A model generated the notes under the pieces. That model did no database searches. It was not told the DNA's origin and saw only the letters and a list, made by a program, of their open reading frames with translations. Positions 1 through 64,000 of a stretch of 64,000 nucleotides of DNA are shown one piece after another. The position numbers and the translations under genes were made by a program. Source of the stretch: Williamsia limnetica (GTDB taxonomy: Bacteria; Actinomycetota; Actinomycetes; Mycobacteriales; Mycobacteriaceae). Each line of letters begins with the position of its first letter. The stretch's first letter is position 1. The DNA lies in the NCBI RefSeq assembly GCF_003217475.1, contig NZ_QJSP01000011.1, positions 186,001-250,000 on the forward strand. Reading direction: 5' to 3'.

Positions 1-1
1 T

Positions 2-241
2 CCTCGAGGCCAGACAACCACTCTTGCGGACTTGACAGAAAAAGCTGGAGCCGCCACGGTTGTCGACTACTACGGTATCTCCGTTGAAGGCGCACCCGAT
101 ACCATCGCGAACATCGACAATGTCTCCTTCAATGGCTGCACCACGAACTTCAAGTTCGTCGGCTCGTCAGAAGAGGGCGGCTCAAATGGCTCACTCGGCG
201 GCTTCGGACTGGCCAGCCTGATCCCGGGTCTGCCCAGCTGA
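2..241 (+). CDS. C-terminal end of an exported or surface protein (partial)
   Basis: The reading frame is open from the window edge to a TGA, so only the last 79 residues are present and no internal start is convincing. The segment has the look of the end of a beta-rich extracellular domain: it contains NIDNVSFNG, a turn-rich aromatic stretch such as found in jelly-roll domains of secreted glycosidases, then a Gly/Ser-rich tail (EEGGSNGSLGGFG) ending in a hydrophobic LIPGLPS. The protein is not recognised and its function cannot be given; extracellular location is inferred from composition only. A hairpin terminator follows 24 bases after the stop. Confidence 0.55.
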   Translation, partial: PRGQTTTLADLTEKAGAATVVDYYGISVEGAPDTIANIDNVSFNGCTTNFKFVGSSEEGGSNGSLGGFGLASLIPGLPS

Positions 242-264
242 CGCTGGTCGACCCTCTCCCTCGG

Positions 265-292
265 ATGCCCCTGCCGATCACGGTGGGGGCAT
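265..292 (+). terminator. Rho-independent-like hairpin after the first gene
   Basis: A 12-bp stem (two G-U pairs, loop ATCA) joins ATGCCCCTGCCG to CGGTGGGGGCAT, 24 bases after the stop of the partial gene. There is no strong U-run, as is usual in actinobacteria. Confidence 0.65.
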
Positions 293-429
293 TCGTCTGT
301 CTAAATGTCGATTTCCGTCTCATCTTGCGACTCCACTCCATCCTGACCTCAATGCCTGGAGAGTAGTGCTGCTGCGCAACTACGATTTCAGGTGAGCGTT
401 CTGGTGGATGACGAGAATGGAGTAGCGCA

Positions 430-753
430 GTGATTTTCATCGTGGTCAAGTTCCAGGTGAAGCCCGAGTGGACCGATCGTTGGTTGGATCTCGTCGGCCC
501 GTTCACGCAGGCAACCCGCGCTGAGCCGGGCAACAAGTGGTTCGACTGGTCGCGCAGCGTCGATGATCCGAACGAGTTCGTCCTGGTCGAGGCCTTCGAA
601 GACGATGCCGCAGGGCCGCACGTCAACAGCGACCATTTCAAGAAGGCGACGCAAGAGGAGATGCCACAGGCTCTGGTGTCGACGCCGAAGATCATCAGTC
701 ACACGATCGACGCCGACGACTGGTCGGCGATGGGCGAGATCACCATCAACTGA
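430..753 (+). CDS. Antibiotic biosynthesis monooxygenase (ABM/YgiN-like) domain protein
   Basis: A 107-residue single-domain protein. The start MIFIVVKFQVKPEWTDRW, the central NSDHFKK, and the closing I-S-H-T segment fit the dimeric ferredoxin-like ABM fold found in YgiN quinol monooxygenases and related small oxygenases that work without metal or flavin. In that family the substrate is usually a quinol or polycyclic aromatic; it cannot be told from this sequence. The GTG start is chosen because GGAG lies seven bases upstream. It stands alone, convergent with the MetE-like gene, and the two share the bidirectional terminator at 782-819. Confidence 0.75.
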   Translation: MIFIVVKFQVKPEWTDRWLDLVGPFTQATRAEPGNKWFDWSRSVDDPNEFVLVEAFEDDAAGPHVNSDHFKKATQEEMPQALVSTPKIISHTIDADDWSAMGEITIN

Positions 754-781
754 CGGGTGACCCACGAGTTCGCGCCGCTTG

Positions 782-819
782 CGTGCGTACGCGCCTGTTG
801 CACCTGGCGCGTACGCGCG
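782..819. terminator. Bidirectional terminator between convergent genes
   Basis: A 14-bp stem with one G-U pair joins CGTGCGTACGCGCC to GGCGCGTACGCGCG around a 10-base loop. It lies between the stops of the ABM gene (plus) and the MetE-like gene (minus), so it can serve both. Confidence 0.7.
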
Positions 820-834
820 GAGGTGGCGCGAATT

Positions 835-3138
835 TCAGCTGGGCGGGTGGACTTCGATCCTGCGACGCTGCCGGCGCGCGGCAGCGACCATGTTGCGCAG
901 CGCCGGCTCGAGTTGCCAATAGTGCCTGGTCTTGAGGCCACCGTCGGGGTTGACCCACAACCGATCCGATCCGACCGCAGCGGCGGCGCGCTGGATGCGT
1001 TCATCGATCTCGTCGATGTCGGGAATCGCGGCGCTACGACTCTCGTACACCCCCGGCCCGACCCCACGTTTGATCGCTGTTCCTGAACTCGTTATCTGAT
1101 CGAGCACCCAGTCGATGGAGCGAGTCGCCACGATCGACGTCACATCGGAGTCGAGGGCGTCGAACGCCTCCACCACCTTCGGGATGCTCGAATACCCGAG
1201 ATGGGCGTGGATCTGGGTCTCCGTTCTCGCGACGCCGACAGCCAGCTTGAACGCGTCCACCGCCCAGTCGAGATACCCGGCGCGGCCCCGCTCGCGTAGC
1301 GGCAGCAGCTCCCGGATGGACGGCTCGTCGACCTGAATGATCTTGATGCCTGCCCTTTCCAGATCTGCGACCTCGTCGCGGACCGCCAAGGCCAGTTGTT
1401 CTGCGGTCTCGTACAGTGGCTGATCTTGTCGGACAAATGATCTCGCCAGCATCGTCACCGGGCCGGTCAGGATGCCCTTGACAGGCTTGTCGGTCAACGA
1501 CTGCGCGTAGCTGATCCACTCCACGGTCATCGGGCTCTTGCGTTTGATGTCTCCGTACAGGATCGGCGGTCGCACACAGCGGGAGCCGTACGACTGGACC
1601 CAGCCGAAACGCGTTGCGACATAACCGTCCATCAGCTCGGCGAAGTACTGGATCATGTCATTCCGCTCGACCTCACCATGAACAAGGACGTCGAGGCCGA
1701 TGTCCTCCTGAAGGTCGATCACGCGCTTGATCTCGTCGAGCAGCAGTTGCCGGTACTCGTCCCAGGTCAACCGGTCTTGACCGTACTCATACCGGGCCTG
1801 CCGAATTTCTGCCGTCTGCGGAAATGACCCCAGGGTGCACGTCGGCACCGCAGGTAATCCGAGCACCTGCTGTTGCGCCTTGCGCCGAACCTCGTACGGC
1901 GCTCGCTCACGCTGATCGGGCCGGATTGCCGAAACACGCTGGCGTACCTCGTGCTTCAACGTGAAGTGCACCGAAGTCGGACGGGCTGACCAACGCTCGG
2001 GAGCCCCGTGGGTGACGGCCTTCGCCAGCGCCACGACCTCACCGACTTTTTGCTTGGCGAACGCGAGGCGGTCAGCGACATCACCCGGAATGTCATATTC
2101 GATGAGTAGATCGACCGGCACGTGCAGCAGGCTGCACGACGTCGACACCACCACATCGGGAATCACGGATTTGATGGCGAGTAGATGGTCGAGCGTCTGG
2201 GACTTGTCGGCCTTCCATACGTTGCGTCCGTTGATGACACCGGCATACAGACGCTTTCGTTTGAGCCCCGGGACCTTCGCGAGATCTGCCGCACTGATCG
2301 GCTCGGACACCAGGTCCAGCCCGATCGCCTCGATCTGGGTTCCGGCCAGTATCGGCAGCGCCGCTCCGAGATCGCCGTACTGTCCGGTCACAAGCAGACG
2401 CGGCCGCTGACTGACGGCGGACAGCGCGTCATAGACGGTCCCGAGCAACCTGAGTTCCTCGTCGGTACGGTCGCCGGTGAATGCCGGTTCATCCAGTTGG
2501 ATGCACTTGGCACCCTGGGCGGCGAGTTCTTTGAAGAGTTGCAGGTACGCAGGGATCAACTCGTCGATCTTGTCGATCGGCGAGAAGTCCTCGGCCGCAA
2601 CGGGACCGGTTGCAGACAGCAGGAGAAGCGAGATGGGGCCGAGCACCACGGGACGCAACTCGATGCCCTGTGCCTTGGCCCTGGTGTGTTCGGCCAACAA
2701 GGATTCGGCGTGCAGGGAGAACGTGGTGTCCGAGTCGATCTCGGGCTGCCGGTAGTGATAGTTGGTTCCGAAGAACTTCACCAGCTCCAGCGGAGGGACG
2801 TCGGGATTGCCGCGGACCATCGCGAAGTAGAAGTCCAACGGGTGCAGTTCGGGTTCGAGCGCCGCGAAACGGCGTGGCACAGCCCCGAACATCAGCGCGT
2901 TGTCGAGGACGTGATCGTAGAACGAGAAGGTGTTGCCCGGCACCTGTTCGAGCCCGGTGGCTGCGAGTTCCTGCCAGGTGTCGTCTTGCAGGTGCCGCCC
3001 GACGGCGATCAGCTCGTGGACGGAACCGCCCAGATGCCAATATTTCTCGAGCGCTCGCTTGAGTTCGCGCCGAGCACCGATGCGCGGATACCCCAGAATC
3101 GAGGATCCGTATTCGATCGTCTCCCCCGGGCTGGTCAT
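835..3138 (-). CDS. metE: MetE-like cobalamin-independent methionine synthase homologue lacking three zinc ligands
   Basis: The 767-residue protein has the length and double-barrel layout of MetE, which moves a methyl group from 5-methyltetrahydrofolate polyglutamate to homocysteine. Substrate-side motifs remain: TLGSFPQT, HGEVERNDM and IQVDEPSIRE. The zinc site does not. Escherichia coli MetE uses His641, Cys643, Glu665 and Cys726. Here the equivalents read H646, G648 (in AHLGYS), V670 (in SIVATRS) and G733 (in NPDGGLKTR). The three codons (GGG at 1195-1197, GTG at 1129-1131, GGT at 940-942) are unambiguous. The frame is otherwise intact, so this is not simple decay. The ATG at 3138 lies 13 bases after the fadB2 stop, so the two are probably co-transcribed; no cobalamin riboswitch can lie between them. 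The upstream in-frame extension only shadows fadB2. Normal catalysis is doubtful. Confidence 0.85.
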   Translation of the reverse strand: MTSPGETIEYGSSILGYPRIGARRELKRALEKYWHLGGSVHELIAVGRHLQDDTWQELAATGLEQVPGNTFSFYDHVLDNALMFGAVPRRFAALEPELHPLDFYFAMVRGNPDVPPLELVKFFGTNYHYRQPEIDSDTTFSLHAESLLAEHTRAKAQGIELRPVVLGPISLLLLSATGPVAAEDFSPIDKIDELIPAYLQLFKELAAQGAKCIQLDEPAFTGDRTDEELRLLGTVYDALSAVSQRPRLLVTGQYGDLGAALPILAGTQIEAIGLDLVSEPISAADLAKVPGLKRKRLYAGVINGRNVWKADKSQTLDHLLAIKSVIPDVVVSTSCSLLHVPVDLLIEYDIPGDVADRLAFAKQKVGEVVALAKAVTHGAPERWSARPTSVHFTLKHEVRQRVSAIRPDQRERAPYEVRRKAQQQVLGLPAVPTCTLGSFPQTAEIRQARYEYGQDRLTWDEYRQLLLDEIKRVIDLQEDIGLDVLVHGEVERNDMIQYFAELMDGYVATRFGWVQSYGSRCVRPPILYGDIKRKSPMTVEWISYAQSLTDKPVKGILTGPVTMLARSFVRQDQPLYETAEQLALAVRDEVADLERAGIKIIQVDEPSIRELLPLRERGRAGYLDWAVDAFKLAVGVARTETQIHAHLGYSSIPKVVEAFDALDSDVTSIVATRSIDWVLDQITSSGTAIKRGVGPGVYESRSAAIPDIDEIDERIQRAAAAVGSDRLWVNPDGGLKTRHYWQLEPALRNMVAAARRQRRRIEVHPPS

Positions 3139-3151
3139 GTTCTCGTCCGGC

Positions 3152-4045
<894 letters not shown>

Positions 4046-4183
4046 AACAAGCTCCTAAAAACAACGAGCACAACATCTTTGAACAAAGAAGCCAAGAACC
4101 GAAATCTTTGAACCAAAAGCAACCAACACAAAAAGGTGATGAAGAGGGTAACCCTTGTGGGGTACGCCCAGAACTCACCTGAA

Positions 4184-4228
4184 ACAAGCAGGCGGCCCGC
4201 AACGGTAGTCGCGGACCGCCTGACTTGT
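4184..4228 (-). terminator. Hairpin downstream of aceA
   Basis: ACAAGCAGGCGGCCCGC pairs with GCGGACCGCCTGACTTGT, with one bulge and one wobble, 25 bases past the aceA stop. On the minus strand a short TTT follows. It would stop or reduce transcription from aceA into fadB2. Confidence 0.6.
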
Positions 4229-4252
4229 TCGCTTAAGTCCCGGAGAGGCGGC

Positions 4253-5548
4253 TCAGTGGAATTGGCCCTCTTCGGTGGAACCGGCCAGCGAGGTGGTGCT
4301 GCTGGTCGGGTCAACCGTGGTGGCGATGTTGTCGAAGTAGCCTGCGCCGACCTCACGCTGGTGCTTGACGGCGGTGAAGCCGCGCTCGTCGGCTGCCTTG
4401 AACTCGCGGTTCTGTAGGTCGACGAATGCCGTCATCTGCTCGCGGGCGTAGCCCCAGGCAAGATCGAACATTCCGTAGTTGAGCGAGTGGAATCCGGCCA
4501 GGGTGATGAACTGGAAGGTGAATCCCATTGCGCCGAGCTCGTTCTGGAACTTGGCGATGGTGGAGTCGTCGAGGTGCTTGCTCCAGTTGAACGACGGGCT
4601 GCAGTTGTACGAGAGCAGCTGGTCGGGGAACTCGCTCTTGACGGCCTCGGCGAACTTACGAGCCAGTTCGAGGTCGGGGGTGCCGGTCTCCATCCAGATC
4701 ATGTCGGCGTACGGCGCGTAGGACTTGGCGCGAGCGATGCAGGGCTCGATGCCGTTCTTCACGTGGTAGTAGCCCTCGGCGGTGCGCTCGCCGGTGACGA
4801 ACTGCTTGTCACGGTCGTCGACGTCGGAGGTGATGAGCGTGGCGGCCTCGGCATCGGTACGGGCGATGACGACGGTCGGCACGTTGGCGACGTCGGCTGC
4901 GAGGCGAGCGGAGCTCAGGGTGCGGATGTGCTGCTGGGTGGGGATGAGCACCTTGCCACCGAGGTGGCCGCACTTCTTCTCCGAGGCGAGCTGATCTTCC
5001 CAGTGGGTGCCTGCGGCACCCGCTGCGATCATGGCCTTCTGCAGCTCGTAGACGTTGAGGGCGCCACCGAAGCCGGCTTCGCCGTCGGCCACGATCGGGA
5101 CAACCCAGTTGTCGACGGTGTTGTCGTTCTCGACTCGGGCGATCTCGTCGGCACGCAGGAGTGCGTTGTTGATGCGACGGACGACCGACGGCACCGAGTT
5201 CGCGGGGTACAGCGACTGGTCCGGGTAGGTGTGGCCCGAGAGGTTCGCATCGCCGGCGACCTGCCAGCCGGAGAGGTACACAGCCTTCAGTCCGGCGCGA
5301 ACCTGCTGCACGGCCTGGTTACCGGTGAGTGCACCGAGTGCGTTGATGTAGCTGCCGTCTCCGGCGTTGACGCCCTCCCAGAGGATTTCTGCGCCGCGGC
5401 GGGCGAGGGTCTGCTCCTCGACGACGCTGCCCTGCAGGTTCTCGACCGACTCCGCGCTGTAATCGCGGGTGATGCCCTTCCAGCGGGGGTTGGTGTCCCA
5501 ATCCTGCTGGATCTCTGCTGCGGTACGTGGTTTTCCGACGGTGCTCAT
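4253..5548 (-). CDS. aceA: Isocitrate lyase
   Basis: The enzyme splits isocitrate into glyoxylate and succinate, the first step of the glyoxylate shunt, needed on acetate, fatty acids and products of alkane oxidation. The 431-residue protein carries the signature KKCGH (about residue 193-197, with the catalytic cysteine), the metal-binding region around GEAGFGG, and [10 protein letters not shown] near residue 315. The start at [10 protein letters not shown] is chosen because GGAG sits eight bases upstream and it matches family length; a longer in-frame extension has no support. RamB, the regulator of this gene in mycobacteria and corynebacteria, is encoded 1.3 kb away, and a RamB-like site lies in the leader. 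Confidence 0.97.
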
Positions 5549-5970
5549 ATTTCGCGCTCCATATTCGTTGAGCCTGTGCTGTGTGGCCGCCCCACTCCCA
5601 AGGCTCCGGAGTCGGGCCGAACCATATCGGGGCGAATTAGCAATTTCTTCACTCCGGCTAGGCGGTGCCTGTACTGAGAGTGCCACACACAAACCTGCAG
5701 GTCCACACGTTGTGAATGTGAATTCGGGCTATTTTTCGCAGCCCTGTTGCTAAGTTTGCGAACATTCGCGTGTGAACAACTCGGATTTTCTTACTGGCGA
5801 GTACGCAAAAAGTACGCGCGTACTGCATGTTTGCGCGGCGGTCCAATTCAGCCGTTCGCGCCCTGTTGGCGGCACCGAGCGGTCACACAGATCCACCGAA
5901 CCGATCTCAAAAGTGGCCACCATCACATCACTGGCACGCGGCAGGCGCCGGCGGACCGACCCCTGTGTCG
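5549..5970 (-). promoter_or_regulatory. aceA control region with a candidate RamB box at 5752-5763
   Basis: This 422-base gap has no gene. AAGTTTGCGAAC at 5752-5763 fits the RamB recognition pattern known from corynebacteria (an A/T-rich flank around TTTGC). A weaker ATGTTTGCGC occurs near 5827-5836. The gap is also AT-richer than its surroundings. RamB control is inferred from the site and the adjacent ramB gene; the exact promoter is not assigned. Confidence 0.5.
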
Positions 5971-6693
5971 CTATTCGGCCGCTCCGGCGACCTTTGCCAC
6001 GGCGCGGGCGAACAGCTCCGCGAACGCCGCATCCGTGAGGCCGTCCTGGGTCGAGACGGCCACGAGCTGAACGGTGACCCCGTCGACGACGGCATACCCG
6101 GCAAGCGTCTGCGCCGCCGCAGTCTTGCCACCGGGGTAGGTCGTCGTGGCGACAGACTTGACCAGCACAGACAGGGAGGTCGGCAGAGGTGGAGGACTGA
6201 GCCGCTGATTCTCGGTGACCACAGTCGTTCCGGCCGTGCTCCCGGTGGTGACGGTGATCGTCACACGAGCGCACTCCCCTGTGTTCACGCGTATGTCGGC
6301 ATCGATGTCCCGCGACACGGTGGTGACCAGCTCGATGATGCTGTTGCCCGACGACGTCTGCCAGGCGGAGAGCGCCGCGTTCGACGGATCGAGTTGCTCG
6401 TTCAGGGTTACGTCCGCGGTCGGGCGGCACCGGGACGGATCGAACTGTGCGGTGGAGGCCGCCGCCAGTGCGGCCGCGTTCTGTTCTCGCATGTCGGCGA
6501 TGCCGAGTTCGGCGCGCTGATAGCCCGACGGGAACTCGCGGGCAGGCAACAGCGCACCCGCGGGGGTGAACGGCCCGGGCTGCGACGACGACGAAGGCGC
6601 AGGGTCTGCGTCGGCCCCACACGCGCTGCTCACCAGGCATACGGTCGCCAAGACGATCACCGGGACACCCACCCGCTTGCGCAGCATCCCCAC
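5971..6693 (-). CDS. Putative lipoprotein
   Basis: A 240-residue protein with a classic lipoprotein signal: basic MGMLRKR, a hydrophobic stretch, and lipobox VSSAC with the acylated cysteine near residue 26, followed by a Ser/Pro-rich linker. The mature part is Ala/Thr-rich and has two further cysteines (SRC and GEC), which could form a disulfide outside the membrane. Size and layout recall the PknH-type extracellular sensor folds of mycobacterial lipoproteins, but the match is weak and no function is assigned. It is divergent from ramB (107 bases between starts) and upstream of aceA on the same strand. Confidence 0.7.
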   Translation of the reverse strand: MGMLRKRVGVPVIVLATVCLVSSACGADADPAPSSSSQPGPFTPAGALLPAREFPSGYQRAELGIADMREQNAAALAAASTAQFDPSRCRPTADVTLNEQLDPSNAALSAWQTSSGNSIIELVTTVSRDIDADIRVNTGECARVTITVTTGSTAGTTVVTENQRLSPPPLPTSLSVLVKSVATTTYPGGKTAAAQTLAGYAVVDGVTVQLVAVSTQDGLTDAAFAELFARAVAKVAGAAE

Positions 6694-6800
6694 AGCCTAG
6701 ACACGGCAGCACCACGAGCGGATCAGCCCACACTCGGTGGTGATCGCCCCCGAACCGGGCAACTGCCAGGTGGACCACTCGATCCGCCTACCCTGGTGGA

Positions 6801-8210
6801 ATGTCCAAGACCTACGTCGGCGGTCGCCTCCGCCAGCTGCGCTCGGAGCGCGGTATGTCGCAGGTGGCGCTGGCCCAGTCCCTGGCGATCTCTCCGTCGT
6901 ATCTCAACCAGATCGAGCACGACGCCCGGCCGCTGTCCGTGCCGGTGCTACTCAGGATCAGCGAGGTGTTCGGTGTCGACACCTCGTTCTTCGACTCCCA
7001 GGACGATGCTCGCCTGATCGCCGAGATGCGCGAGGTGGTGATGGACGAGGACGTCGACGTCACCGCTGATCCCCAGGAGATCAGCGACCTCGTCGCCAGT
7101 CACCCCGAACTGGCGAAGGCAATGGTCAACCTGCACCGCCGGTACCGGATCGCCACGGATCAACTCGCGGCGGCGACGGACGAGCGCGGCGACGGCAGCA
7201 TGCGCGGGTCCATCTCGGCGCCGCACGAAGAGGTCCGTGACTACTTCTATCAACGACACAACTATCTCCATGAACTCGATACCGCAGCCGAAGAGCTCAC
7301 CACTCGGATGCGGATTCATTCCGGTGATGTCCGCAGCGAGATCGCCGATCGACTCCAGACCGTCCACGGAGTTCAGATCGTGCGACGAGTCGATCTGGGC
7401 GACACGGTGCTGCACCGCTTCGATCCGGAGACCCGGCGTCTGGAGATTTCCGGCCACCTCTCTCAGGGGCAGCGGGTGTTCAAACTCGCCGCCGAACTGG
7501 GTTACCTCGAATGCGGGGACCTGATGAAGCAGATGGCTGACGAGGGCAACTTCACCACCGAGGAGGCGCGCGCGCTGGCCTTGCTCGGCATGGCCAACTA
7601 CTACGCTGCCGCCGCAGTACTCCCCTACGCCCAGTTCCACGGCGCTGCAGAGGATTATCGCTACGACATCGAGCGTCTGTCCGCGTTCTACGCAGTGTCC
7701 TACGAGACCGTGTGTCACCGGCTGTCAACGCTCCAGCGGCCCAATTTGCGCGGTGTACCGTTCACATTCGTCCGGGTCGACCGGGCGGGCAACATGTCGA
7801 AACGCCAGTCCGCCACCGGTTTCCATTTCTCCAGCAGCGGCGGTACCTGCCCTCTCTGGAATGTGTACGAGACCTTCGGATCCCCCGGCAAGATCCAGAC
7901 CCAGATCGCACAGATGCCCGACGGCCGGAACTATCTGTGGGTGGCGCGGACCGTCGAGCGCCGCGCCGCGCGATATGGCCAGCCCGGTAAGACCTTCGCG
8001 ATCGGACTCGGATGCGAGCAACGCCACGCAGCACGGCTGGTCTACTCCGACGGACTCGAGATCGGACCGCAGGCGAACGTCACGCTCATCGGTGCCGGCT
8101 GCCGGGTCTGCGAACGGGTCAATTGCCCTCAGCGCGCTTTCCCTGCCCTCGGCGCCAAACTCGACATCGACGAGCACCGCAGTACGGTGTCGCCGTACCT
8201 GGTGCGGTGA
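6801..8210 (+). CDS. ramB: RamB-family regulator of acetate/glyoxylate metabolism
   Basis: A 469-residue regulator with an N-terminal Cro/XRE helix-turn-helix (residues about 8-62; GMSQVALAQSLAISPSYLNQIE), a central ImmA/IrrE-like domain without the zinc HExxH motif, and a C-terminal DUF2083-type region with a cysteine cluster (GCRVCERVNCPQRAFP) near residue 440. This is the layout of RamB (Rv0465c), which binds upstream of isocitrate lyase and other acetate genes. Its position next to aceA and fadB2 supports the call. The leader shared with the divergent lipoprotein gene is only 107 bases. Confidence 0.92.
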   Translation: MSKTYVGGRLRQLRSERGMSQVALAQSLAISPSYLNQIEHDARPLSVPVLLRISEVFGVDTSFFDSQDDARLIAEMREVVMDEDVDVTADPQEISDLVASHPELAKAMVNLHRRYRIATDQLAAATDERGDGSMRGSISAPHEEVRDYFYQRHNYLHELDTAAEELTTRMRIHSGDVRSEIADRLQTVHGVQIVRRVDLGDTVLHRFDPETRRLEISGHLSQGQRVFKLAAELGYLECGDLMKQMADEGNFTTEEARALALLGMANYYAAAAVLPYAQFHGAAEDYRYDIERLSAFYAVSYETVCHRLSTLQRPNLRGVPFTFVRVDRAGNMSKRQSATGFHFSSSGGTCPLWNVYETFGSPGKIQTQIAQMPDGRNYLWVARTVERRAARYGQPGKTFAIGLGCEQRHAARLVYSDGLEIGPQANVTLIGAGCRVCERVNCPQRAFPALGAKLDIDEHRSTVSPYLVR

Positions 8211-8238
8211 CGCCCGGGGTCCCGGCCGCACACGATGC

Positions 8239-9042
8239 TCACACCGGATCGAGGAGCCGACGCAAGAATTGCTTCGTCCGAGCATGTTTCGGGTTGCCGA
8301 TGACCTCGGCGGGCGTGCCCTTCTCCAAGACGGTCCCACCGTCGGCGAACAGGACCTGATTTGCCACCTTCTGCGCGAAGCGGATCTCATGGGTCACCAC
8401 GACCATCGTCCAGCCCTGCGTCGCAAGATCTCTCATGACCTCGAGAACCTCACCGACCAGTTCGGGATCGAGCGCAGAGGTCGGTTCGTCGAACAACATC
8501 AGCAGCGGTTTCAGGGCGAGCGCCCGCGCGATACCCACCCGCTGCTGCTGCCCGCCGGACAGTTGGTGTGGGTACTGGTCCCGCTTCTCGGCCAGCCCCA
8601 CCTGGCGAAGGAGTTCCTCGGCCTCGACCACGAGTTCGTCGCGACCGCGCTTCTGCACGATGAGCGGGCCCTCGAGAATGTTCTCGATCACGGTTTTGTG
8701 TGGAAAGAGGTTGTGTCCTTGGAAGACCATCCCACTCTGCGCCTGATAGCGCTTGAGCAGGGTCCGCGGGACCGGACGTGCGGAGAAGTCGACGGCGCCG
8801 TCACCGATCGTGATCTCGCCGGCGTCCGGCACATCGAGCGCATTGAGGCACCGGAGGATCGTTGTCTTACCCGATCCGGACGGGCCGATGATGGTGGTCA
8901 CCGAACCCGACGGCACGGTGAAGTCGATGCCGCGAAGGACATGGTTGTCGCCGAACGACTTCTGCAGCCCAGAGACCGTGACCAGGTCGGGGGCCGACGG
9001 GGTGGGTGCGGATTTGCTCAGGGATGCGTGAGTATCGGTCAT
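8239..9042 (-). CDS. Polar amino acid ABC transporter ATP-binding protein
   Basis: A 267-residue ATPase of the GlnQ/HisP class. It has Walker A GPSGSGKTT (about residues 54-62), Q-loop FQGHNLFPH, signature LSGGQQQRV, Walker B LLMLFDEPTSALDP and the switch histidine in VVTHE. It energises uptake by the permease gene upstream, whose stop codon overlaps its ATG by four bases, so the two are translationally coupled. The substrate is probably a polar amino acid (cystine is a fair guess from the binding domain). Confidence 0.9.
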   Translation of the reverse strand: MTDTHASLSKSAPTPSAPDLVTVSGLQKSFGDNHVLRGIDFTVPSGSVTTIIGPSGSGKTTILRCLNALDVPDAGEITIGDGAVDFSARPVPRTLLKRYQAQSGMVFQGHNLFPHKTVIENILEGPLIVQKRGRDELVVEAEELLRQVGLAEKRDQYPHQLSGGQQQRVGIARALALKPLLMLFDEPTSALDPELVGEVLEVMRDLATQGWTMVVVTHEIRFAQKVANQVLFADGGTVLEKGTPAEVIGNPKHARTKQFLRRLLDPV

Positions 9043-10538
9043 TTCGCAACATACCTATCCAGTCGGACTTCGAGACGGCCCTGGAACGAGGACAGAATCA
9101 GGCACACAACCCAGTAGTACACCGCAGCCGTGCCGTAGAGGGCGAAGAATTCGAACGTCGGTGCCGCTGCGATCTGTGCGGTCCGCAGCAGTTCGGTGAC
9201 CAAGATCGTCGACGCCAGCGAGGTGTCCTTCACCAGCGAGATCAAGGTGTTCGACAGCGGCGGGACCGCAGTGCGCAGGGCCTGCGGCAAGATGATGCGA
9301 CGCAGGGCCGTTGCGTAGTTCATCCCGATCGTCTCTGCGGCTTCCCATTGGCCCTTGGGGACACTGTTGATCGCCGACCGGATGATCTCGGCAGCGTAGC
9401 CGCCGACGTTGAGACTGAAGGCGATTGCCGCCGCAGGGAAAGGGTTGATCAGGATGTTCAGCTCGGGCAGCGCGTAGAAGATGATGAACAACTGCACCAG
9501 CAACGGGGTGCCGCGGATGACCGAGATGTAGAAGCGGGCAACCGACGACAGGGCTCGGTTCTTCGACATCCGGGCCAGCGCAACGCCCAGTGCGATGATC
9601 AAGCCGAAGAAGAAGCTGACTGCGGTGAGCGGCAGCGTCACGGTCAACGTCGCTTTGAGCATCGGCCACAGGTTGTCGGCAATCAGGTCCCACGTGCTCG
9701 GGGCCGTCTTGGGCTCGGAGGTGCCGGCCGCGTTCGCCTTCAGATACTGCTGCGAGATCCTCTCGAGCGTCCCGTCGGCCTTCAGGACGTCCAGGGCCCC
9801 GTTGATCTCGTCCATCAGGCCGCTGTCCTTGCGGGCGGCGAAGGCCTGCTCGCTGCGTTCGCCGATGTTCGCGGCGATCTTGATGCTCGTGTCGCCGGTT
9901 GTCGCCTGATAGGCCAGCACCGAGAGGCTGTCGTTGACGGTTGCCTGAACCCGACCCTGGTTGAGCAATTTGATCGCCTGGGTGAAACCTTCGACCGCCT
10001 CGACGTTCGCACCCGCCGCGGCCGCCACCTGCGCCCAGTTGCTGGTCGAGGACTGGGCCGTCGTCTTGCCCGCGAGGTCGGCCAGCGAGGTGATCGAGTT
10101 GTCGTCGGCCCTGGTCACGATGACGCCCTCGCCGATCGCGTACGGCTGCGACAGGTCGTATTTGGCCTTGCGCTCGTCGGTGATCGTGACCTGATTGGCG
10201 ACGACGTCGAACCGATCGGCCTCCAGTGCGGCGAAGATCGAGTCGAAGGGGGTCTCCACGAACTCGACGTCGAGGTCGAGTTCGTCCGCGACAGCCCGTG
10301 CCACGTCGATGTCGTAGCCGACCAGCTCGTTGGTCGCCGAGTCGTGATAGCTGAACGGCGCGTACGTACCCTCGGTGCCGACCCGGAGCACGCCGGACTT
10401 CTCGACCTTGTCGAACCCGGTGGGGCCCTCGCCCCCACCGCATGCGGCCAGTGTCAGCAAGGCCAGGATGCCGGCCACCACCACCATCAGTATTCGCCGC
10501 ACCGGCTGCTCCGCTCCAGGGTCGTTCGGATCGTCCAA
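9039..10538 (-). CDS. Fused substrate-binding protein and permease of an amino acid ABC transporter
   Basis: One 499-residue chain joins two parts that are normally separate. Residues about 33-265 are a family 3 solute-binding domain (GTEGTYAPFSYHD, GYDIDVARAVADEL, DVVANQVTIT) of the cystine/FliY branch. Residues about 285-499 are a HisM-type permease with membrane helices and the EAA-like loop around GQWEAAETIGMN. A lipobox-like LLTLAAC precedes the binding domain, so the chain is anchored or crosses there. The ATPase gene follows with a four-base overlap. Fusions of this kind occur in several Gram-positive families. It is divergent from the CMD gene. Confidence 0.88.
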   Translation of the reverse strand: MDDPNDPGAEQPVRRILMVVVAGILALLTLAACGGGEGPTGFDKVEKSGVLRVGTEGTYAPFSYHDSATNELVGYDIDVARAVADELDLDVEFVETPFDSIFAALEADRFDVVANQVTITDERKAKYDLSQPYAIGEGVIVTRADDNSITSLADLAGKTTAQSSTSNWAQVAAAAGANVEAVEGFTQAIKLLNQGRVQATVNDSLSVLAYQATTGDTSIKIAANIGERSEQAFAARKDSGLMDEINGALDVLKADGTLERISQQYLKANAAGTSEPKTAPSTWDLIADNLWPMLKATLTVTLPLTAVSFFFGLIIALGVALARMSKNRALSSVARFYISVIRGTPLLVQLFIIFYALPELNILINPFPAAAIAFSLNVGGYAAEIIRSAINSVPKGQWEAAETIGMNYATALRRIILPQALRTAVPPLSNTLISLVKDTSLASTILVTELLRTAQIAAAPTFEFFALYGTAAVYYWVVCLILSSFQGRLEVRLDRYVAK

Positions 10539-10640
10539 GTAAGGAAAATTCAGTGTGGCCGAACACTAACACCGGTACTTTGCCTGCAAAAGGTGTGCGA
10601 TCAGTCGTCGCGCAGCGCCGCGTCCGCTAGGTTGGCAGAC

Positions 10641-11171
10641 GTGAGTTCACCACGAATTGCCCCTGGTACGTTCCGCGAACTGGGGCCCTTCAATTGGTTG
10701 TTCAGCAAGGGGGCGGCACGTGTCATCGGGGCATCCGACGCGCACATCTTTTCCACCCTCGGCCGGACGAAGGGCCTGTTCCGCGGCTGGTTGCACTACT
10801 CGAGTCGAATGATGCCTTTTGGCAAGCTGTCTCGTCATTCCACCGAGTTGGTCATCATCCGGACCGCCCATCTGCGCAAGTGCGAGTACGAGCTCGATCA
10901 CCACAAGCGCCTCGGCAGACGGGCCGGCATCGACGAGGCCGAGTTCTCGCGAATCCTACAGGGGCCCGGTGCCGGGTGGACCGGGCTCGACGAGGTTCTC
11001 CTGCGCGCTGTGGATGAGTTGGTGGGCACCAAGGACCTCAGCGACCTGGCATGGAAAGAACTGGCCGAGCACCTCGACGAACGCGAGTTGATCGAGTTCG
11101 TCTTGCTTGTAGGCCAATATGATTCGCTGGCAACCACCATCGGGACCCTTCGGATCGAACGGGATTTTTGA
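10641..11171 (+). CDS. Carboxymuconolactone decarboxylase (AhpD-like) family protein
   Basis: A 176-residue protein of the CMD/AhpD fold. The family core STELVIIRTAHLRKCEYELDHH lies at about residues 73-93; it keeps one cysteine, a glutamate and the HH pair, but not the CxxC of true AhpD. Many such proteins are found in actinobacteria without a defined substrate. The GTG at 10641 is chosen because the much longer open frame upstream runs through the opposite-strand transporter genes. The next gene starts with a four-base overlap (TTGA), which suggests a two-gene operon. Confidence 0.8.
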   Translation: MSSPRIAPGTFRELGPFNWLFSKGAARVIGASDAHIFSTLGRTKGLFRGWLHYSSRMMPFGKLSRHSTELVIIRTAHLRKCEYELDHHKRLGRRAGIDEAEFSRILQGPGAGWTGLDEVLLRAVDELVGTKDLSDLAWKELAEHLDERELIEFVLLVGQYDSLATTIGTLRIERDF

Positions 11172-11914
11172 GTACGGCGCTGCGGCGGGCGCGAGGACTG
11201 CTCGATGTGTCGCGGCTGAACGGCCCTGTCGACGACAGCCGGGGGTACCTCGACCTTCTCGGACCGCCGGAGGCCGCTGCCAGCAGCACATTGTGGGTGA
11301 TGCAGAACCCGGTGTTCGCGGCCGTCTACGAACGCGCCTGGCGTCCGGTGTTCACACGGCTGTACAGCCTTGGTGGCACCTCGGCCGCGGAGTTCGACCG
11401 GCGCCTGGTGACCCACCTGGGGCGGCCGGGTGATCGGACGATACTCGATGTCGCCTGCGGCCCTGGCAATTACACCCGTCGACTCTCGGAAAAGCTGACC
11501 GGGGACGGACTGTGCATCGGGCTCGACTTCTCGGTACCGATGGTCACCAAAGCCGTCGCGGACAACAGTGGGGAACGCGTCGCGTACGTGCGCGGCGACG
11601 CCCACCGGCTACCGTTCGCCGACCACTCCATCGACACGGTCTGCTGCCTGGCCGCGCTGTACCTCATCTCCGATCCGCATGAGGTCATCGACGAACTCGC
11701 GCGGGTGGTCGCGCCCGGCGGCGAGGTCGCCATCTTCACCTCGCTTCGAACCCGGCTGACTTCTTCGCGCGTGGTGAACAAGATCGCGGCCCGCAGCGGT
11801 TACCGGCTGTTCGGCCGCGACGAGGTGACAGATCGGCTACGTGCGAACGGCCTTGTCGAGGTGGAGCAGACGATCACCGGGCAAGCCCAGTACGTCACCG
11901 CCCGCAAGCCGTGA
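11168..11914 (+). CDS. Class I SAM-dependent methyltransferase
   Basis: A 248-residue protein with a Rossmann-like methyltransferase domain. Motif I is ILDVACGPGNYTRRL (about residue 91), an acidic GLDFS ends strand 2, GDAHRLPFAD is the motif around the adenine, and LARVVAPGGEVAIF is the post-III loop. The N-terminal 50 residues recall UbiE/Coq5-like enzymes that act on lipids or quinones, with a Trm112-like leader absent. Substrate unknown. TTG start, overlapping the CMD stop by four bases. Confidence 0.82.
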   Translation: MSTALRRARGLLDVSRLNGPVDDSRGYLDLLGPPEAAASSTLWVMQNPVFAAVYERAWRPVFTRLYSLGGTSAAEFDRRLVTHLGRPGDRTILDVACGPGNYTRRLSEKLTGDGLCIGLDFSVPMVTKAVADNSGERVAYVRGDAHRLPFADHSIDTVCCLAALYLISDPHEVIDELARVVAPGGEVAIFTSLRTRLTSSRVVNKIAARSGYRLFGRDEVTDRLRANGLVEVEQTITGQAQYVTARKP

Positions 11915-11947
11915 TCCAGCCCGCTTCGCGCAACGGGCCCTCGCGGG

Positions 11948-12646
11948 TCAGAGTGCGTGCAAGTTCTTCGCGGTCGGTGACTTCTCGACGCTGTCCGGGT
12001 CGGGGTTGGTATGAAGCACCCGGTCGGCGGTGCCGGATGTGGTGACCGTGAACCAGTAGTGCTCGTTCTTGTAGTGGTGGAAGCGGTGGTTGCGCCAGGT
12101 CGCCTTGTACAAGGCGGTCTTGGGTTTGTAGTCGGTGTGGATGAGGTAGTGGGTCCACTCGTAGACCAGACCGAGCGCGCCCAGCGTGATCATGAAGGTC
12201 AGCCCCAGACCCACGCGACCGAAGGCGAATACGCCGAGCACCACCGCTACGGGCAGTACACCGCACAACACCTGCCATGGGATGAAGATCAGCGGGATGT
12301 CGCGGGGGTCTCGGTGGTGTTCTCGATGCTTGCGGGACAGCAGCGAATCCAGCGTGAGCCGGCCGAGCGCTCTGGGTCGCCAGTGCAGGATGAAAACATG
12401 AATCAACCACTCCGACAGTGGGAACGACACGACCATCAGCACCGGGACGAGGGCGTCGGTCCACGCCCAGCCGCCAACAACCAGCCTGGCGATCACCGCC
12501 GCGGTGAGGAACGCCGCGATCATCCAGGGAGTGGGGTGGCGCACGAACTCTCGAAGAGCGGAGCCCAGCGTCACTGCGCGTCGCTGAGTGCGTAGCGTGC
12601 GTTCGTCCGCTCGGACCTGGCCGCGGGCTGTGCGATCAGTGGTCAT
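11948..12646 (-). CDS. Sterol desaturase/fatty acid hydroxylase family membrane protein
   Basis: A 232-residue membrane enzyme of the diiron hydroxylase superfamily. Histidine clusters are HREHH, HYLIH and NHRFHHYKNEH, and at least four hydrophobic segments surround them. Members hydroxylate or desaturate fatty acyl, sterol or carotenoid substrates; which one here is unknown. Two ATGs (12652 and 12646) are possible; 12646 is preferred because GAGG lies six bases upstream. The start overlaps the end of the FadR-type gene by 11 bases, so the regulator and enzyme are coupled. Confidence 0.82.
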   Translation of the reverse strand: MTTDRTARGQVRADERTLRTQRRAVTLGSALREFVRHPTPWMIAAFLTAAVIARLVVGGWAWTDALVPVLMVVSFPLSEWLIHVFILHWRPRALGRLTLDSLLSRKHREHHRDPRDIPLIFIPWQVLCGVLPVAVVLGVFAFGRVGLGLTFMITLGALGLVYEWTHYLIHTDYKPKTALYKATWRNHRFHHYKNEHYWFTVTTSGTADRVLHTNPDPDSVEKSPTAKNLHAL

Positions 12647-13445
12647 CGTCATCCTCGGTCTTTGGCAGCGATTCTTCTTCTGACTCTGACAAGAATTCTT
12701 CCGCTGTCTCCGACAGGGCCTGCTGCAGAAGTTCTTCCATCTCCCCGAAGGCCGACAGCAATGCCGTGGTCGCGGGTTCGAGCAAGACCGCCGCCGCGCG
12801 TGCGGCCGCACTCGGGTCGCGTCTCGCGATGGAGTCGACGATCCGTCGATAGCCATCGGCATTACCGACCTCACCCGACAAGGCGGACGCGAGGGCAGGC
12901 AGCGCCGGCTCGTACGCGGTACGCATCGTGTTGTACATCAGCCGGAATGCGATCGAGTCGGCCCCGTCGACGATGGCATCCCAGAAGTCGAGCGCTGCCA
13001 CTTGCTGCCCGATGGGATCGGAGAGCTCCGCCAGATGTGCAGCCGCCTCGCGAGCTACAGCGATCTGGTCCTCGGTGGCGCGTAGCGCGGCGAGTTCGGC
13101 GACCTTGGGTCCGATATGGGCTCGGGCTTCGACCACCGACCGGGCGACCGCGACGTCGAGTTCGCCGCCACGGATGAGCAACTTCGGGAGCAGGTCGAGG
13201 CCACCGAAGCGGCGCAGATCGCGAACCGTCGTACCACCGCCCTGACGGATGGTCACGAGCCCGGCGGCGGCGACCCGCTTCATCGCCTCGCGCACCGCCG
13301 GACGCGAGACACCGAGGACCCGGGCGAGCTCACGCTCACTGGGAAGGTTCTCACCTGCACGGAGCTCCCCGCTCACGACGCCCTCGACGATCTGATCGAA
13401 GACGTCTTCGGGAACGCTACGGTGCTCGATCGGTTGGAACGCCAT
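12636..13445 (-). CDS. FadR/GntR-family transcriptional regulator
   Basis: A 269-residue regulator from MAFQPIEH. The N-terminal winged helix (VFDQIVEGVVSGELRAGENL then LPSERELARVLGVSRPAVREAM) is typical GntR and the rest is an FCD ligand-binding domain. The C-terminus is an unusual acidic tail (EEFLSESEEES...EDDDDH). It resembles the lipid-responsive regulator Rv0494 of mycobacteria; together with the overlapping hydroxylase gene this suggests a lipid signal. The amidase gene starts divergently 88 bases away, so it may be a target. Confidence 0.85.
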   Translation of the reverse strand: MAFQPIEHRSVPEDVFDQIVEGVVSGELRAGENLPSERELARVLGVSRPAVREAMKRVAAAGLVTIRQGGGTTVRDLRRFGGLDLLPKLLIRGGELDVAVARSVVEARAHIGPKVAELAALRATEDQIAVAREAAAHLAELSDPIGQQVAALDFWDAIVDGADSIAFRLMYNTMRTAYEPALPALASALSGEVGNADGYRRIVDSIARRDPSAAARAAAVLLEPATTALLSAFGEMEELLQQALSETAEEFLSESEEESLPKTEDDDDH

Positions 13446-13533
13446 GACGACCACGCTAGAAGCTCGGTGGCAACAGGTCAAGTGGTCTTACCAATTCGCA
13501 CCGCTCCTCCGGCTCTGCGTTACCGTGTCAGCC

Positions 13534-14964
13534 ATGACTGAACGCACGCATGTTCACGCCTTCGGCGACGATGCACTGGGAGACCTGGACGCGACCGGGG
13601 TCGCCGCCGCGATCGCGTCCCGGGAGATCAGTGCCCGGGAGGCCGCGGAGGCTGCGATCGCCCGGGCCGAACTGGTCGATCCGACGCTGAACGCACTCGC
13701 CCTGCGAGACTTCGACCGAGCGCTCGACGCCGCGGATTCGCCGCCGCACGGCATCTTCTCCGGCGTACCGACCTTCATCAAAGACAACACCGACCTCGAC
13801 GGTTTGCCGACCGGCCACGGATCGCAGGCGGTGCATCCGAAGGCGAAGAGGAAGACCGAACCATTCGCCGACCAGTACCTGTCGACCGGTATGACAATGC
13901 TCGGCAAGACGACATTGCCCGAGTTCGGCTTCAACGCCACCACCGAGTTCGAGTCACGTCCGCCGACCCGAAACCCTTGGCACACCGGATACTCCAGCGG
14001 AGCCTCATCGGGCGGGTCGGCAGCTTTGGTGGCAGCCGGCGTGGTACCCATCGCGCACGCCAACGACGGTGGCGGATCGATTCGCATCCCCGCCGCCGCA
14101 TGCGGTCTGGTCGGACTGAAGCTCACGCGCCATCGCGAGGTGCAGTCGCTGCAGGGCAAGCAGATGCCCGTCGACATCGTCTCCAACGGAGCCGTCACCC
14201 GGACCGTCCGAGACACCGCCGCGTTCGTGGCTGCACTCGAGAAGTACCGGCCGGCGAAGAAGCTGCCCGCGATCGGCACCGTTTCCGGCGCATCGGACCG
14301 TCGCCTGCGGATCGGACTCATCACCGATTCGATCGTCGGCGAACCCACCGACCCCGAGACCGCAGCGGCGGTTCTGCAGACGGCCGAACTGCTCTCCTCC
14401 CTTGGTCACGAGGTCTCGGAGTTCGCGGTACCGACCGACCACACCTTCGCGCGCGACTTCCTGCACTATTGGGCGCTGATGGCGTTCTCCACCCAGTATT
14501 TCGGGAAGATGGTCACCGGAGACGCGTTCGACCGGTCGAAGACCGATGCCCTGACCAAGGGGTTGGCCCGCAACTTCCTTCGTCGCCCCTGGCTCACACC
14601 GGTGTCCATCCGCGGCCTCAAACGCAGCGAGGTCAAATACCGTGAAGCGTTCGAGAACCTCGATGTCGTACTGTCGCCCGTGTTGGGCCACACCACCCCG
14701 GAGCTCGGGTTCCTCTCCCCTGCAGCCGGATTCGACGTGATGTTCCCACGCCTGGTCAACTACGTGAGCTTCACTCCACTGAACAACGCCGCCGGCGGTC
14801 CCGCCATCTCCCTACCGCTGGGTCGCACCACGACCGGGTTGCCGATCGGGGTGCACTTCTCGGCCGCACACGGTGACGAGCGGACCCTACTGGAGTTGGC
14901 CTTCGAGCTCGAAGCCGCGCAGCCGTTCGCCCGGATCCAGGACCAGACACAAACCGCCGGCTGA
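13534..14964 (+). CDS. Amidase (amidase signature family)
   Basis: A 476-residue hydrolase of amides or short peptides. The Ser-cisSer-Lys triad is visible: the lysine in PTFIKDNTD (about residue 88), and the Gly/Ser-rich segment YSSGASSGGSAAL (about 160-172) followed by GGGSIRIPA, which carries the nucleophilic serine. The ATG at 13534 matches the family N-terminus (LGDLDATGVAAAIASREIS). Specificity cannot be read from the sequence. It is divergent from the FadR-type gene and convergent with the RecQ gene. Confidence 0.9.
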   Translation: MTERTHVHAFGDDALGDLDATGVAAAIASREISAREAAEAAIARAELVDPTLNALALRDFDRALDAADSPPHGIFSGVPTFIKDNTDLDGLPTGHGSQAVHPKAKRKTEPFADQYLSTGMTMLGKTTLPEFGFNATTEFESRPPTRNPWHTGYSSGASSGGSAALVAAGVVPIAHANDGGGSIRIPAAACGLVGLKLTRHREVQSLQGKQMPVDIVSNGAVTRTVRDTAAFVAALEKYRPAKKLPAIGTVSGASDRRLRIGLITDSIVGEPTDPETAAAVLQTAELLSSLGHEVSEFAVPTDHTFARDFLHYWALMAFSTQYFGKMVTGDAFDRSKTDALTKGLARNFLRRPWLTPVSIRGLKRSEVKYREAFENLDVVLSPVLGHTTPELGFLSPAAGFDVMFPRLVNYVSFTPLNNAAGGPAISLPLGRTTTGLPIGVHFSAAHGDERTLLELAFELEAAQPFARIQDQTQTAG

Positions 14965-15002
14965 CCCATCACCGAGCAGGCCAACCAGCCGCCGAGCGCG
15001 CC

Positions 15003-17099
15003 TCAACTGACGCTTGCGAGGGCGAACGGCAGCACCTCGGAGACACCTGCGCGTCGAAGTTGCCTGCCGGCCATGGTCAGCGTCCAACCGGTGTCGGCGA
15101 GATCGTCCACCAACAGCACCGGTCCGGTGAGTTGCCCGATCATTGCCGGGTCGGGCTCCATCCAGGAATCCGTCAGCGCCGCAACACGATACGCCGAGTT
15201 CGCTGCAGTCACCGGCCTGTGGTCGTCCCGGTACTGCAACGTCCCGAGGTTGGTCAGCCTGCCGAGTTCGGACAGGCGAGAGACGACAGACGAGATCAAG
15301 ATCGGGTGACTCACCGAGTCGAGCCCCATGATCGCTGTCGGCCGGTTCTGCCAGGGCCACGCTGCGAGCACAGCGACGGCGGCTTTGACCACTTCTTCGG
15401 GGGCCGGCCCGTCGGGTTCGTCGAGCAGCCGTCGCAATCGCGTTCCCCACCCGAGGTCGCTCAGGCGTCCGATGACCCGGCCCATCGACGGACCGTCGCC
15501 GATCTTGCCCGACAGCTCGATACCCAGCTTCTTCATCCCGGTCGGCCACTGCTTCCGCGGCGCCAATTCGACACCGGGTCGCTGCAATTGGTCTCGGGCA
15601 GCGTCGACGGACGCCGAATCAACGGTTGCGGAATAACGTTGCCCGGAACAGTTGTCGCACCGACCACACTTGCTGCCCGGTACGAGGTCCGGATCGTCCA
15701 GTTGCGCACGCAGGAAGGCCATGCGGCAGTCGTCGGTACTCTGGTAGTCCAGCATCGCCTGCTGCTCACGCCGCCGCGCTTGCTCGAGTTTCTCGTAGCG
15801 GGCCTCGTCGTACGACCACGGTTCCCCGGTACTGAGCCAGCCGCCTTTGACCCGGCGGACAGCACCGTCGACGTCGAGGACCTTGAGCACCATCTCCAGC
15901 CTGGACCGGCCCAGATCGACGAGTGGTTCGAGTGCGGGTGTCGACTGCGGTCGCTCGGTGTCGAGCACGTCGATGACTCTGCGCACCAACGTTTCCGAAG
16001 GAAAGGCGACCGAGGCGAAGTATCGCCAGATCTCCTGGTCCTCACTGCCGGGTAGCAGGATCACCTCAGCACTCGCTGTTGATCGCCCTGCACGCCCGAC
16101 CTGCTGGTAGTAGGCGATCGGCGATGACGGCGCACCCAGGTGGATGACAAATCCGAGGTCGGGTTTGTCGAAGCCCATCCCGAGGGCAGAGGTCGCGACC
16201 AGGGCCTTGACCCGATTTGCCAGCAGATCGGCTTCGAGTTGCTCCCGTTCTGCCGAGTCCGTCGCCCCCGTGTACGCGGCGACCTTGTGACCGAGGTCGG
16301 TCAGCAAGGTCGCGACGTCACGCGCGGTGGCGACGGTGAGGGTGTAGATGATGCCGGACCCTTCGATCGAATCGATGTGCGCGGCAAGCCAGGCCACTCG
16401 TTCGGCCGATGTCGGGACTTTCACCACCGACAGGTGCAGGGATTCGCGATCGAGTCCGCCTCGCAGGACCAGGGTGTCGCCGCCACCGACTCCGAGTTGA
16501 GCGGCCACATCGTCGACGACCCGGTCGTTGGCAGTCGCGGTGGTCGCCAAGACCGGCACATCGGTGCCGAGTTCGGCGACCAGCGTCCGGATACGGCGGT
16601 AGTCGGGGCGGAAGTCGTGTCCCCAGTCCGAGACACAGTGCGCTTCGTCGACCACGACGAGTCCGGCGTCAGCAGCGAGCGCAGGCAGTACGTTGTCGCG
16701 AAAGTCGGGATTGTTCAATCGTTCCGGGCTGACCAGCAGAACATCGAGGTCCCCGTCGGCCACCCGCTGGTGGATGTCGTCCCATTCGGTGACGTTCCCG
16801 GAGTTGATCGTCGCCGCCTTCACCCCGGCGCGTTCGGCGGAGGCGACCTGGTTGCGCATCAACGCCAGCAACGGCGACACGATGACCGTCGCACCGCGAC
16901 CCTGGGCGCGCAGTAGCTTGGCGGCGATGAAATACACCGCCGACTTGCCCCATCCGGTGCGCTGGACCACCAGTGCACGACGACGTTGCACCACCAGTGC
17001 CTCGATGGCGGTCCATTGATCATCACGGAGTGTGGCCGCAGGTCCGGCGAGCTGCTCGAGGATCTCTTGCGCCTGTTCACGGGTTGCGGTGGTCGTCAT
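15003..17099 (-). CDS. RecQ-family helicase fused to a C-terminal phosphoribosyltransferase-like domain
   Basis: A 698-residue protein. Helicase motifs appear in order: RDDQWTAI, Walker A GWGKSAVYF, SPLLALMRNQ, VVDEAHCVSDWG, ATTATAN, then GIIYTLTVATARDV, ATSALGMGFDKPD and YQQVGRAGR. A zinc-like cluster (CRMAF...CGRCDNC) follows. The last 60 residues carry VLLVDDLADTGWT, a PRPP-loop signature of phosphoribosyltransferases. RecQ proteins unwind DNA 3' to 5' in recombination repair; the added domain is known in actinobacterial relatives but its role is unclear. The ATG at 17099 is chosen; an in-frame extension would translate the 21-bp repeat array and is rejected. Confidence 0.88.
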   Translation of the reverse strand: MTTTATREQAQEILEQLAGPAATLRDDQWTAIEALVVQRRRALVVQRTGWGKSAVYFIAAKLLRAQGRGATVIVSPLLALMRNQVASAERAGVKAATINSGNVTEWDDIHQRVADGDLDVLLVSPERLNNPDFRDNVLPALAADAGLVVVDEAHCVSDWGHDFRPDYRRIRTLVAELGTDVPVLATTATANDRVVDDVAAQLGVGGGDTLVLRGGLDRESLHLSVVKVPTSAERVAWLAAHIDSIEGSGIIYTLTVATARDVATLLTDLGHKVAAYTGATDSAEREQLEADLLANRVKALVATSALGMGFDKPDLGFVIHLGAPSSPIAYYQQVGRAGRSTASAEVILLPGSEDQEIWRYFASVAFPSETLVRRVIDVLDTERPQSTPALEPLVDLGRSRLEMVLKVLDVDGAVRRVKGGWLSTGEPWSYDEARYEKLEQARRREQQAMLDYQSTDDCRMAFLRAQLDDPDLVPGSKCGRCDNCSGQRYSATVDSASVDAARDQLQRPGVELAPRKQWPTGMKKLGIELSGKIGDGPSMGRVIGRLSDLGWGTRLRRLLDEPDGPAPEEVVKAAVAVLAAWPWQNRPTAIMGLDSVSHPILISSVVSRLSELGRLTNLGTLQYRDDHRPVTAANSAYRVAALTDSWMEPDPAMIGQLTGPVLLVDDLADTGWTLTMAGRQLRRAGVSEVLPFALASVS

Positions 17100-17162
17100 G
17101 ACCCCATGGTGCCCTGTACCGCCGACAGTTCTCGAATCTGCTCCACATGCAGCGGAGTGAAC

Positions 17163-17330
17163 CGACGACCGTGCCCATCCGACCGCCGACCGTGCCGAAC
17201 CAACCGCCGACCGTGCCCATCCGACCATCGACCGTGCCGAACCAACCGCCGACCGTGCCCATCCGACCATCGACCGTGCCGAACCAACCGCCGACCGTGC
17301 CCGTCCGACCATCGACCGTGCCGATCAGAC
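17163..17330 (+). repeat. Array of eight 21-bp repeats, core CGACCGTGCC (forward orientation)
   Basis: The core CGACCGTGCC recurs at an exact 21-base step from 17166 to 17322, eight times. Units alternate between CCGCCGACCGTGCCCATCCG-like and CCATCGACCGTGCCGAACCA-like forms, giving a 42-base higher order. There is no variable spacer. It fills most of the gap between the divergent RecQ and DUF559 genes. The same core, inverted, forms the array at 18287-18400 on the other side of the DUF559 gene. Confidence 0.9.
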
Positions 17331-17397
17331 GTGCGAGCAACATCCACAATCTGTTATCTCGGGGAACCGCTTCCAGGTCGCCAACGTCCATCTTTGT

Positions 17398-18273
17398 ATG
17401 ACGTTTGGAGACAGACCGTTCTGGGGGCCCGACGCGCCGCTCCCCGACGGCATCACGCGCCGCATGATGGAGCGGAACCATCGCAGGATGCATCGGGGTG
17501 TTCGGGTCAGCGCAACGAAGGTGCTTGGCCCGCACGACCTGATCGACGGTGCACTCCTTCGGGCGGGACCGGGTGCGGTGCTATCCGGGTTGTCCGCAGC
17601 GTTCCTCCACGGAATCACCTGGTACGACGCGGACTCCGAAATCGAGATCAGTCGCCATGCCACGGGGCAAGGGCGCTGCCGTGGAAGGGTTCGAGTCGTG
17701 CGCTCCGATCTATCACTCGACGATGTCATGCTCATCGACGGTCGGCGTGTCACCACACCTATCCGGACCGCATATGATCTGGGGCGGCGGCCTCCTCACT
17801 GGCGAGCCCTCGGCCGTCTCGACGATCTGGTCAAAGCCGCGGACATCGATCTTCCGTCGTTCTGGCGCTATGTCGTCGAACATCCCGGCACGCGCGGCAT
17901 TCGACAGATTCGCGAGTTGATACCCCACATCGATCCATTGTCGGAGTCTCCACCGGAGAGCTGGCTGCGGCTTTTAATTGTCGAGGGCGAACTCCCGCGT
18001 CCAGAGGCACAGATCTCCGTATTGGACGACAACGGGTATGAGTTCGCTCGAATGGATCTCGGGTACCGCCGCTACAAGATCGGAATCGAGTTCGACGGAA
18101 TCGAGTTCCATGAAACTGCCGAACAACGAGCGCATGATGCCGCTCGGGACGCCCGGCTCAGCCGGCTGGGTTGGGTCGTCGTTCGGGTCACGGGTGACAG
18201 GATGCGCGACGAGTCCGATGAATTGGTGAATGAGATCAACCAGCATCTACGCGACCGCGGCGCCTACCGGTGA
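17398..18273 (+). CDS. AbiEi-like winged-helix plus DUF559 (Vsr-like) nuclease-fold protein
   Basis: A 291-residue protein of a common actinobacterial family. The N-terminal half (GALLRAGPGAVLSGLSAAFLHGI) resembles the AbiEi antitoxin C-terminal region. The C-terminal 110 residues look like a DUF559/PD-(D/E)XK fold: ESPPESWLRLLIVEGELP, then ARMDLGYRRYKIGIEFDG, the probable catalytic D and E-K-x-E-like strand, and RLSRLGWVVVRVTGD at the end, as in very-short-patch endonucleases. The function is not established. The gene is bracketed by inverted arrays of the 21-bp repeat, which is unusual. Confidence 0.75.
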   Translation: MTFGDRPFWGPDAPLPDGITRRMMERNHRRMHRGVRVSATKVLGPHDLIDGALLRAGPGAVLSGLSAAFLHGITWYDADSEIEISRHATGQGRCRGRVRVVRSDLSLDDVMLIDGRRVTTPIRTAYDLGRRPPHWRALGRLDDLVKAADIDLPSFWRYVVEHPGTRGIRQIRELIPHIDPLSESPPESWLRLLIVEGELPRPEAQISVLDDNGYEFARMDLGYRRYKIGIEFDGIEFHETAEQRAHDAARDARLSRLGWVVVRVTGDRMRDESDELVNEINQHLRDRGAYR

Positions 18274-18286
18274 AGATATGGGCGAA

Positions 18287-18400
18287 GTCGACGGTCAGAT
18301 GAGCACGGTCGACGGTCAGATCGGCACGGTCGGCGGTCAGATGAGCACGGTCGGCGGTCAGATCGGCACGGTCGGCGGTCAGATCGGCACGGTCGGCGGT
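18287..18400 (-). repeat. Array of five 21-bp repeats, same core in inverted orientation
   Basis: GCACGGTCG starts at 18303, 18324, 18345, 18366 and 18387, an exact 21-base step. Read on the minus strand the unit is CGCCGACCGTGCCGATCTGA with small variants (CTC for CCG). It fills the gap between the convergent DUF559 and AlkA-like genes. Confidence 0.9.
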
Positions 18401-18403
18401 TTG

Positions 18404-19312
18404 TCAGATGTTCCGGTAGTCGCGGGTCGGCATTTTGGGCGCCCGGCGGGCGGGCATCTTCGTGTACAGCATGATCAGGCGAATGACCCGGAAGCGATGC
18501 CCTGCATACGGTTCGAGCAACTCGAGCATCCGGTCGTCATCGATGCGCTGGCCGATCAACGCCAGCCCGACCAGAGACGGGACGTGGAAGTCGCCCACCG
18601 GGACCGCGTCCGCATCGCCCACGGCCCGATAGCGGACCTCCGCGGCTGTCCATGGACCGATCCCACGCAGCAACTCCAGCCGATCCACCTTGCGTTCGAT
18701 GTCGTAACCCGCGGCGTGGACGATGGTGCGGCGCCGCGGCGGTTCGGCACCACTTGCATGCCACTCCCACTGAGGTATCTCCCGCCAGACCTCGCGCGGC
18801 GGAGGCACTTTCATACTGGGCGACCCCGGCGCCGGTTCGCCGTACTTGTTGACGATGTACCGCCACGCCCGCCACGCCTCGCGCCCGGTGACCTTCTGCT
18901 CCAGCACCGCCGCAGCCAACGCCTCCCATACGCGGTCGGTGCGGCCGATCCGCAGGCCCTGCCCCAGATGCGCCAGCCGGCCGACGATGTCGTCGCGAAC
19001 GACGAACTCTTCTTTGTTGTCCTCGCTGCCGAGCATCAGCGGCATCTGGTCGAGAAGCCACGCACTGCCCGGACCCCACGCCCGTCCGAGAACCGCTCCC
19101 CCCGATCGCGACACCGCCAACGTCCCCGGACCGTCCGGCGTGTGTACGGCCCGCCAGATCGAGCCGTTCGGGGCATATTTCATGGCCGGGTCGCCGCTAC
19201 CGCGCCGGTGCAAGCCCATGGTGACCCGGATATCCAGCGGCCACGGCGGCGTCCACAGCCTGGAAACAGGCGTTGGGCCCGGCGAATCATCACCGGGCCC
19301 AACGTCTGACAT
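18404..19312 (-). CDS. DNA-3-methyladenine glycosylase-like (HhH-GPD, AlkA type) protein
   Basis: A 302-residue protein with the helix-hairpin-helix LLRGIGPWTAAEVRYRAVG (about residues 215-233) and the catalytic aspartate in GDFHVPS. AlkA enzymes remove alkylated purines to start base excision repair. The N-terminus RLWTPPWPLDIRVTMG matches the family's first strand, so the only useful start is the ATG at 19312. The stop of lpd is seven bases upstream, but a strong hairpin lies inside the first codons, so expression from the lpd transcript would be limited. Confidence 0.82.
   Translation of the reverse strand: MSDVGPGDDSPGPTPVSRLWTPPWPLDIRVTMGLHRRGSGDPAMKYAPNGSIWRAVHTPDGPGTLAVSRSGGAVLGRAWGPGSAWLLDQMPLMLGSEDNKEEFVVRDDIVGRLAHLGQGLRIGRTDRVWEALAAAVLEQKVTGREAWRAWRYIVNKYGEPAPGSPSMKVPPPREVWREIPQWEWHASGAEPPRRRTIVHAAGYDIERKVDRLELLRGIGPWTAAEVRYRAVGDADAVPVGDFHVPSLVGLALIGQRIDDDRMLELLEPYAGHRFRVIRLIMLYTKMPARRAPKMPTRDYRNI
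19271..19304 (-). terminator. Perfect hairpin, lpd terminator within the start of the next gene
   Basis: CGTTGGGCCCGG pairs perfectly with CCGGGCCCAACG around a 10-base loop. It is 16 bases past the lpd stop and within codons 3-14 of the AlkA-like gene. Confidence 0.65.
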
Positions 19313-19319
19313 GGATACT

Positions 19320-20705
19320 CTAGAGATTGATCATGTGTCCGATGGCGCCGTGGAAGGTCTCCTGCATCGCCTCGGACAGGGTCGGATGGGTGTGGACGTT
19401 GCGGGCCAGTTCATTGGCCGTGAGGTCCCACTTCTGGGCCAGCGTCAGCTCGGGCAGCATCTCCGAGACGTTGTCGCCCACTAGGTGGCCGCCGATCAGC
19501 TCGTCGTGCTTCTTGTCGGTGATGAGCTTGACGAAGCCGGCGGGCTCGCCGAGACCCTGGGCCTTGCCGTTGGCGGTGAACGGGAAGGTGGTGACCTTCA
19601 CGTCGTAGCCCTCGTCCTTGGCCTGGTCCTCGGTGAGGCCGAACGAGGCGACCTGCGGCTGACAGAATGTGGCGCGCGGCATCATCCGGTAGTCGCCGAG
19701 CGGCATGGTCTCGACGCCGGCGATCGTTTCCGCCGCGACGACACCCTGGGCCTCGGCCACGTGCGCGAGTTGCAGCTTCGCGGTCACATCACCGATTGCG
19801 TAGATGCCCTCGACATTGGTGCGCATGTACTCATCGATGGCGATCGCACCGCGGTCGGTGAGTTCGACACCGGTCTTGTCCAGACCGAAGCCCTCGACGC
19901 GAGGAGCGAATCCGACCGACATGAGCACCTTGTCGACGGTGAGCTCACCCTCCTGGTCTTTGGCGTCCTTGTACTTGACGACGACCTGCGAGCCCTGGTC
20001 GTCGACCGACTGCACCTTGGTGGAGGTGAGCAGTTTGATCCCGAGCTTCTTGTACTGCTTCGCCAGTTCCTTCGAGGAGTCCTTGTCCTCGTTGGGCAGC
20101 ACGCGGTCGAGGAACTCGACGATCGTGACGTCGACGCCGTAGTTGGCGAGGACGTAGCCGAACTCCATGCCGATCGCGCCGGCACCGACGATGACGATCG
20201 AACCGGGGAGTTCACGGGTGAGGATCTGCGTTTCGTAGTCGACTACGTTCTCCGACAGCTTCACGCCCGGCAGCGACTTCACGGTGGAGCCGGTGTCGAT
20301 GATGACGTTGTCGAACGTGATCTCCCGGTCGCCGACCTCGATGGTCTTGGCGTCCTTGAACACGCCGTACCCGTCGATCTCGGTGATCTTGTTCTTGCGC
20401 ATCAGGAAGTGCACACCTTTGACGATCTGGTCCGAGACCTTCCGGCTGCGGTCGAACGCCGCGCCGAAGTCGAAGCTCACGTCCCCCGAGATGCCGAAGG
20501 TTTTCGCCTGATGGTTGAAGATGTGCGCGAGTTCGGCGTTGCGCAACAACGCCTTGGACGGGATGCAGCCCACGTTCAGGCACACACCACCCCAGTACTT
20601 CTCTTCGATTACTGCGGTTTTAGCTCCGAGTTGCGCCGACCGGATCGCGGCGACGTAACCTCCCGGACCTCCGCCAAGGACAACTGTGTCAAAGTGTTCA
20701 GCCAC
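19320..20705 (-). CDS. lpd: Dihydrolipoyl dehydrogenase
   Basis: A 461-residue flavoenzyme that re-oxidises dihydrolipoamide in the pyruvate and 2-oxoglutarate dehydrogenase complexes (E3); in mycobacteria the same enzyme also serves an antioxidant pathway. It has the FAD motif [13 protein letters not shown], the redox-active disulfide [13 protein letters not shown] (about residues 37-49), the NAD motif [11 protein letters not shown], and the C-terminal His-Glu pair in HTHPTLSE. Two GTGs are possible; the one at 20705 has AGGG eight bases upstream and gives [10 protein letters not shown], so it is chosen. It belongs to the same conserved region as ramB and aceA in mycobacteria. Confidence 0.95.
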
Positions 20706-21167
20706 GACGACCACCCTACGTCTCAGCAGTTCGTCGCGCTGACGGATACCCCTTTGTCGGGGCCCAGATCGCTGCAGGCGAACAAGTGCGGCCCGGTACC
20801 GCTCCGGTCGGTGGCTACCTCAGCCCGCGGGAATCCACAGCCAGCGGTCGGGCCGTGCCATCGACACGGCACTTTCTGACCCGGGATTCCAGAATTCGGA
20901 GGCGTCCGGGTCGGCCGGGAGCCCCGCGAAAGCCGGGCTGTCCTCGGTTTCGCACAGCCGCAGCTGTCGTGGACTCGGATGTGTCCGTGCATTCATGTGA
21001 ACGCCCCTAACGTCGCAGTCCCGACCGCTCCGTGTCACACATTCGTTTCTTCGAATGTGCACTCCACCGGTATTCGATACCCATTCGCGTCCGGATTGAA
21101 CCCTTGTCGACGTCCGGACTAGAACGTGTTCTTGTTCGGCGGCCCGATCAGCGATACCGTCGCGAAG
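20706..21167. other. Divergent intergenic region between lpd and the old-yellow enzyme gene
   Basis: No gene is supported in these 460 bases; open frames here lack start signals and family resemblance. Two near-copies of CGTCCGGA followed by a GAAC box lie at 21088-21101 and 21111-21125, 23 bases apart. TTGTTC (21132-21137) and TACCGT (21155-21160) with a 17-base spacer form a plausible -35/-10 pair that would place the transcription start on the GTG at 21168. Confidence 0.35.
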
Positions 21168-22346
21168 GTGCAGCCCACACCCTTTGCCCCAGCCGACCTC
21201 GGTCCGTTGCGCCTGCGCAACCGGCTCATCAAGTGCGCGACGTTCGAAGGCGCCACGCCCGACGCACTGGTCACCCCGCAGCTCATCGACTTCCACCGCG
21301 AGGTCGCCGCAGGCGGGGTCGCGATGTCCACGGTCGCCTACTGCGCGATCTCCCCGGAAGGCCGGACCGATCGCCACCAGATCTGGATGCGGCCCGAGGC
21401 GATCCCCGGTCTGATCGAACTCACCGACGCCATTCACTCAGAGGGCGCCCTCGCGGCGGCGCAACTCGGCCATGCCGGGCCGGTCGCCAACTCGATCTCC
21501 AACCAGGCCCGGGCGCTGGCCCCGTCGCGCATTCCCGCCCCGATGGGCATGGCTCTGTGCAAGAAGGTCGACACCGATGACATCGCGGTCATCCTCGCGA
21601 AGTTCCGGCGGGCCGCCCGGATCGCGGTGGACAGCGGGTTTGACGGTCTCGAGATACATTTCGGCCACAACTACCTCGCGAGCTGTTTCTTGAGCCCACT
21701 GCTCAATCGCCGCCACGACGCGTACGGCGGTTCACTGATCAACCGCGCACGCTTCTGCCGCGAGATCACCCAGGCCGTGCGCGACGAGGTCGGCCCCGAC
21801 ATCGGGGTCTGGGCGAAACTGAGCATGTACGACGGGTTCCCGGGCAGCTTCGGCGTCGACGAGGCCTGCGAGGTCGGGCGACTGTTCGAGTCGGACGGAT
21901 ACCTCGACGCGATCGAGCCGACGGCGGGCAGTTCCCTGCTCAACCCGATGTACCTGTTCCATGGCGACGCTCCGCGCAAGGAGTTCGCCGATGCCTTCCG
22001 TGGTGCCATGAAGTGGGGCCTCAAGGCCGTCGCACCGTTCTTCCTGAAGGAGTACGACTATCACCCGGCCTACCTGCTGCCCCTCTCGCGGCAACTGCGC
22101 GCCGCGGTGTCGATGCCGCTGATCCTGCTCGGCGGCATCACCGATCGGGCCTCGATGGACCTCGCGCTGGCCGAGGGCTTCGATTTCATGGCCATGGGAC
22201 GCGCGCTGCTGCGCGAACCCGATCTACCGCTGCGTATCGAGGCCGATCCGGCGACCGTGTCGCAGTGCACGCACTGCAACCTGTGCATGCCGACGATCTA
22301 CTCCCACACCCGCTGCCCGGTCAGGACCGGCGAGGTGGTGGCTTGA
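21168..22346 (+). CDS. NADH:flavin oxidoreductase (old yellow enzyme family)
   Basis: A 392-residue FMN barrel enzyme. Family marks are PFAPADLGPLRLRNR at the start, AQLGHAG, the catalytic histidine region EIHFGHNYLASCFLSPLLN, YGGS, and the FMN phosphate-binding GGITD and MGRALLREPDL. A cysteine set near the C-terminus (CTHCNLCMP...C) matches the iron-sulfur motif of the dienoyl-CoA reductase branch, but the extra NAD(P) domain of that branch is absent. The substrate is unknown. The GTG at 21168 is chosen as a leaderless start; an upstream GTG at 21126 is the alternative. Its 3' end overlaps the opposite-strand sigma pseudogene by 26 bases. Confidence 0.85.
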   Translation: MQPTPFAPADLGPLRLRNRLIKCATFEGATPDALVTPQLIDFHREVAAGGVAMSTVAYCAISPEGRTDRHQIWMRPEAIPGLIELTDAIHSEGALAAAQLGHAGPVANSISNQARALAPSRIPAPMGMALCKKVDTDDIAVILAKFRRAARIAVDSGFDGLEIHFGHNYLASCFLSPLLNRRHDAYGGSLINRARFCREITQAVRDEVGPDIGVWAKLSMYDGFPGSFGVDEACEVGRLFESDGYLDAIEPTAGSSLLNPMYLFHGDAPRKEFADAFRGAMKWGLKAVAPFFLKEYDYHPAYLLPLSRQLRAAVSMPLILLGGITDRASMDLALAEGFDFMAMGRALLREPDLPLRIEADPATVSQCTHCNLCMPTIYSHTRCPVRTGEVVA

Positions 22347-23518
22347 CCGCGGCCCCTCGTCGCGTCGCAAGGTGAGCACGCTCGGCCGGATCCGTGGTCA
22401 GCGAGATGGCCCTGTCGAATGCATCCTCAGCGTCCTCGCGTCTACCGAGACGACCCAGCAGATGTGCCCGCGCACTCCAGGCGGGCTGGAAGTGTCTCGT
22501 CTCGTCGGCCATACGGTCGAGTAGTTCGAGCCCTGCGGCCGGCCCGTCGATCTCAGCGGTGACCACGGCGAACGCCACCGCGCCGCCCAGACTCGGTGCC
22601 ACGGCGTCGAGGGTCCGATGGAGATCCCGCAACGTGTGCCAGTCGGTGGTTCCGGTGTCCCGACGTGCGACGTGCACGGCCTGCATCGCGGCCTCGAGCT
22701 GAAACCTGCCGAGGGCGCCGAGAGGATGCGCTCTGCGAAGAAGCGCGATGCCGCGGGCGATCAGGGCGTCGTCCCACAGCCCGACGTCCTGTTGCGGCAG
22801 TGGGACCAGCGCGCCTGTGACGTCGAATCTGGCCGGTAGACGCGCGTTCGACAGGCAGATCAGCGCAGCGAGGCCGAGCGCTTCGGCGTCGTCGGGTGCC
22901 ACGTCCACCAGTGTCTGCGCCAGGTACAGGGCTTCGGTCGTCAGCGAACCACGCACCTCGGTGCCGCCGCTGTGCCAGTCGATGGCGTGGGCTCCATACA
23001 CCGCTTCGAGGACGGCGGGCATCCGGGCGGGCAAGACCTCGCGGTCGGGTATCCGGAACGGGATCCGAGCGTCCTTGATCCGACGTTTGGCCCGGACCAA
23101 TCGGGCCGCAAGGGTTTTCGGGGGAATTGCGAACGCACGTCCGATCTGTTCGGCGGTGCACCCGAGCACGGTGTTCAGCATCAGCGGGGTGTGCACCGCC
23201 GGGTTGATCGCGGGATGCGCGCACACGAACATCAGAGCGAGGCGGCGGTCCGGGACCGCGTCGGGATCGATGTCGTCGAGGTGAGCACCGGCGTCGCGGT
23301 CGGGGTCGATCTCCACCGACGTCCGGTGCGACCCAGCCATCGGGATTGTCCGGCACCCCGTCGGCGGGCCATCGAGCCAGCGCGCGCTCGAATGCGTCCG
23401 AGAGCGCGTCCTCCGCGGCGGTGACGTCGCCGTCGGCCGCCGCGAGCAGTGCCAGCAGACGTCCGTACGAGGTGCGAGCGGCGTGCGCCGCCCGCACCTT
23501 CGCGTCGGTGTCGGTCAT
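22321..23518 (-). pseudogene. ECF sigma factor with C-terminal TPR-like extension (ECF42 type), frameshifted by a deletion
   Basis: Two frames together make one sigma factor. The first (23518 down to about 23345) reads MTDTDAKVRAAH...LAAAEDALSDAFERAL and ends at VPDNPDGW. The second continues from HRTSVEID through DPDAVPDRRLALMFVCAHPAI, the sigma region 4 segment LGCTAEQIGRAFAIP, and a long TPR-like tail. Relatives carry about 12-20 residues (LLTVARN...-like, end of region 2) between the two pieces; these are missing, so an out-of-frame deletion near 23344 is inferred. Region 2 DNA contacts are lost. The partner DGPF/YCII gene upstream is damaged too. Sequencing error is an alternative explanation for the shift but not for the missing residues. 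Confidence 0.75.
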
Positions 23519-23522
23519 CGGC

Positions 23523-23834
23523 TCAGCGCCAGGCACCGTCGATCAGCGAGATGGCGACCGGACGCACTTCGATCACGCCGTACTGCGCACCCGGGCACTT
23601 CTCCGCCCAGGCGAGCGCTGCATCGAGGTCAGGGACATCGATGACGAAGACACCGGCCAGGGCTTCCTTGGTGTCGGCGAACGGTCCGTCCTGGACCTGC
23701 ACGCTGCCGTTGCGCAACGTGATCGTGGTGCTCGAGGCCACCGGTTGCAAGATCTCACCGGCGACGAGGACACCTGCCGACTCCAGCGCCTTTCCGTAGA
23801 CGCCGAACGCCTCCTGCATCTGCGCAATGCAGTT
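23523..23834 (-). pseudogene. DGPF/YCII-family protein, 5'-truncated
   Basis: The frame encodes the C-terminal part of a YCII-related protein: MQEAFGVYGKALESAG, GEILQP, VQDGPFADTKEALAG (the DGPF motif) and GVIEVRPV. Family members begin with a beta-strand of the type MKYLLLIYG and about 20 more residues; none is present. The homology stops where the 65-bp palindromic element begins (23835). No ribosome binding site precedes the remaining ATGs. DGPF proteins sit beside ECF42 sigma factors; here the sigma stop-start spacing is five bases, so this was an operon. An unrecognised short form that is still translated cannot be excluded. Confidence 0.6.
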
Positions 23835-23899
23835 CCGATTTTGGTGGGTTCTGGCGACCATTCCCGCAGGTGGGGCTCGCCGAAACCCACCAAGATCGG
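23835..23899. repeat. 65-bp imperfect palindromic element, copy A
   Basis: Exactly 65 bases from CCGAT to ATCGG. The outer arms CCGATTTTGGTGGGTT and AACCCACCAAGATCGG pair with one G-T mismatch position; an inner GTTCTGGCG faces CTCGCCG. It shares length, termini, GTTCTGGCG at positions 14-22 and TCGCC at 43-47 with copies B (60699-60763) and C (62519-62583). It lies at the broken 5' end of the YCII remnant and 42 bases before the M43 protease start. Confidence 0.75.
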
Positions 23900-23941
23900 G
23901 GTCGCCGGGAACTGAAACAGTCTCTGGCGCGTCTGATCCAC

Positions 23942-24871
23942 ATGACGACCCTCGAACCACCCACCAGCCGCACGTGCGGGGCCATGGCCGAGCATCGCCG
24001 GCTGCTGACCGAATCGTCGCGGTACCGCCGTAGCCGGGCGGAACTGGAGAACACGACCAGGGATGTCCAACGACTGGAGCGCACCACCGACGAGATCCTC
24101 CGCATCCCGGTGGTGGTGCATGTTGTGGCCCGCACCGACGCGGAGAACATCTCCGACGATCAGGTGATCAGCCAGATCGAGGTCCTGAACAAGGACTACC
24201 GCGCGACCAACGCGGACCTGGCGGCCGTCCCCGACGTATTCTCCTCGCTCGTCGGTGACGCCAAGATCGAGTTCGTTCTGGCGACTGTCGACCCCGATGG
24301 CGACCCCACGTCAGGGATCACCCGCACATCCACCACCCAGAGCACGTTCGGCATCGACAACGCGATCAAGTTCGCCGACCGCGGCGGCGCTGATGCCTGG
24401 CCTGCCGACCGCTACCTCAACATGTGGGTGGGCCTGCTGCGCGGTGGGCTCCTCGGCTACGCCCAGTTTCCCGGCGGGCCTGCGGACACCGACGGTGTGG
24501 TGATCACCCACACCGCTTTCGGAACCACCGGAACCGCCACCGAACCGTTCAACCTCGGCCGCACCGCAACGCACGAGGTCGGCCACTACCTCAATCTGTT
24601 CCACATCTGGGGCGACGACGGGAGCGGCTGCGGGGGCACCGACGAGGTGTCCGACACCCCCAACCAGGGTTCGGAGAACACCGGCAAACCGACCTTCCCC
24701 AAGGTCAGCTGCAACAACGGCCCCGCAGGCGACCTGTTCATGGACTACATGGACTACGTCGACGACGACACGATGGTCATGTTCACCGCCGGACAGGTCA
24801 GCAGGATGCGCACCTGCCTCGAGACCGCCCGGTCATCACTGCGGGTGACCGCGACGACCGCGGCAGGGTGA
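23942..24871 (+). CDS. Pappalysin-type zinc metalloprotease (M43 family)
   Basis: A 309-residue metzincin. The zinc motif HEVGHYLNLFH lies at about residues 211-221 and the Met-turn is in DLFMDYMDY some 55 residues later. The segment before it (RIPVVVHVVARTD, ISDDQVISQIEVLNKDYRATN) is the usual M43B front. Relatives are secreted proteases such as cytophagalysin, but no signal peptide is visible here; the N-terminus is MTTLEPPTSRTCGAMAEHRR. It may act inside the cell or leave by an unknown route. A small gene and an M28 peptidase follow after seven and three bases, so the three form an operon. Confidence 0.85.
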   Translation: MTTLEPPTSRTCGAMAEHRRLLTESSRYRRSRAELENTTRDVQRLERTTDEILRIPVVVHVVARTDAENISDDQVISQIEVLNKDYRATNADLAAVPDVFSSLVGDAKIEFVLATVDPDGDPTSGITRTSTTQSTFGIDNAIKFADRGGADAWPADRYLNMWVGLLRGGLLGYAQFPGGPADTDGVVITHTAFGTTGTATEPFNLGRTATHEVGHYLNLFHIWGDDGSGCGGTDEVSDTPNQGSENTGKPTFPKVSCNNGPAGDLFMDYMDYVDDDTMVMFTAGQVSRMRTCLETARSSLRVTATTAAG

Positions 24872-24878
24872 GGCGATC

Positions 24879-25124
24879 ATGTCCGCACAGACCTGGTGGC
24901 ATTCGTTCGAAGAAGACCACGACGACGTCGCCGTCTACCGACCAGACGGCTTCGGCTTCCCACCGGCCAGGGGACGACGGGGACTCGAGGTAGGTCCCGA
25001 CGGAACTGTGGTGGAACTCGGGTTGGGCCGCGACGACACCCCGAGCCGCGTCGAATCGGATACTGCTGCAGCCCCTGAGGTACTGCACGTCGACGATGAC
25101 CGCCTCGAGATACGCCGGCGGTGA
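24879..25124 (+). CDS. Small conserved protein between two peptidase genes
   Basis: An 81-residue protein beginning WWHSFEEDHDDVAVYRPDGF and containing FPPARGRRGLEVGPDGTVVELG. This recalls a widespread family of short proteins with the patterns HSxEED, YRP, FPPSRGR and GFE, which have no agreed function and look like a small beta-barrel. It starts seven bases after the M43 stop and ends three bases before the M28 start, so it is translated with them. It might be an inhibitor or cofactor of one of the proteases; that is only inferred from position. Confidence 0.65.
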   Translation: MSAQTWWHSFEEDHDDVAVYRPDGFGFPPARGRRGLEVGPDGTVVELGLGRDDTPSRVESDTAAAPEVLHVDDDRLEIRRR

Positions 25125-25127
25125 CAC

Positions 25128-26063
25128 ATGACCGACCCGAGTACCGCAGAGCACGAGCTGACCTGCCGACGATCGTCGGCCGCCCGCCTGGGCCGGACCC
25201 CCGTCGAACATCACCCGAGGGTGCAGGGCGCCCGCGACCCTGGACTGGCCGAGCTCCTGGGATTGCTCTCCCGCGAACGCTATCGGCGGTTCCTGACAAC
25301 CATCGCCGCACCAGCCACGAGGCACTCGCTGAGCTCGGAGTTCGGTGAAGTGATGTCCTTCGCCGCAACAGACTTCGACGCCCTCGGCTATACCGTGACC
25401 CGCGTCCCGATCACCGTCGGGTCTGGACGGAGTGAGAATCTGCTCGCCCACCGCACCGGGACAGGCGCCGACCGCCGAAAACTCGTCGTGGCGACGGCGC
25501 ACCTCGATTCGGTGAACCAGGAAGGGCGGTCACTGCCGGCCCCGGGTGCCGACGACAACGCGAGCGGGTCGGCGGGCGTTCTCGAACTCGGGACCGTACT
25601 GGCCACTCGGAGTTGGCCGAACGACCTGCTGCTGATCCTCTTCGGCGGCGAAGAACAGGGCCTGCTCGGCAGCACCGAGTTCGTCGACGGCCTCGACAGC
25701 GAGACCCGTTCCCGCATCAGTGCGGTCATCAACATGGACATGATCGGACGGCAGAACACCCCGCGCCCCGGCGTCATGATCGAAGGCGGGCAGAGCTCTG
25801 GCAACCTGATCGCCGACCTCGTCGCCGCCGCGGGCACCTGGACCGAACTCGACGTCACCACCTCACTCGATCCTTTCGCGAGTGACCACGTCCCCTTCAT
25901 CGACGCAGAACTACCCGCGGTTCTCACCATCGAGGCGAATGACCGCGCCAACGTCTACGTCCACACCGCCGGAGACGTCCTGGACACCGTCGACCCGGTG
26001 TTGGCCGCCGAAATACTCACGATGAACCTCGCTGTGCTGGCAGACCATCTCCAGGCGCCCTGA
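25128..26063 (+). CDS. M28-family metallopeptidase (aminopeptidase)
   Basis: A 311-residue zinc aminopeptidase. All co-catalytic metal ligands are visible: H in VVATAHLDS, D in GADDNASG, the EE pair in FGGEEQG, D in INMDMIGR, and H in VYVHTAGD. Families of this type remove N-terminal residues from peptides. The N-terminal 70 residues are Arg-rich and not part of the fold; there is no signal peptide. It is the third gene of the M43 - small protein - M28 operon and would complete digestion of the endopeptidase products. Confidence 0.88.
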   Translation: MTDPSTAEHELTCRRSSAARLGRTPVEHHPRVQGARDPGLAELLGLLSRERYRRFLTTIAAPATRHSLSSEFGEVMSFAATDFDALGYTVTRVPITVGSGRSENLLAHRTGTGADRRKLVVATAHLDSVNQEGRSLPAPGADDNASGSAGVLELGTVLATRSWPNDLLLILFGGEEQGLLGSTEFVDGLDSETRSRISAVINMDMIGRQNTPRPGVMIEGGQSSGNLIADLVAAAGTWTELDVTTSLDPFASDHVPFIDAELPAVLTIEANDRANVYVHTAGDVLDTVDPVLAAEILTMNLAVLADHLQAP

Positions 26064-26100
26064 CACCCGACGGGTCGGTGGTTGCGGCAGACTGGTCGGC

Positions 26101-28134
26101 GTGATTGATTCCGATCCCTACCTCTGGCTCGAAGATGTGACCGGCGACAAAGCCCTGACCTGGGTCCGCGAACACAACCAGCCGACCATCGACACGTTGA
26201 CCACCTCGGACCGGTTCGCCGAACTACAGTCCGGCGCCCTCGAGGTTCTCGACACCGACGACCGGATCGCGTACGTCCGCCGCCGCGGCGAGCATCTCTA
26301 CAATTTCTGGCGCGATGCAACCAACCCACGTGGACTCTGGCGGCGCACCACACTCGAGCAGTACCGCACCGAGACCCCGGAATGGGACGTGCTGATCGAT
26401 CTCGACGCCGTCGCGTCCGACGAGGACGAGAACTGGGTGTGGAAAGGCGCCCTGGTGCTGCGCCCCGATCACCGTCGGGCTCTCATCCTGTTGTCACGGG
26501 GAGGTGCCGACGCGTCGATCGTCCGCGAGTTCGACATGCACTCGCGTACGTGGATCACCGCCGACAGCGGTGGTTTCACCCTGCCCGAGAACAAGTCCGA
26601 CATCGGTTGGATCGACGAGGACACCGTCTACGTCGGCACCGACTTCGGCGACCAACCCGATGGTGGCTCAGCACTGACCAACTCCGGTTACCCGCGCGTG
26701 GTCAAACGCTGGACCCGCGGTACGCCCCTGGAACAGGCTCCCGTGGTGTACACCGGCGCCGTCGAAGACGTGGCCGTGCAAGCGATGTACGACGACACGA
26801 TCGGATTCGAGCGTCACTTCCTGATCCGGTCGACAGACTTTTTCAACCAGGAATTCTACGAACTCGACGGCGACGCGATCACTCTCATCGATGTCCCCAG
26901 CGACGCGCACACGAGCGTCCACCGGAATTGGCTTCTGGTCTTCACCCGGTCGCCGTGGCAGCTCACCGAGAAGACCATCTATCCGACCGGCACTCTGCTC
27001 GTCTTCGACTACGACGCCTACAAGAGCGGCGCTCGCGATGCGACCGTGCTCTTCTCGCCGGATGCACATACGAGCCTGCAGAACTTCTCGTTCACGTCCG
27101 CACACCTGGTGCTGGTGACCCTGCGCGACGTACAGACCGAACTGAGGCTGCTCAGTGTCGAGGACTGGTCGATATCCGAGCTCACCGGTCTGCCCGAGCT
27201 GGCGACCATCGGGATCCTCGACACCGACCCTGACCACAGCGACGAACTGTTCCTCTCGGCGAGCAGCTTCACCACACCACCTAGCCTGCTCCATGGGTCG
27301 AGCACGGACGGCGTCGCGCCCATCAAAGCGTCACCCGCCCTCTTCGACACCGCGAACGTGACTGCGTCACAGCACTTCGCGACTTCCGATGACGGCACCA
27401 AGGTGCCGTACTTCGTGGTCAAACGCAGCGACGTGGACGCCGGACCGACCCTGCTCTACGGTTACGGCGGTTTCGAGAACTCGATGACACCCGCATACGG
27501 TGCCATCTCGGGACGCAGTTGGATCGAGCGCGGCGGAATCTATGTCATCGCGAACATCCGGGGCGGCGGAGAGTACGGGCCCACCTGGCACACCCAGGCA
27601 CAGCTCTCCGGACGACATCTCGTCTACGAGGATTTTGCTTGCGTTGCAAGAGATCTCGTCGAGCGCGGACTGACCACAGCCGAACAACTCGCCGCACAGG
27701 GTGGGTCGAACGGCGGGTTGCTCATGGGTGTGATGCTCACGAGTTACCCCGAGCTCTTCGGCGCACTGGTGTGCCAGGTCCCGCTGCTGGACATGAAGCG
27801 TTATCACCTGCTGCTCGCCGGAGCATCGTGGGTTGCCGAGTACGGGGACCCTGACGATCCGGAGCAGTGGGAGTTCATCTCCAAGTATTCGCCTTATCAA
27901 TTGCTTCGCAAAGATGCGACGTACCCCGAACTACTGATGACCACCTCGACCCGTGACGACCGCGTCCATCCGGGGCACGCTCGAAAGTTCGTGGCCCGTC
28001 TCGAGGAATACGGCCACACGGTGAGCTACTACGAGAACATCGAAGGCGGACACGGCGGTGCGGCCGACAACAAGCAGGCGGCGTTCAAGTCCGCGCTCGC
28101 CTACGAGTTCCTGTGGGAGAAGTTGAGCCGCTGA
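26101..28134 (+). CDS. Prolyl oligopeptidase family serine peptidase (S9)
   Basis: A 677-residue protein with an N-terminal beta-propeller (about residues 60-400) and a C-terminal alpha/beta hydrolase domain. The N-terminus DPYLWLEDV is typical of S9A. The catalytic serine is in QGGSNGGLLMG, the aspartate in STRDDRVHP, and the histidine in EGGHGGAAD. The enzyme cuts short peptides, usually after proline, in the cytoplasm. It follows the M28 gene by 37 bases on the same strand and may be part of the same peptide-digesting group. Confidence 0.92.
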   Translation: MIDSDPYLWLEDVTGDKALTWVREHNQPTIDTLTTSDRFAELQSGALEVLDTDDRIAYVRRRGEHLYNFWRDATNPRGLWRRTTLEQYRTETPEWDVLIDLDAVASDEDENWVWKGALVLRPDHRRALILLSRGGADASIVREFDMHSRTWITADSGGFTLPENKSDIGWIDEDTVYVGTDFGDQPDGGSALTNSGYPRVVKRWTRGTPLEQAPVVYTGAVEDVAVQAMYDDTIGFERHFLIRSTDFFNQEFYELDGDAITLIDVPSDAHTSVHRNWLLVFTRSPWQLTEKTIYPTGTLLVFDYDAYKSGARDATVLFSPDAHTSLQNFSFTSAHLVLVTLRDVQTELRLLSVEDWSISELTGLPELATIGILDTDPDHSDELFLSASSFTTPPSLLHGSSTDGVAPIKASPALFDTANVTASQHFATSDDGTKVPYFVVKRSDVDAGPTLLYGYGGFENSMTPAYGAISGRSWIERGGIYVIANIRGGGEYGPTWHTQAQLSGRHLVYEDFACVARDLVERGLTTAEQLAAQGGSNGGLLMGVMLTSYPELFGALVCQVPLLDMKRYHLLLAGASWVAEYGDPDDPEQWEFISKYSPYQLLRKDATYPELLMTTSTRDDRVHPGHARKFVARLEEYGHTVSYYENIEGGHGGAADNKQAAFKSALAYEFLWEKLSR

Positions 28135-28161
28135 CCCGGCCGGCGTGCGCGGGCGTCAGCG
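28129..28161. terminator. Weak inverted repeat between convergent genes
   Basis: CGCTGAC pairs with GTCAGCG and two further G-C pairs after a bulge. It overlaps the stop of the S9 gene and the end of the DUF2079 gene. Confidence 0.4.
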
Positions 28162-29661
28162 TCGCTCGAGCAGCACGATCCCATTGTGCTCCCCGACTTC
28201 GCGATACTGACGGCCGTTCTCGATGTCCGCGAGGGCGTCCCGCACACCTTGCTGGCTGGTCGGGAACATGCCGTACGTGTTGATGTCGACCATGATCCAC
28301 TGCGGTATGGAACGATCCCGGTCGAGCCGCGGAAACAGTGTGACCTCGTGGTCGGACACCAATTGCGGGGCGATGTTGTTGGTGGCGGCCACCGACTCCC
28401 CGGCCGGTATCTGCTTCTCCAGCACCGCAACGCCTTGGGCTGCGGTTGCCGGAGTGTAGAAGTCGCGCTCGGCCAACCGGTGCAGCGGGCCGCCTGCGGT
28501 CAGCACCACTGCAATCACCGCAGCCCCCGCGGCGAAGCCGGTGAGCACCCGCCGCGAGGTGCCTCGCCGTCGCAGAGTCATCAGGGCGTCGATCATCGCG
28601 ACGAACATGACGGGCATCAGGATGGCGTCGTAGTGGTAGTCGTCGGACCAATAGAGGTGGTTGGTACTCCAGAACCGCCACGCGATGGTCGGGATCGCAA
28701 CCAGGGCGATCGGCGAACGAAGCGCGAGAAACACGGTGATCACCAGGAGCATGAACGCGGTCGAGGCCCGCGCGTCTCCTGCTGCGAAGCCGAGGACCAA
28801 CTCACGGACACCCTCGGCGGGTGATTCCGCGAACTTCGATCCGTATGAGTAGTCGGCGCTGCTGAACGCCGGGACGATCACTTTGGCCGCCAGCGCCGTC
28901 CACACAAGACCCCAGACCGCAGTGGCCGCGGCCCAGCGGTACGTCTGCGGTCCACAGCGCAACGCGACGACGGCCGCCAGCACGGCGACCGTCAGCCCCA
29001 GGTCTTCCTTGCAGAAAACCAACGGCAGGGCGTAGAGCAATGCCGCTCGCCAGCGTTGTTCCACCAGCGCCACCAGCGAGAAGGCCATGAGCGGTACCGC
29101 GAGCGCGATCTCGTGGAAGTCGAAGGCCAACGCGTACGCCACGCCCCAGGCCAGGCCGTAGGCGATCGCGATCAACACTCCGATCACGACGCCCAATTGC
29201 CTGGTGGCGAGCCGCACGATCGGGATCGCCGCCAGCGCGAACAGCAGCGCCTGGACCACCAGCAACGTGATGGGTGACGGGAACAATCGATACAACGGAC
29301 CGATGAGCGCGATCCACGGCTGGAAGTGATCGCCCATCAGGTTGATGTCGGTGCCCTCCAGTGGCACGATCGGCGCGTCGAAGCGGCTGTACGCTTTCAC
29401 CGCCTGGGTGAAGATCCCCAGGTCCCAGCCGGTGAACCCCAGCCGCTCGTAGCGCCTCACGGCATAGACGATGTACAGGGTCGCGGTGATCGCGAACGTC
29501 GCGAACGCCACCACCCAGGGCGCCTGCCACGACGACGGTTGCAGCGTCGCCGCAGCCCGTCGGCGCCAGCGGAGGATGCGACCGTCGACAGACGCCGAGT
29601 CCGCGGCGTCGGCGACGTCCGAAGTCAGGTCGTCCGAATCAGACACGGTGGGTGAAGCCAT
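28156..29661 (-). CDS. DUF2079 multi-pass membrane protein
   Basis: A 501-residue membrane protein with about ten hydrophobic helices between residues 48 and 400 and a soluble C-terminal domain. The loop GFTGWDLGIFTQAVKAYSRF followed by LMGDHFQPWIAL is the family hallmark and recalls glycosyltransferases of the GT-C fold; a Dol-P-type sugar transferase role is possible but not shown. It lies 93 bases downstream of dinB on the same strand. Confidence 0.82.
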   Translation of the reverse strand: MASPTVSDSDDLTSDVADAADSASVDGRILRWRRRAAATLQPSSWQAPWVVAFATFAITATLYIVYAVRRYERLGFTGWDLGIFTQAVKAYSRFDAPIVPLEGTDINLMGDHFQPWIALIGPLYRLFPSPITLLVVQALLFALAAIPIVRLATRQLGVVIGVLIAIAYGLAWGVAYALAFDFHEIALAVPLMAFSLVALVEQRWRAALLYALPLVFCKEDLGLTVAVLAAVVALRCGPQTYRWAAATAVWGLVWTALAAKVIVPAFSSADYSYGSKFAESPAEGVRELVLGFAAGDARASTAFMLLVITVFLALRSPIALVAIPTIAWRFWSTNHLYWSDDYHYDAILMPVMFVAMIDALMTLRRRGTSRRVLTGFAAGAAVIAVVLTAGGPLHRLAERDFYTPATAAQGVAVLEKQIPAGESVAATNNIAPQLVSDHEVTLFPRLDRDRSIPQWIMVDINTYGMFPTSQQGVRDALADIENGRQYREVGEHNGIVLLERR

Positions 29662-29754
29662 CTAGACACCGTAGCGAAGACTTCACGAGCCCTCTACCTG
29701 CAGATTCGAACAGCGGTACCCGCCGCCCCCTATGTCGTCACGTGTCGGCTGGGG

Positions 29755-30972
29755 TCAATCGGGCAGCATCGGCACCGACATCCCCGCGTCGCGGCCGAGC
29801 AGTACCGCCCGGGTCACCGACGCTGCGCCGAAGCGGTCGCGCAGACCGTCGATGGTGATGTCGAGCTTCTCCTGGCGGTGCTCCTCGAACGGCAACGCCA
29901 TCTGAATGGAGCCGTTGTTGTCGAGGTTGGTCAGGGACAGCCCGACCAACGTGCAGCCCTTGTCTCGGATGATCGGCATCGCGTCGGCGAGAAGTCCGCG
30001 GGCCGCAGTCATCAGCACCTGCGTGCCATCGGTCGGTTCGTAGAGGGTCCGCGAGCGGGTGGCCCGGGTGAAGTCGTCGAACCGAAGCCGCAGGACGAGG
30101 GTGCGGCACACCCTTTCCGCTGCGCGAAGCCGCTTGCCGAGCCGGTCGACGATGGCCACCATCGTCGCCTCCAGGTCTTCCTGGGACTTGGGCCGGCGTC
30201 CCAAGGCGCGCTGTGACCCGATCGAACGCCGTCGCTTGCCTCCCTCGACGGGGCGCGGATCTCGCGCGAGGGCCAGCGCGTAGAGGTGGCGTCCGGCGCC
30301 TCGCCCCAGCAGTGAACCCAGCGACACCTCGCCGACCGCGGCCAGATCACCGACGGTGTTCAGTCCCGCGTCCCTCAACTTGCCCGACGTGACGACACCG
30401 ACGCCCCACAATCGCTCTACGGGCAGTGGATGCAGAAAGGACAACTCGTTGTCGGGCGGAACCTCGAGCAACCCATCCGGTTTACCGACCGCGCTGGCCA
30501 CTTTGGCGAGGAACTTCGTCCGCGCGATGCCCACGGTGATCGGCAGCCCCACGTCCACGCGGACCTGCTCGCGCAGCCTCGCACCGATCTCGAGCGGGGT
30601 TCCGCTGACCCGGTACAAGCCGCCGACGTCGAGGAACGCCTCATCGATCGAGATGCCCTCGACGAGCGGCGTGGTGTCATGGAAGATCTCGAAGACAGCG
30701 CGACTGGCCTCGGTGTACACATCGAATCGAGGCGGCATCACCACTGCCTCTGGGCAGAGTCTGCGAGCGTCGCGACCATTCATGGGAGTCCGGACACCGC
30801 AGGCCTTGGCCTCATAACTCGCAGCAAGGACCACTCCACCGCCGACGATCACAGGCCGTCCGCGCAACTCCGGGTGATCCCGCTGCTCGACCGAGGCATA
30901 GAAGGAGTCGAGATCAGCGTGCAGGATGCTCGCCTGCATTCTCGGCTCCAGCAGCTCTTCGGACACGAACAC
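29755..30972 (-). CDS. dinB: DNA polymerase IV (DinB1 type)
   Basis: A 405-residue Y-family translesion polymerase. Catalytic acidic motifs are HADLDSFYASVEQ (about residues 19-31) and EGISIDEAFLDV (about 105-116). A clamp-binding-like QMALPF lies near residue 368. The N-terminus MFVSEE...ASILHADLDSF matches mycobacterial DinB1. The GTG start at 30972 lies inside a palindrome CGAACACATGTTCG that matches the actinobacterial SOS box. This would allow LexA to cover the start site of a leaderless message. A second start at 30939 would remove the family N-terminus and is less likely. Confidence 0.92.
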   Translation of the reverse strand: MFVSEELLEPRMQASILHADLDSFYASVEQRDHPELRGRPVIVGGGVVLAASYEAKACGVRTPMNGRDARRLCPEAVVMPPRFDVYTEASRAVFEIFHDTTPLVEGISIDEAFLDVGGLYRVSGTPLEIGARLREQVRVDVGLPITVGIARTKFLAKVASAVGKPDGLLEVPPDNELSFLHPLPVERLWGVGVVTSGKLRDAGLNTVGDLAAVGEVSLGSLLGRGAGRHLYALALARDPRPVEGGKRRRSIGSQRALGRRPKSQEDLEATMVAIVDRLGKRLRAAERVCRTLVLRLRFDDFTRATRSRTLYEPTDGTQVLMTAARGLLADAMPIIRDKGCTLVGLSLTNLDNNGSIQMALPFEEHRQEKLDITIDGLRDRFGAASVTRAVLLGRDAGMSVPMLPD

Positions 30973-30979
30973 ATGTTCG
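30966..30979 (-). promoter_or_regulatory. LexA (SOS) box overlapping the dinB start codon
   Basis: CGAACACATGTTCG is a perfect palindrome around the centre ACAT and matches the mycobacterial/bacillar SOS box (CGAAC N4 GTTCG). It covers bases -7 to +7 relative to the first base of the GTG start. Confidence 0.7.
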
Positions 30980-31006
30980 CACGATGGTCCGACAGCAGGC
31001 GACCTT

Positions 31007-31828
31007 CTATCTGCGGCGCTCCAGCAGGGCCGAGATCAGCAGGCCGATCGCGGCCAGCGCAACGCCCGCTCCGACGGCGATCAGCCCGACGTTCTGCATG
31101 TTGTCGACCACCTTGTCGACCATCAGGTCTGCGACCTCGCGCGCAGACCCCTCTGCGCCACCGACCTCATCCTGCGCTCGGCGACGAGCCCATTCGCCCA
31201 GCAACCAGGTGAGGACCCCGCCGATGACGATGCCGAAACCCACGGCCAGCAGCACCAGTCCACGACGACGCGCGAAGATCAGCGCGCCGAGGGTGGCGAC
31301 GATCGCCGCGATCACCGCACCGAAGGCGATGTAGCCGATCTGGTCACCGAGCTGGTGATAGCGGCCCGCCTCGAGCCCCGCCTGCGCGGAGTCGCTCAAG
31401 GGAACCTCGATGGGCCCTTCGACCTGGATCGCGCCGAGCCCCTGCTCGGACAACACCCGGTTCACCATCGGGGTGAGGTCGAGGGACATGACCCGGCCCG
31501 CGTCCTCGGGGGTGGCCTCTTTGAACAACCAGTCGTGCTGCTGGTTCATCACCTCGGCGAAGTCTTTCGGGAACTCACCACCCCGGGTGTAGGCGTCGGC
31601 CAGCGGTTGCACCAGCGCCGAGGGCACCAGCGGAGCGGCCATCCCCACCTGCGAGGTGATCTCGTCGGCGATCAGTTGCTGCACCTGCGCATAGTCTGCG
31701 AGAGGCGCAACGGTCTCAGAGAATCCATCGCGATCGACCACGCGCTCGTTCACCCAGAACGCGGGCACGGCGATGGCCGCCCCGACGATGGCGACGAGGC
31801 ACAACACGGCAGTCAGGAATGAACGCAC
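31007..31828 (-). CDS. Membrane protein of unknown function
   Basis: A 273-residue protein with one hydrophobic segment at residues 5-25 (uncleaved signal or anchor), an external region of about 125 residues, two helices between residues 160 and 210, and a last helix before the basic end LLERRR. The external part is rich in short hydrophobic and acidic helices (FSETVAPLADYAQVQQLIADEI). No family is recognised with confidence. It lies upstream of dinB on the same strand, 35 bases away. Confidence 0.7.
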   Translation of the reverse strand: MRSFLTAVLCLVAIVGAAIAVPAFWVNERVVDRDGFSETVAPLADYAQVQQLIADEITSQVGMAAPLVPSALVQPLADAYTRGGEFPKDFAEVMNQQHDWLFKEATPEDAGRVMSLDLTPMVNRVLSEQGLGAIQVEGPIEVPLSDSAQAGLEAGRYHQLGDQIGYIAFGAVIAAIVATLGALIFARRRGLVLLAVGFGIVIGGVLTWLLGEWARRRAQDEVGGAEGSAREVADLMVDKVVDNMQNVGLIAVGAGVALAAIGLLISALLERRR

Positions 31829-31871
31829 CGGCCCAGGCTACCGATCCGCGACCCGCGGATGGCGCAGGTGG

Positions 31872-32840
31872 CTATTCACCGGCGAGGTCACGTGCCCGGC
31901 CGACGATGAGCGGATCCGGCTCACCGACGACGCTCTCGTCCTTGTTGTCGTAGTCGAAGAGGTTCAGCACGTGACGCATCGCGTTGAGCCGCGCACGCTT
32001 CTTGTCGTTGCTCTTCACCACCGTCCATGGCGCATGGTCGGTGTCGGTGAAGGTGAACATCTCTTCTTTCGCCGCCGTGTAGCGGTCCCACTTGTCGAGC
32101 GAGGCAAGGTCCATCGGCGAGAGCTTCCACTGCCGCACCGGATCGACCTGGCGGATCGCGAACCGGGTGCGCTGCTCCAGCGGACTCACCGAGAACCAGA
32201 ACTTGGTGAGGCTGATGCCGTCATCCACCAGCATCTGTTCGAACAACGGGGCCTGACGGACGAACGTCGCATGCTGTTCCTCGGTCGCAAACCCCATGAC
32301 GCGCTCGACGCCGGTGCGGTTGTACCAGGAGCGGTCGAACATGACTATCTCGCCGGCGGCCGGGAAGTGCTGGACGTACCGCTGGAAGTACCACTCGGTG
32401 GACTCCCGTTCGCTGGGTTTCTCGAGCGCCACCACCCGTGCGCCGCGAGGATTGAGGTGCTCCATGAACCGCTTGATCGTGCCGCCCTTGCCCGCCGCGT
32501 CGCGGCCTTCGAAGACCATGATGTGGCGACGCTTCGTGGCTTTGATCCATTGCTGCAGTTTCAGCAGTTCGATCTGCAGCAGTCGCTTGTCGAGCTCGTA
32601 CTCGTCGCGGCTGAGCCGCTCGTCGTACGGGTAGTCCTCGCGCCAGGTGTCGATGACATTGCGGCCGGGAAGGGTCAACAGTCGCGGGTCATCGTCGTCG
32701 CGGTCGTCCACCAGGAACTGGGTGGTGTCGGCAAGGTCGACGATGTGCTGCAGGGCTTCGCGCCCGGCGACCACACTGAAGTCCGGACCGATGTCGGGAT
32801 GGTCGGGACCAAAATCTGAAAGGCGCAGGATCTCGTTCAC
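31872..32840 (-). CDS. ppk2: Polyphosphate kinase 2
   Basis: A 322-residue PPK2 enzyme. Walker A is FEGRDAAGKGGTIKR (about residue 107), Walker B-like VMFDRSWYNR (about 170), and the lid and polyphosphate-contact region FRRxDP-like stretch is RQVDPVRQWKLSPMD. PPK2 enzymes phosphorylate nucleoside mono- or diphosphates with polyphosphate; the single domain suggests class I. The start MNEILRLSD is a plain ATG at 32840. It acts in the cytoplasm, and the neighbouring genes give no pathway hint. Confidence 0.93.
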   Translation of the reverse strand: MNEILRLSDFGPDHPDIGPDFSVVAGREALQHIVDLADTTQFLVDDRDDDDPRLLTLPGRNVIDTWREDYPYDERLSRDEYELDKRLLQIELLKLQQWIKATKRRHIMVFEGRDAAGKGGTIKRFMEHLNPRGARVVALEKPSERESTEWYFQRYVQHFPAAGEIVMFDRSWYNRTGVERVMGFATEEQHATFVRQAPLFEQMLVDDGISLTKFWFSVSPLEQRTRFAIRQVDPVRQWKLSPMDLASLDKWDRYTAAKEEMFTFTDTDHAPWTVVKSNDKKRARLNAMRHVLNLFDYDNKDESVVGEPDPLIVGRARDLAGE

Positions 32841-32965
32841 TGATCAAACCTAAACGTTGCGAGCGTAGAGCACATGGACTGCAGGTTAACGCGGGTCCAG
32901 CCCGCTCGCACGCAGGACAGCACGAAGGGCGACACCGTCAGCGGCGCCGCCCTCCGTATGGAAGT

Positions 32966-32992
32966 GCGGGGGTTTTTGGTGTGCGCCCCCGC
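32966..32992 (-). terminator. Hairpin downstream of the exported-protein gene
   Basis: GCGGGGG pairs with CCCCCGC around a 13-base loop, just past the stop at 32999 on the minus strand. Confidence 0.5.
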
Positions 32993-32998
32993 CCTGAG

Positions 32999-33568
32999 TT
33001 ATTGAGGTCTCGGTGTCGAGAGCCAGATACCACCAGAGCCGATGCAGGCCTGGCCGGTGTTGGTGTCGACCGCGGCGGCGAAGCTGCCGGTGCACTGGGC
33101 ACCGTACTGGCCGGAGTATGCGGTGCCACCCCAGCCCGCGACCGCGAGCGACGTGCCACCCTGCCTGGCCTGGGTGATCGCGAGGCCACCGGGACCGGTG
33201 GTCACCGAATAGCCCGTACCGCCGGACACCGCCCCCGACAGAGCTGCCGTTCCGGGTTGCAGATTGATCGCGGTGGCGTTGCCGCCGGTGTTCGCTGACG
33301 CCACCGCTGTGCCCTTGCGGCTGTGGTCTTCGGCGCGGGCAGTGCTACCCGGCCCGGCCTTCGCCCCGCACCCGCCGTGGCCGTCTGTCCGAATTACGTT
33401 GTGTCCGTTGGCTGCCGTGCAGGTCAACGGATCCGCCGAGGCGATCCCTCCGCCGGCGAGACCGGCAAGGGCCAGCGCTCCTGTCCCGACGAGACCGACA
33501 ACCGCGACCCGGACCGCGGTCCGCTGACGCCTACGAAACACCTTGCTGATGAACAAACTTGGTCCCAT
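32999..33568 (-). CDS. Small exported protein, Gly/Ala/Thr-rich
   Basis: A 189-residue protein starting MGPSLFISKVFRRRQRT, with a basic head, a hydrophobic core and a signal peptidase site after GIASA. The mature part has four cysteines (TCTA, GCGA, QCTG, ACIG) and glycine-rich repeats such as GGTGYSV and GGTAYSG, suggesting a beta-rich disulfide-bonded domain. It resembles a Gordonia/Rhodococcus family of unknown function (DUF6764-like). The start lacks a clear ribosome binding site; a longer frame upstream has no better signal. Confidence 0.65.
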   Translation of the reverse strand: MGPSLFISKVFRRRQRTAVRVAVVGLVGTGALALAGLAGGGIASADPLTCTAANGHNVIRTDGHGGCGAKAGPGSTARAEDHSRKGTAVASANTGGNATAINLQPGTAALSGAVSGGTGYSVTTGPGGLAITQARQGGTSLAVAGWGGTAYSGQYGAQCTGSFAAAVDTNTGQACIGSGGIWLSTPRPQ

Positions 33569-33908
33569 CGAGATAGAAATGTGCAATGTCCCCCGCGCCC
33601 GACGAACCGGACCGATTCCGGCCGACGATTCCTCGAGCACCGCGCCACCCGTGTCCCCAGCGGCCGCTCAGGAGTGAGCGTACTCCCGCCGACGGCCTCC
33701 GTGCCGCCGATCCATTGCATCGGTCCGGTCACGAAATCGCGCCCGAGCGAGCGTTCCGTACGGAGCGGTCAAAACTGTTGCCGGAAAGCCCAATTGCGTT
33801 GCCCACTCACACCGGTCACAGCGTCAGGCAGTCGACGATCTGCGACACCGGTGTCCACACCTTTCCAACCCGTCTCAGGATGAGGCCCGTCCGGTGTACT
33901 TTTTCTCC
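33569..33908. other. Intergenic region with no gene seen
   Basis: These 340 bases separate two divergent genes. The open frames here have no start signal or family resemblance. TACTTT at 33896-33901 could be the -10 box of a leaderless promoter for the SRPBCC gene. Confidence 0.4.
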
Positions 33909-34346
33909 ATGCCTGTCAATGCAAAGACCGAATTCGATATCGATGCACCCCCTGCGGTCATCATGGAAATCCTCATGGATGTCGAGGCGCTCCCCGACTG
34001 GTCCGGCCCCCACAAGAAGGCCGAGATCGTCGACGAACACGAAGATGGCTCACCCAAGACGGTGAAACTCGAACTCCAGGCGGTGGGCATGACCGACCAC
34101 CAGCTACTCAATTACACCTGGACCGAGAACACCTGCACGTGGGACCTCATCGAGGCCGATCAACTCTCACACCAGCACGGCCAGTACACCGTGACGGCCA
34201 AGGGCAAGGGCTCGCACATCGCCTTCGAACTGGAGGTGGACCTGAAGATCAAACTCCCCGGGCTCATCGTCAAACAGGCTCAGAAGACCGCGCTCAACAC
34301 AGCACAGAAGGGCCTGAAGGAAGAGGCCAAACGCCGGCTCGCGTAA
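33909..34346 (+). CDS. SRPBCC (polyketide cyclase/START-like) family protein
   Basis: A 145-residue helix-grip protein that would bind a lipid or other hydrophobic molecule. It begins VNAKTEFDIDAPPAVIMEILMDVEALPDWS, the classic first strand and helices of the fold, and ends in a long Lys/Gln/Ala helix (LIVKQAQKTALNTAQKGLKEEAKRRL). Ligand and partner are unknown. The ATG at 33909 gives the family N-terminus; the GTG 15 bases upstream is less likely. Confidence 0.8.
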   Translation: MPVNAKTEFDIDAPPAVIMEILMDVEALPDWSGPHKKAEIVDEHEDGSPKTVKLELQAVGMTDHQLLNYTWTENTCTWDLIEADQLSHQHGQYTVTAKGKGSHIAFELEVDLKIKLPGLIVKQAQKTALNTAQKGLKEEAKRRLA

Positions 34347-34364
34347 GCCTGCCGACGACTGCGA

Positions 34365-34586
34365 CTACTTCGCCATCCAGAGCCGCCGCCGGACGACGCT
34401 GCGCATCTTGTCGACCGCGACAGGTGACAGGGTCTCCGGCGGTTCGGTCTCGAGCAGATCGTTGATCTTGATGAAGTAGTCGCGATCGGACATACCGAAC
34501 CGCTCGTGAATCTGCTGCGACGGTCCACCGCCCAGCGGGTACCAACGGACCTCGAAATCCAGTAGTTCCTGTGCTTCCGGTGACAT
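34365..34586 (-). CDS. DUF3263 protein
   Basis: A 73-residue actinobacterial protein. The pattern LLDFEVRWYPLGGGPSQQIHERFGMSDRDYFIKIN resembles a small helix-turn-helix and defines the DUF3263 family, whose role is unknown; DNA binding is a fair guess. The start is fixed by an excellent ribosome site GAAGGGGG five bases before the ATG; the longer frame would skip it. Confidence 0.8.
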   Translation of the reverse strand: MSPEAQELLDFEVRWYPLGGGPSQQIHERFGMSDRDYFIKINDLLETEPPETLSPVAVDKMRSVVRRRLWMAK

Positions 34587-34831
34587 GGCAACCCCCTTCG
34601 GGCAAGTGTCTGACGCCACCTACAGTAGCGCGCCGCAACGTCGTTGCCGCCAATTGAAATCAAGGCAATCCCAGAGCCGGACGTTTCGTCCGAATTTGGA
34701 CGATTGTCACGAGTGCCGGTGCGCCAGTTGGCCGGCCGCTCGGTGTCCGACGCTCAGACCGTCGTTGCTGCGGCGCACCCACGTCCGTTCCTCACCGGAG
34801 GAAGTCGCAGATCCTCCGGTTTCGGGAGCGA

Positions 34832-35272
34832 TCACACCGGGTCTGACACCTGCCCGTACAGGTGGTCGGCGTGGAGCCGGATCACGAGTCGTTGATCAGC
34901 GACCAGCGCACGAGCGTAGTCGTCCCAATCGGGATGTTCGCCGAGGATGTCGCGATAGACGTCGATGAGCTCCGAGACCGTGTCATCGTCCTGCGTCTGC
35001 GCTGCGACCGGGCTGAGCTCCACCCGGCCTTCGGCAACCACGTACGACCAGCCGTCGGCACTACTGACGTGAATGCTGGCCCGCGGGTCACGACGAAGGT
35101 TCGCCACCTTCGCACGACTGGCCGTCACCGAAATACGGAACAGCCGTTCGCGTGGATCGAACGAGTAACTGATCGTCGACAGCTGCGGTACGCCGCTGCG
35201 CCGGATGGTGGCCAGGGTGCCGCGAGTGTGTTCGGTGACGAATTCGATGAGAGCAGCGTCTTCGGTGGACAT
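34832..35272 (-). CDS. PPOX-class F420- or FMN-dependent enzyme
   Basis: A 146-residue split-barrel flavin-fold protein. The family front is FVTEHTRGTLATIRRSGVPQLSTISYSFD, and the cofactor phosphate contact is in RAKVANLRRDPRASIHV. Relatives such as Rv1155 use coenzyme F420 or bind pyridoxamine phosphate; which applies here is unclear. It stands alone. Confidence 0.85.
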   Translation of the reverse strand: MSTEDAALIEFVTEHTRGTLATIRRSGVPQLSTISYSFDPRERLFRISVTASRAKVANLRRDPRASIHVSSADGWSYVVAEGRVELSPVAAQTQDDDTVSELIDVYRDILGEHPDWDDYARALVADQRLVIRLHADHLYGQVSDPV

Positions 35273-35402
35273 GATCCGACTATCGCGGTGCCGGCACAGC
35301 TTGGCAAGCTCGGACGACCCCGGACCAAAATCAACTTGACCGCAACCATTCTCGAACCCGGTACGCCCGTCCTACTCTGACCGACAGATGTCCACTTCAC
35401 CA

Positions 35403-35461
35403 CCGGGTCGAGCTCCGTCTCCACCTACCGGGTCGAGCTCCGTCTCCACCTACCGGGTCGG
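35403..35461 (+). repeat. Tandem 25-bp repeat upstream of the flavoprotein gene
   Basis: Two identical 25-base units (CCGGGTCGAGCTCCGTCTCC plus ACCTA) are followed by a third start CCGGGTCGG. The array ends 30 bases before the GTG start at 35491, a position suited to a regulator site. Confidence 0.8.
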
Positions 35462-35490
35462 TGGGCCACCCACCTCGTCAGGAGAACCCC

Positions 35491-37107
35491 GTGCCCGCAC
35501 CACTGGAGCTGTCCACCGATGTCCTCGTGGTCGGCGGCGGCCCCGCCGCCACCTGGGCAGCCCTGCATGCCCGCGGGAATGGTGCGGACGTGGTCCTCGT
35601 CGACAAAGGCTACTGCGGGACCAGCGGCGCAACGGCGCCGTCGGGTACCGGGGTCTGGTACGTCGCGCCCGACCCGGACAAGCGCGCCGCCGCCAAGGCG
35701 AACAGGGAGACGCTCGGCGGCCATCTCGCCGACCATCACTGGATGGATCGGGTTCTCGCGCAGACGTTCACAAACATGGAACGACTCGGCACAGAGGGTC
35801 GCTACCCGTTTCCGGTCGACCCGGCCACCGGAGCCCAGAACCGGACCGGAGTGCAGGGCCCCGAATACATGCGCCGGATGCGGGCCTGGATTCAGCGGGC
35901 AGGGGTGCGGGTCCTCGACCATTCGCCCGCCCTGGAACTGCTCGTCGAAACCGATGGCTCCGTCCGCGGCGCCGCCGGATACCAGCGACACGAGAATCGC
36001 GACTACACGATTCTCGCCGGCGCGGTGGTGCTCGCCAGTGGTGGGTGCGCTTTCCTATCCAGAGCACTCGGCACCAACGTCAACACGGGCGACGGCGCGC
36101 TCATGGCTGCGGAAGTCGGGGCCGAGTTCTCGGGTATGGAGTTCTCCAACGCCTACGGGATCGTTCCGGCCGGATCGACGGTGACCAAGACGGCTTACTA
36201 CGGCTATGCCACGTTCTTCCACGGTGACGGCCGGGTGGTCGAAGGAGCCGGTTCCACCAAGGGCCGCTCGGTGATCGCCCGGACCCTGTTGCAGGAAAAG
36301 GTCTTTGCGCAACTGGACCGGGCGACTCCGGAAGTGCAACAGCAGATGCGGATGGGGCAACCCAACTTTTTCTTGCAATTCGACCGTCGCGGTATCAACC
36401 CGTTCACCGACAGGTTCGAGGTAAACCTCTTGGCCGAGGGCACGGTCCGGGGAACCGGCGGTATCAACGTCGTCGACGACAGCTGCGCGACGACTGTGCC
36501 CGGACTGTACGCAGCCGGCGACGCCGCCACCCGTGAGCGTATCTGCGGAGGTTTCACCGGTGGGGGCAGCCACAATTCGGCATGGGCGATGTCATCGGGC
36601 ACCTGGGCCGGCGCCGGCGCGGCACGTCATGCCCTGCAGGCAGGACGAGTGGCGTCGGTCGATGTCATCGGGGCCGGCCGAGCCGGATTGCGTCCAGAGG
36701 GCAGGCGTGTACTGGGCGCAGAGGACGTGGTCGCAGCTGCCCAGGCCCAGCTTCTGCCCTTCGACAAGAATTATCTGCGCAGCGGGGACCGGTTGGTCGC
36801 GGCGGCCGACGAACTCGACCACCTCTGGCTCGAGCTCTCCGCCGGATTGGCACCCGTCGGAGGTATCGAACGGATCCGTTCTCGTCAGGCTGCCGCCATG
36901 ACCGCAGTCGGTCGCTGGATGTATCGATCGGCGTTGTTCCGCACAGAATCCCGCGGCATGAGTAAACGCGATGATCATCCCGAACTGGATCCGGGACAGC
37001 ACCACCACATCCTCACCGGCGGACTCGACAGGGTGTGGACGGACACCACTCGAACGTCGCTCGGATCCACCTCCGCTGAAATAGCCCTGTCGGCGCGCGC
37101 ATCATGA
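35491..37107 (+). CDS. FAD-dependent oxidoreductase, fumarate reductase/APS reductase alpha-like
   Basis: A 538-residue flavoprotein of the succinate dehydrogenase/fumarate reductase/AprA superfamily. The dinucleotide-binding front is DVLVVGGGPAATWAAL (residues about 9-24) with VVLVDKGYCGTSGAT; the FAD end is VPGLYAAGDAATRERICGGFTGGGSHN. GTG start chosen because GGAG lies seven bases upstream. A two-cluster ferredoxin gene overlaps its stop by four bases, so the pair should form an AprAB-like complex: FAD subunit plus iron-sulfur subunit. The substrate is not known. Nearby flavin monooxygenases fit sulfur or sulfonate metabolism, but this is only suggestive. Confidence 0.85.
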   Translation: MPAPLELSTDVLVVGGGPAATWAALHARGNGADVVLVDKGYCGTSGATAPSGTGVWYVAPDPDKRAAAKANRETLGGHLADHHWMDRVLAQTFTNMERLGTEGRYPFPVDPATGAQNRTGVQGPEYMRRMRAWIQRAGVRVLDHSPALELLVETDGSVRGAAGYQRHENRDYTILAGAVVLASGGCAFLSRALGTNVNTGDGALMAAEVGAEFSGMEFSNAYGIVPAGSTVTKTAYYGYATFFHGDGRVVEGAGSTKGRSVIARTLLQEKVFAQLDRATPEVQQQMRMGQPNFFLQFDRRGINPFTDRFEVNLLAEGTVRGTGGINVVDDSCATTVPGLYAAGDAATRERICGGFTGGGSHNSAWAMSSGTWAGAGAARHALQAGRVASVDVIGAGRAGLRPEGRRVLGAEDVVAAAQAQLLPFDKNYLRSGDRLVAAADELDHLWLELSAGLAPVGGIERIRSRQAAAMTAVGRWMYRSALFRTESRGMSKRDDHPELDPGQHHHILTGGLDRVWTDTTRTSLGSTSAEIALSARAS

Positions 37108-37445
37108 TCGAACTGGTACTGGGCCAGGCCTGCATCGGATGCGACAAGTGCATCGAGGCCTGCCCGACCGACGTGTTCGAACGGGGAACGGACGGCATCC
37201 CCGAGATCGCCCGGCAGAGTGACTGCCAGACCTGTTTCATGTGCGAGGCCTACTGCCCTGCCGATGCGCTGTACGTATCTCCGGAATCGACACCGCTGAG
37301 TGATCGCTCCGTCCTCGACGACGCCGCCGTGGGCTCCTACCGAGAAAAGCTCGGCTGGGGCAAGGGCCGCACCGTGGGCAGTCTCCTCGCGGTCGGGCCC
37401 GCCATCCCGCACGACGGTCAACCGCCTCGACTCCCCGCCGGCTGA
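37104..37445 (+). CDS. Two-cluster 4Fe-4S ferredoxin, partner of the flavoprotein
   Basis: A 113-residue iron-sulfur protein. The first cluster motif is CIGCDKCIEACP (residues 10-21) and the second is CQTCFMCEAYCP (about 41-52), a standard bacterial ferredoxin pair. The C-terminal 60 residues form an extension like that of AprB, which wraps around the flavoprotein. Its ATG overlaps the flavoprotein stop (ATGA), so the subunits are made together. It would pass electrons to or from the FAD. Confidence 0.9.
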   Translation: MIELVLGQACIGCDKCIEACPTDVFERGTDGIPEIARQSDCQTCFMCEAYCPADALYVSPESTPLSDRSVLDDAAVGSYREKLGWGKGRTVGSLLAVGPAIPHDGQPPRLPAG

Positions 37446-37458
37446 ATGTGCCGGGGGT

Positions 37459-38340
37459 CTACTCCGGAGCACCCATGTTCATCTCGTCCGGATGGATACC
37501 CACCCGGACCCCGTCGTCGAGTGTGGCGATCTCCTGCAGGTCAGCATCACTCAGTGTGAAATCGAAGACGTCGATGTTCTGAGCGATCCGATCCGGGTTC
37601 ACCGATTTCGGGATGACGATCAAGCCGCTCTGCAGGTGCCAGCGGATGAGCACCTGAGCGGGGGACTTACCGTGCCGCTCACCGATGCCGGCGATCACGG
37701 GGTCGGACAGCAACGTGTTCGGTTTGGACGCCTTGCCCCATCCCGAGTTGCTGGTTCCGCCCAGTGGACTCCACGATTCCACTGCGATACCGTGCCGGCC
37801 GGCGACCTCCCGGATCGCGTGCTGCGGCAGGTGCGGATGGAGTTCGACCTGGTCTACTGCGGGCAACGTGCCACCCTTGTCGACCAGTAGCTGCAAATGG
37901 TGAGGCTCGAAATTGCAGACCCCGATGGCCTTCGCGCGGCCCGACTCGGCGATCTTCTCCAACGCATCCCACGTGCGGAGCAGCCGGTCGTCGTTCTGCA
38001 GCGGCCAATGGATCAGGTACAGGTCGACATAGTCGAGGCCGAGGAGCGACAGGCTCTTGTTGAACGCCGCCTGCGCGGGCTCGAAGCCCTGGTCGGCGTT
38101 CCAGAGCTTGGTGGTGACGTAGAGGTCTTCCCTGGCGACCGAGGTGGCAGCCAGAGCTCGGCCGACACCCTCCTCGTTGCCGTACGCTGCCGCGGTATCG
38201 ATGTGCCGGTAGCCCGCGTCGTCGATCGCCGAGAGCACCGCACGCTCGGTCTCGTCGTTGGTGGCCTGCCAAACCCCCAGCCCCAGTTGGGGTATGGAAG
38301 TGCCGGAGTTCAGTTCGACTGCTGGTACGTCTGTGGTCAT
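37459..38340 (-). CDS. Aldo/keto reductase
   Basis: A 293-residue NADPH-dependent TIM-barrel reductase of the 2,5-diketo-gluconate reductase branch. The catalytic tetrad is visible: D in GYRHIDTAAAYGNE, Y in the same motif, K in TTKLWN, and H in YLIHWP. The NADPH-binding region is VIPKSVNPDRI. Physiological substrate unknown. It is convergent with the ferredoxin gene (13-base gap). Confidence 0.92.
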   Translation of the reverse strand: MTTDVPAVELNSGTSIPQLGLGVWQATNDETERAVLSAIDDAGYRHIDTAAAYGNEEGVGRALAATSVAREDLYVTTKLWNADQGFEPAQAAFNKSLSLLGLDYVDLYLIHWPLQNDDRLLRTWDALEKIAESGRAKAIGVCNFEPHHLQLLVDKGGTLPAVDQVELHPHLPQHAIREVAGRHGIAVESWSPLGGTSNSGWGKASKPNTLLSDPVIAGIGERHGKSPAQVLIRWHLQSGLIVIPKSVNPDRIAQNIDVFDFTLSDADLQEIATLDDGVRVGIHPDEMNMGAPE

Positions 38341-38392
38341 GACTCCAGCGTACGGGCCGGCGCGCGGGGCGTCGGCGACATGCGCGAACGGC

Positions 38393-38680
38393 TCAGGCCG
38401 ACCGGATCCGCGAGCTCAGCGCGGCGAGTTCGTCAACCGTCAGACCACCCCAGATCCCATGCTTCTCGCCGAAGGTCTCCGCGTGTTCCCGGCACTGCCG
38501 AATGACCGGGCACGTGGCGCACAACGATTTGGCGTCCGCTTCACGGCGACGACACGCGGTCGCGGACTCACGCCCGGACGGGGTGAAGAACACATCCCAG
38601 TCGATGCCGTCTTCTCGGCAGGCACCGTTCACTCGCCAATCCCACCCCACCGCACCGGTTTCCGGACCAAACGCCGCCAT
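38393..38680 (-). CDS. WhiB-family iron-sulfur regulator
   Basis: A 95-residue WhiB-like protein. Four conserved cysteines are present: C in VNGACRE, C in SLCATCP (two) and C in IRQCREHA; the turn GIWGGLT and a basic end follow. WhiB proteins carry a 4Fe-4S cluster and bind the main sigma factor; which WhiB paralogue this is cannot be settled. The ATG at 38680 is chosen (GGTG six bases upstream); a GTG nine bases earlier is the alternative. Confidence 0.9.
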   Translation of the reverse strand: MAAFGPETGAVGWDWRVNGACREDGIDWDVFFTPSGRESATACRRREADAKSLCATCPVIRQCREHAETFGEKHGIWGGLTVDELAALSSRIRSA

Positions 38681-38871
38681 CGCAATCACCCACTCCGTGT
38701 ATCAGCCATCTGTGCGACTCGAGCATCTCTCATCGCAGCGCCCGGCCGTAGCATTGCTGTCGAGCAGAACCGAATGCTTGACAAATCCCAGGATTCCCTG
38801 CAGACAACTGCTCCAGTAGAATCTCAATAACCCAGCGCTGCAGAGCGATTCAACGTCCTACAGCAGGCGCA

Positions 38872-39372
38872 TCAGGCAGAGACGGCCAGCGACGCGCCGG
38901 CCGGAATGTCCTTGTCGAAACCGTGGAGACCGGTCCGGTCGGCATCGGAGCCCGCTGCGAGCGGCCGGTATCCGGCGTCGAGATACAGACCGTGCGCTTC
39001 GGGCTCGCGAGGTCCTGTGGTCACCACGGCCCGCCGATGCCCCTGCTCGGCGATGTCGGCTTCCAGGTCGACGAGCATCCGTCGCGCGAGTCCCCGCCTG
39101 CGGGACGTCGACGAGGTCCAGATGCACGTCAGCTCGGCGGTCTGCTCATCGATCCGGCGGTAGGCTCCTCCCGCGACCGCGACACCGTCCGCGACAGCAA
39201 CCAGAAACGCCCCGCCGGCATCAACCGCCTGTGTGGTCAACGTAGAAAACCAATGGCACGAGGTGCCGCCGTAGCGGTGGCTGTATTCGATGGCGAGGCC
39301 GGACAACACGGTCCTGGCCAAGGGGTCACGCCGACGCACCCGGATCAACTGAAGAGAATCGGCAACTGTCAT
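38872..39372 (-). CDS. GNAT-family N-acetyltransferase
   Basis: A 166-residue acetyl-CoA-dependent acetyltransferase. The acetyl-CoA pyrophosphate loop is SRRRGLARRMLVDLE (about residues 90-104), preceded by the strand AELTCIWTSSTS and followed by GLYLDAGYRPL. Substrate unknown. The ATG overlaps the stop of the small upstream gene by four bases (ATGA); longer frames upstream are not needed. Confidence 0.82.
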   Translation of the reverse strand: MTVADSLQLIRVRRRDPLARTVLSGLAIEYSHRYGGTSCHWFSTLTTQAVDAGGAFLVAVADGVAVAGGAYRRIDEQTAELTCIWTSSTSRRRGLARRMLVDLEADIAEQGHRRAVVTTGPREPEAHGLYLDAGYRPLAAGSDADRTGLHGFDKDIPAGASLAVSA

Positions 39373-39527
39373 CGCACGCCTACGCCGTCCTGGGTCCTGC
39401 CCGCAGCAGGGCCGATGGAATACCCGCAACGCTCGAGCATCGGTAGCGCGGGCGGCGCCTCGGGATGTGCAGCGGCGGCGGCCATCATCAGATGATCGAC
39501 CGACATCAGTTTGGTCAACAGTGACAT
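39369..39527 (-). CDS. Small protein coupled to the GNAT gene
   Basis: A 52-residue frame starting MSLLTKLMSVDHLMMAAAAA, then PEAPPALPMLERCGYSIG. The ATG has GGGAG seven bases upstream, and the stop overlaps the GNAT start as ATGA, which is good evidence of translation. It could be a real micro-protein or a leader peptide that controls the GNAT gene. No family is recognised; the N-terminal half is a likely amphipathic helix. Confidence 0.5.
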   Translation of the reverse strand: MSLLTKLMSVDHLMMAAAAAHPEAPPALPMLERCGYSIGPAAGRTQDGVGVR

Positions 39528-39708
39528 GCGGCGGCTCCCGGTTGAGGTTCCTACCATTGAGCACCCACAGCCGGATCCGGGCGAGGGTTAGATTCACGCT
39601 GATCCGAGCACCGCGTTCGGGGAATCTTCATCCTCGCCCCGTGCGTTGTGAGCCGCAGATGGGAGTTCGACATCCCACCGGCCGGGAACGACAGCACAGG
39701 AGACAATG

Positions 39709-40929
39709 ATGCCGACATCTGACCAGATCCATCTGGCGATCGCGCTGGACGGCGCGGGGTGGCATCCCGCCGCGTGGCGCGAGCAGAACGCCGAACCGGA
39801 CCGCTTGCTCTCACCGCGCTACTGGGGCGAACTCGTCGCAGAGGCCGAACGTGGTCTCGCCGACTTCGTGACAATCGAGGATTCCTTCGGGCTACGGTCT
39901 GCCACGCTCGAGGGTCTGCAACCGCGCACCGACCTCGTCAGTGGGCGTCTCGATTCCGTTCTCATCGCAGCCCGGGTCGCGCCGGCGAGCACACACATCG
40001 GGATCATCCCGACAGCCGTGGTGACGCACACCGAACCGTTCCATCTGTCGAAAGCAATCGCGACGCTCGATTACGTCAGCAAAGGCCGGGGCGGGGTCAG
40101 GCTCCAGGTCTCGGCGCAGCCGCACGAGGCGGCACTACTCGGGCGACGTGAGTTTCCACAGCTCGACAGAGCCGACCTGTCGAGTCCCGCAGCACAAGCC
40201 GTCATCGCCGACCTCTTCGAGGAGGCCGGCGACTACGCCGAAGTGCTGCGCCGGCTCTGGGACAGTTGGGAAGACGACGCCGAGATCCGCGACAAGGCCA
40301 CGGGACGATTCGTCGACCGCGACAAACTGCACTACATCGGTTTCGAGGGCCGCTTCTTCAGCGTGCGCGGACCGTCCATCACTCCCCGGCCACCCCAGGG
40401 CCAGCCCATCATCGCGGCGCTCGGCCACCAGCAGATCCCCTTCGAATTGATCGGCGCGTCCACCGACGTCGGGTTCATCACTCCCACCGATCCGGATGAT
40501 GCGAGGTCCATCATCGGCACGATCCGTGCGGCGCAACAACGCGCAGGCCGAGAAGACGAGAAGGTCCACGTCTTCGCCGACCTCGTCGTCTTCCTCGCGG
40601 ACACCGACTCCGAAGCAGCACGTCGCACGTCGCGACTCGACGACCGCGCGGGTGCCGAGTACAGCAGTGATGCCCAGATCTTCGTGGGCACCGCGGCCGG
40701 TCTCGCCGACCGGATCGAAGAACTGAAGGCCGCCGGCGTCACCGGTGTCCGGTTGCGGCCCGGCACCATTCCCGATGACCTGCGGGCCATCACAGCCGCG
40801 CTGGTACCAGAACTGCAGCGGCGCGGCATTTTCCGCACCGAATACACGAGTACGACGCTCCGTGGACACCTCGGCCTCACCCGACCCGCCAACCGCTACG
40901 CAGCAACTCAGGAGCTGATCAACCGATGA
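39709..40929 (+). CDS. LLM-class flavin-dependent monooxygenase
   Basis: A 406-residue bacterial-luciferase-fold enzyme. It contains the FMN-binding core GLADFVTIED, the strand IGIIPTAVVTHTEPFHLSK, ATLDYVSKGRGGVRLQ, and GFEGRFFSVRGP. The ATG at 39709 has GGAG six bases upstream. It overlaps the next LLM gene by four bases. Enzymes of this kind oxidise C-S, C-N or C-H bonds with FMNH2 from a separate reductase; pairs like this often act in sulfur-source scavenging, which is inferred, not shown. Confidence 0.85.
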   Translation: MPTSDQIHLAIALDGAGWHPAAWREQNAEPDRLLSPRYWGELVAEAERGLADFVTIEDSFGLRSATLEGLQPRTDLVSGRLDSVLIAARVAPASTHIGIIPTAVVTHTEPFHLSKAIATLDYVSKGRGGVRLQVSAQPHEAALLGRREFPQLDRADLSSPAAQAVIADLFEEAGDYAEVLRRLWDSWEDDAEIRDKATGRFVDRDKLHYIGFEGRFFSVRGPSITPRPPQGQPIIAALGHQQIPFELIGASTDVGFITPTDPDDARSIIGTIRAAQQRAGREDEKVHVFADLVVFLADTDSEAARRTSRLDDRAGAEYSSDAQIFVGTAAGLADRIEELKAAGVTGVRLRPGTIPDDLRAITAALVPELQRRGIFRTEYTSTTLRGHLGLTRPANRYAATQELINR

Positions 40930-42275
40930 CCAAACAAGTCCACCTGGCGGCGCATTTCCCCGGAGTCAACAACACCACGGTCTGGAGCGACCCCGACGCG
41001 GGCAGCCATGTCGAGTTCGACTCGTTCACCCACTTCGCCAAGACCGCCGAACGCGCCAAGTTCGACTTCATGTTCCTTGCGGAGGGACTGCGCCTGCGGG
41101 AGCAGAACGGAGTGATCTACGACCTCGATGTGGTCGGGCGCCCGGACACCTTCACCATCCTTGCTGCGCTTGCGGCTGTCACCGACAAGTTGGGGCTGAC
41201 CGGAACCATCAACTCCACGTTCAACGAGCCGTACGAGGTCGCCCGTCAGTTCGCCGCCCTCGACCACCTCACCGACGGCCGCGCCGCCTGGAACGTCGTC
41301 ACCTCGTGGGATGAGTTCACCGGCGAGAACTTCCGTCGGGGCGGCTACCTGCCAAAGGACGAGCGTTACGGCCGGGCCAGAGAATTCCTGGAGGTCGCCA
41401 CCGAACTCTGGGATTCCTGGCAGACCGACGACATCATCGCCGACAAAGAAACCGGAACCTTCCTGCGCCGACCCGACGTCGGATCGTTCCGCCACACCGA
41501 CGACCAGTTCGACATCTCAGGACAATTCAATGTGCCGCGCAGTCCCCAGGGCAGGCCGGTCATCTTCCAGGCAGGCGATTCCGAGGACGGCCGGGAGTTC
41601 GCAGCGGCGCGCGCCGACGCCATCTTCTCCCGGCACTCCACCCTCGACGACGGTCAGGCGTTCTACAAGGACGTCAAGGGCAGGCTCGCGACGTACGGCC
41701 GCAGGCACGACGACCTGCTGATCTTGCCGGCCGCCACCTTTGTCCTCGGCGACACCGACGCCGAAGCGGCCGACCGTGCGCACGAGATCCGGCTCCAACA
41801 GGTCAGTGGACAGACGGCCATCAAATTCCTCGAGCAGTTGTGGAACCGCGATCTGTCCGACCACGACCCCGACGGCCCGCTGCCTGCCATCGACCCGCTG
41901 CCCGGTGAGAACACCGTCGCGAAGGGCCGGGCCAGTGTGCGGATCCACCGGGATCCACGCGACGTCGCGGCCGAGTGGCGGGCCAAAGCCGAAGCCGAGA
42001 ACCTGACGACCAGAGAATTGATCATCGAGGTCACGGGCCGGCAGGCGTTCATCGGTTCGCCCCAGACCGTCGCCGACACGATCAACGACTTCGTCCAGAC
42101 CGACGCAAGCGACGGATTCATCCTCGTCCCGCACATCACCCCGGGCGGGCTCGACCAGTTCGCGGACACTGTAGTCCCACTCCTGCAGGACAAGGGCGTC
42201 TATCGCACCGACTACGAGGGCGAGACGCTACGCGATCACCTCGGACTCACCCGGCCGGCGGCCGCGAAGGTCTGA
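40926..42275 (+). CDS. NtaA/SnaA/DszA-family FMN-dependent monooxygenase
   Basis: A 449-residue monooxygenase. Family features are HLAAHFPGVNNTTVWSDP at the front, FDFMFLAEGLRLRE, the long block AWNVVTSWDEFTGENF and GHFSVPRSPQGRPVIFQAG-like segment NVPRSPQGRPVIFQAG. Enzymes of this group include nitrilotriacetate and dibenzothiophene-sulfone monooxygenases; the substrate here is unknown. The start overlaps the preceding LLM stop (ATGA), so the pair is co-translated. Its 3' terminator is at 42282-42314. Confidence 0.9.
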   Translation: MTKQVHLAAHFPGVNNTTVWSDPDAGSHVEFDSFTHFAKTAERAKFDFMFLAEGLRLREQNGVIYDLDVVGRPDTFTILAALAAVTDKLGLTGTINSTFNEPYEVARQFAALDHLTDGRAAWNVVTSWDEFTGENFRRGGYLPKDERYGRAREFLEVATELWDSWQTDDIIADKETGTFLRRPDVGSFRHTDDQFDISGQFNVPRSPQGRPVIFQAGDSEDGREFAAARADAIFSRHSTLDDGQAFYKDVKGRLATYGRRHDDLLILPAATFVLGDTDAEAADRAHEIRLQQVSGQTAIKFLEQLWNRDLSDHDPDGPLPAIDPLPGENTVAKGRASVRIHRDPRDVAAEWRAKAEAENLTTRELIIEVTGRQAFIGSPQTVADTINDFVQTDASDGFILVPHITPGGLDQFADTVVPLLQDKGVYRTDYEGETLRDHLGLTRPAAAKV

Positions 42276-42281
42276 CCCGGT

Positions 42282-42314
42282 TGACCTCGCGCACCGCCGC
42301 GGTGCGCGAGGTCA
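42282..42314. terminator. Perfect bidirectional hairpin between convergent genes
   Basis: TGACCTCGCGCACC pairs perfectly with GGTGCGCGAGGTCA around a five-base loop, seven bases after the NtaA-like stop. Its right arm covers the stop of the opposite DUF4166 gene. Confidence 0.75.
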
Positions 42315-43067
42315 GTGTTCGCGGCTCTCGAGGCGGACCGGCCAGGCCTCGTCGGGGATCTCGCGCAGCGTGCACGGTTCATCACGGGTGGTGAACCATC
42401 CCCGATAGTGGATGAGCTCGCCGAGCACCGGATTGCGAACGGTCGCGTCCACCCGGAAGCGGTTCTGGTTCTCGTCCCAGCCTTCGATGTACTGCATACG
42501 GGCGGCCATGAAGCCCCGCATCCCGATCTTGGGGCCCGCGAGCAGTCGCATCGGGCCACTCTCGAAGACCAGCGAGCCGTGCCGGTCGACCGACGCCTCG
42601 ATGGGCCACAGCAGTTCGGGACCGTCACCGAAGTAATCGACCAGGCCTTCTTTCCCGTCCACCAGCAACGAATTGAGCCCATGCGCGCCGCTGGTGTAGT
42701 TCAGCGACCGCATCACCGCCAGCGATTCACGCCCGAGCTCGTCCCGGTAGCAGTAGTTGTGCATCGTGAAGGGGACCAGGCGACTCGTCCTGATCGGCAT
42801 CGCATTGCGCTTTCCGAAGTGACGCAGACCGGTGGCGACGACGGGCGAGCTGTATACCGATTCCATGATCCCGTGCGAGGCCTGCGAGAGTTGCGAGGTG
42901 GAGTCGATCCCATAACGCCATTGCAAGTTGGGATGCAGGTTCTCGAATTCCCGACCGAGCACGTTCTGGATGACCGGGCTCACGGCTGCCGCCGGATGGG
43001 GGTACCAGACATGAGGTCTGAATGTACTACGAGACGCCTGCATAAAATGATCGGTCGGAGCACGCAT
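42312..43067 (-). CDS. DUF4166 protein
   Basis: A 251-residue protein of the DUF4166 family, marked by SPVIQNVLGREFENLHPNLQWRYGI near the N-terminus and GMRGFMAARMQYIEGWDE and LIHYRGWFTTRD further on. The fold is probably a lipocalin-like or calycin barrel; function unknown. The ATG at 43067 is chosen; MQAS at 43043 is possible. It is divergent from htpG with 47 bases between starts. Confidence 0.8.
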   Translation of the reverse strand: MRAPTDHFMQASRSTFRPHVWYPHPAAAVSPVIQNVLGREFENLHPNLQWRYGIDSTSQLSQASHGIMESVYSSPVVATGLRHFGKRNAMPIRTSRLVPFTMHNYCYRDELGRESLAVMRSLNYTSGAHGLNSLLVDGKEGLVDYFGDGPELLWPIEASVDRHGSLVFESGPMRLLAGPKIGMRGFMAARMQYIEGWDENQNRFRVDATVRNPVLGELIHYRGWFTTRDEPCTLREIPDEAWPVRLESREH

Positions 43068-43114
43068 CGACTCCACGCACCACCTACAAGCACAACACCC
43101 CAAGGAGCATCAAC

Positions 43115-45118
43115 GTGAGCGCTCAGGTCGAAGAGATGGAGTTTGCCGCGGAGACGCGGCAATTGCTCGACCTCATGATCCATTCGGTTTACTCGAACAA
43201 GGATTCCTTTCTGCGTGAGCTGGTGTCCAACTCGTCGGACGCCCTCGACAAGCTGCGCATGGAGACCTACCGCAACAAGGACCTCGCGGCGGATACGTCT
43301 GATCTGCACATCCAGATCACCCTCGATCCCGAGGCACGGACCTTCACCCTCTCGGACAACGGCATCGGCATGTCCCGCGCCGAGGTCGTCGATCTCATCG
43401 GCACCCTCGCGAAGTCGGGTACCGCGGAGGTCCGTAAGAAGCTGAAGGAGGCTAAGGACTCCGCGGCGTCGGAGGAGCTGATCGGCCAGTTCGGCATCGG
43501 CTTCTATTCGACGTTCATGGTCGCCGACAAGGTCACCCTGCTGACCCGCAAGGCCGGCGAGGAGCAGGCCACCCGCTGGGAGTCCGCGGGCGAGGGCACG
43601 TACACGATCGAAGATGTCGCCGACGCCCCGCAGGGCACCACGGTCACGCTGCACCTCAAGCCGGCGGACGCCGAAGACGATCTGCACGACTACGCGTCGG
43701 TGTCGCAGATCCGGCAACTGGTGAAGAAGTACTCCGACTTCATCTCGTGGCCGATCCGCATGGACGTGCCGGTACCGCCCGCTCCCCCGGCGCCCGAGAA
43801 GGACGGGGACTCCGAGACGGACGGGGACTCCGAGTCCGACGCAGAATCGGAGAAGGTCGCAGAATCGGCTCCCACGCACACCACCGAGACCCTCAACTCG
43901 CAGAAGGCTTTGTGGACGCGGCCGCGGTCTGAGGTGACCGACGAGGAGTACGCCGAGTTCTACCGCCACGTCAGCCATGCGTGGGATGACCCGCTCGAGA
44001 TCATCCCGATGAAGGCCGAGGGCACCTTCGAGTACCAGGCACTGCTGTTCATCCCGTCGACAGCGCCGTTCGACCTGTTCATGCGCGAGCACAAGGCGGG
44101 CGTGCAGTTGTACGTCAAGCGGGTGTTCATCATGGACGACTGCGAAGAGCTCATGCCCGAGTACCTGCGGTTCGTCAAGGGTTTGGTCGATGCACAGGAC
44201 CTGTCGCTCAACGTCTCCCGCGAGATCCTGCAGCAGGACCGCCAGATCAAGGCGATCCGGCGTCGGCTCACCAAGAAGGTGCTGTCGGTCATCAAGGATC
44301 TCCGAGCCAACGACCGCGAGAAATACGACACCCTGTGGTCGCAGTACGGCCGGGTCCTCAAGGAAGGTCTGCTGCAGGACGTCGACAACCGCGATGCCCT
44401 CCTGGCCATCACCTCGCTCAGCTCCACCCACTCGGTGGACACGGCGACGTCGCTGGCCGAGTACGTCGAGCGGATGAAGGACACCCAGAGCCAGATCTTT
44501 TACGCCACCGGCGAGTCGCGGGAGCAGATCGAGCGTTCCCCGCATCTCGAGGCGTTCAAGGCCAAGGGCCTCGAGGTGCTGCTGCTCACCGACCCCATCG
44601 ATGAGATGTGGATCCAGTCGATCCCCGACTTCGAGGGCAAGCCGTTGCAGTCGGTCGCCAAGGGCGAAGTCGACCTCAGCGACGAGGCCGACAAGGAAGA
44701 CGACGAGAAGAAAGACAACGAGCAGTTCGCCGAGCTCCTGACATGGCTGACCGGCGTGCTCGTCGACGACGTCAGCCAGGTGCGTCTGTCGTCGCGGCTG
44801 ACCGACTCTGCGGCCTGCATCGTCGGTGAGGCTCAGAGCCTTTCACCGGCACTCGAGAAGATGTACCGCGATTCCGGGATCCCGATGCCGGAGAGCAAGC
44901 GCATCCTCGAGCTCAATCCCGACCACGCATTGACGTCGGGGCTGCGGCAAGCATTCGCCGACCGCGGTGATGATGCCGCGCTGCGGGAGACGGCGGAGTT
45001 GCTCTACGGGGCTGCGCTGCTGGCCGAGGGCGGCAGCCCGAAACAGCCTGCTGCGTTCAGCAAGACTCTGGCAGATCTGTTGACCCGCACGGTGACTGCG
45101 CCCGAGCCGAGCGCCTGA
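43115..45118 (+). CDS. htpG: HSP90-family chaperone HtpG with an acidic linker
   Basis: A 667-residue ATP-dependent chaperone. GHKL motifs are ELVSNSSDALDKLR (residues about 32-45), DNGIGMS (85-91) and GQFGIGFYSTFMV (about 120-132). The middle-domain arginine loop SREILQQDRQIKAIRRR is intact. Residues about 221-258 form an acidic, repetitive linker (GDSETDGDSESDAESE) where most bacterial HtpGs have a short join; the mycobacterial protein has a shorter insertion at the same place. The GTG start has AAGGAG seven bases upstream. The 3' end meets the UUCG-loop hairpin at 45127. Confidence 0.96.
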   Translation: MSAQVEEMEFAAETRQLLDLMIHSVYSNKDSFLRELVSNSSDALDKLRMETYRNKDLAADTSDLHIQITLDPEARTFTLSDNGIGMSRAEVVDLIGTLAKSGTAEVRKKLKEAKDSAASEELIGQFGIGFYSTFMVADKVTLLTRKAGEEQATRWESAGEGTYTIEDVADAPQGTTVTLHLKPADAEDDLHDYASVSQIRQLVKKYSDFISWPIRMDVPVPPAPPAPEKDGDSETDGDSESDAESEKVAESAPTHTTETLNSQKALWTRPRSEVTDEEYAEFYRHVSHAWDDPLEIIPMKAEGTFEYQALLFIPSTAPFDLFMREHKAGVQLYVKRVFIMDDCEELMPEYLRFVKGLVDAQDLSLNVSREILQQDRQIKAIRRRLTKKVLSVIKDLRANDREKYDTLWSQYGRVLKEGLLQDVDNRDALLAITSLSSTHSVDTATSLAEYVERMKDTQSQIFYATGESREQIERSPHLEAFKAKGLEVLLLTDPIDEMWIQSIPDFEGKPLQSVAKGEVDLSDEADKEDDEKKDNEQFAELLTWLTGVLVDDVSQVRLSSRLTDSAACIVGEAQSLSPALEKMYRDSGIPMPESKRILELNPDHALTSGLRQAFADRGDDAALRETAELLYGAALLAEGGSPKQPAAFSKTLADLLTRTVTAPEPSA

Positions 45119-45126
45119 CCCGAGCG

Positions 45127-45168
45127 CCGTCGACCGTGCCGACACTTCGGTGTCCGCACGGTCGACGG
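45127..45168. terminator. Perfect UUCG hairpin built from the 21-bp repeat core
   Basis: CCGTCGACCGTGC pairs with GCACGGTCGACGG; inside, one C-C mismatch and GACAC/GTGTC close a TTCG tetraloop. It lies between the stops of the convergent htpG and aminotransferase genes and looks like a bidirectional terminator. The arms carry the same CGACCGTGC core as the arrays at 17163, 18287 and 48925. Confidence 0.8.
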
Positions 45169-45172
45169 TTGG

Positions 45173-46384
45173 TCAGCGGGTGAGGTACTGCGCCACTGCC
45201 GACAGCAGCGCCTCCACATCGGCCGAACTCGACCCCAGACCGAGGCTGGCCCGCACCGCTCCGTCGCCGTGGCCGAGTCGGTCGAGCAGCGGATGAGCGC
45301 AGAACCGGCCATCCCGTACGCCGATACCGTGTTCGGTGGACAGATACCGTGCCACATCGGCCGCGCGGTGACCTTCTACGACGAAACTCACCACACCGAC
45401 GGCATCGGAGATGTCGTGGAAGATCTTCAGCACCTCCACTCCATCGATATCGGTTAGACCCCAGCGCAGTTGCTCGGTCAGGACGGCTTCATGCTGCGCG
45501 GCAGCATCTCCGAGAGATTCGATCTCTTGGCAGGCCGCCGCCAATGCGGCTGCACCGAGGACGTTGGGCGATCCACCTTCGTGGCGGGCGGGCGCGGGAG
45601 CCCACTCCGTTCGATCGACCGCGACGTTGCGGACCGCACCCCCTCCGGCCAAGTACGCCGGCGCGGCATCGAGCCAATCCCGGCGGCCGATCAGCACGCC
45701 CGCGCCGAAGGGCGCGTACACCTTGTGGCCGGAGAAGGCCAGGTAGTCGATCCCGTCGGCGGCCAGGGACACCCGCCGATGGGGAACGAGCTGAGCACCG
45801 TCGACGACGATGCGCGCGCCCCGCGAATGTGCCAGATCAGAAAGGCGGCGGATCGGCAGGATCTCCCCGGTGACGTTGGATGCACCGGTTACCGCCAACA
45901 GTGCTGCGCCCGTGCGCTGTAGCTCGATGTCCACCCGCGCGATAGTCTCGCCGATGCTGTCGGCGGCCTGGACAACGTGGGACCGCTTCCACGGCAACAG
46001 GTTGGAATGATGTTCGATGTCCAGGACCACCACCGGACCAGGCACGCAGCCGGCCAGCAGATTCAGGGAGTCGGTGGTGTTGCGGGTGAAAACCAGGCAT
46101 TGGTCGTCGGCGGCTCCGACGAACTCCGTCACGACCGCCCGAGCGTCCTCATACGCCTGTGTGGTGACCTGCGAGGCGTACCCGGCACCCCGATGGACGC
46201 TCGAATACGTCGGCAACAGCTCCTGGATCCGCGTGACGGCGCTTCGGAGAGCCGGCGCGCTGGCTGCGTAGTCGAAGTTCACGTAGCGAGTGGTCGAACC
46301 GTCGGCCAATGGCGCTTGCAGATCCGAACCCTCAACCTCTGCAACGGCTTTCGTCGAACAAGCGAATTCTGTCGTGATACTCAA
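45173..46384 (-). CDS. Class V aminotransferase (cysteine desulfurase-like) under a SAM riboswitch
   Basis: A 403-residue PLP enzyme of the class V fold. The PLP-lysine is in AFSGHKVYAPFGAG (about residue 225) and the cofactor phosphate region is TRNTTDSLNLLAG. It has NFDYAASAPAL as in SufS/CsdA-type proteins and a possible active-site loop cysteine in RDGRFCAHPLL. The TTG start at 46384 is fixed by GGAGG six bases upstream. A SAM-IV riboswitch lies 108-190 bases upstream on the same strand, so the enzyme probably works in sulfur amino acid metabolism. Options are a cysteine/methionine-linked lyase or desulfurase; the reaction is not proven. Confidence 0.88.
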   Translation of the reverse strand: MSITTEFACSTKAVAEVEGSDLQAPLADGSTTRYVNFDYAASAPALRSAVTRIQELLPTYSSVHRGAGYASQVTTQAYEDARAVVTEFVGAADDQCLVFTRNTTDSLNLLAGCVPGPVVVLDIEHHSNLLPWKRSHVVQAADSIGETIARVDIELQRTGAALLAVTGASNVTGEILPIRRLSDLAHSRGARIVVDGAQLVPHRRVSLAADGIDYLAFSGHKVYAPFGAGVLIGRRDWLDAAPAYLAGGGAVRNVAVDRTEWAPAPARHEGGSPNVLGAAALAAACQEIESLGDAAAQHEAVLTEQLRWGLTDIDGVEVLKIFHDISDAVGVVSFVVEGHRAADVARYLSTEHGIGVRDGRFCAHPLLDRLGHGDGAVRASLGLGSSSADVEALLSAVAQYLTR

Positions 46385-46491
46385 TGTCTTCCTCCGGTGT
46401 CTCATCGGACACCACCACGCACAGGGGTCGCAGAACGGAACTGCGACTGCCGGACGTGGGGGGTCCGCGCTTGCCGACTCAGGTTCGAGCC

Positions 46492-46574
46492 GGCCAGGTC
46501 ATCACCCGGAGCACCCCGCCGCGGTGGAGGGTTGCCGACCAGCAAGCCGGGGCTGTGCGCTGATACTCGTGACC
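46492..46574 (-). promoter_or_regulatory. SAM-IV riboswitch (S-adenosylmethionine sensing RNA)
   Basis: Read on the minus strand the RNA begins GGUCACGAGUAUCAGCGC and contains CAGCCCCGGCUUGCUGGUCG, GCAACCCUCC, CGCGGCGGGGUGCUCCG and GGUGAUGACC. This order of blocks, with the outer GGUCA/UGAUGACC pairing, is the SAM-IV consensus as I know it from actinobacterial met leaders. It points at the class V aminotransferase gene 108 bases downstream. A short GC-rich stretch after it may act as the expression switch. The remaining bases up to 46729 hold nothing else I can assign. Confidence 0.8.
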
Positions 46575-46729
46575 GAGACGAATGCTAGCAAACCGAGTAC
46601 CTGCCGGGGAAGTTTTGCGCCGCGTGATTCAAACAGGAATCCGGCTCGCCGAACCCGCGTTGTATTGCGGCGACAGTGATTTGCAAATCCGGCCGTGTCG
46701 CCAGGCCTTGAGGAAGGGCTCGATCAACA

Positions 46730-47620
46730 ATGCCGAACTACGCCAGCCCCGCCGATACCGCGACCCACGGCGAGTACACGATCAACCAAGCTCCCGGAGA
46801 CACCCGACCGATCTACCGATTCACCGGCCGGATCAGCGGCGACGGTTCCACGCCGTACCCGGCGGTCGCTGATCGGTACCACGTCTACTCGGGCTGGTTC
46901 TGCCCGTGGGCGCAGCGCGTCACGCTGGTCATCGAGTTGGCCGGGCTGTCCGATACCGTCAGCGTCAGCTACGTCGACGGCAAGCGTGATGCCCGAGGCT
47001 GGGCATTCCGGGAGACCTACGGGCCCGATCCGGTCAACGGTTTCACGTTGCTCCGCGAGGCCTACAACCTCACCGAGCCTGACTTCGACGGCCACGTCTC
47101 GGTCCCCACGCTGTGGGATCGGGAGACCGGGAAAGTCGTCAGCAACGACTTCGCCACCCTCGACGCCGACCTCTCGTCGCAATACGACGTCGCCGCGAAC
47201 GGTGGGGTCGAGCTGTATCCGGCCGCTCTGCGTTCGAAAATCGACGAGCTGGAGACCTGGCTGCGCGCCGACGTCAACAGCACCGCACACGTGGCGACGG
47301 GTGATGGCCCGGCCGCGGCCGAAGCGGCCGAGACCCTTCAGAAGGCCTTCACCCAGCTCGAAAATCGCCTGCAGGGCAGCCGGTTCCTCCTCGGTGATGA
47401 CGTGACCCTGGCCGATGTCCGGCTGTTCGTGACGTTGGTGCGCTATGACGCGGCAGCCGCGAAGACCGGGGCGCCGCGATTGTCCGAGTTCGCTGAATTG
47501 TGGCACTACGCCCGCGATCTCTACGCCATCGACGCGTTCACCAAGACCACCGATTTCGATTCGTTCGGCGGTGACGGATCGGTGGTGGCCGACTGGCAAC
47601 TATCCGTCGACCATTCTTAG
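46730..47620 (+). CDS. Glutathione S-transferase-like (glutathionyl-hydroquinone reductase type) protein
   Basis: A 296-residue protein with an N-terminal thioredoxin-like and a C-terminal helical GST domain. The active-site motif is SGWFCPWAQR (about residues 55-64), as in Xi/Omega-class glutathionyl-hydroquinone reductases (CPWAH). GSH is rare in actinobacteria, so another thiol such as mycothiol may be used. The domain end DDVTLADVRLFVTLVRYD is typical. The LLM gene starts 10 bases later and is probably in the same operon. Confidence 0.85.
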   Translation: MPNYASPADTATHGEYTINQAPGDTRPIYRFTGRISGDGSTPYPAVADRYHVYSGWFCPWAQRVTLVIELAGLSDTVSVSYVDGKRDARGWAFRETYGPDPVNGFTLLREAYNLTEPDFDGHVSVPTLWDRETGKVVSNDFATLDADLSSQYDVAANGGVELYPAALRSKIDELETWLRADVNSTAHVATGDGPAAAEAAETLQKAFTQLENRLQGSRFLLGDDVTLADVRLFVTLVRYDAAAAKTGAPRLSEFAELWHYARDLYAIDAFTKTTDFDSFGGDGSVVADWQLSVDHS

Positions 47621-47630
47621 GAGACAGCCC

Positions 47631-48803
47631 GTGGGACCCATCCCCCTGTCCGTCCTCGATCTACTACCACGATCGAGCGGCGTCGACAACGGCACCGCCT
47701 TACGCAACACCGTCGATCTCGCGCAGCGGGCCGAGCAGTTCGGTTATGCGCGATATTGGTTCGCCGAGCATCACCTGAACCCGGGTGTCCTCGGCTCCTC
47801 ACCCACTGTCGAGATCGCGCTGGTCGCCGGCTCCACATCCACCATCCGGTTGGGTTCGGCCGGAGTGCAATTCGGTCATCGGACACCCCTTGCGGCGGTC
47901 GAGGAATTTGGTCTCATCAACGCCCTGCATCCCGGGCGGCTCGACCTCGGGATCGGGCGGTCGATCTCGCGGCCGGAGCCGAAGGTCGATTCCGGAAGGG
48001 AGACCGACACCGAGGGCGCCAGGAAAGGTTATCTCGCTGCCCGCGGCGGCACGGCACATGACGAGGACGCCTACACCCCGAACGGATTGTTACTTCCCAA
48101 ACAGTTCGACATCTCGTCGGCGTTCTCGAGTAACGCCGTCGCACATCTGCTCAATCTCCTGCAGCAGCCCGGCGCCTATGCGCCGAGCTACGACGATCAG
48201 ATCTCGACGGTCCTGGCCCTGCTGGATGGAACCTATGTGAGCCCCCAAGGGCTCCCTGCCCACGCTGCACCCGGCGAAGGCGCGGACGTTCAGGTGTGGA
48301 TCCTGGGCGCGTCAGGTGGATCGAGTGCAGCGGTCGCAGGGTCGAAAGGCCTGCGGTTCGTCGCCGGCTACCACCACAGCCCGAGCACCGTCATCGACGC
48401 CGTCGAGGCCTACCGGGCGGCTTTCCAGCCGTCCGACGACGTCCCGGAACCCTACGTCGCGGTGTCGGTGGACGCTGTTGTTGCCGAAACAGATGAGGAG
48501 GCAACGGAACTGGCATCCGGATACGCTCCCTGGGTGCGTAGCATCCGCCGGGGCGACGGCGCCATCCCGTTCCCCACGCCGGCCGAAGCCGCCGCGCTGA
48601 GCTGGACCGACGAGGATCGCGATCTGGTCCGCGACCGTGTCCTGACCCAGTTCGCCGGTTCGCCTAAGACTGTCGCTGACAAGCTCGAGCAGCTCCGCGA
48701 TGCGACCGGCGCTTCCGAGATCTCCATCACGTCCATCACCCACGACCACGACGCGCGCGTGCGTTCCTACGAACTGATCGCCAAGGAATGGGCCGACCGA
48801 TGA
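47631..48803 (+). CDS. LLM-class flavin-dependent oxidoreductase (MsnO8-like)
   Basis: A 390-residue luciferase-like protein of the short-chain type that begins PIPLSVLDLLPRSSG and contains RYWFAEHHLNPGVLGSSPTVEIALVAG, GSAGVQFGHRTPLAAVEEFG and HPGRLDLGIGR. The middle has an insertion of about 80 residues (DEDAYTPNGLLLP...) compared with the shortest family members. GTG start with GGAG seven bases upstream. The reaction is unknown; a flavin reductase would be needed. It follows the GST-like gene by 10 bases. Confidence 0.85.
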   Translation: MGPIPLSVLDLLPRSSGVDNGTALRNTVDLAQRAEQFGYARYWFAEHHLNPGVLGSSPTVEIALVAGSTSTIRLGSAGVQFGHRTPLAAVEEFGLINALHPGRLDLGIGRSISRPEPKVDSGRETDTEGARKGYLAARGGTAHDEDAYTPNGLLLPKQFDISSAFSSNAVAHLLNLLQQPGAYAPSYDDQISTVLALLDGTYVSPQGLPAHAAPGEGADVQVWILGASGGSSAAVAGSKGLRFVAGYHHSPSTVIDAVEAYRAAFQPSDDVPEPYVAVSVDAVVAETDEEATELASGYAPWVRSIRRGDGAIPFPTPAEAAALSWTDEDRDLVRDRVLTQFAGSPKTVADKLEQLRDATGASEISITSITHDHDARVRSYELIAKEWADR

Positions 48804-48924
48804 CCGCACAAGCACTGCCTGACAACGCAGTACTGGAGAATGCCATCTGGGCGAGCATGACCGGGGCGCACGCCCACCTGACCGAAGGTACCGACCGCGC
48901 ACGCCCTCACCGTCGTCCGGACCC

Positions 48925-49057
48925 CGTCGACCGTGCCCTTCCAGACGCCGACCGTGCCTTTGTCGTCGTCGACCGTGCCGAAATCACCTTTGGCGTAGGC
49001 TTTTCGGCCCATTCGATGGCAACAAGGGCACGGTCGGCGATGTTGTCGGCACGGTCG
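48925..49057. repeat. 21-bp repeat mini-array: three forward and two inverted cores
   Basis: Three 21-base units (48925-48945, 48946-48966, 48967-48987) start CG[T/C]CGACCGTGCC. About 40 bases later the inverted core GGCACGGTCG occurs at 49027-49036 and 49048-49057, again 21 bases apart. The same forward-then-inverted geometry is seen at 17163/18287 and at 45127. The array lies between the convergent LLM and regulator genes. Confidence 0.85.
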
Positions 49058-49063
49058 ACAGCG

Positions 49064-50830
49064 TTAGTGGATGCCGAATTCCTTGATCTTCCGGTAGATC
49101 GTGGCGCGGGAGAGTCCCAGCGCAGCAGCAGCATCGGCTTTGTTCCCGTTGTTGTCGATCAGGCTTCGTACAATCGCGTCACGTTCGAGCGATTCGATCT
49201 GCGACAGGGTGCGACGAATCGTCGTGCGGCATTCCGCCGGGAGGTGGTCGACGTCGATGGTGCCGCCGCGCCGAACAGTAAGGGTCTCGGTGAGGATCCG
49301 GCGCAACTGAGTCACGTTCCCGGGCCACGGGTGTTTGCTCAGAGCGCGGACGGCGGCCGGGGTCAATCGCGCCGTCGAACCCGGATTGATCTGCTCGATG
49401 AGGTACGGGATCAACTCGGCGATGTCCTCACTGCGATGTCGCAGCGCCTGCAATGTCACCGTGTGTGAGAAGAACGGCAGCAGGGTCGCGTCGATCTCGG
49501 GCCGCTCGGTGTTGCCGTTCATGGTGGCCGCCACCCAGCCGGTACCTTCCACCGATTGCAACAGGAGCGCCACCGGATCCACCAACTGATTGGGCAGTCG
49601 GTCTATGTCGGTGAGCAGGACGTTGAAGGCGGCGCTCGACTCCAGCTCCTGCGAGAGCAGGTCGAGAAACCGTTCATGGTCGGCGAAGTCACGGAGACCG
49701 AGTTTCACCAGATGCGTTGCCGGAGCAGCCTTGCGGGCTGCGGCGGTCACGAGAGCCCCACGCCCGGTACCGGGCTCGCCTTCCACCAGCACCCAGTGCC
49801 GGTCGGCGTAGCAGCGTCGAACCTGACTGTAACTGCGACGCAATGACGCACTGTTGCCCGCCAGCCCCGCCGGGAGCGGCTCGCTCTCGACCCGGGCCGG
49901 CGACGGCACCGAGACGGCATCGGGGAAGTCCTCCACAGTGACATGGAAAACGATATTCACTGCGCCCGAACGTATTTCGTTTCGATCGGCGACACTCACC
50001 CGGGCGCTACGGCCGCTCGGAAGCTGCACGACGATGGTCCGCGCGTGCGACACCGACTGCATGTCGAGAGCGTGCTCGAGTAGTGCCGTCTGGTCGCGCG
50101 CGTCGAGGTTACGGCGCAGGTGCGCGTTCATCAACACCATCTCGCCGGCGACCGCGAGCACCCCGCGGCTGTAGCGACGGGCCGTGGCGAGGTAGGTCGT
50201 CAAGAGCGCGGTCTCACGCTCGTTGGCCTGGCTGAGGAGTTGACTTTCGATCTGCCTGCTCGCCGACTTCGCCAGCGACAGCAGCAGCGGATTGGCGTGT
50301 TCGGCCCGGCAGGTCATGTCCAGGACGCCGAGAAGCGTTCCCGACCCGGGGTGGCGGATCGGTACACCCGCGCACGCCAGCGTCCCCAACTCACCGACGT
50401 AGTGCTCACTGCCGAGTATGTACGTCGGTTGCCGCGTCTCGATGGCAGTTCCGATGCCGTTCGTCCCGACGAACTGCTCCGCGTAGCTGTAACCGCGGGC
50501 GAGTTTGACGTCGTCGAGTGTCCGGTTGATCCCCGCATCGGAGGAGAAGCGCTCGAGAATGAGGCCCTCGGCGGAGGTCAGGATGACGCTGACCGGCTGG
50601 GTGGACATGTCCTCGGCAATGGAGCGCAGGACGGGCTGCGCGGCATTCATCAGCGGGGTGTCGAGGTCCGGCTCGCGGACAAACGGCAGTTCAACGCGGT
50701 CGACGTGGATGTGAAGCGCCTCGGAACGCCGCCAGGAGTCGAGAACAGCGGCCCGCACCGGAAGCCCACCGGACCCCGGCGCGGTCAGGAACTCCTCACG
50801 CGCCTGCTTCCTTCTCGACATGTCAGTCAT
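49064..50830 (-). CDS. AcoR/MimR-type enhancer-binding-like regulator of the propane monooxygenase operon
   Basis: A 588-residue regulator. Residues about 60-220 are a GAF-like sensor (GYSYAEQFVGTNGIGTAIETRQPTYI); residues about 340-530 an AAA-like domain with Walker A GEPGTGRGALV and a degenerate Walker B LLTDIDRL; the end (NKADAAAALGLSRATIYRKI) is a Fis helix-turn-helix. The sigma-54 contact motif GAFTGA is absent, which fits actinobacteria, since they lack sigma-54. Relatives (MimR) switch on the propane/acetone monooxygenase in mycobacteria. The gene is divergent from prmA. Starts at 50821, 50830 and 50851 are all possible. Confidence 0.85.
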   Translation of the reverse strand: MTDMSRRKQAREEFLTAPGSGGLPVRAAVLDSWRRSEALHIHVDRVELPFVREPDLDTPLMNAAQPVLRSIAEDMSTQPVSVILTSAEGLILERFSSDAGINRTLDDVKLARGYSYAEQFVGTNGIGTAIETRQPTYILGSEHYVGELGTLACAGVPIRHPGSGTLLGVLDMTCRAEHANPLLLSLAKSASRQIESQLLSQANERETALLTTYLATARRYSRGVLAVAGEMVLMNAHLRRNLDARDQTALLEHALDMQSVSHARTIVVQLPSGRSARVSVADRNEIRSGAVNIVFHVTVEDFPDAVSVPSPARVESEPLPAGLAGNSASLRRSYSQVRRCYADRHWVLVEGEPGTGRGALVTAAARKAAPATHLVKLGLRDFADHERFLDLLSQELESSAAFNVLLTDIDRLPNQLVDPVALLLQSVEGTGWVAATMNGNTERPEIDATLLPFFSHTVTLQALRHRSEDIAELIPYLIEQINPGSTARLTPAAVRALSKHPWPGNVTQLRRILTETLTVRRGGTIDVDHLPAECRTTIRRTLSQIESLERDAIVRSLIDNNGNKADAAAALGLSRATIYRKIKEFGIH

Positions 50831-50892
50831 GTTTCCGACGCTCGCCTCCATGGCCGAAGGACACCGTTCGGCTCTCCGCCCATCGTACGAGC

Positions 50893-50924
50893 GTCTCTAA
50901 ATGAGACGAGTCTCACAATGAGAC
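50893..50924. promoter_or_regulatory. Two tandem palindromes GTCTC-N5-GAGAC, probable regulator site of the prm operon
   Basis: GTCTC TAAAT GAGAC is followed after two bases by GTCTC ACAAT GAGAC, so the centres are 17 bases apart. The bases between also read TGAGAC GA GTCTCA. The pair lies between the divergent regulator and prmA, about 95-125 bases before the prmA start. Confidence 0.65.
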
Positions 50925-51017
50925 GGCCTTGCCATCTTAACCAGTGTGTCATCGGTCACAGAGAGCTTTGCAGCTCTCGTCACCGACAGCCCGCGTGCTC
51001 GAACGAGGAGGATTGCG

Positions 51018-52679
51018 TTGAGCAGACAAAGTCTGAGCAAGGCACACAAGAAGATCACTGAACTGTCCTGGGAACCGACCTTTGCGACGCCGGCGACCAG
51101 ATTCGGCACCGACTACACCTTCGACAAAGCCCCGAAGAAGGATCCGCTGAAGCAGATCCTGCGGTCTTACTTCCCGATGGAGGAGGAGAAGGACAACCGT
51201 GTCTTCGGCGCCATGGACGGCGCCATCCGCGGCAACATGTTCCGTCAGGTCGAGCAGCGATGGATGGAATGGCAAAAGCTGTTCCTCTCGATCATTCCGT
51301 TCCCCGAGATCTCCGCGGCCCGGGCTATGCCCATGGCCATCGACGCGGTTCCCAACCCCGAGATCCACAACGGGCTTGCCGTTCAGATGATCGACGAGGT
51401 CAGGCACTCGACGATCCAGATGAACCTCAAGCGTCTGTACATGAACCACTACATCGATCCCGCCGGGTTCGACATGAGCGAGAAGGCGTTCGCCAACAAC
51501 TACGCCGGCACCATCGGCCGTCAGTTCGGCGAAGGCTTCATCACCGGTGACGCGATCACCGCCGCCAACATCTACCTCACGGTGGTGGCCGAGACCGCGT
51601 TCACCAACACCCTGTTCGTCGCGATGCCTTCAGAAGCAGCCGCCAACGGCGACTACCTGCTGCCGACGGTGTTCCACTCGGTCCAGTCCGATGAGTCGCG
51701 GCACATCTCGAACGGCTACTCCATCCTGCTGATGGCCCTGGCCGACGAGGACAACCGCGTGCTGCTCGAGCGCGATCTGCGGTACGCATGGTGGAACAAC
51801 CACTGCGTGGTCGACGCCGCGATCGGCACCTTCATCGAGTACGGCACCAAGGATCGCCGCAAGGACCGCGATTCTTATGCCGAGATGTGGCGTCGGTGGA
51901 TCTACGACGACTACTACCGCTCCTACCTCATCCCGTTGGAGAAGTACGGTCTGAAGATCCCGCACGACCTGGTCGAGGAGTCCTGGAACCGCATCGTCAA
52001 CAAGGGCTATGTGCACGAGGTCGCCCAGTTCTTCGCGACCGGTTGGCCGGTCAACTACTGGCGCATCGACGCCATGACCGACGAGGACTTCGAGTGGTTC
52101 GAGTACAAGTACCCGGGCTGGTACAGCAAGTACGGCAAGTGGTGGGAGAACTACAACCGGATGGCGTACCCGGGCAAGAACAAGCCCATCGCCTTCGAGG
52201 ACGAGGCCAACTACCAGTACCCGCATCGCTGCTGGACCTGCATGGTTCCCGCCCTCATCCGTGAGGACATGGTCACCGAGAAGGTCGACGGACAGTGGCG
52301 GACCTACTGCTCGGAAACCTGCGCCTGGACCGACATCAAGGCGTTCCGTCCCGAGTACGAGGGCCGTCCGACCCCGAACATGGGCCGGCTCACCGGTGAC
52401 CGCGAGTGGGAAACGCTCCATCACGGTCGCGACCTCGCCGACATCATCAGGGACCTCGGCTATGTCCGCGACGACGGGAAGACCCTCATCCCGCAACCGC
52501 ATCTGCATCTCGACGACCCCAAGAAGTTGTGGACGCTCGACGACGTCCGTGGCATCCAGTTCGGCAGCCCCAACGTGACGCTGAACGAGATGTCCGACGC
52601 CGAACGCGAAGCTCACATCGCCGAGTACAAGGCGGGCGGCCCCGGTGGCCGGCCGGCGAAACAGACCGTAGGCGTCTGA
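51018..52679 (+). CDS. prmA: Propane monooxygenase hydroxylase large subunit
   Basis: A 553-residue diiron hydroxylase subunit of the soluble propane/tetrahydrofuran/acetone monooxygenase group. The two iron-binding EXXH helices read [11 protein letters not shown] (about residue 125) and [11 protein letters not shown] (about 220), with a glutamate helix before each. The N-terminus ([19 protein letters not shown]) matches Gordonia PrmA. TTG start with GAGGAGG six bases upstream. It inserts one oxygen atom into propane, giving 2-propanol, with electrons from PrmB and coupling by PrmD. Confidence 0.96.
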
Positions 52680-52685
52680 CCCCTC

Positions 52686-52708
52686 ACCGGAGGGTCTGCC
52701 CCTCCGGT
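52686..52708 (+). terminator. Hairpin in the prmA-prmB gap
   Basis: ACCGGAGGG pairs perfectly with CCCTCCGGT around five bases, seven bases after the prmA stop. It may lower expression of the reductase relative to the hydroxylase; this 141-base gap has no gene. Confidence 0.5.
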
Positions 52709-52820
52709 CCGGGCGCCTACCCCAAGGCTCGGGGGCAGTGTGGTCGCACGCGCCATGCTGCCCCCGGGTTCCACCCCGTCACATTCCCCCGAATTCGCAC
52801 AGTGCAAGGAACACAGGCCC

Positions 52821-53888
52821 ATGGGTGAAACCCACAACGTCCGCTTTGAACCCGTCGACCTCGAGATCGAGGTGGACGAGGACGAAACGATTCTCGATGC
52901 CGCATTCCGCCAGGGTGTTTCGTTGATGCACGGATGCCGTGAGGGCCAGTGCTCGGCGTGTAAATCGTTCCTGCTCGAAGGTGACGTGCAGATGGATCGC
53001 TACTCCACCTTCGCCTTGGCCGACTATGAGAGCGACGAAGGCTACGTCCTGCTCTGCAAGACCCACGCCTACTCCGACTGCGAGATCGAACTCATCAACT
53101 TCGACGAGGACGAACTCCGCAATGCTGTTCCCCTGCAGCACCTCCGGACCAAGATCACGGGCATCGACGAGCTCACCCACGACATCGTCTCCGTGAAGCT
53201 GGAACTGCTCGAACCGGCGACCTTCGATTTCAAACCCGGGCAGTACGCCGACCTGATGATCCCGGGCACCGAGGACCACCGCTCGTTCTCGATGGCGACC
53301 ACGCCGACCATGGCGGGGCGACTCGAGTTCATCATCAAGAAGTACCCGGGCGGGCACTTCTCGGGACTGCTGGAGACAACCTTCGAGGTCGGACACGAAC
53401 TCGACCTCAATGGTCCGTATGGGTCGTTCACCATCAAGGAGTCGTCCGAGCGACCCATCATCTGTATCGGTGGTGGTGCCGGGATGTCCCCCATCCTGTC
53501 GCTGCTGCGGCATCTGTCCGAGCTCGAGGCGACAGGCAACGCCAAGGTGCGGCCGGTGCACTTCTACTACGGTGCCCGCACCGCCAAGGATCTGTTCTAC
53601 CTGCACGAGATCAAGGAGATCGGCAACCAGCTGCCGGACTTCGGTTTTGTGCCGTGCCTCTCGGAAGAGACGACGGCTGATTGGGAAAGCATGGGCGTGG
53701 CAGGCGATTTCGGTTTCGTCACCGAGGTGGTCGAGCGGCGTGAGGCCGGGCTGGATGCGGCCGAGTTCTACCTGTGCGGTCCGCCGCCCATGGTCGATGC
53801 GGCGATGGCGCTGCTCGACGGTGCCGGCGTGCCGATCGATCAGGTCCACTTCGACAAGTTCACCACCACAGTCCCGCAAGACAGCTGA
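52821..53888 (+). CDS. prmB: Propane monooxygenase reductase (2Fe-2S, FAD, NADH)
   Basis: A 355-residue electron-transfer component. The N-terminal plant-type ferredoxin has CREGQCSACKSF (about residues 39-50) and a fourth cysteine in VLLCKTHA. The FAD domain has HRSFSMAT (RxxS-like), and the NAD domain GGGAGMSPILSLL, and the end YLCGPPPMVDAA. It moves electrons from NADH to the diiron hydroxylase. ATG at 52821, with AAGGA upstream at a longish spacing. The prmA stop is 141 bases upstream. Confidence 0.95.
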   Translation: MGETHNVRFEPVDLEIEVDEDETILDAAFRQGVSLMHGCREGQCSACKSFLLEGDVQMDRYSTFALADYESDEGYVLLCKTHAYSDCEIELINFDEDELRNAVPLQHLRTKITGIDELTHDIVSVKLELLEPATFDFKPGQYADLMIPGTEDHRSFSMATTPTMAGRLEFIIKKYPGGHFSGLLETTFEVGHELDLNGPYGSFTIKESSERPIICIGGGAGMSPILSLLRHLSELEATGNAKVRPVHFYYGARTAKDLFYLHEIKEIGNQLPDFGFVPCLSEETTADWESMGVAGDFGFVTEVVERREAGLDAAEFYLCGPPPMVDAAMALLDGAGVPIDQVHFDKFTTTVPQDS

Positions 53889-53915
53889 ATCTGTTAACAG
53901 AAAGTGAGTTCAAAG

Positions 53916-55052
53916 ATGAGCGCCCCCGCAGCCCCCAAGCCCGACACCGGAGCCGCCACCGGCCAACCGGTGCGCAGCTTCCCGAAACCGAAGTTCACCG
54001 ATGCCGAGGCCGGAGCACTCGACTTTCCCAGCTCGAAGAGCCGGAGCTACAACTACTTCAAGCCTGCCAAGATGCGGGCCACCACCTACGAGGACGTGAC
54101 CTTCGACGTCCAGCCCGACCCCGAGCGGCACCTGTCGCAGGGGTGGATCTACGGGTTCGCCGATGGTCCCGGTGGATACCCCAAGGACTGGACGGCGCTC
54201 AAATCGTCTGACTGGCATCAGTTCCGCGATCCCAACGAAGAGTGGGAACAGACGATCTTCCGCAACAACGCCAACGTGGTGCGGCAAGTACAGCAGAACT
54301 TGGCCAACGCCAAGCTCTCCGACGCGTACGCATCCTGGACCCCGAGCTGGTCGACCTTCGTCCAGCGCAACCTCGGAGCCTGGATGCACGCCGAGAACGG
54401 TCTGGGTCTGCACGTCTTCACCGCCGCGCAACGGTCGGCGCCGACCAACATGCTCAACAACGCCATCTGCGTCAACAGCGCCCACAAGATGCGTTTCGCC
54501 CAGGACCTGGCGCTCTACAACCTGGATCTGACCGACACCATCGAGGGCTTCGACGGGGCCGTGCACCGCGACGTCTGGCACAACGACCCCGTATGGCAGG
54601 GCGTGCGCGAGAATGTCGAACTGCTGACCGCAGAGGGTGATTGGGCCGAGGCGGTGTTCGCGACGAACATCATCTTCGAACAGCTCGTCGGTGTGCTCTT
54701 CCGGTCGCTCCTCGTGATGCAGATCGCCGCACGCAACGGCGACTACGTCACCCCGTCGTTGGTCGGATCCGGTGAACACGACTACAACCGCGACCTCGGA
54801 TACACCCGGACGCTGCTGCGACTGTTGGTCAATGACGAAGAACACGGTGAGGCGAACCGTGAACTGCTCGGCCGGTGGTCCGACAAGTGGATCCCGCTCA
54901 GTCTGGCAGCCGCCAGGGAGCTGCAACCGATCTGGTCGCAGCCACAGGAACGACACGTCCCCTTCCAGGACTCGTTCAACACGGCCAAGGCCGGCCTGCG
55001 GACCGTCCTCGAAGACCTGAAAATCCCCGTATCGAAGGAGCTGGACGCATGA
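53916..55052 (+). CDS. prmC: Propane monooxygenase hydroxylase small subunit
   Basis: A 378-residue beta subunit of the hydroxylase. It shares the all-helical fold of the alpha subunit, but the iron ligand pattern is degenerate. Family marks are [20 protein letters not shown]-like front, [17 protein letters not shown] and [23 protein letters not shown]. It forms the hydroxylase dimer with PrmA. The ATG at 53916 is preferred over a GTG 12 bases earlier. prmD overlaps its stop by four bases. Confidence 0.94.
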
Positions 55053-55399
55053 GCAGCGAGATGACATTTGGTGCCGACATCGGTTCGTCCAACATGTGCG
55101 GTGTCACCTTGATGAACAACCAGAACGGCTACGTGGTCGCCGAGATCATGAGCAAGAAGGAAGGTGTCGAGATCGCCGAGTTCCCGTCGATGATCCGGGT
55201 CGATGGTCAAAACGTGCTCACGTTCGATTTCGACGAGATCACCGACGCCCTCGGCGCCGACTTCGACCAGTCGAACTTCGAGGAGATCATGTCCACCCAC
55301 TACGGGCGCATGGTCCACTTCGATGACCGGACCATGCTGTTCGCCAATCCCGAAGACGCGGCCGAATTCATCGATTTCGATCTCAAAGTCGTCGAATGA
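55049..55399 (+). CDS. prmD: Propane monooxygenase coupling protein
   Basis: A 116-residue MmoB/DmpM-type effector. The core [28 protein letters not shown] and [14 protein letters not shown] matches the regulatory component that binds the hydroxylase and tunes oxygen activation; it has no cofactor. The ATG overlaps the prmC stop (ATGA). A strong hairpin follows at 55402. Confidence 0.94.
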
Positions 55400-55401
55400 C
55401 C

Positions 55402-55444
55402 CGAGCGGGCATGGGTTCTGGTCGTCAGAACCCATGCCTGCTCG
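55402..55444 (+). terminator. 19-bp hairpin after prmD
   Basis: CGAGCGGGCATGGGTTCTG pairs with CAGAACCCATGCCTGCTCG around GTCGT with one G-U pair. It sits three bases after the prmD stop and 78 bases before the next gene. It could end most prmABCD transcripts or protect their 3' ends while some reads through. Confidence 0.7.
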
Positions 55445-55521
55445 CGTGCACCCCTCCCCCACAACCCCTTGCCGGGATGCATTCGATGTTCCGGCTCCCC
55501 CCACCAGTATTGGAGTAATCG

Positions 55522-56592
55522 ATGTACAACAAGGACGGCGAAAGCTACTACATCGTCGACAGCCATATCCACTTCTGGAACGGCGGTCCGCGCAATCAGA
55601 AGAACCGCTACGGCAAGGGGTTCACGGGGTGTTTCTACGACTACCACGCCAATCTCTCCCCCGAGTCGGAGAAGTGGACCCTGGAGAAGTTCGGTAGCTA
55701 CACCGAAGAGGATCTCATGCACGACCTGTTCGAGGTCGGTTACGTCGACAAGGGCATCTTCCAGCCCACCTACCTCAACGACTTCTACATCGAAGGCTTC
55801 AACACCACCGAGCGCAACGGCGCGCTTGCCGAGAAGCACCCGGACAAGCTGATGACCAACGGCGCCTGGGACCCACGCAACGGAGAGGCGGGCCTCGAGG
55901 ATCTGGAGAAGCTGGCATCACGCTGGAACCTCAAGGGCGTCAAGCTGTACACCGCCGAGTGGAAGGGTGATTCGAAGGGCTTCAAGCTGACCGACGACTG
56001 GTCGTACCGCTACCTGGAGAAGACCCAGGAACTGGGCATCAAGAACGTCCACATTCACAAAGGTCCGACCATCTACCCCCTCAACCGGGACGCGTTCGAC
56101 GTCGCCGATGTCGATGACGTGGCCACGGCGTTCCCGGACCTCAACTTCATCGTCGAGCACGTCGGGTTGCCCCGCCTCGAGGACTTCTGCTGGATCGCCA
56201 CGCAGGAGCCGAATGTGTACGGCGGCCTCGCGGTGGCGATGCCGTTCATCCATACCCGGCCGCGGTACTTCGCCCAGATCATCGGCGAGCTGCTGTACTG
56301 GGTTGGAGAAGATCGCCTGACGTTCGCCAGCGATTACGCCATCTGGAAGCCGGCCTGGCTCATCGAGAAGTTCGTCGACTTCCAGATGCCCGAGGACATG
56401 CAGTCCGAGTACGGCACCCTCAACACCCAGATCAAGAAGAAGATCCTCGGGCTCAACGCCGCCAAGCTGTACGACTTCGACGTTCCCGCCGAAGCCCAGA
56501 TCCAGTCCGACGAGGCCGCACCCGCGGAGAAGCCGGTCGGCAGCAGCCCGGCGAAGCCGTCCTCATCGTCACCGGAGGCGATCACGGTATGA
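55522..56592 (+). CDS. Amidohydrolase-2 family protein of the propane operon
   Basis: A 356-residue metal-dependent hydrolase-like TIM barrel. The metal-ligand pattern is DSHIHFW at the front, HIHKGPT in the middle, EHVGLP, and SDYAIWKP near the end. A homologous gene follows the monooxygenase genes in related propane/acetone clusters; its role is not settled, and it may help activate or assemble the hydroxylase. The C-terminal 40 residues are a Ser/Pro/Ala-rich tail. The next gene overlaps by four bases. Confidence 0.88.
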   Translation: MYNKDGESYYIVDSHIHFWNGGPRNQKNRYGKGFTGCFYDYHANLSPESEKWTLEKFGSYTEEDLMHDLFEVGYVDKGIFQPTYLNDFYIEGFNTTERNGALAEKHPDKLMTNGAWDPRNGEAGLEDLEKLASRWNLKGVKLYTAEWKGDSKGFKLTDDWSYRYLEKTQELGIKNVHIHKGPTIYPLNRDAFDVADVDDVATAFPDLNFIVEHVGLPRLEDFCWIATQEPNVYGGLAVAMPFIHTRPRYFAQIIGELLYWVGEDRLTFASDYAIWKPAWLIEKFVDFQMPEDMQSEYGTLNTQIKKKILGLNAAKLYDFDVPAEAQIQSDEAAPAEKPVGSSPAKPSSSSPEAITV

Positions 56593-57415
56593 CCGCAGTG
56601 ACCTGGCCCGGCGAGGTGGTCGCCCGGGATCATGCTCTCGCGGAGCAGGTCTGGGGAGCACTCGGCACCGTACAAGATCCCGAGCTCGACGAGCCGATCA
56701 CGGACCTGAAGTTCGTCACCACGGTCGAGATCGACCGTGGTGAGCAGGGGGCGGAGGTGTCGATTCGACTGCGGCTACCGACCTACTTCTGCGCCCCGAA
56801 CTTCGCGTATCTCATGGTCGCCGACGCCTACGATGCGGTCGCCGCGCTGTCCGAGGTCTCACGGACCTCAGTATGGCTCGACGATCACTTCGCCTCCGAC
56901 GAGATCAACAACGGTGTCGCGGCGCGGGCCGGGTTCACCGGGTCGTTCCCCACAGAGGCACGGTTGAGCGAAGCGAAGGGAGAAGTTCTCGGTGAACTGG
57001 AGGAGCTGCGGCAGACGTTTCAGCGCAAGGCGTATCTGGCCTCACTGGATCGGTTGACCAAACGCCTCTCAGCGGACGGTGTCGAGTTCGACGCCTACAC
57101 GTCGCTGCGGATCGGCGACCTGCCCGCAGGCCTCGAAACCGATTCGCTGATGCGGCGTCGCAACGATGTCGGGCTGCCGCTGACCGAGATGTCGCTGGTC
57201 ATGGTCGAACACGACGGCGAGCCGATGGGCGCCGAACGGCTCCCGAAGAGATTGCGATTCGCGAAATCCGTCCGGGTCAGCATCGAGGGTAACGGCATCT
57301 TCTGCCGTGGCCTGCTGGAAACCCGGTACGGAGACGACGAGTCACCCGGAACCCAGAGCGGCATCGGAGCCTTCGATGGCGCCGATCTGGGAATGCCAAC
57401 CTTGAGGAGAGAGTC

Positions 57416-57419
<4 letters not shown>
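56589..57419 (+). CDS. DUF59/MIP18-family protein of the propane operon
   Basis: A 276-residue protein. The first 100 residues are a MIP18-type domain (ALGTVQDPELDEPITDLKFV and RLRLPTYFCAPNFAYLM, with the conserved cysteine), known from iron-sulfur and iron-cofactor assembly. The rest is a family-specific extension. It lies between the amidohydrolase and alcohol dehydrogenase, with four-base overlaps on both sides, so a role in loading iron on the hydroxylase is a fair inference. Confidence 0.85.
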
Positions 57420-60146
<2,727 letters not shown>

Positions 60147-60153
60147 CGCGGCC

Positions 60154-60687
60154 ATGACCACCGATTTCCTCGCTCCGGCGACCTCCGTTCGAGCGCAGCC
60201 ACGACTTCGGTTGCGCTCGAACGAGGTTGCCGACGGCGCCCGGCTCCGCACGGCGCAGCGCAGCGCAATCCTTGGCGGGGGCGGATTGGACGTGTCGCCC
60301 TCGCTGGAATGGTCGGGTGCACCGCTGGGTACGTTGTCCTACGCCGTGACAGCGCACGACCTGAACGGCCGGTGCTACTGGGCAGTCGCCGACATCAGCG
60401 GCGGCGTGACATCGCTGGTGGTCGACGCCGGAAACGGATCGGGGGAACGATTGCCCAGCGTAGCAAGGCAGCTACGGAATGATCTGGGCTACGCCCGCTA
60501 CGTCGGGCCCGCACCTGCAGCCCTCGGACTGCCGGGCAGGTTCATCTTCGCCGTTCATGCGGTGGATGTCGGAAGACTGCCCCTGAGAACGCATGCGGGT
60601 CCCTGCGAACTCACCGCAGCGCTCGATGGTCACGAGGTCGGGCGGGCAACATTGACTGCGGCCTACGGGTGGTCGCCGCCCAGCTAG
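60154..60687 (+). CDS. PEBP-like (YbhB/YbcL-type) protein
   Basis: A 177-residue protein related to phosphatidylethanolamine-binding/Raf-kinase-inhibitor-like proteins: LDVSPSLEWSGAPLGTLSYAVTAHDLNG and YVGPAPAALGLPGRFIFAVHAVDV. The usual anion-site DPDAP and HW residues are replaced (DLNG, CYWAV), so ligand binding may differ. It begins eight bases after the chaperonin stop and may be the last gene of the propane operon. Role unknown. Confidence 0.78.
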   Translation: MTTDFLAPATSVRAQPRLRLRSNEVADGARLRTAQRSAILGGGGLDVSPSLEWSGAPLGTLSYAVTAHDLNGRCYWAVADISGGVTSLVVDAGNGSGERLPSVARQLRNDLGYARYVGPAPAALGLPGRFIFAVHAVDVGRLPLRTHAGPCELTAALDGHEVGRATLTAAYGWSPPS

Positions 60688-61655
60688 TCCCCCGCCCCCC
60701 GATGATGGGTCGTTCTGGCGGCGCCGACCTGGGACTTTGTTCGCCGCAAGGCCCCATCATCGGGGGCGGAGACGGGGACAGGGAACAGCGCGCGCGGATT
60801 CTGGAGGAGCGCGGGAGGTTCGACGTCGTTTTTGTGGATCCGACCTTCCCAACGCACCCGCCGTCGATGGGGCGTCAACGTGTTGGCGCGCCTGACGAAT
60901 TCGTACCCTCCGGTGATCGATCCCAGTTCGAGGTGGTCCTCCCCCGGCACCGGAACGGCCACCAGATCTCCGACATCCAGATCGGAGACGAAAGAGGCGA
61001 GCACACGCAGGTCCTTACCGGGCCTGCGCCCGGAACCGGCCTCCTTGAGCAGGACGCGCAGGTCGCCTCCCGAGGAGGCGTCGACGTCGAGACCCGACTC
61101 CGTTCCGAAGCCGACGTACCCTCGTCGGAAGAACTCGGCGAAGTGCTCGGGCGACGACGGCCGGATCACCCAAACCGAAACATCCCCGGTCCGCAAGGTG
61201 CTCGGCACGCTCGGCGGTTCCGGCCAGAAGTAGGGGACGTCGCCGTCATCGTCGCCGAAGACCGGCCGATAGAAGTCGGGATCTTTTCGGACGAGCGCCG
61301 ACCGATGGCTGCTGTGTAGACGCTCGTCACCCCACCAGGGTGGCATGAGGCCGTCGGCGACGAGTTCGTCCTGCGAGCGACCGCTCACCTCTGGTGCGAA
61401 TTCTGCGATCTTCTCGGCCGTGGTGTCTGCGCGACCTGCGCGCTTCCACTCCGCGACGAAGATCAATCCGTAGCAGACAAGCGCAGGCGTGTGTCCCCGC
61501 CACATCTGAACTGCGGGATGGTTGCCCCAGCCGTAGTCGAACAACTCGAGCGCGCGGAGAACCTGGAGGGTCTCGACGCGCTGCTTGCCCAGCCGCGGCA
61601 CGTCGAGGACGGCCGCCGAGCGGGCGAAATCGGCATACGGCAGGAACGTCTGCAT
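60684..61655 (-). CDS. MSMEG_6728-type (pyrimidine-dimer glycosylase-like) protein with a C-terminal EVE/PUA-like domain
   Basis: A 323-residue protein. The N-terminal part (MQTFLPYADFARSAAVLDVPRLGKQRVETLQVLRAL, then WGNHPAVQMWRG) is the MSMEG_6728 family, related to T4 endonuclease V-like glycosylases. The second part (YVGFGTESGLD, VLASFVSDLDVGDLVAVPVP) looks like an EVE/PUA-type modified-base reader. The last 27 residues are encoded by the 65-bp element B and so are probably not part of the fold. DNA repair or modification role, substrate unknown. Confidence 0.8.
   Translation of the reverse strand: MQTFLPYADFARSAAVLDVPRLGKQRVETLQVLRALELFDYGWGNHPAVQMWRGHTPALVCYGLIFVAEWKRAGRADTTAEKIAEFAPEVSGRSQDELVADGLMPPWWGDERLHSSHRSALVRKDPDFYRPVFGDDDGDVPYFWPEPPSVPSTLRTGDVSVWVIRPSSPEHFAEFFRRGYVGFGTESGLDVDASSGGDLRVLLKEAGSGRRPGKDLRVLASFVSDLDVGDLVAVPVPGEDHLELGSITGGYEFVRRANTLTPHRRRVRWEGRIHKNDVEPPALLQNPRALFPVPVSAPDDGALRRTKSQVGAARTTHHRGAGD
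60699..60763. repeat. 65-bp imperfect palindromic element, copy B
   Basis: CCGATGATGGG pairs with CCCATCATCGG; inside, GTTCTGGCGG faces TTCGCCGC. It matches copy C at 55 of 65 positions by my count. Outer flanks CCGCCCC and GGGGCGG lengthen the stem. It covers the 3' ends of two convergent genes and codes for the last residues of the minus-strand one. Confidence 0.8.
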
Positions 61656-61704
61656 GGCAGTCGCTTACCCGATCCGCAGGGATCAATGCGTCACTCGAGA
61701 GAGG

Positions 61705-61833
61705 CTAGCGATCTGTCGCCGGGTTCGTCCCAGAAGTCTCGGCCTCGGCCCCGGGCAGCGTGCACACACCATCGATACACACCCCGGCGTCGACGTCGCC
61801 GACCATCTCGAACGGCGTGATCGGCTCAGACAT
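61705..61833 (-). CDS. Small cysteine-containing protein following the FrnE-like gene
   Basis: A 42-residue frame beginning MSEPITPFEMVGDVDAGVCIDGVC; the two cysteines are five residues apart (CIDGVC). Its ATG overlaps the stop of the thiol oxidoreductase gene by eight bases, which supports coupled translation. It may be a partner or substrate of the oxidoreductase. It is short and no named family is certain. Confidence 0.55.
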   Translation of the reverse strand: MSEPITPFEMVGDVDAGVCIDGVCTLPGAEAETSGTNPATDR

Positions 61834-62485
61834 CACTGGTCTCCTCGGCGCGGACCTTCTCGAGAACGCCGGTGAACGCCTCAGGCGCTTGCGCGCCGGA
61901 TACCCCGTACTTTCCGTTGACCACGAAAAAAGGCACACCGGAGATGCCGTAGGCACGGGCTTGATCGATGTCGGCTGCGACGGCGTCGGCGAACTGACCC
62001 GAGTCAAGGGCAGCGAGAACCGCATCGCGGTCCAGACCGACGTCGGCAGCGAGGTCGGCGAGTTCTTCGGCGCGACCGACGTGCCTACCCTGCTCGAAGT
62101 AGGCCTTGAACAGTCGCTCGACATACTCGAGCTGCTTGCCCTGCTGTTTCGCGTAGTGCAGGACCTGATGGGCTTTGAGCGTCTTGGTGTGCTGCAGCTT
62201 GTCGAAGTCGTAGTCGAGACCCACCTCCGCCGCGACCCCGCCGACCTGGCCGAGCATCTTTCCCACCTGGTCAGCCGGCAGGCCCTTGTACTGGGCCAGG
62301 AAGTCGATCTCCGAGCCCTCGAAATCCACCGGAGTATCAGGCGCGAGCTCGTAGCTGTGGTAGGTCACCTCGACGTCGTCGCGACCCTCGAACTCAGCCA
62401 GTCCCGCCTCGAACTTCCGTTTACCGATGTAGCACCACGGGCAGGCGATGTCGGACCAGATGTCGACGGTGATGGGAGCACTCAT
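61826..62485 (-). CDS. DsbA-family thiol oxidoreductase (FrnE-like)
   Basis: A 219-residue cytoplasmic protein with a thioredoxin fold and helical insertion. The active site is DIACPWCYIGKR (CPWC, residues about 15-18) and the cis-proline loop is GISGVPFFVVNG. FrnE relatives are involved in redox or polyketide chemistry; no signal peptide is present. The ATG at 62485 removes a long shadow extension. A small CxxxxC protein gene follows. Confidence 0.9.
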   Translation of the reverse strand: MSAPITVDIWSDIACPWCYIGKRKFEAGLAEFEGRDDVEVTYHSYELAPDTPVDFEGSEIDFLAQYKGLPADQVGKMLGQVGGVAAEVGLDYDFDKLQHTKTLKAHQVLHYAKQQGKQLEYVERLFKAYFEQGRHVGRAEELADLAADVGLDRDAVLAALDSGQFADAVAADIDQARAYGISGVPFFVVNGKYGVSGAQAPEAFTGVLEKVRAEETSDV

Positions 62486-62518
62486 GTTTGACTCAACCGA
62501 CGTATCGCCTCGGACATT

Positions 62519-62583
62519 CCGATGATGGGTTGTTCTGGCGGAGTCCACCTGGGTGTTTGTTCGCCATAAGGGCACATCATCGG
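62519..62583. repeat. 65-bp imperfect palindromic element, copy C
   Basis: Starts CCGATGATGGGTTGTTCTGG and ends CACATCATCGG. It has the same length and termini as copies A and B. It lies between the FrnE-like start and the next membrane protein gene, with five bases to the stop at 62589. Confidence 0.8.
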
Positions 62584-62588
62584 TCTGC

Positions 62589-62945
62589 TCACATGATGCT
62601 GCTCGCGAGGTGGGCGCCGGCGATAACCAGCGCAATCTGGATCGCGATCCCGACCAGCGGTACCCAGAAGGCAAGGCGTCGGCGCACCAGCAGGACGATC
62701 GAGACGATGATCGCCAGGGCCAGGGTCAGCAGACCACCGCCGTCGGTGACCACAAACGCGGCGGTCAGCGGTGCGGTATCGCACTCGCCGTAGCAGGAGT
62801 CGGTGGCCATCGCGAAGAACAGACTGATGTAGACGCTGACGATGAACACGAGCCCGTGGACCGCTAGCAGCACCACAGTCATGACGACGTCGACTACCTG
62901 ATTGGTGGTGCGGGGCGGCCTCACAGGCTGCTGGGTGAAGGTCAT
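62589..62945 (-). CDS. Small three-helix membrane protein
   Basis: A 118-residue protein with three hydrophobic helices (about residues 18-46, 66-86 and 92-116) and an external loop with two cysteines (SCYGEC). The basic loop RRR between helices 2 and 3 suggests N-in topology. Function unknown. Confidence 0.65.
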   Translation of the reverse strand: MTFTQQPVRPPRTTNQVVDVVMTVVLLAVHGLVFIVSVYISLFFAMATDSCYGECDTAPLTAAFVVTDGGGLLTLALAIIVSIVLLVRRRLAFWVPLVGIAIQIALVIAGAHLASSIM

Positions 62946-63021
62946 GCCTAGGACACTATGGCCGCACCACTGCCTCGCGGGAGCGGGAAACTACTCAGAT
63001 CGCACGGGCGAAACCCCCTCC

Positions 63022-63100
63022 CCGCCAAACCCAGTCGTTGCAGGCAAACCCAGGTGCCGCAGCACCTGGGTTTGCCTGAAGAGACTGGGTTTGCGGGCGG
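63022..63100. repeat. Long nested hairpin with repeated CAAACCCAG arms
   Basis: A perfect 17-bp stem CAGGCAAACCCAGGTGC / GCACCTGGGTTTGCCTG with loop CGCA is enclosed, after a 4x4 internal loop, by a perfect 11-bp stem CAAACCCAGTC / GACTGGGTTTG and outer CCGC/GCGG. It lies between the groEL terminator and the membrane protein gene. Confidence 0.85.
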
Positions 63101-63112
63101 GCCGCGGACAGC

Positions 63113-63148
63113 ACTGAGCCCGGCCACCGAAAGGTGACCGGGCTCAGT
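63113..63148 (-). terminator. groEL terminator hairpin
   Basis: ACTGAGCCCGGCCACC pairs with GGTGACCGGGCTCAGT around GAAA, one wobble. It lies 29 bases beyond the groEL stop. Confidence 0.75.
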
Positions 63149-63176
63149 TGAGAAACTACAAGCTGAGAAGCGTGGA

Positions 63177-64000
63177 CTAGAAGCCCATGCCGCCCATCTC
63201 GTCGCCACCCGGCATGGCCGGTGCAGCGTTCTTCTCGGGCTTGTCGGCGACGACGGCCTCGGTGGTGAGGAACAGAGCCGCGATCGAGGCTGCGTTCTGC
63301 AGCGCCGAGCGGGTGACCTTCACCGGGTCGTTGATGCCACGGGCCAGCAGGTCCTCGTACACGCCGGTTGCGGCGTTGAGGCCGGTTCCGAGCGGGCTGT
63401 TGCGGACCTTGTCGGCAACAACACCGGGCTCGAGGCCCGCGTTGATGGCGATCTGCTTGGCCGGAGCCTCCAGGGCGACGCGGACGATGTTGGCGCCAGT
63501 GGCCTCATCGCCTTCCAGGGTCAGCGCATCGATGGCCGACTCGGACTGCAGCAGAGCCACGCCGCCACCGGCGACGATGCCTTCTTCGACAGCAGCCTTG
63601 GCGTTGCGCACGGCATCTTCGATGCGGTGCTTGCGCTCCTTGAGCTCGACCTCGGTGGCAGCACCGGCCTTGATGACAGCAACGCCACCGGCCAGCTTGG
63701 CCAGACGCTCCTGCAGCTTCTCACGGTCGTAATCGGAGTCGCTGTTCTCGATCTCGGCGCGGATCTGAGCAACACGACCGGCGATGGCGTCGGAATCTCC
63801 CGCGCCCTCGACGATGGTGGTCTCGTCCTTGGTGACAACGACCTTGCGGGCGGTGCCGAGCAGCTCGATGCCGGCGCCCTCGAGGGACAGTCCGACCTCT
63901 TCGCTGATGACCTCGCCACCGGAAAGGATGGCGATGTCGGCCAGCATGGCCTTGCGACGGTCACCGAAGCCCGGAGCCTTGACGGCGACGGACTTGAAGG
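63177..64000 (-). CDS. groEL: 60 kDa chaperonin GroEL, 3' part
   Basis: The last 274 codons of a housekeeping-type GroEL; the 5' end is outside the window. The segment begins [23 protein letters not shown] and has the ATP-domain [23 protein letters not shown] and the tail [13 protein letters not shown], with the GGM-type end. The sequence is distinct from the propane-operon chaperonin. The gene is followed by a strong hairpin terminator. Confidence 0.97.

Follow-up and report, generated by a model that had tools for sequence, protein, structure and literature searches.

A conserved Mycobacteriales protein family passes a methionine-synthase model despite the apparent loss, judged from aligned sequences, of its catalytic metal site. 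The member studied here is encoded in the window (the whole 64,000-nucleotide stretch of the Williamsia limnetica genome that was analysed). Its best explanation, to which we give a probability of roughly 0.6, is a neofunctionalised zinc-independent enzyme that acts on an alpha-amino acid, is used in sulfur shortage, and is encoded behind aceA and fadB2 as the third gene of their cluster. The idea in the initial annotation that the protein may do another reaction is thereby adopted as the best reading. The genes of the cluster and its surroundings were as follows:

835–3138, minus strand: zinc-less MetE paralogue of 767 amino acids (aa), identified from its open reading frame (ORF), model matches, and alignment to solved MetE
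3152–4045, minus strand: fadB2, a 3-hydroxyacyl-CoA dehydrogenase gene and conserved partner, 13 bp ahead of the metE-like start
4253–5548, minus strand: aceA, isocitrate lyase; conserved partner
6801–8210, plus strand: divergent HTH/IrrE/ScfRs regulator, whose family was present in 30 of 41 loci

The 835–3138 ORF was unbroken from ATG to TGA. Both MetE Pfam domains were full length (PF08267, E 3e-103; PF01717, E 1.2e-122), Pfam gave no domain beyond these two barrels, and the protein could be aligned with solved MetE structures over almost its whole length. The initial description of a full-length MetE homologue with an intact frame was thus borne out. Identity to the zinc-type MetE of its own genus was approximately 50%. 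Against the strict model TIGR01371, which requires 929.95 bits, the window protein scored 873 bits and aligned stretches of three relatives scored 833, 785, and 877 bits, all below the cut-off; a zinc-type control scored 1039 bits. Against the looser NCBI model NF003556, which requires 541 bits, the window protein scored 938 bits and aligned stretches of three relatives scored 891, 858, and 954 bits, all over the cut-off. Passing NF003556 while failing TIGR01371 would explain a methionine-synthase name. A predicted structure model, built from an 18-row alignment, was poor (mean pLDDT 61).

In MetE the zinc activates the homocysteine thiol, according to excerpts of the Thermotoga maritima structure paper (PMC539065). 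Alignment to the same-genus zinc-type protein and to solved MetE placed Gly648, Val670, and Gly733 of the window protein on the Cys, Glu, and Cys ligand positions, with the ligand His646 retained. Codons at the positions of the metal and catalytic sites, with residue counts from an alignment census of 116 distinct proteins, were:

1201–1203, minus strand: His646, the sole zinc ligand kept (116 of 116)
1195–1197, minus strand: Gly648, at the site of the first ligand Cys (G 53, T 45, S 6, A 6, N 3, P 2, E 1)
1129–1131, minus strand: Val670, at the site of the ligand Glu (V 112, I 4)
940–942, minus strand: Gly733, at the site of the second ligand Cys (G 115, F 1)
1441–1443, minus strand: Arg566, replacing the pterin-stacking Trp (Trp539 of T. 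maritima; Arg 110, Trp 0)
1036–1038, minus strand: Arg701, replacing the proposed proton-donor His (His672 of T. maritima; Arg 115, His 1)

None of the 116 proteins had any of the Cys, Glu, and Cys ligands, and all had the His. The 77 zinc-type rows all carried the four ligands H-C-E-C, and there was no mixed pattern among the rows compared. The replacement of three ligands by Gly648, Val670, and Gly733, as first claimed, therefore held in alignments with characterised MetE and actinobacterial homologues and recurred in relatives.

The census drew on several overlapping sets. In total, 301 genomes of the family, drawn evenly, were searched with the window protein and held many relatives, down to 59% identity among the matches listed. 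A set of 40 loci from 40 genomes and a further 14 loci were chosen for high similarity to the window protein and not for their neighbours; all three ligands were absent in 40 of the 40 high-similarity loci. Altogether the sets, which overlap, comprised 135 loci and 116 distinct proteins, namely the window protein and 115 relatives with 59–90% identity to it. Eight genera were represented among the best 80 of 226 relatives in a named search: Williamsia, Jongsikchunia, Gordonia, Rhodococcus, Prescottella, Nocardia, Skermania, and Antrihabitans. The closest named kin belonged to Williamsia. The matches inspected from elsewhere in the order and phylum, outside this family, kept the full set of four ligands. 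On a tree of 66 rows the 25 zinc-less rows formed one side of a single branch with a long stem (SH-aLRT 100). As placed by this tree, zinc-less MetE is one clade, a whole subfamily marked by the ligand change.

Within the genus, four of nine genomes carried the zinc-less gene and the other five had no match. These five Williamsia-genus genomes contained fadB2 and aceA, and no remnant of the gene was seen within 1.5 kb. Being absent without remnant from five of nine genomes, the gene is dispensable. One relative in the genus had a zinc-type metE split over two frames, either a real break or an assembly error, together with an intact zinc-less copy.

The position of the gene behind aceA-fadB2, pointed out in the initial annotation, proved to be conserved. 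Every one of the 135 loci had fadB2 directly upstream of the metE-like gene on the same strand, and the gaps projected from aligned ends ran from -14 to 545 bp. In 131 of these loci aceA preceded fadB2, and in the remaining four the contig ended first. The divergent regulator at 6801–8210 is presumably of the RamB type. No McbR-like sites were seen in the fadB2-to-metE gaps.

In many Rhodococcus and Prescottella loci the gap that separates fadB2 from the metE-like gene contains a strong stem-loop. Of 116 gaps, the 80 of suitable length were folded with 30 shuffles each and the other 36 were left out; z was below -3 in 56 of the 80. The stem-loop is possibly an attenuator or an mRNA-processing element. 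The corresponding gap in the window is only 13 bp.

Two further features of the window were recorded. An ABM-domain protein gene at 430–753, plus strand, is convergent with the metE-like gene, and in one genome of the genus without a metE-like gene it sits directly behind fadB2. A SAM-IV riboswitch (Rfam RF00634, 108 bits) at 46462–46574, minus strand, lies just upstream of a gene for a cysteine-desulfurase-like protein at 45173–46405, minus strand, whose best NCBIfam match was SufS at a score under that model's cut-off.

Roles of the remaining active-site residues (amino-acid backbone, glutamate tail, pterin, proton donor) were taken from excerpts of the T. maritima MetE structure paper (PMC539065). 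The homocysteine-site residues Ser411, Glu462, Asp577, and Met468 of T. maritima (Ser438, Glu489, Asp604, and Met495 in the window protein) were each kept in 116 of 116 proteins. In the groove that holds the glutamate tail (Arg24, Lys27, Arg520, and Arg523 in the window protein), the residues matching Arg15, Arg493, and Arg496 of T. maritima were kept in all 116 proteins and the one matching Lys18 in 115. The pterin contact Glu583 (Glu610 in the window protein) was kept in 110. Asp670 of T. maritima was replaced by Glu in 116 of 116, Lys104 was Arg in 87 and Lys in 26, and His111 was kept in 84. The initial annotation had described the folate and homocysteine motifs as intact. That description stood for the residues of the amino-acid backbone and the glutamate tail, and it failed for the pterin Trp, now Arg566, and the donor His, now Arg701. 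We read the family, from these residues, as combining a retained amino-acid pocket with a pterin site that has eroded and a metal site that is gone.

That the zinc site disappeared along with both the pterin Trp and the acid His is an argument that the family gave up the methionine synthase reaction, and retention of the homocysteine-backbone residues is an argument that an alpha-amino acid still binds. Folate binding may also persist, and methyl transfer may remain the reaction, since Glu610 is kept in 110 of 116 proteins and the glutamate-tail residues in 115–116.

Other methionine synthases were found alongside the zinc-less gene. The initial annotation had called for a second metE or metH to be looked for, and the W. 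limnetica genome contained two full-length MetH proteins, both over the metH cut-off. Beyond the zinc-less gene, PF01717 gave only one weaker match in this genome, a short MetE-like frame. Every carrier in a set of 38 chosen for showing no zinc-type MetE had MetH above the cut-off; in this set each genome had one zinc-less-type match, ligands were read in part of the genomes, one genome was 66% complete, and a zinc-type copy may be missed in some cases because at most three candidates were scored per genome. Among 30 genomes chosen mostly for having two matches, 28 had a zinc-type MetE, a count that arose partly by construction and is not a rate. A cobalamin riboswitch was present at six of six zinc-type metE loci tested versus none of five zinc-less loci tested, and none was found in the window. 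B12 should repress a zinc-type metE under riboswitch control. We infer that the zinc-less protein is not the cell's methionine synthase.

A link to sulfur shortage came from the sulfur proteome of Rhodococcus qingshengii IGTS8. In excerpts of that study (PMC8557817), a ‘MetE’ was 190–273-fold up in sulfate-starved cells and belonged to the top ten of the sulfur proteome by abundance. The homocysteine-making MetY rose together with it, and the study read the protein as methionine synthase and reported a switch from MetH to MetE. The same excerpts gave a composition of 2 Cys and 7 Met for this protein, a growth medium containing B12, and the following peg order: 5907 (MetE), 5938 (choline sulfatase), 5939 (TauD), 5940 (ROK regulator), and 5948 (MshA).

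In Rhodococcus sp. P-2, the zinc-less gene, sulfatase, TauD, ROK, and mshA occurred in that order on rough gene calls, at gene steps of 27/1/1/7 versus 31/1/1/8 for the IGTS8 pegs in the excerpts (PMC8557817). The zinc-type metE of P-2 was located approximately 650 kb from its zinc-less gene. Zinc-less copies from eight R. erythropolis-group genomes contained 2 Cys (seven genomes) or 1 Cys (one genome), and 7 Met (two genomes) or 8 Met (six genomes) with the start counted, so that the 7 Met of IGTS8 was matched exactly in two of eight. Zinc-type copies in this group had at least 4 Cys and short MetE-like ones at least 3; in the wider family 12 of 77 zinc-type proteins had 2 or 3 Cys, and the Cys argument is valid for the R. 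erythropolis group only. Because of the gene order, the composition with its Cys count, and the B12 in the medium, and not from the IGTS8 sequence itself, the IGTS8 ‘MetE’ is most likely the zinc-less protein. In R. qingshengii PM1 a ‘metE’, the copy not being specified in excerpts of the report (PMC13414329), was up under selenite.

An unlikely alternative is a metal-free, sulfur-sparing methionine synthase, in which methyl-folate would methylate homocysteine, the arginines would lower the thiol pKa, and the enzyme would replace MetH or MetE when sulfur is scarce. The invariant homocysteine-backbone residues and the nearly invariant glutamate-tail groove agree with it, as do the joint rise of MetY and the IGTS8 ‘MetE’ and the methionine synthase role assigned there (PMC8557817, excerpts). 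However, the pterin Trp was absent from 116 of 116 proteins and the acid His from 115, and every one of the 38 carriers examined had MetH. Cys content tells against sulfur sparing as well: 42 zinc-less proteins had 1–6 Cys versus 2–8 in the 77 zinc-type proteins, and beyond the two ligand Cys the family is not Cys-poor. As a driver of ligand loss, sulfur sparing was thus unsupported across the family, although the Rhodococcus copies are Cys-poor.

The initial annotation had also raised a role as a sensor. We regard as less likely still a non-catalytic protein that would bind an amino acid or folate and control or buffer sulfur or C1 metabolism. Loss of the catalytic metal site and acid with retention of the ligand-backbone residues would suit such a protein, but no positive evidence for a sensor emerged, and the two barrels are joined by no additional domain. 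In sulfate-starved cells the likely Rhodococcus orthologue ranks in the top ten of the sulfur proteome by abundance, which is easier to reconcile with an enzyme (PMC8557817, excerpts).

It is improbable that other residues, e.g., His644, His646, and His739, bind a metal and keep a metal-dependent reaction. His646 is invariant, and His739 was conserved in at least 90% of the zinc-less proteins and in 0 of 77 zinc-type rows. Against this, a search across the 116 distinct proteins for a substitute ligand Cys found no conserved one, and the Glu position was Val or Ile in all of them. The sole Cys conserved in at least 90% of the 116 was Cys212, in the N-terminal barrel. The initial annotation had named other residues supplying the ligands as what would overturn its claim; the alignment offered His739 and no replacement Cys.

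Selection on the gene was measured as dN/dS by the Nei-Gojobori method. Values for the zinc-less gene were 0.087–0.162 in Williamsia (mean 0.109, six pairs) and 0.012–0.053 in the R. erythropolis group (mean 0.035, 21 pairs). The zinc-type MetE of the same seven R. erythropolis-group genomes gave 0.049–0.072 (mean 0.061). In both the Williamsia and the R. erythropolis sets, mean dN/dS of fadB2 and of aceA was below that of the zinc-less gene. Since the same ligand changes recur in relatives under purifying selection, they are not due to chance. A decaying or non-functional copy, in keeping with the gene's absence from five of the nine genomes of the genus, was rejected as highly improbable, since the aligned frame was free of internal stops at all 135 loci and dN/dS was 0.012–0.162; the early view that the gene is not decaying was right.

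Compared with MetE (TIGR01371; PF08267 and PF01717), the zinc-less protein is alike in its two-barrel length, domains, homocysteine-backbone residues, glutamate-tail groove, and zinc His. It differs in having other residues at three of the four zinc-ligand positions and in place of the pterin Trp and the acid His, in its score under the TIGR01371 cut-off, in the lack of a cobalamin riboswitch at the loci tested, and in its place with aceA-fadB2. A changed reaction within the MetE superfamily is also found in epoxyalkane:coenzyme M transferase, although that enzyme has a single barrel and retains its zinc. MesB-like proteins of Chloroflexales and MesC of MSBL-1, in excerpts of their description (PMC7857596), likewise belong to the superfamily, have unconserved zinc ligands, and have been proposed to serve another function. 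As described there, they lack the N-terminal barrel, being core proteins, and show the patterns FSHG, YCDQ, YREQ, or Gly at the Glu site; unlike them, the zinc-less MetE is full length, has a near-fixed H-x-V-G, and occurs in several genera in a fixed gene neighbourhood. No description of a zinc-less full-length MetE or of an aceA-fadB2-metE cluster was found among the titles and abstract openings that searches of an open-licence library listed.

The preferred reading, a neofunctionalised zinc-independent enzyme, would work as follows. An alpha-amino acid would be held as MetE holds homocysteine, and the reaction would proceed independently of zinc. Arg566 and Arg701, in the places of the pterin ring and the proton donor, would perhaps grip an anionic group, a carboxylate or an oxidised sulfur, belonging either to the substrate or to some second ligand; this role for the two arginines is a guess. 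The enzyme would serve sulfur-limited or C2-type metabolism. A more far-reaching and rather unlikely reading is a zinc-free methionine synthase that is switched on when sulfur runs out, or else an enzyme of the MetE fold whose two new arginines let it accept an oxidised sulfur amino acid. If true, a zinc-free methionine synthase would overturn the rule that methyl transfer from folate to a thiol needs zinc. If the reaction is instead another one, the switch from MetH to MetE described for IGTS8 (PMC8557817, excerpts) would need rereading, and sulfur starvation would be linked to glyoxylate-shunt genes.
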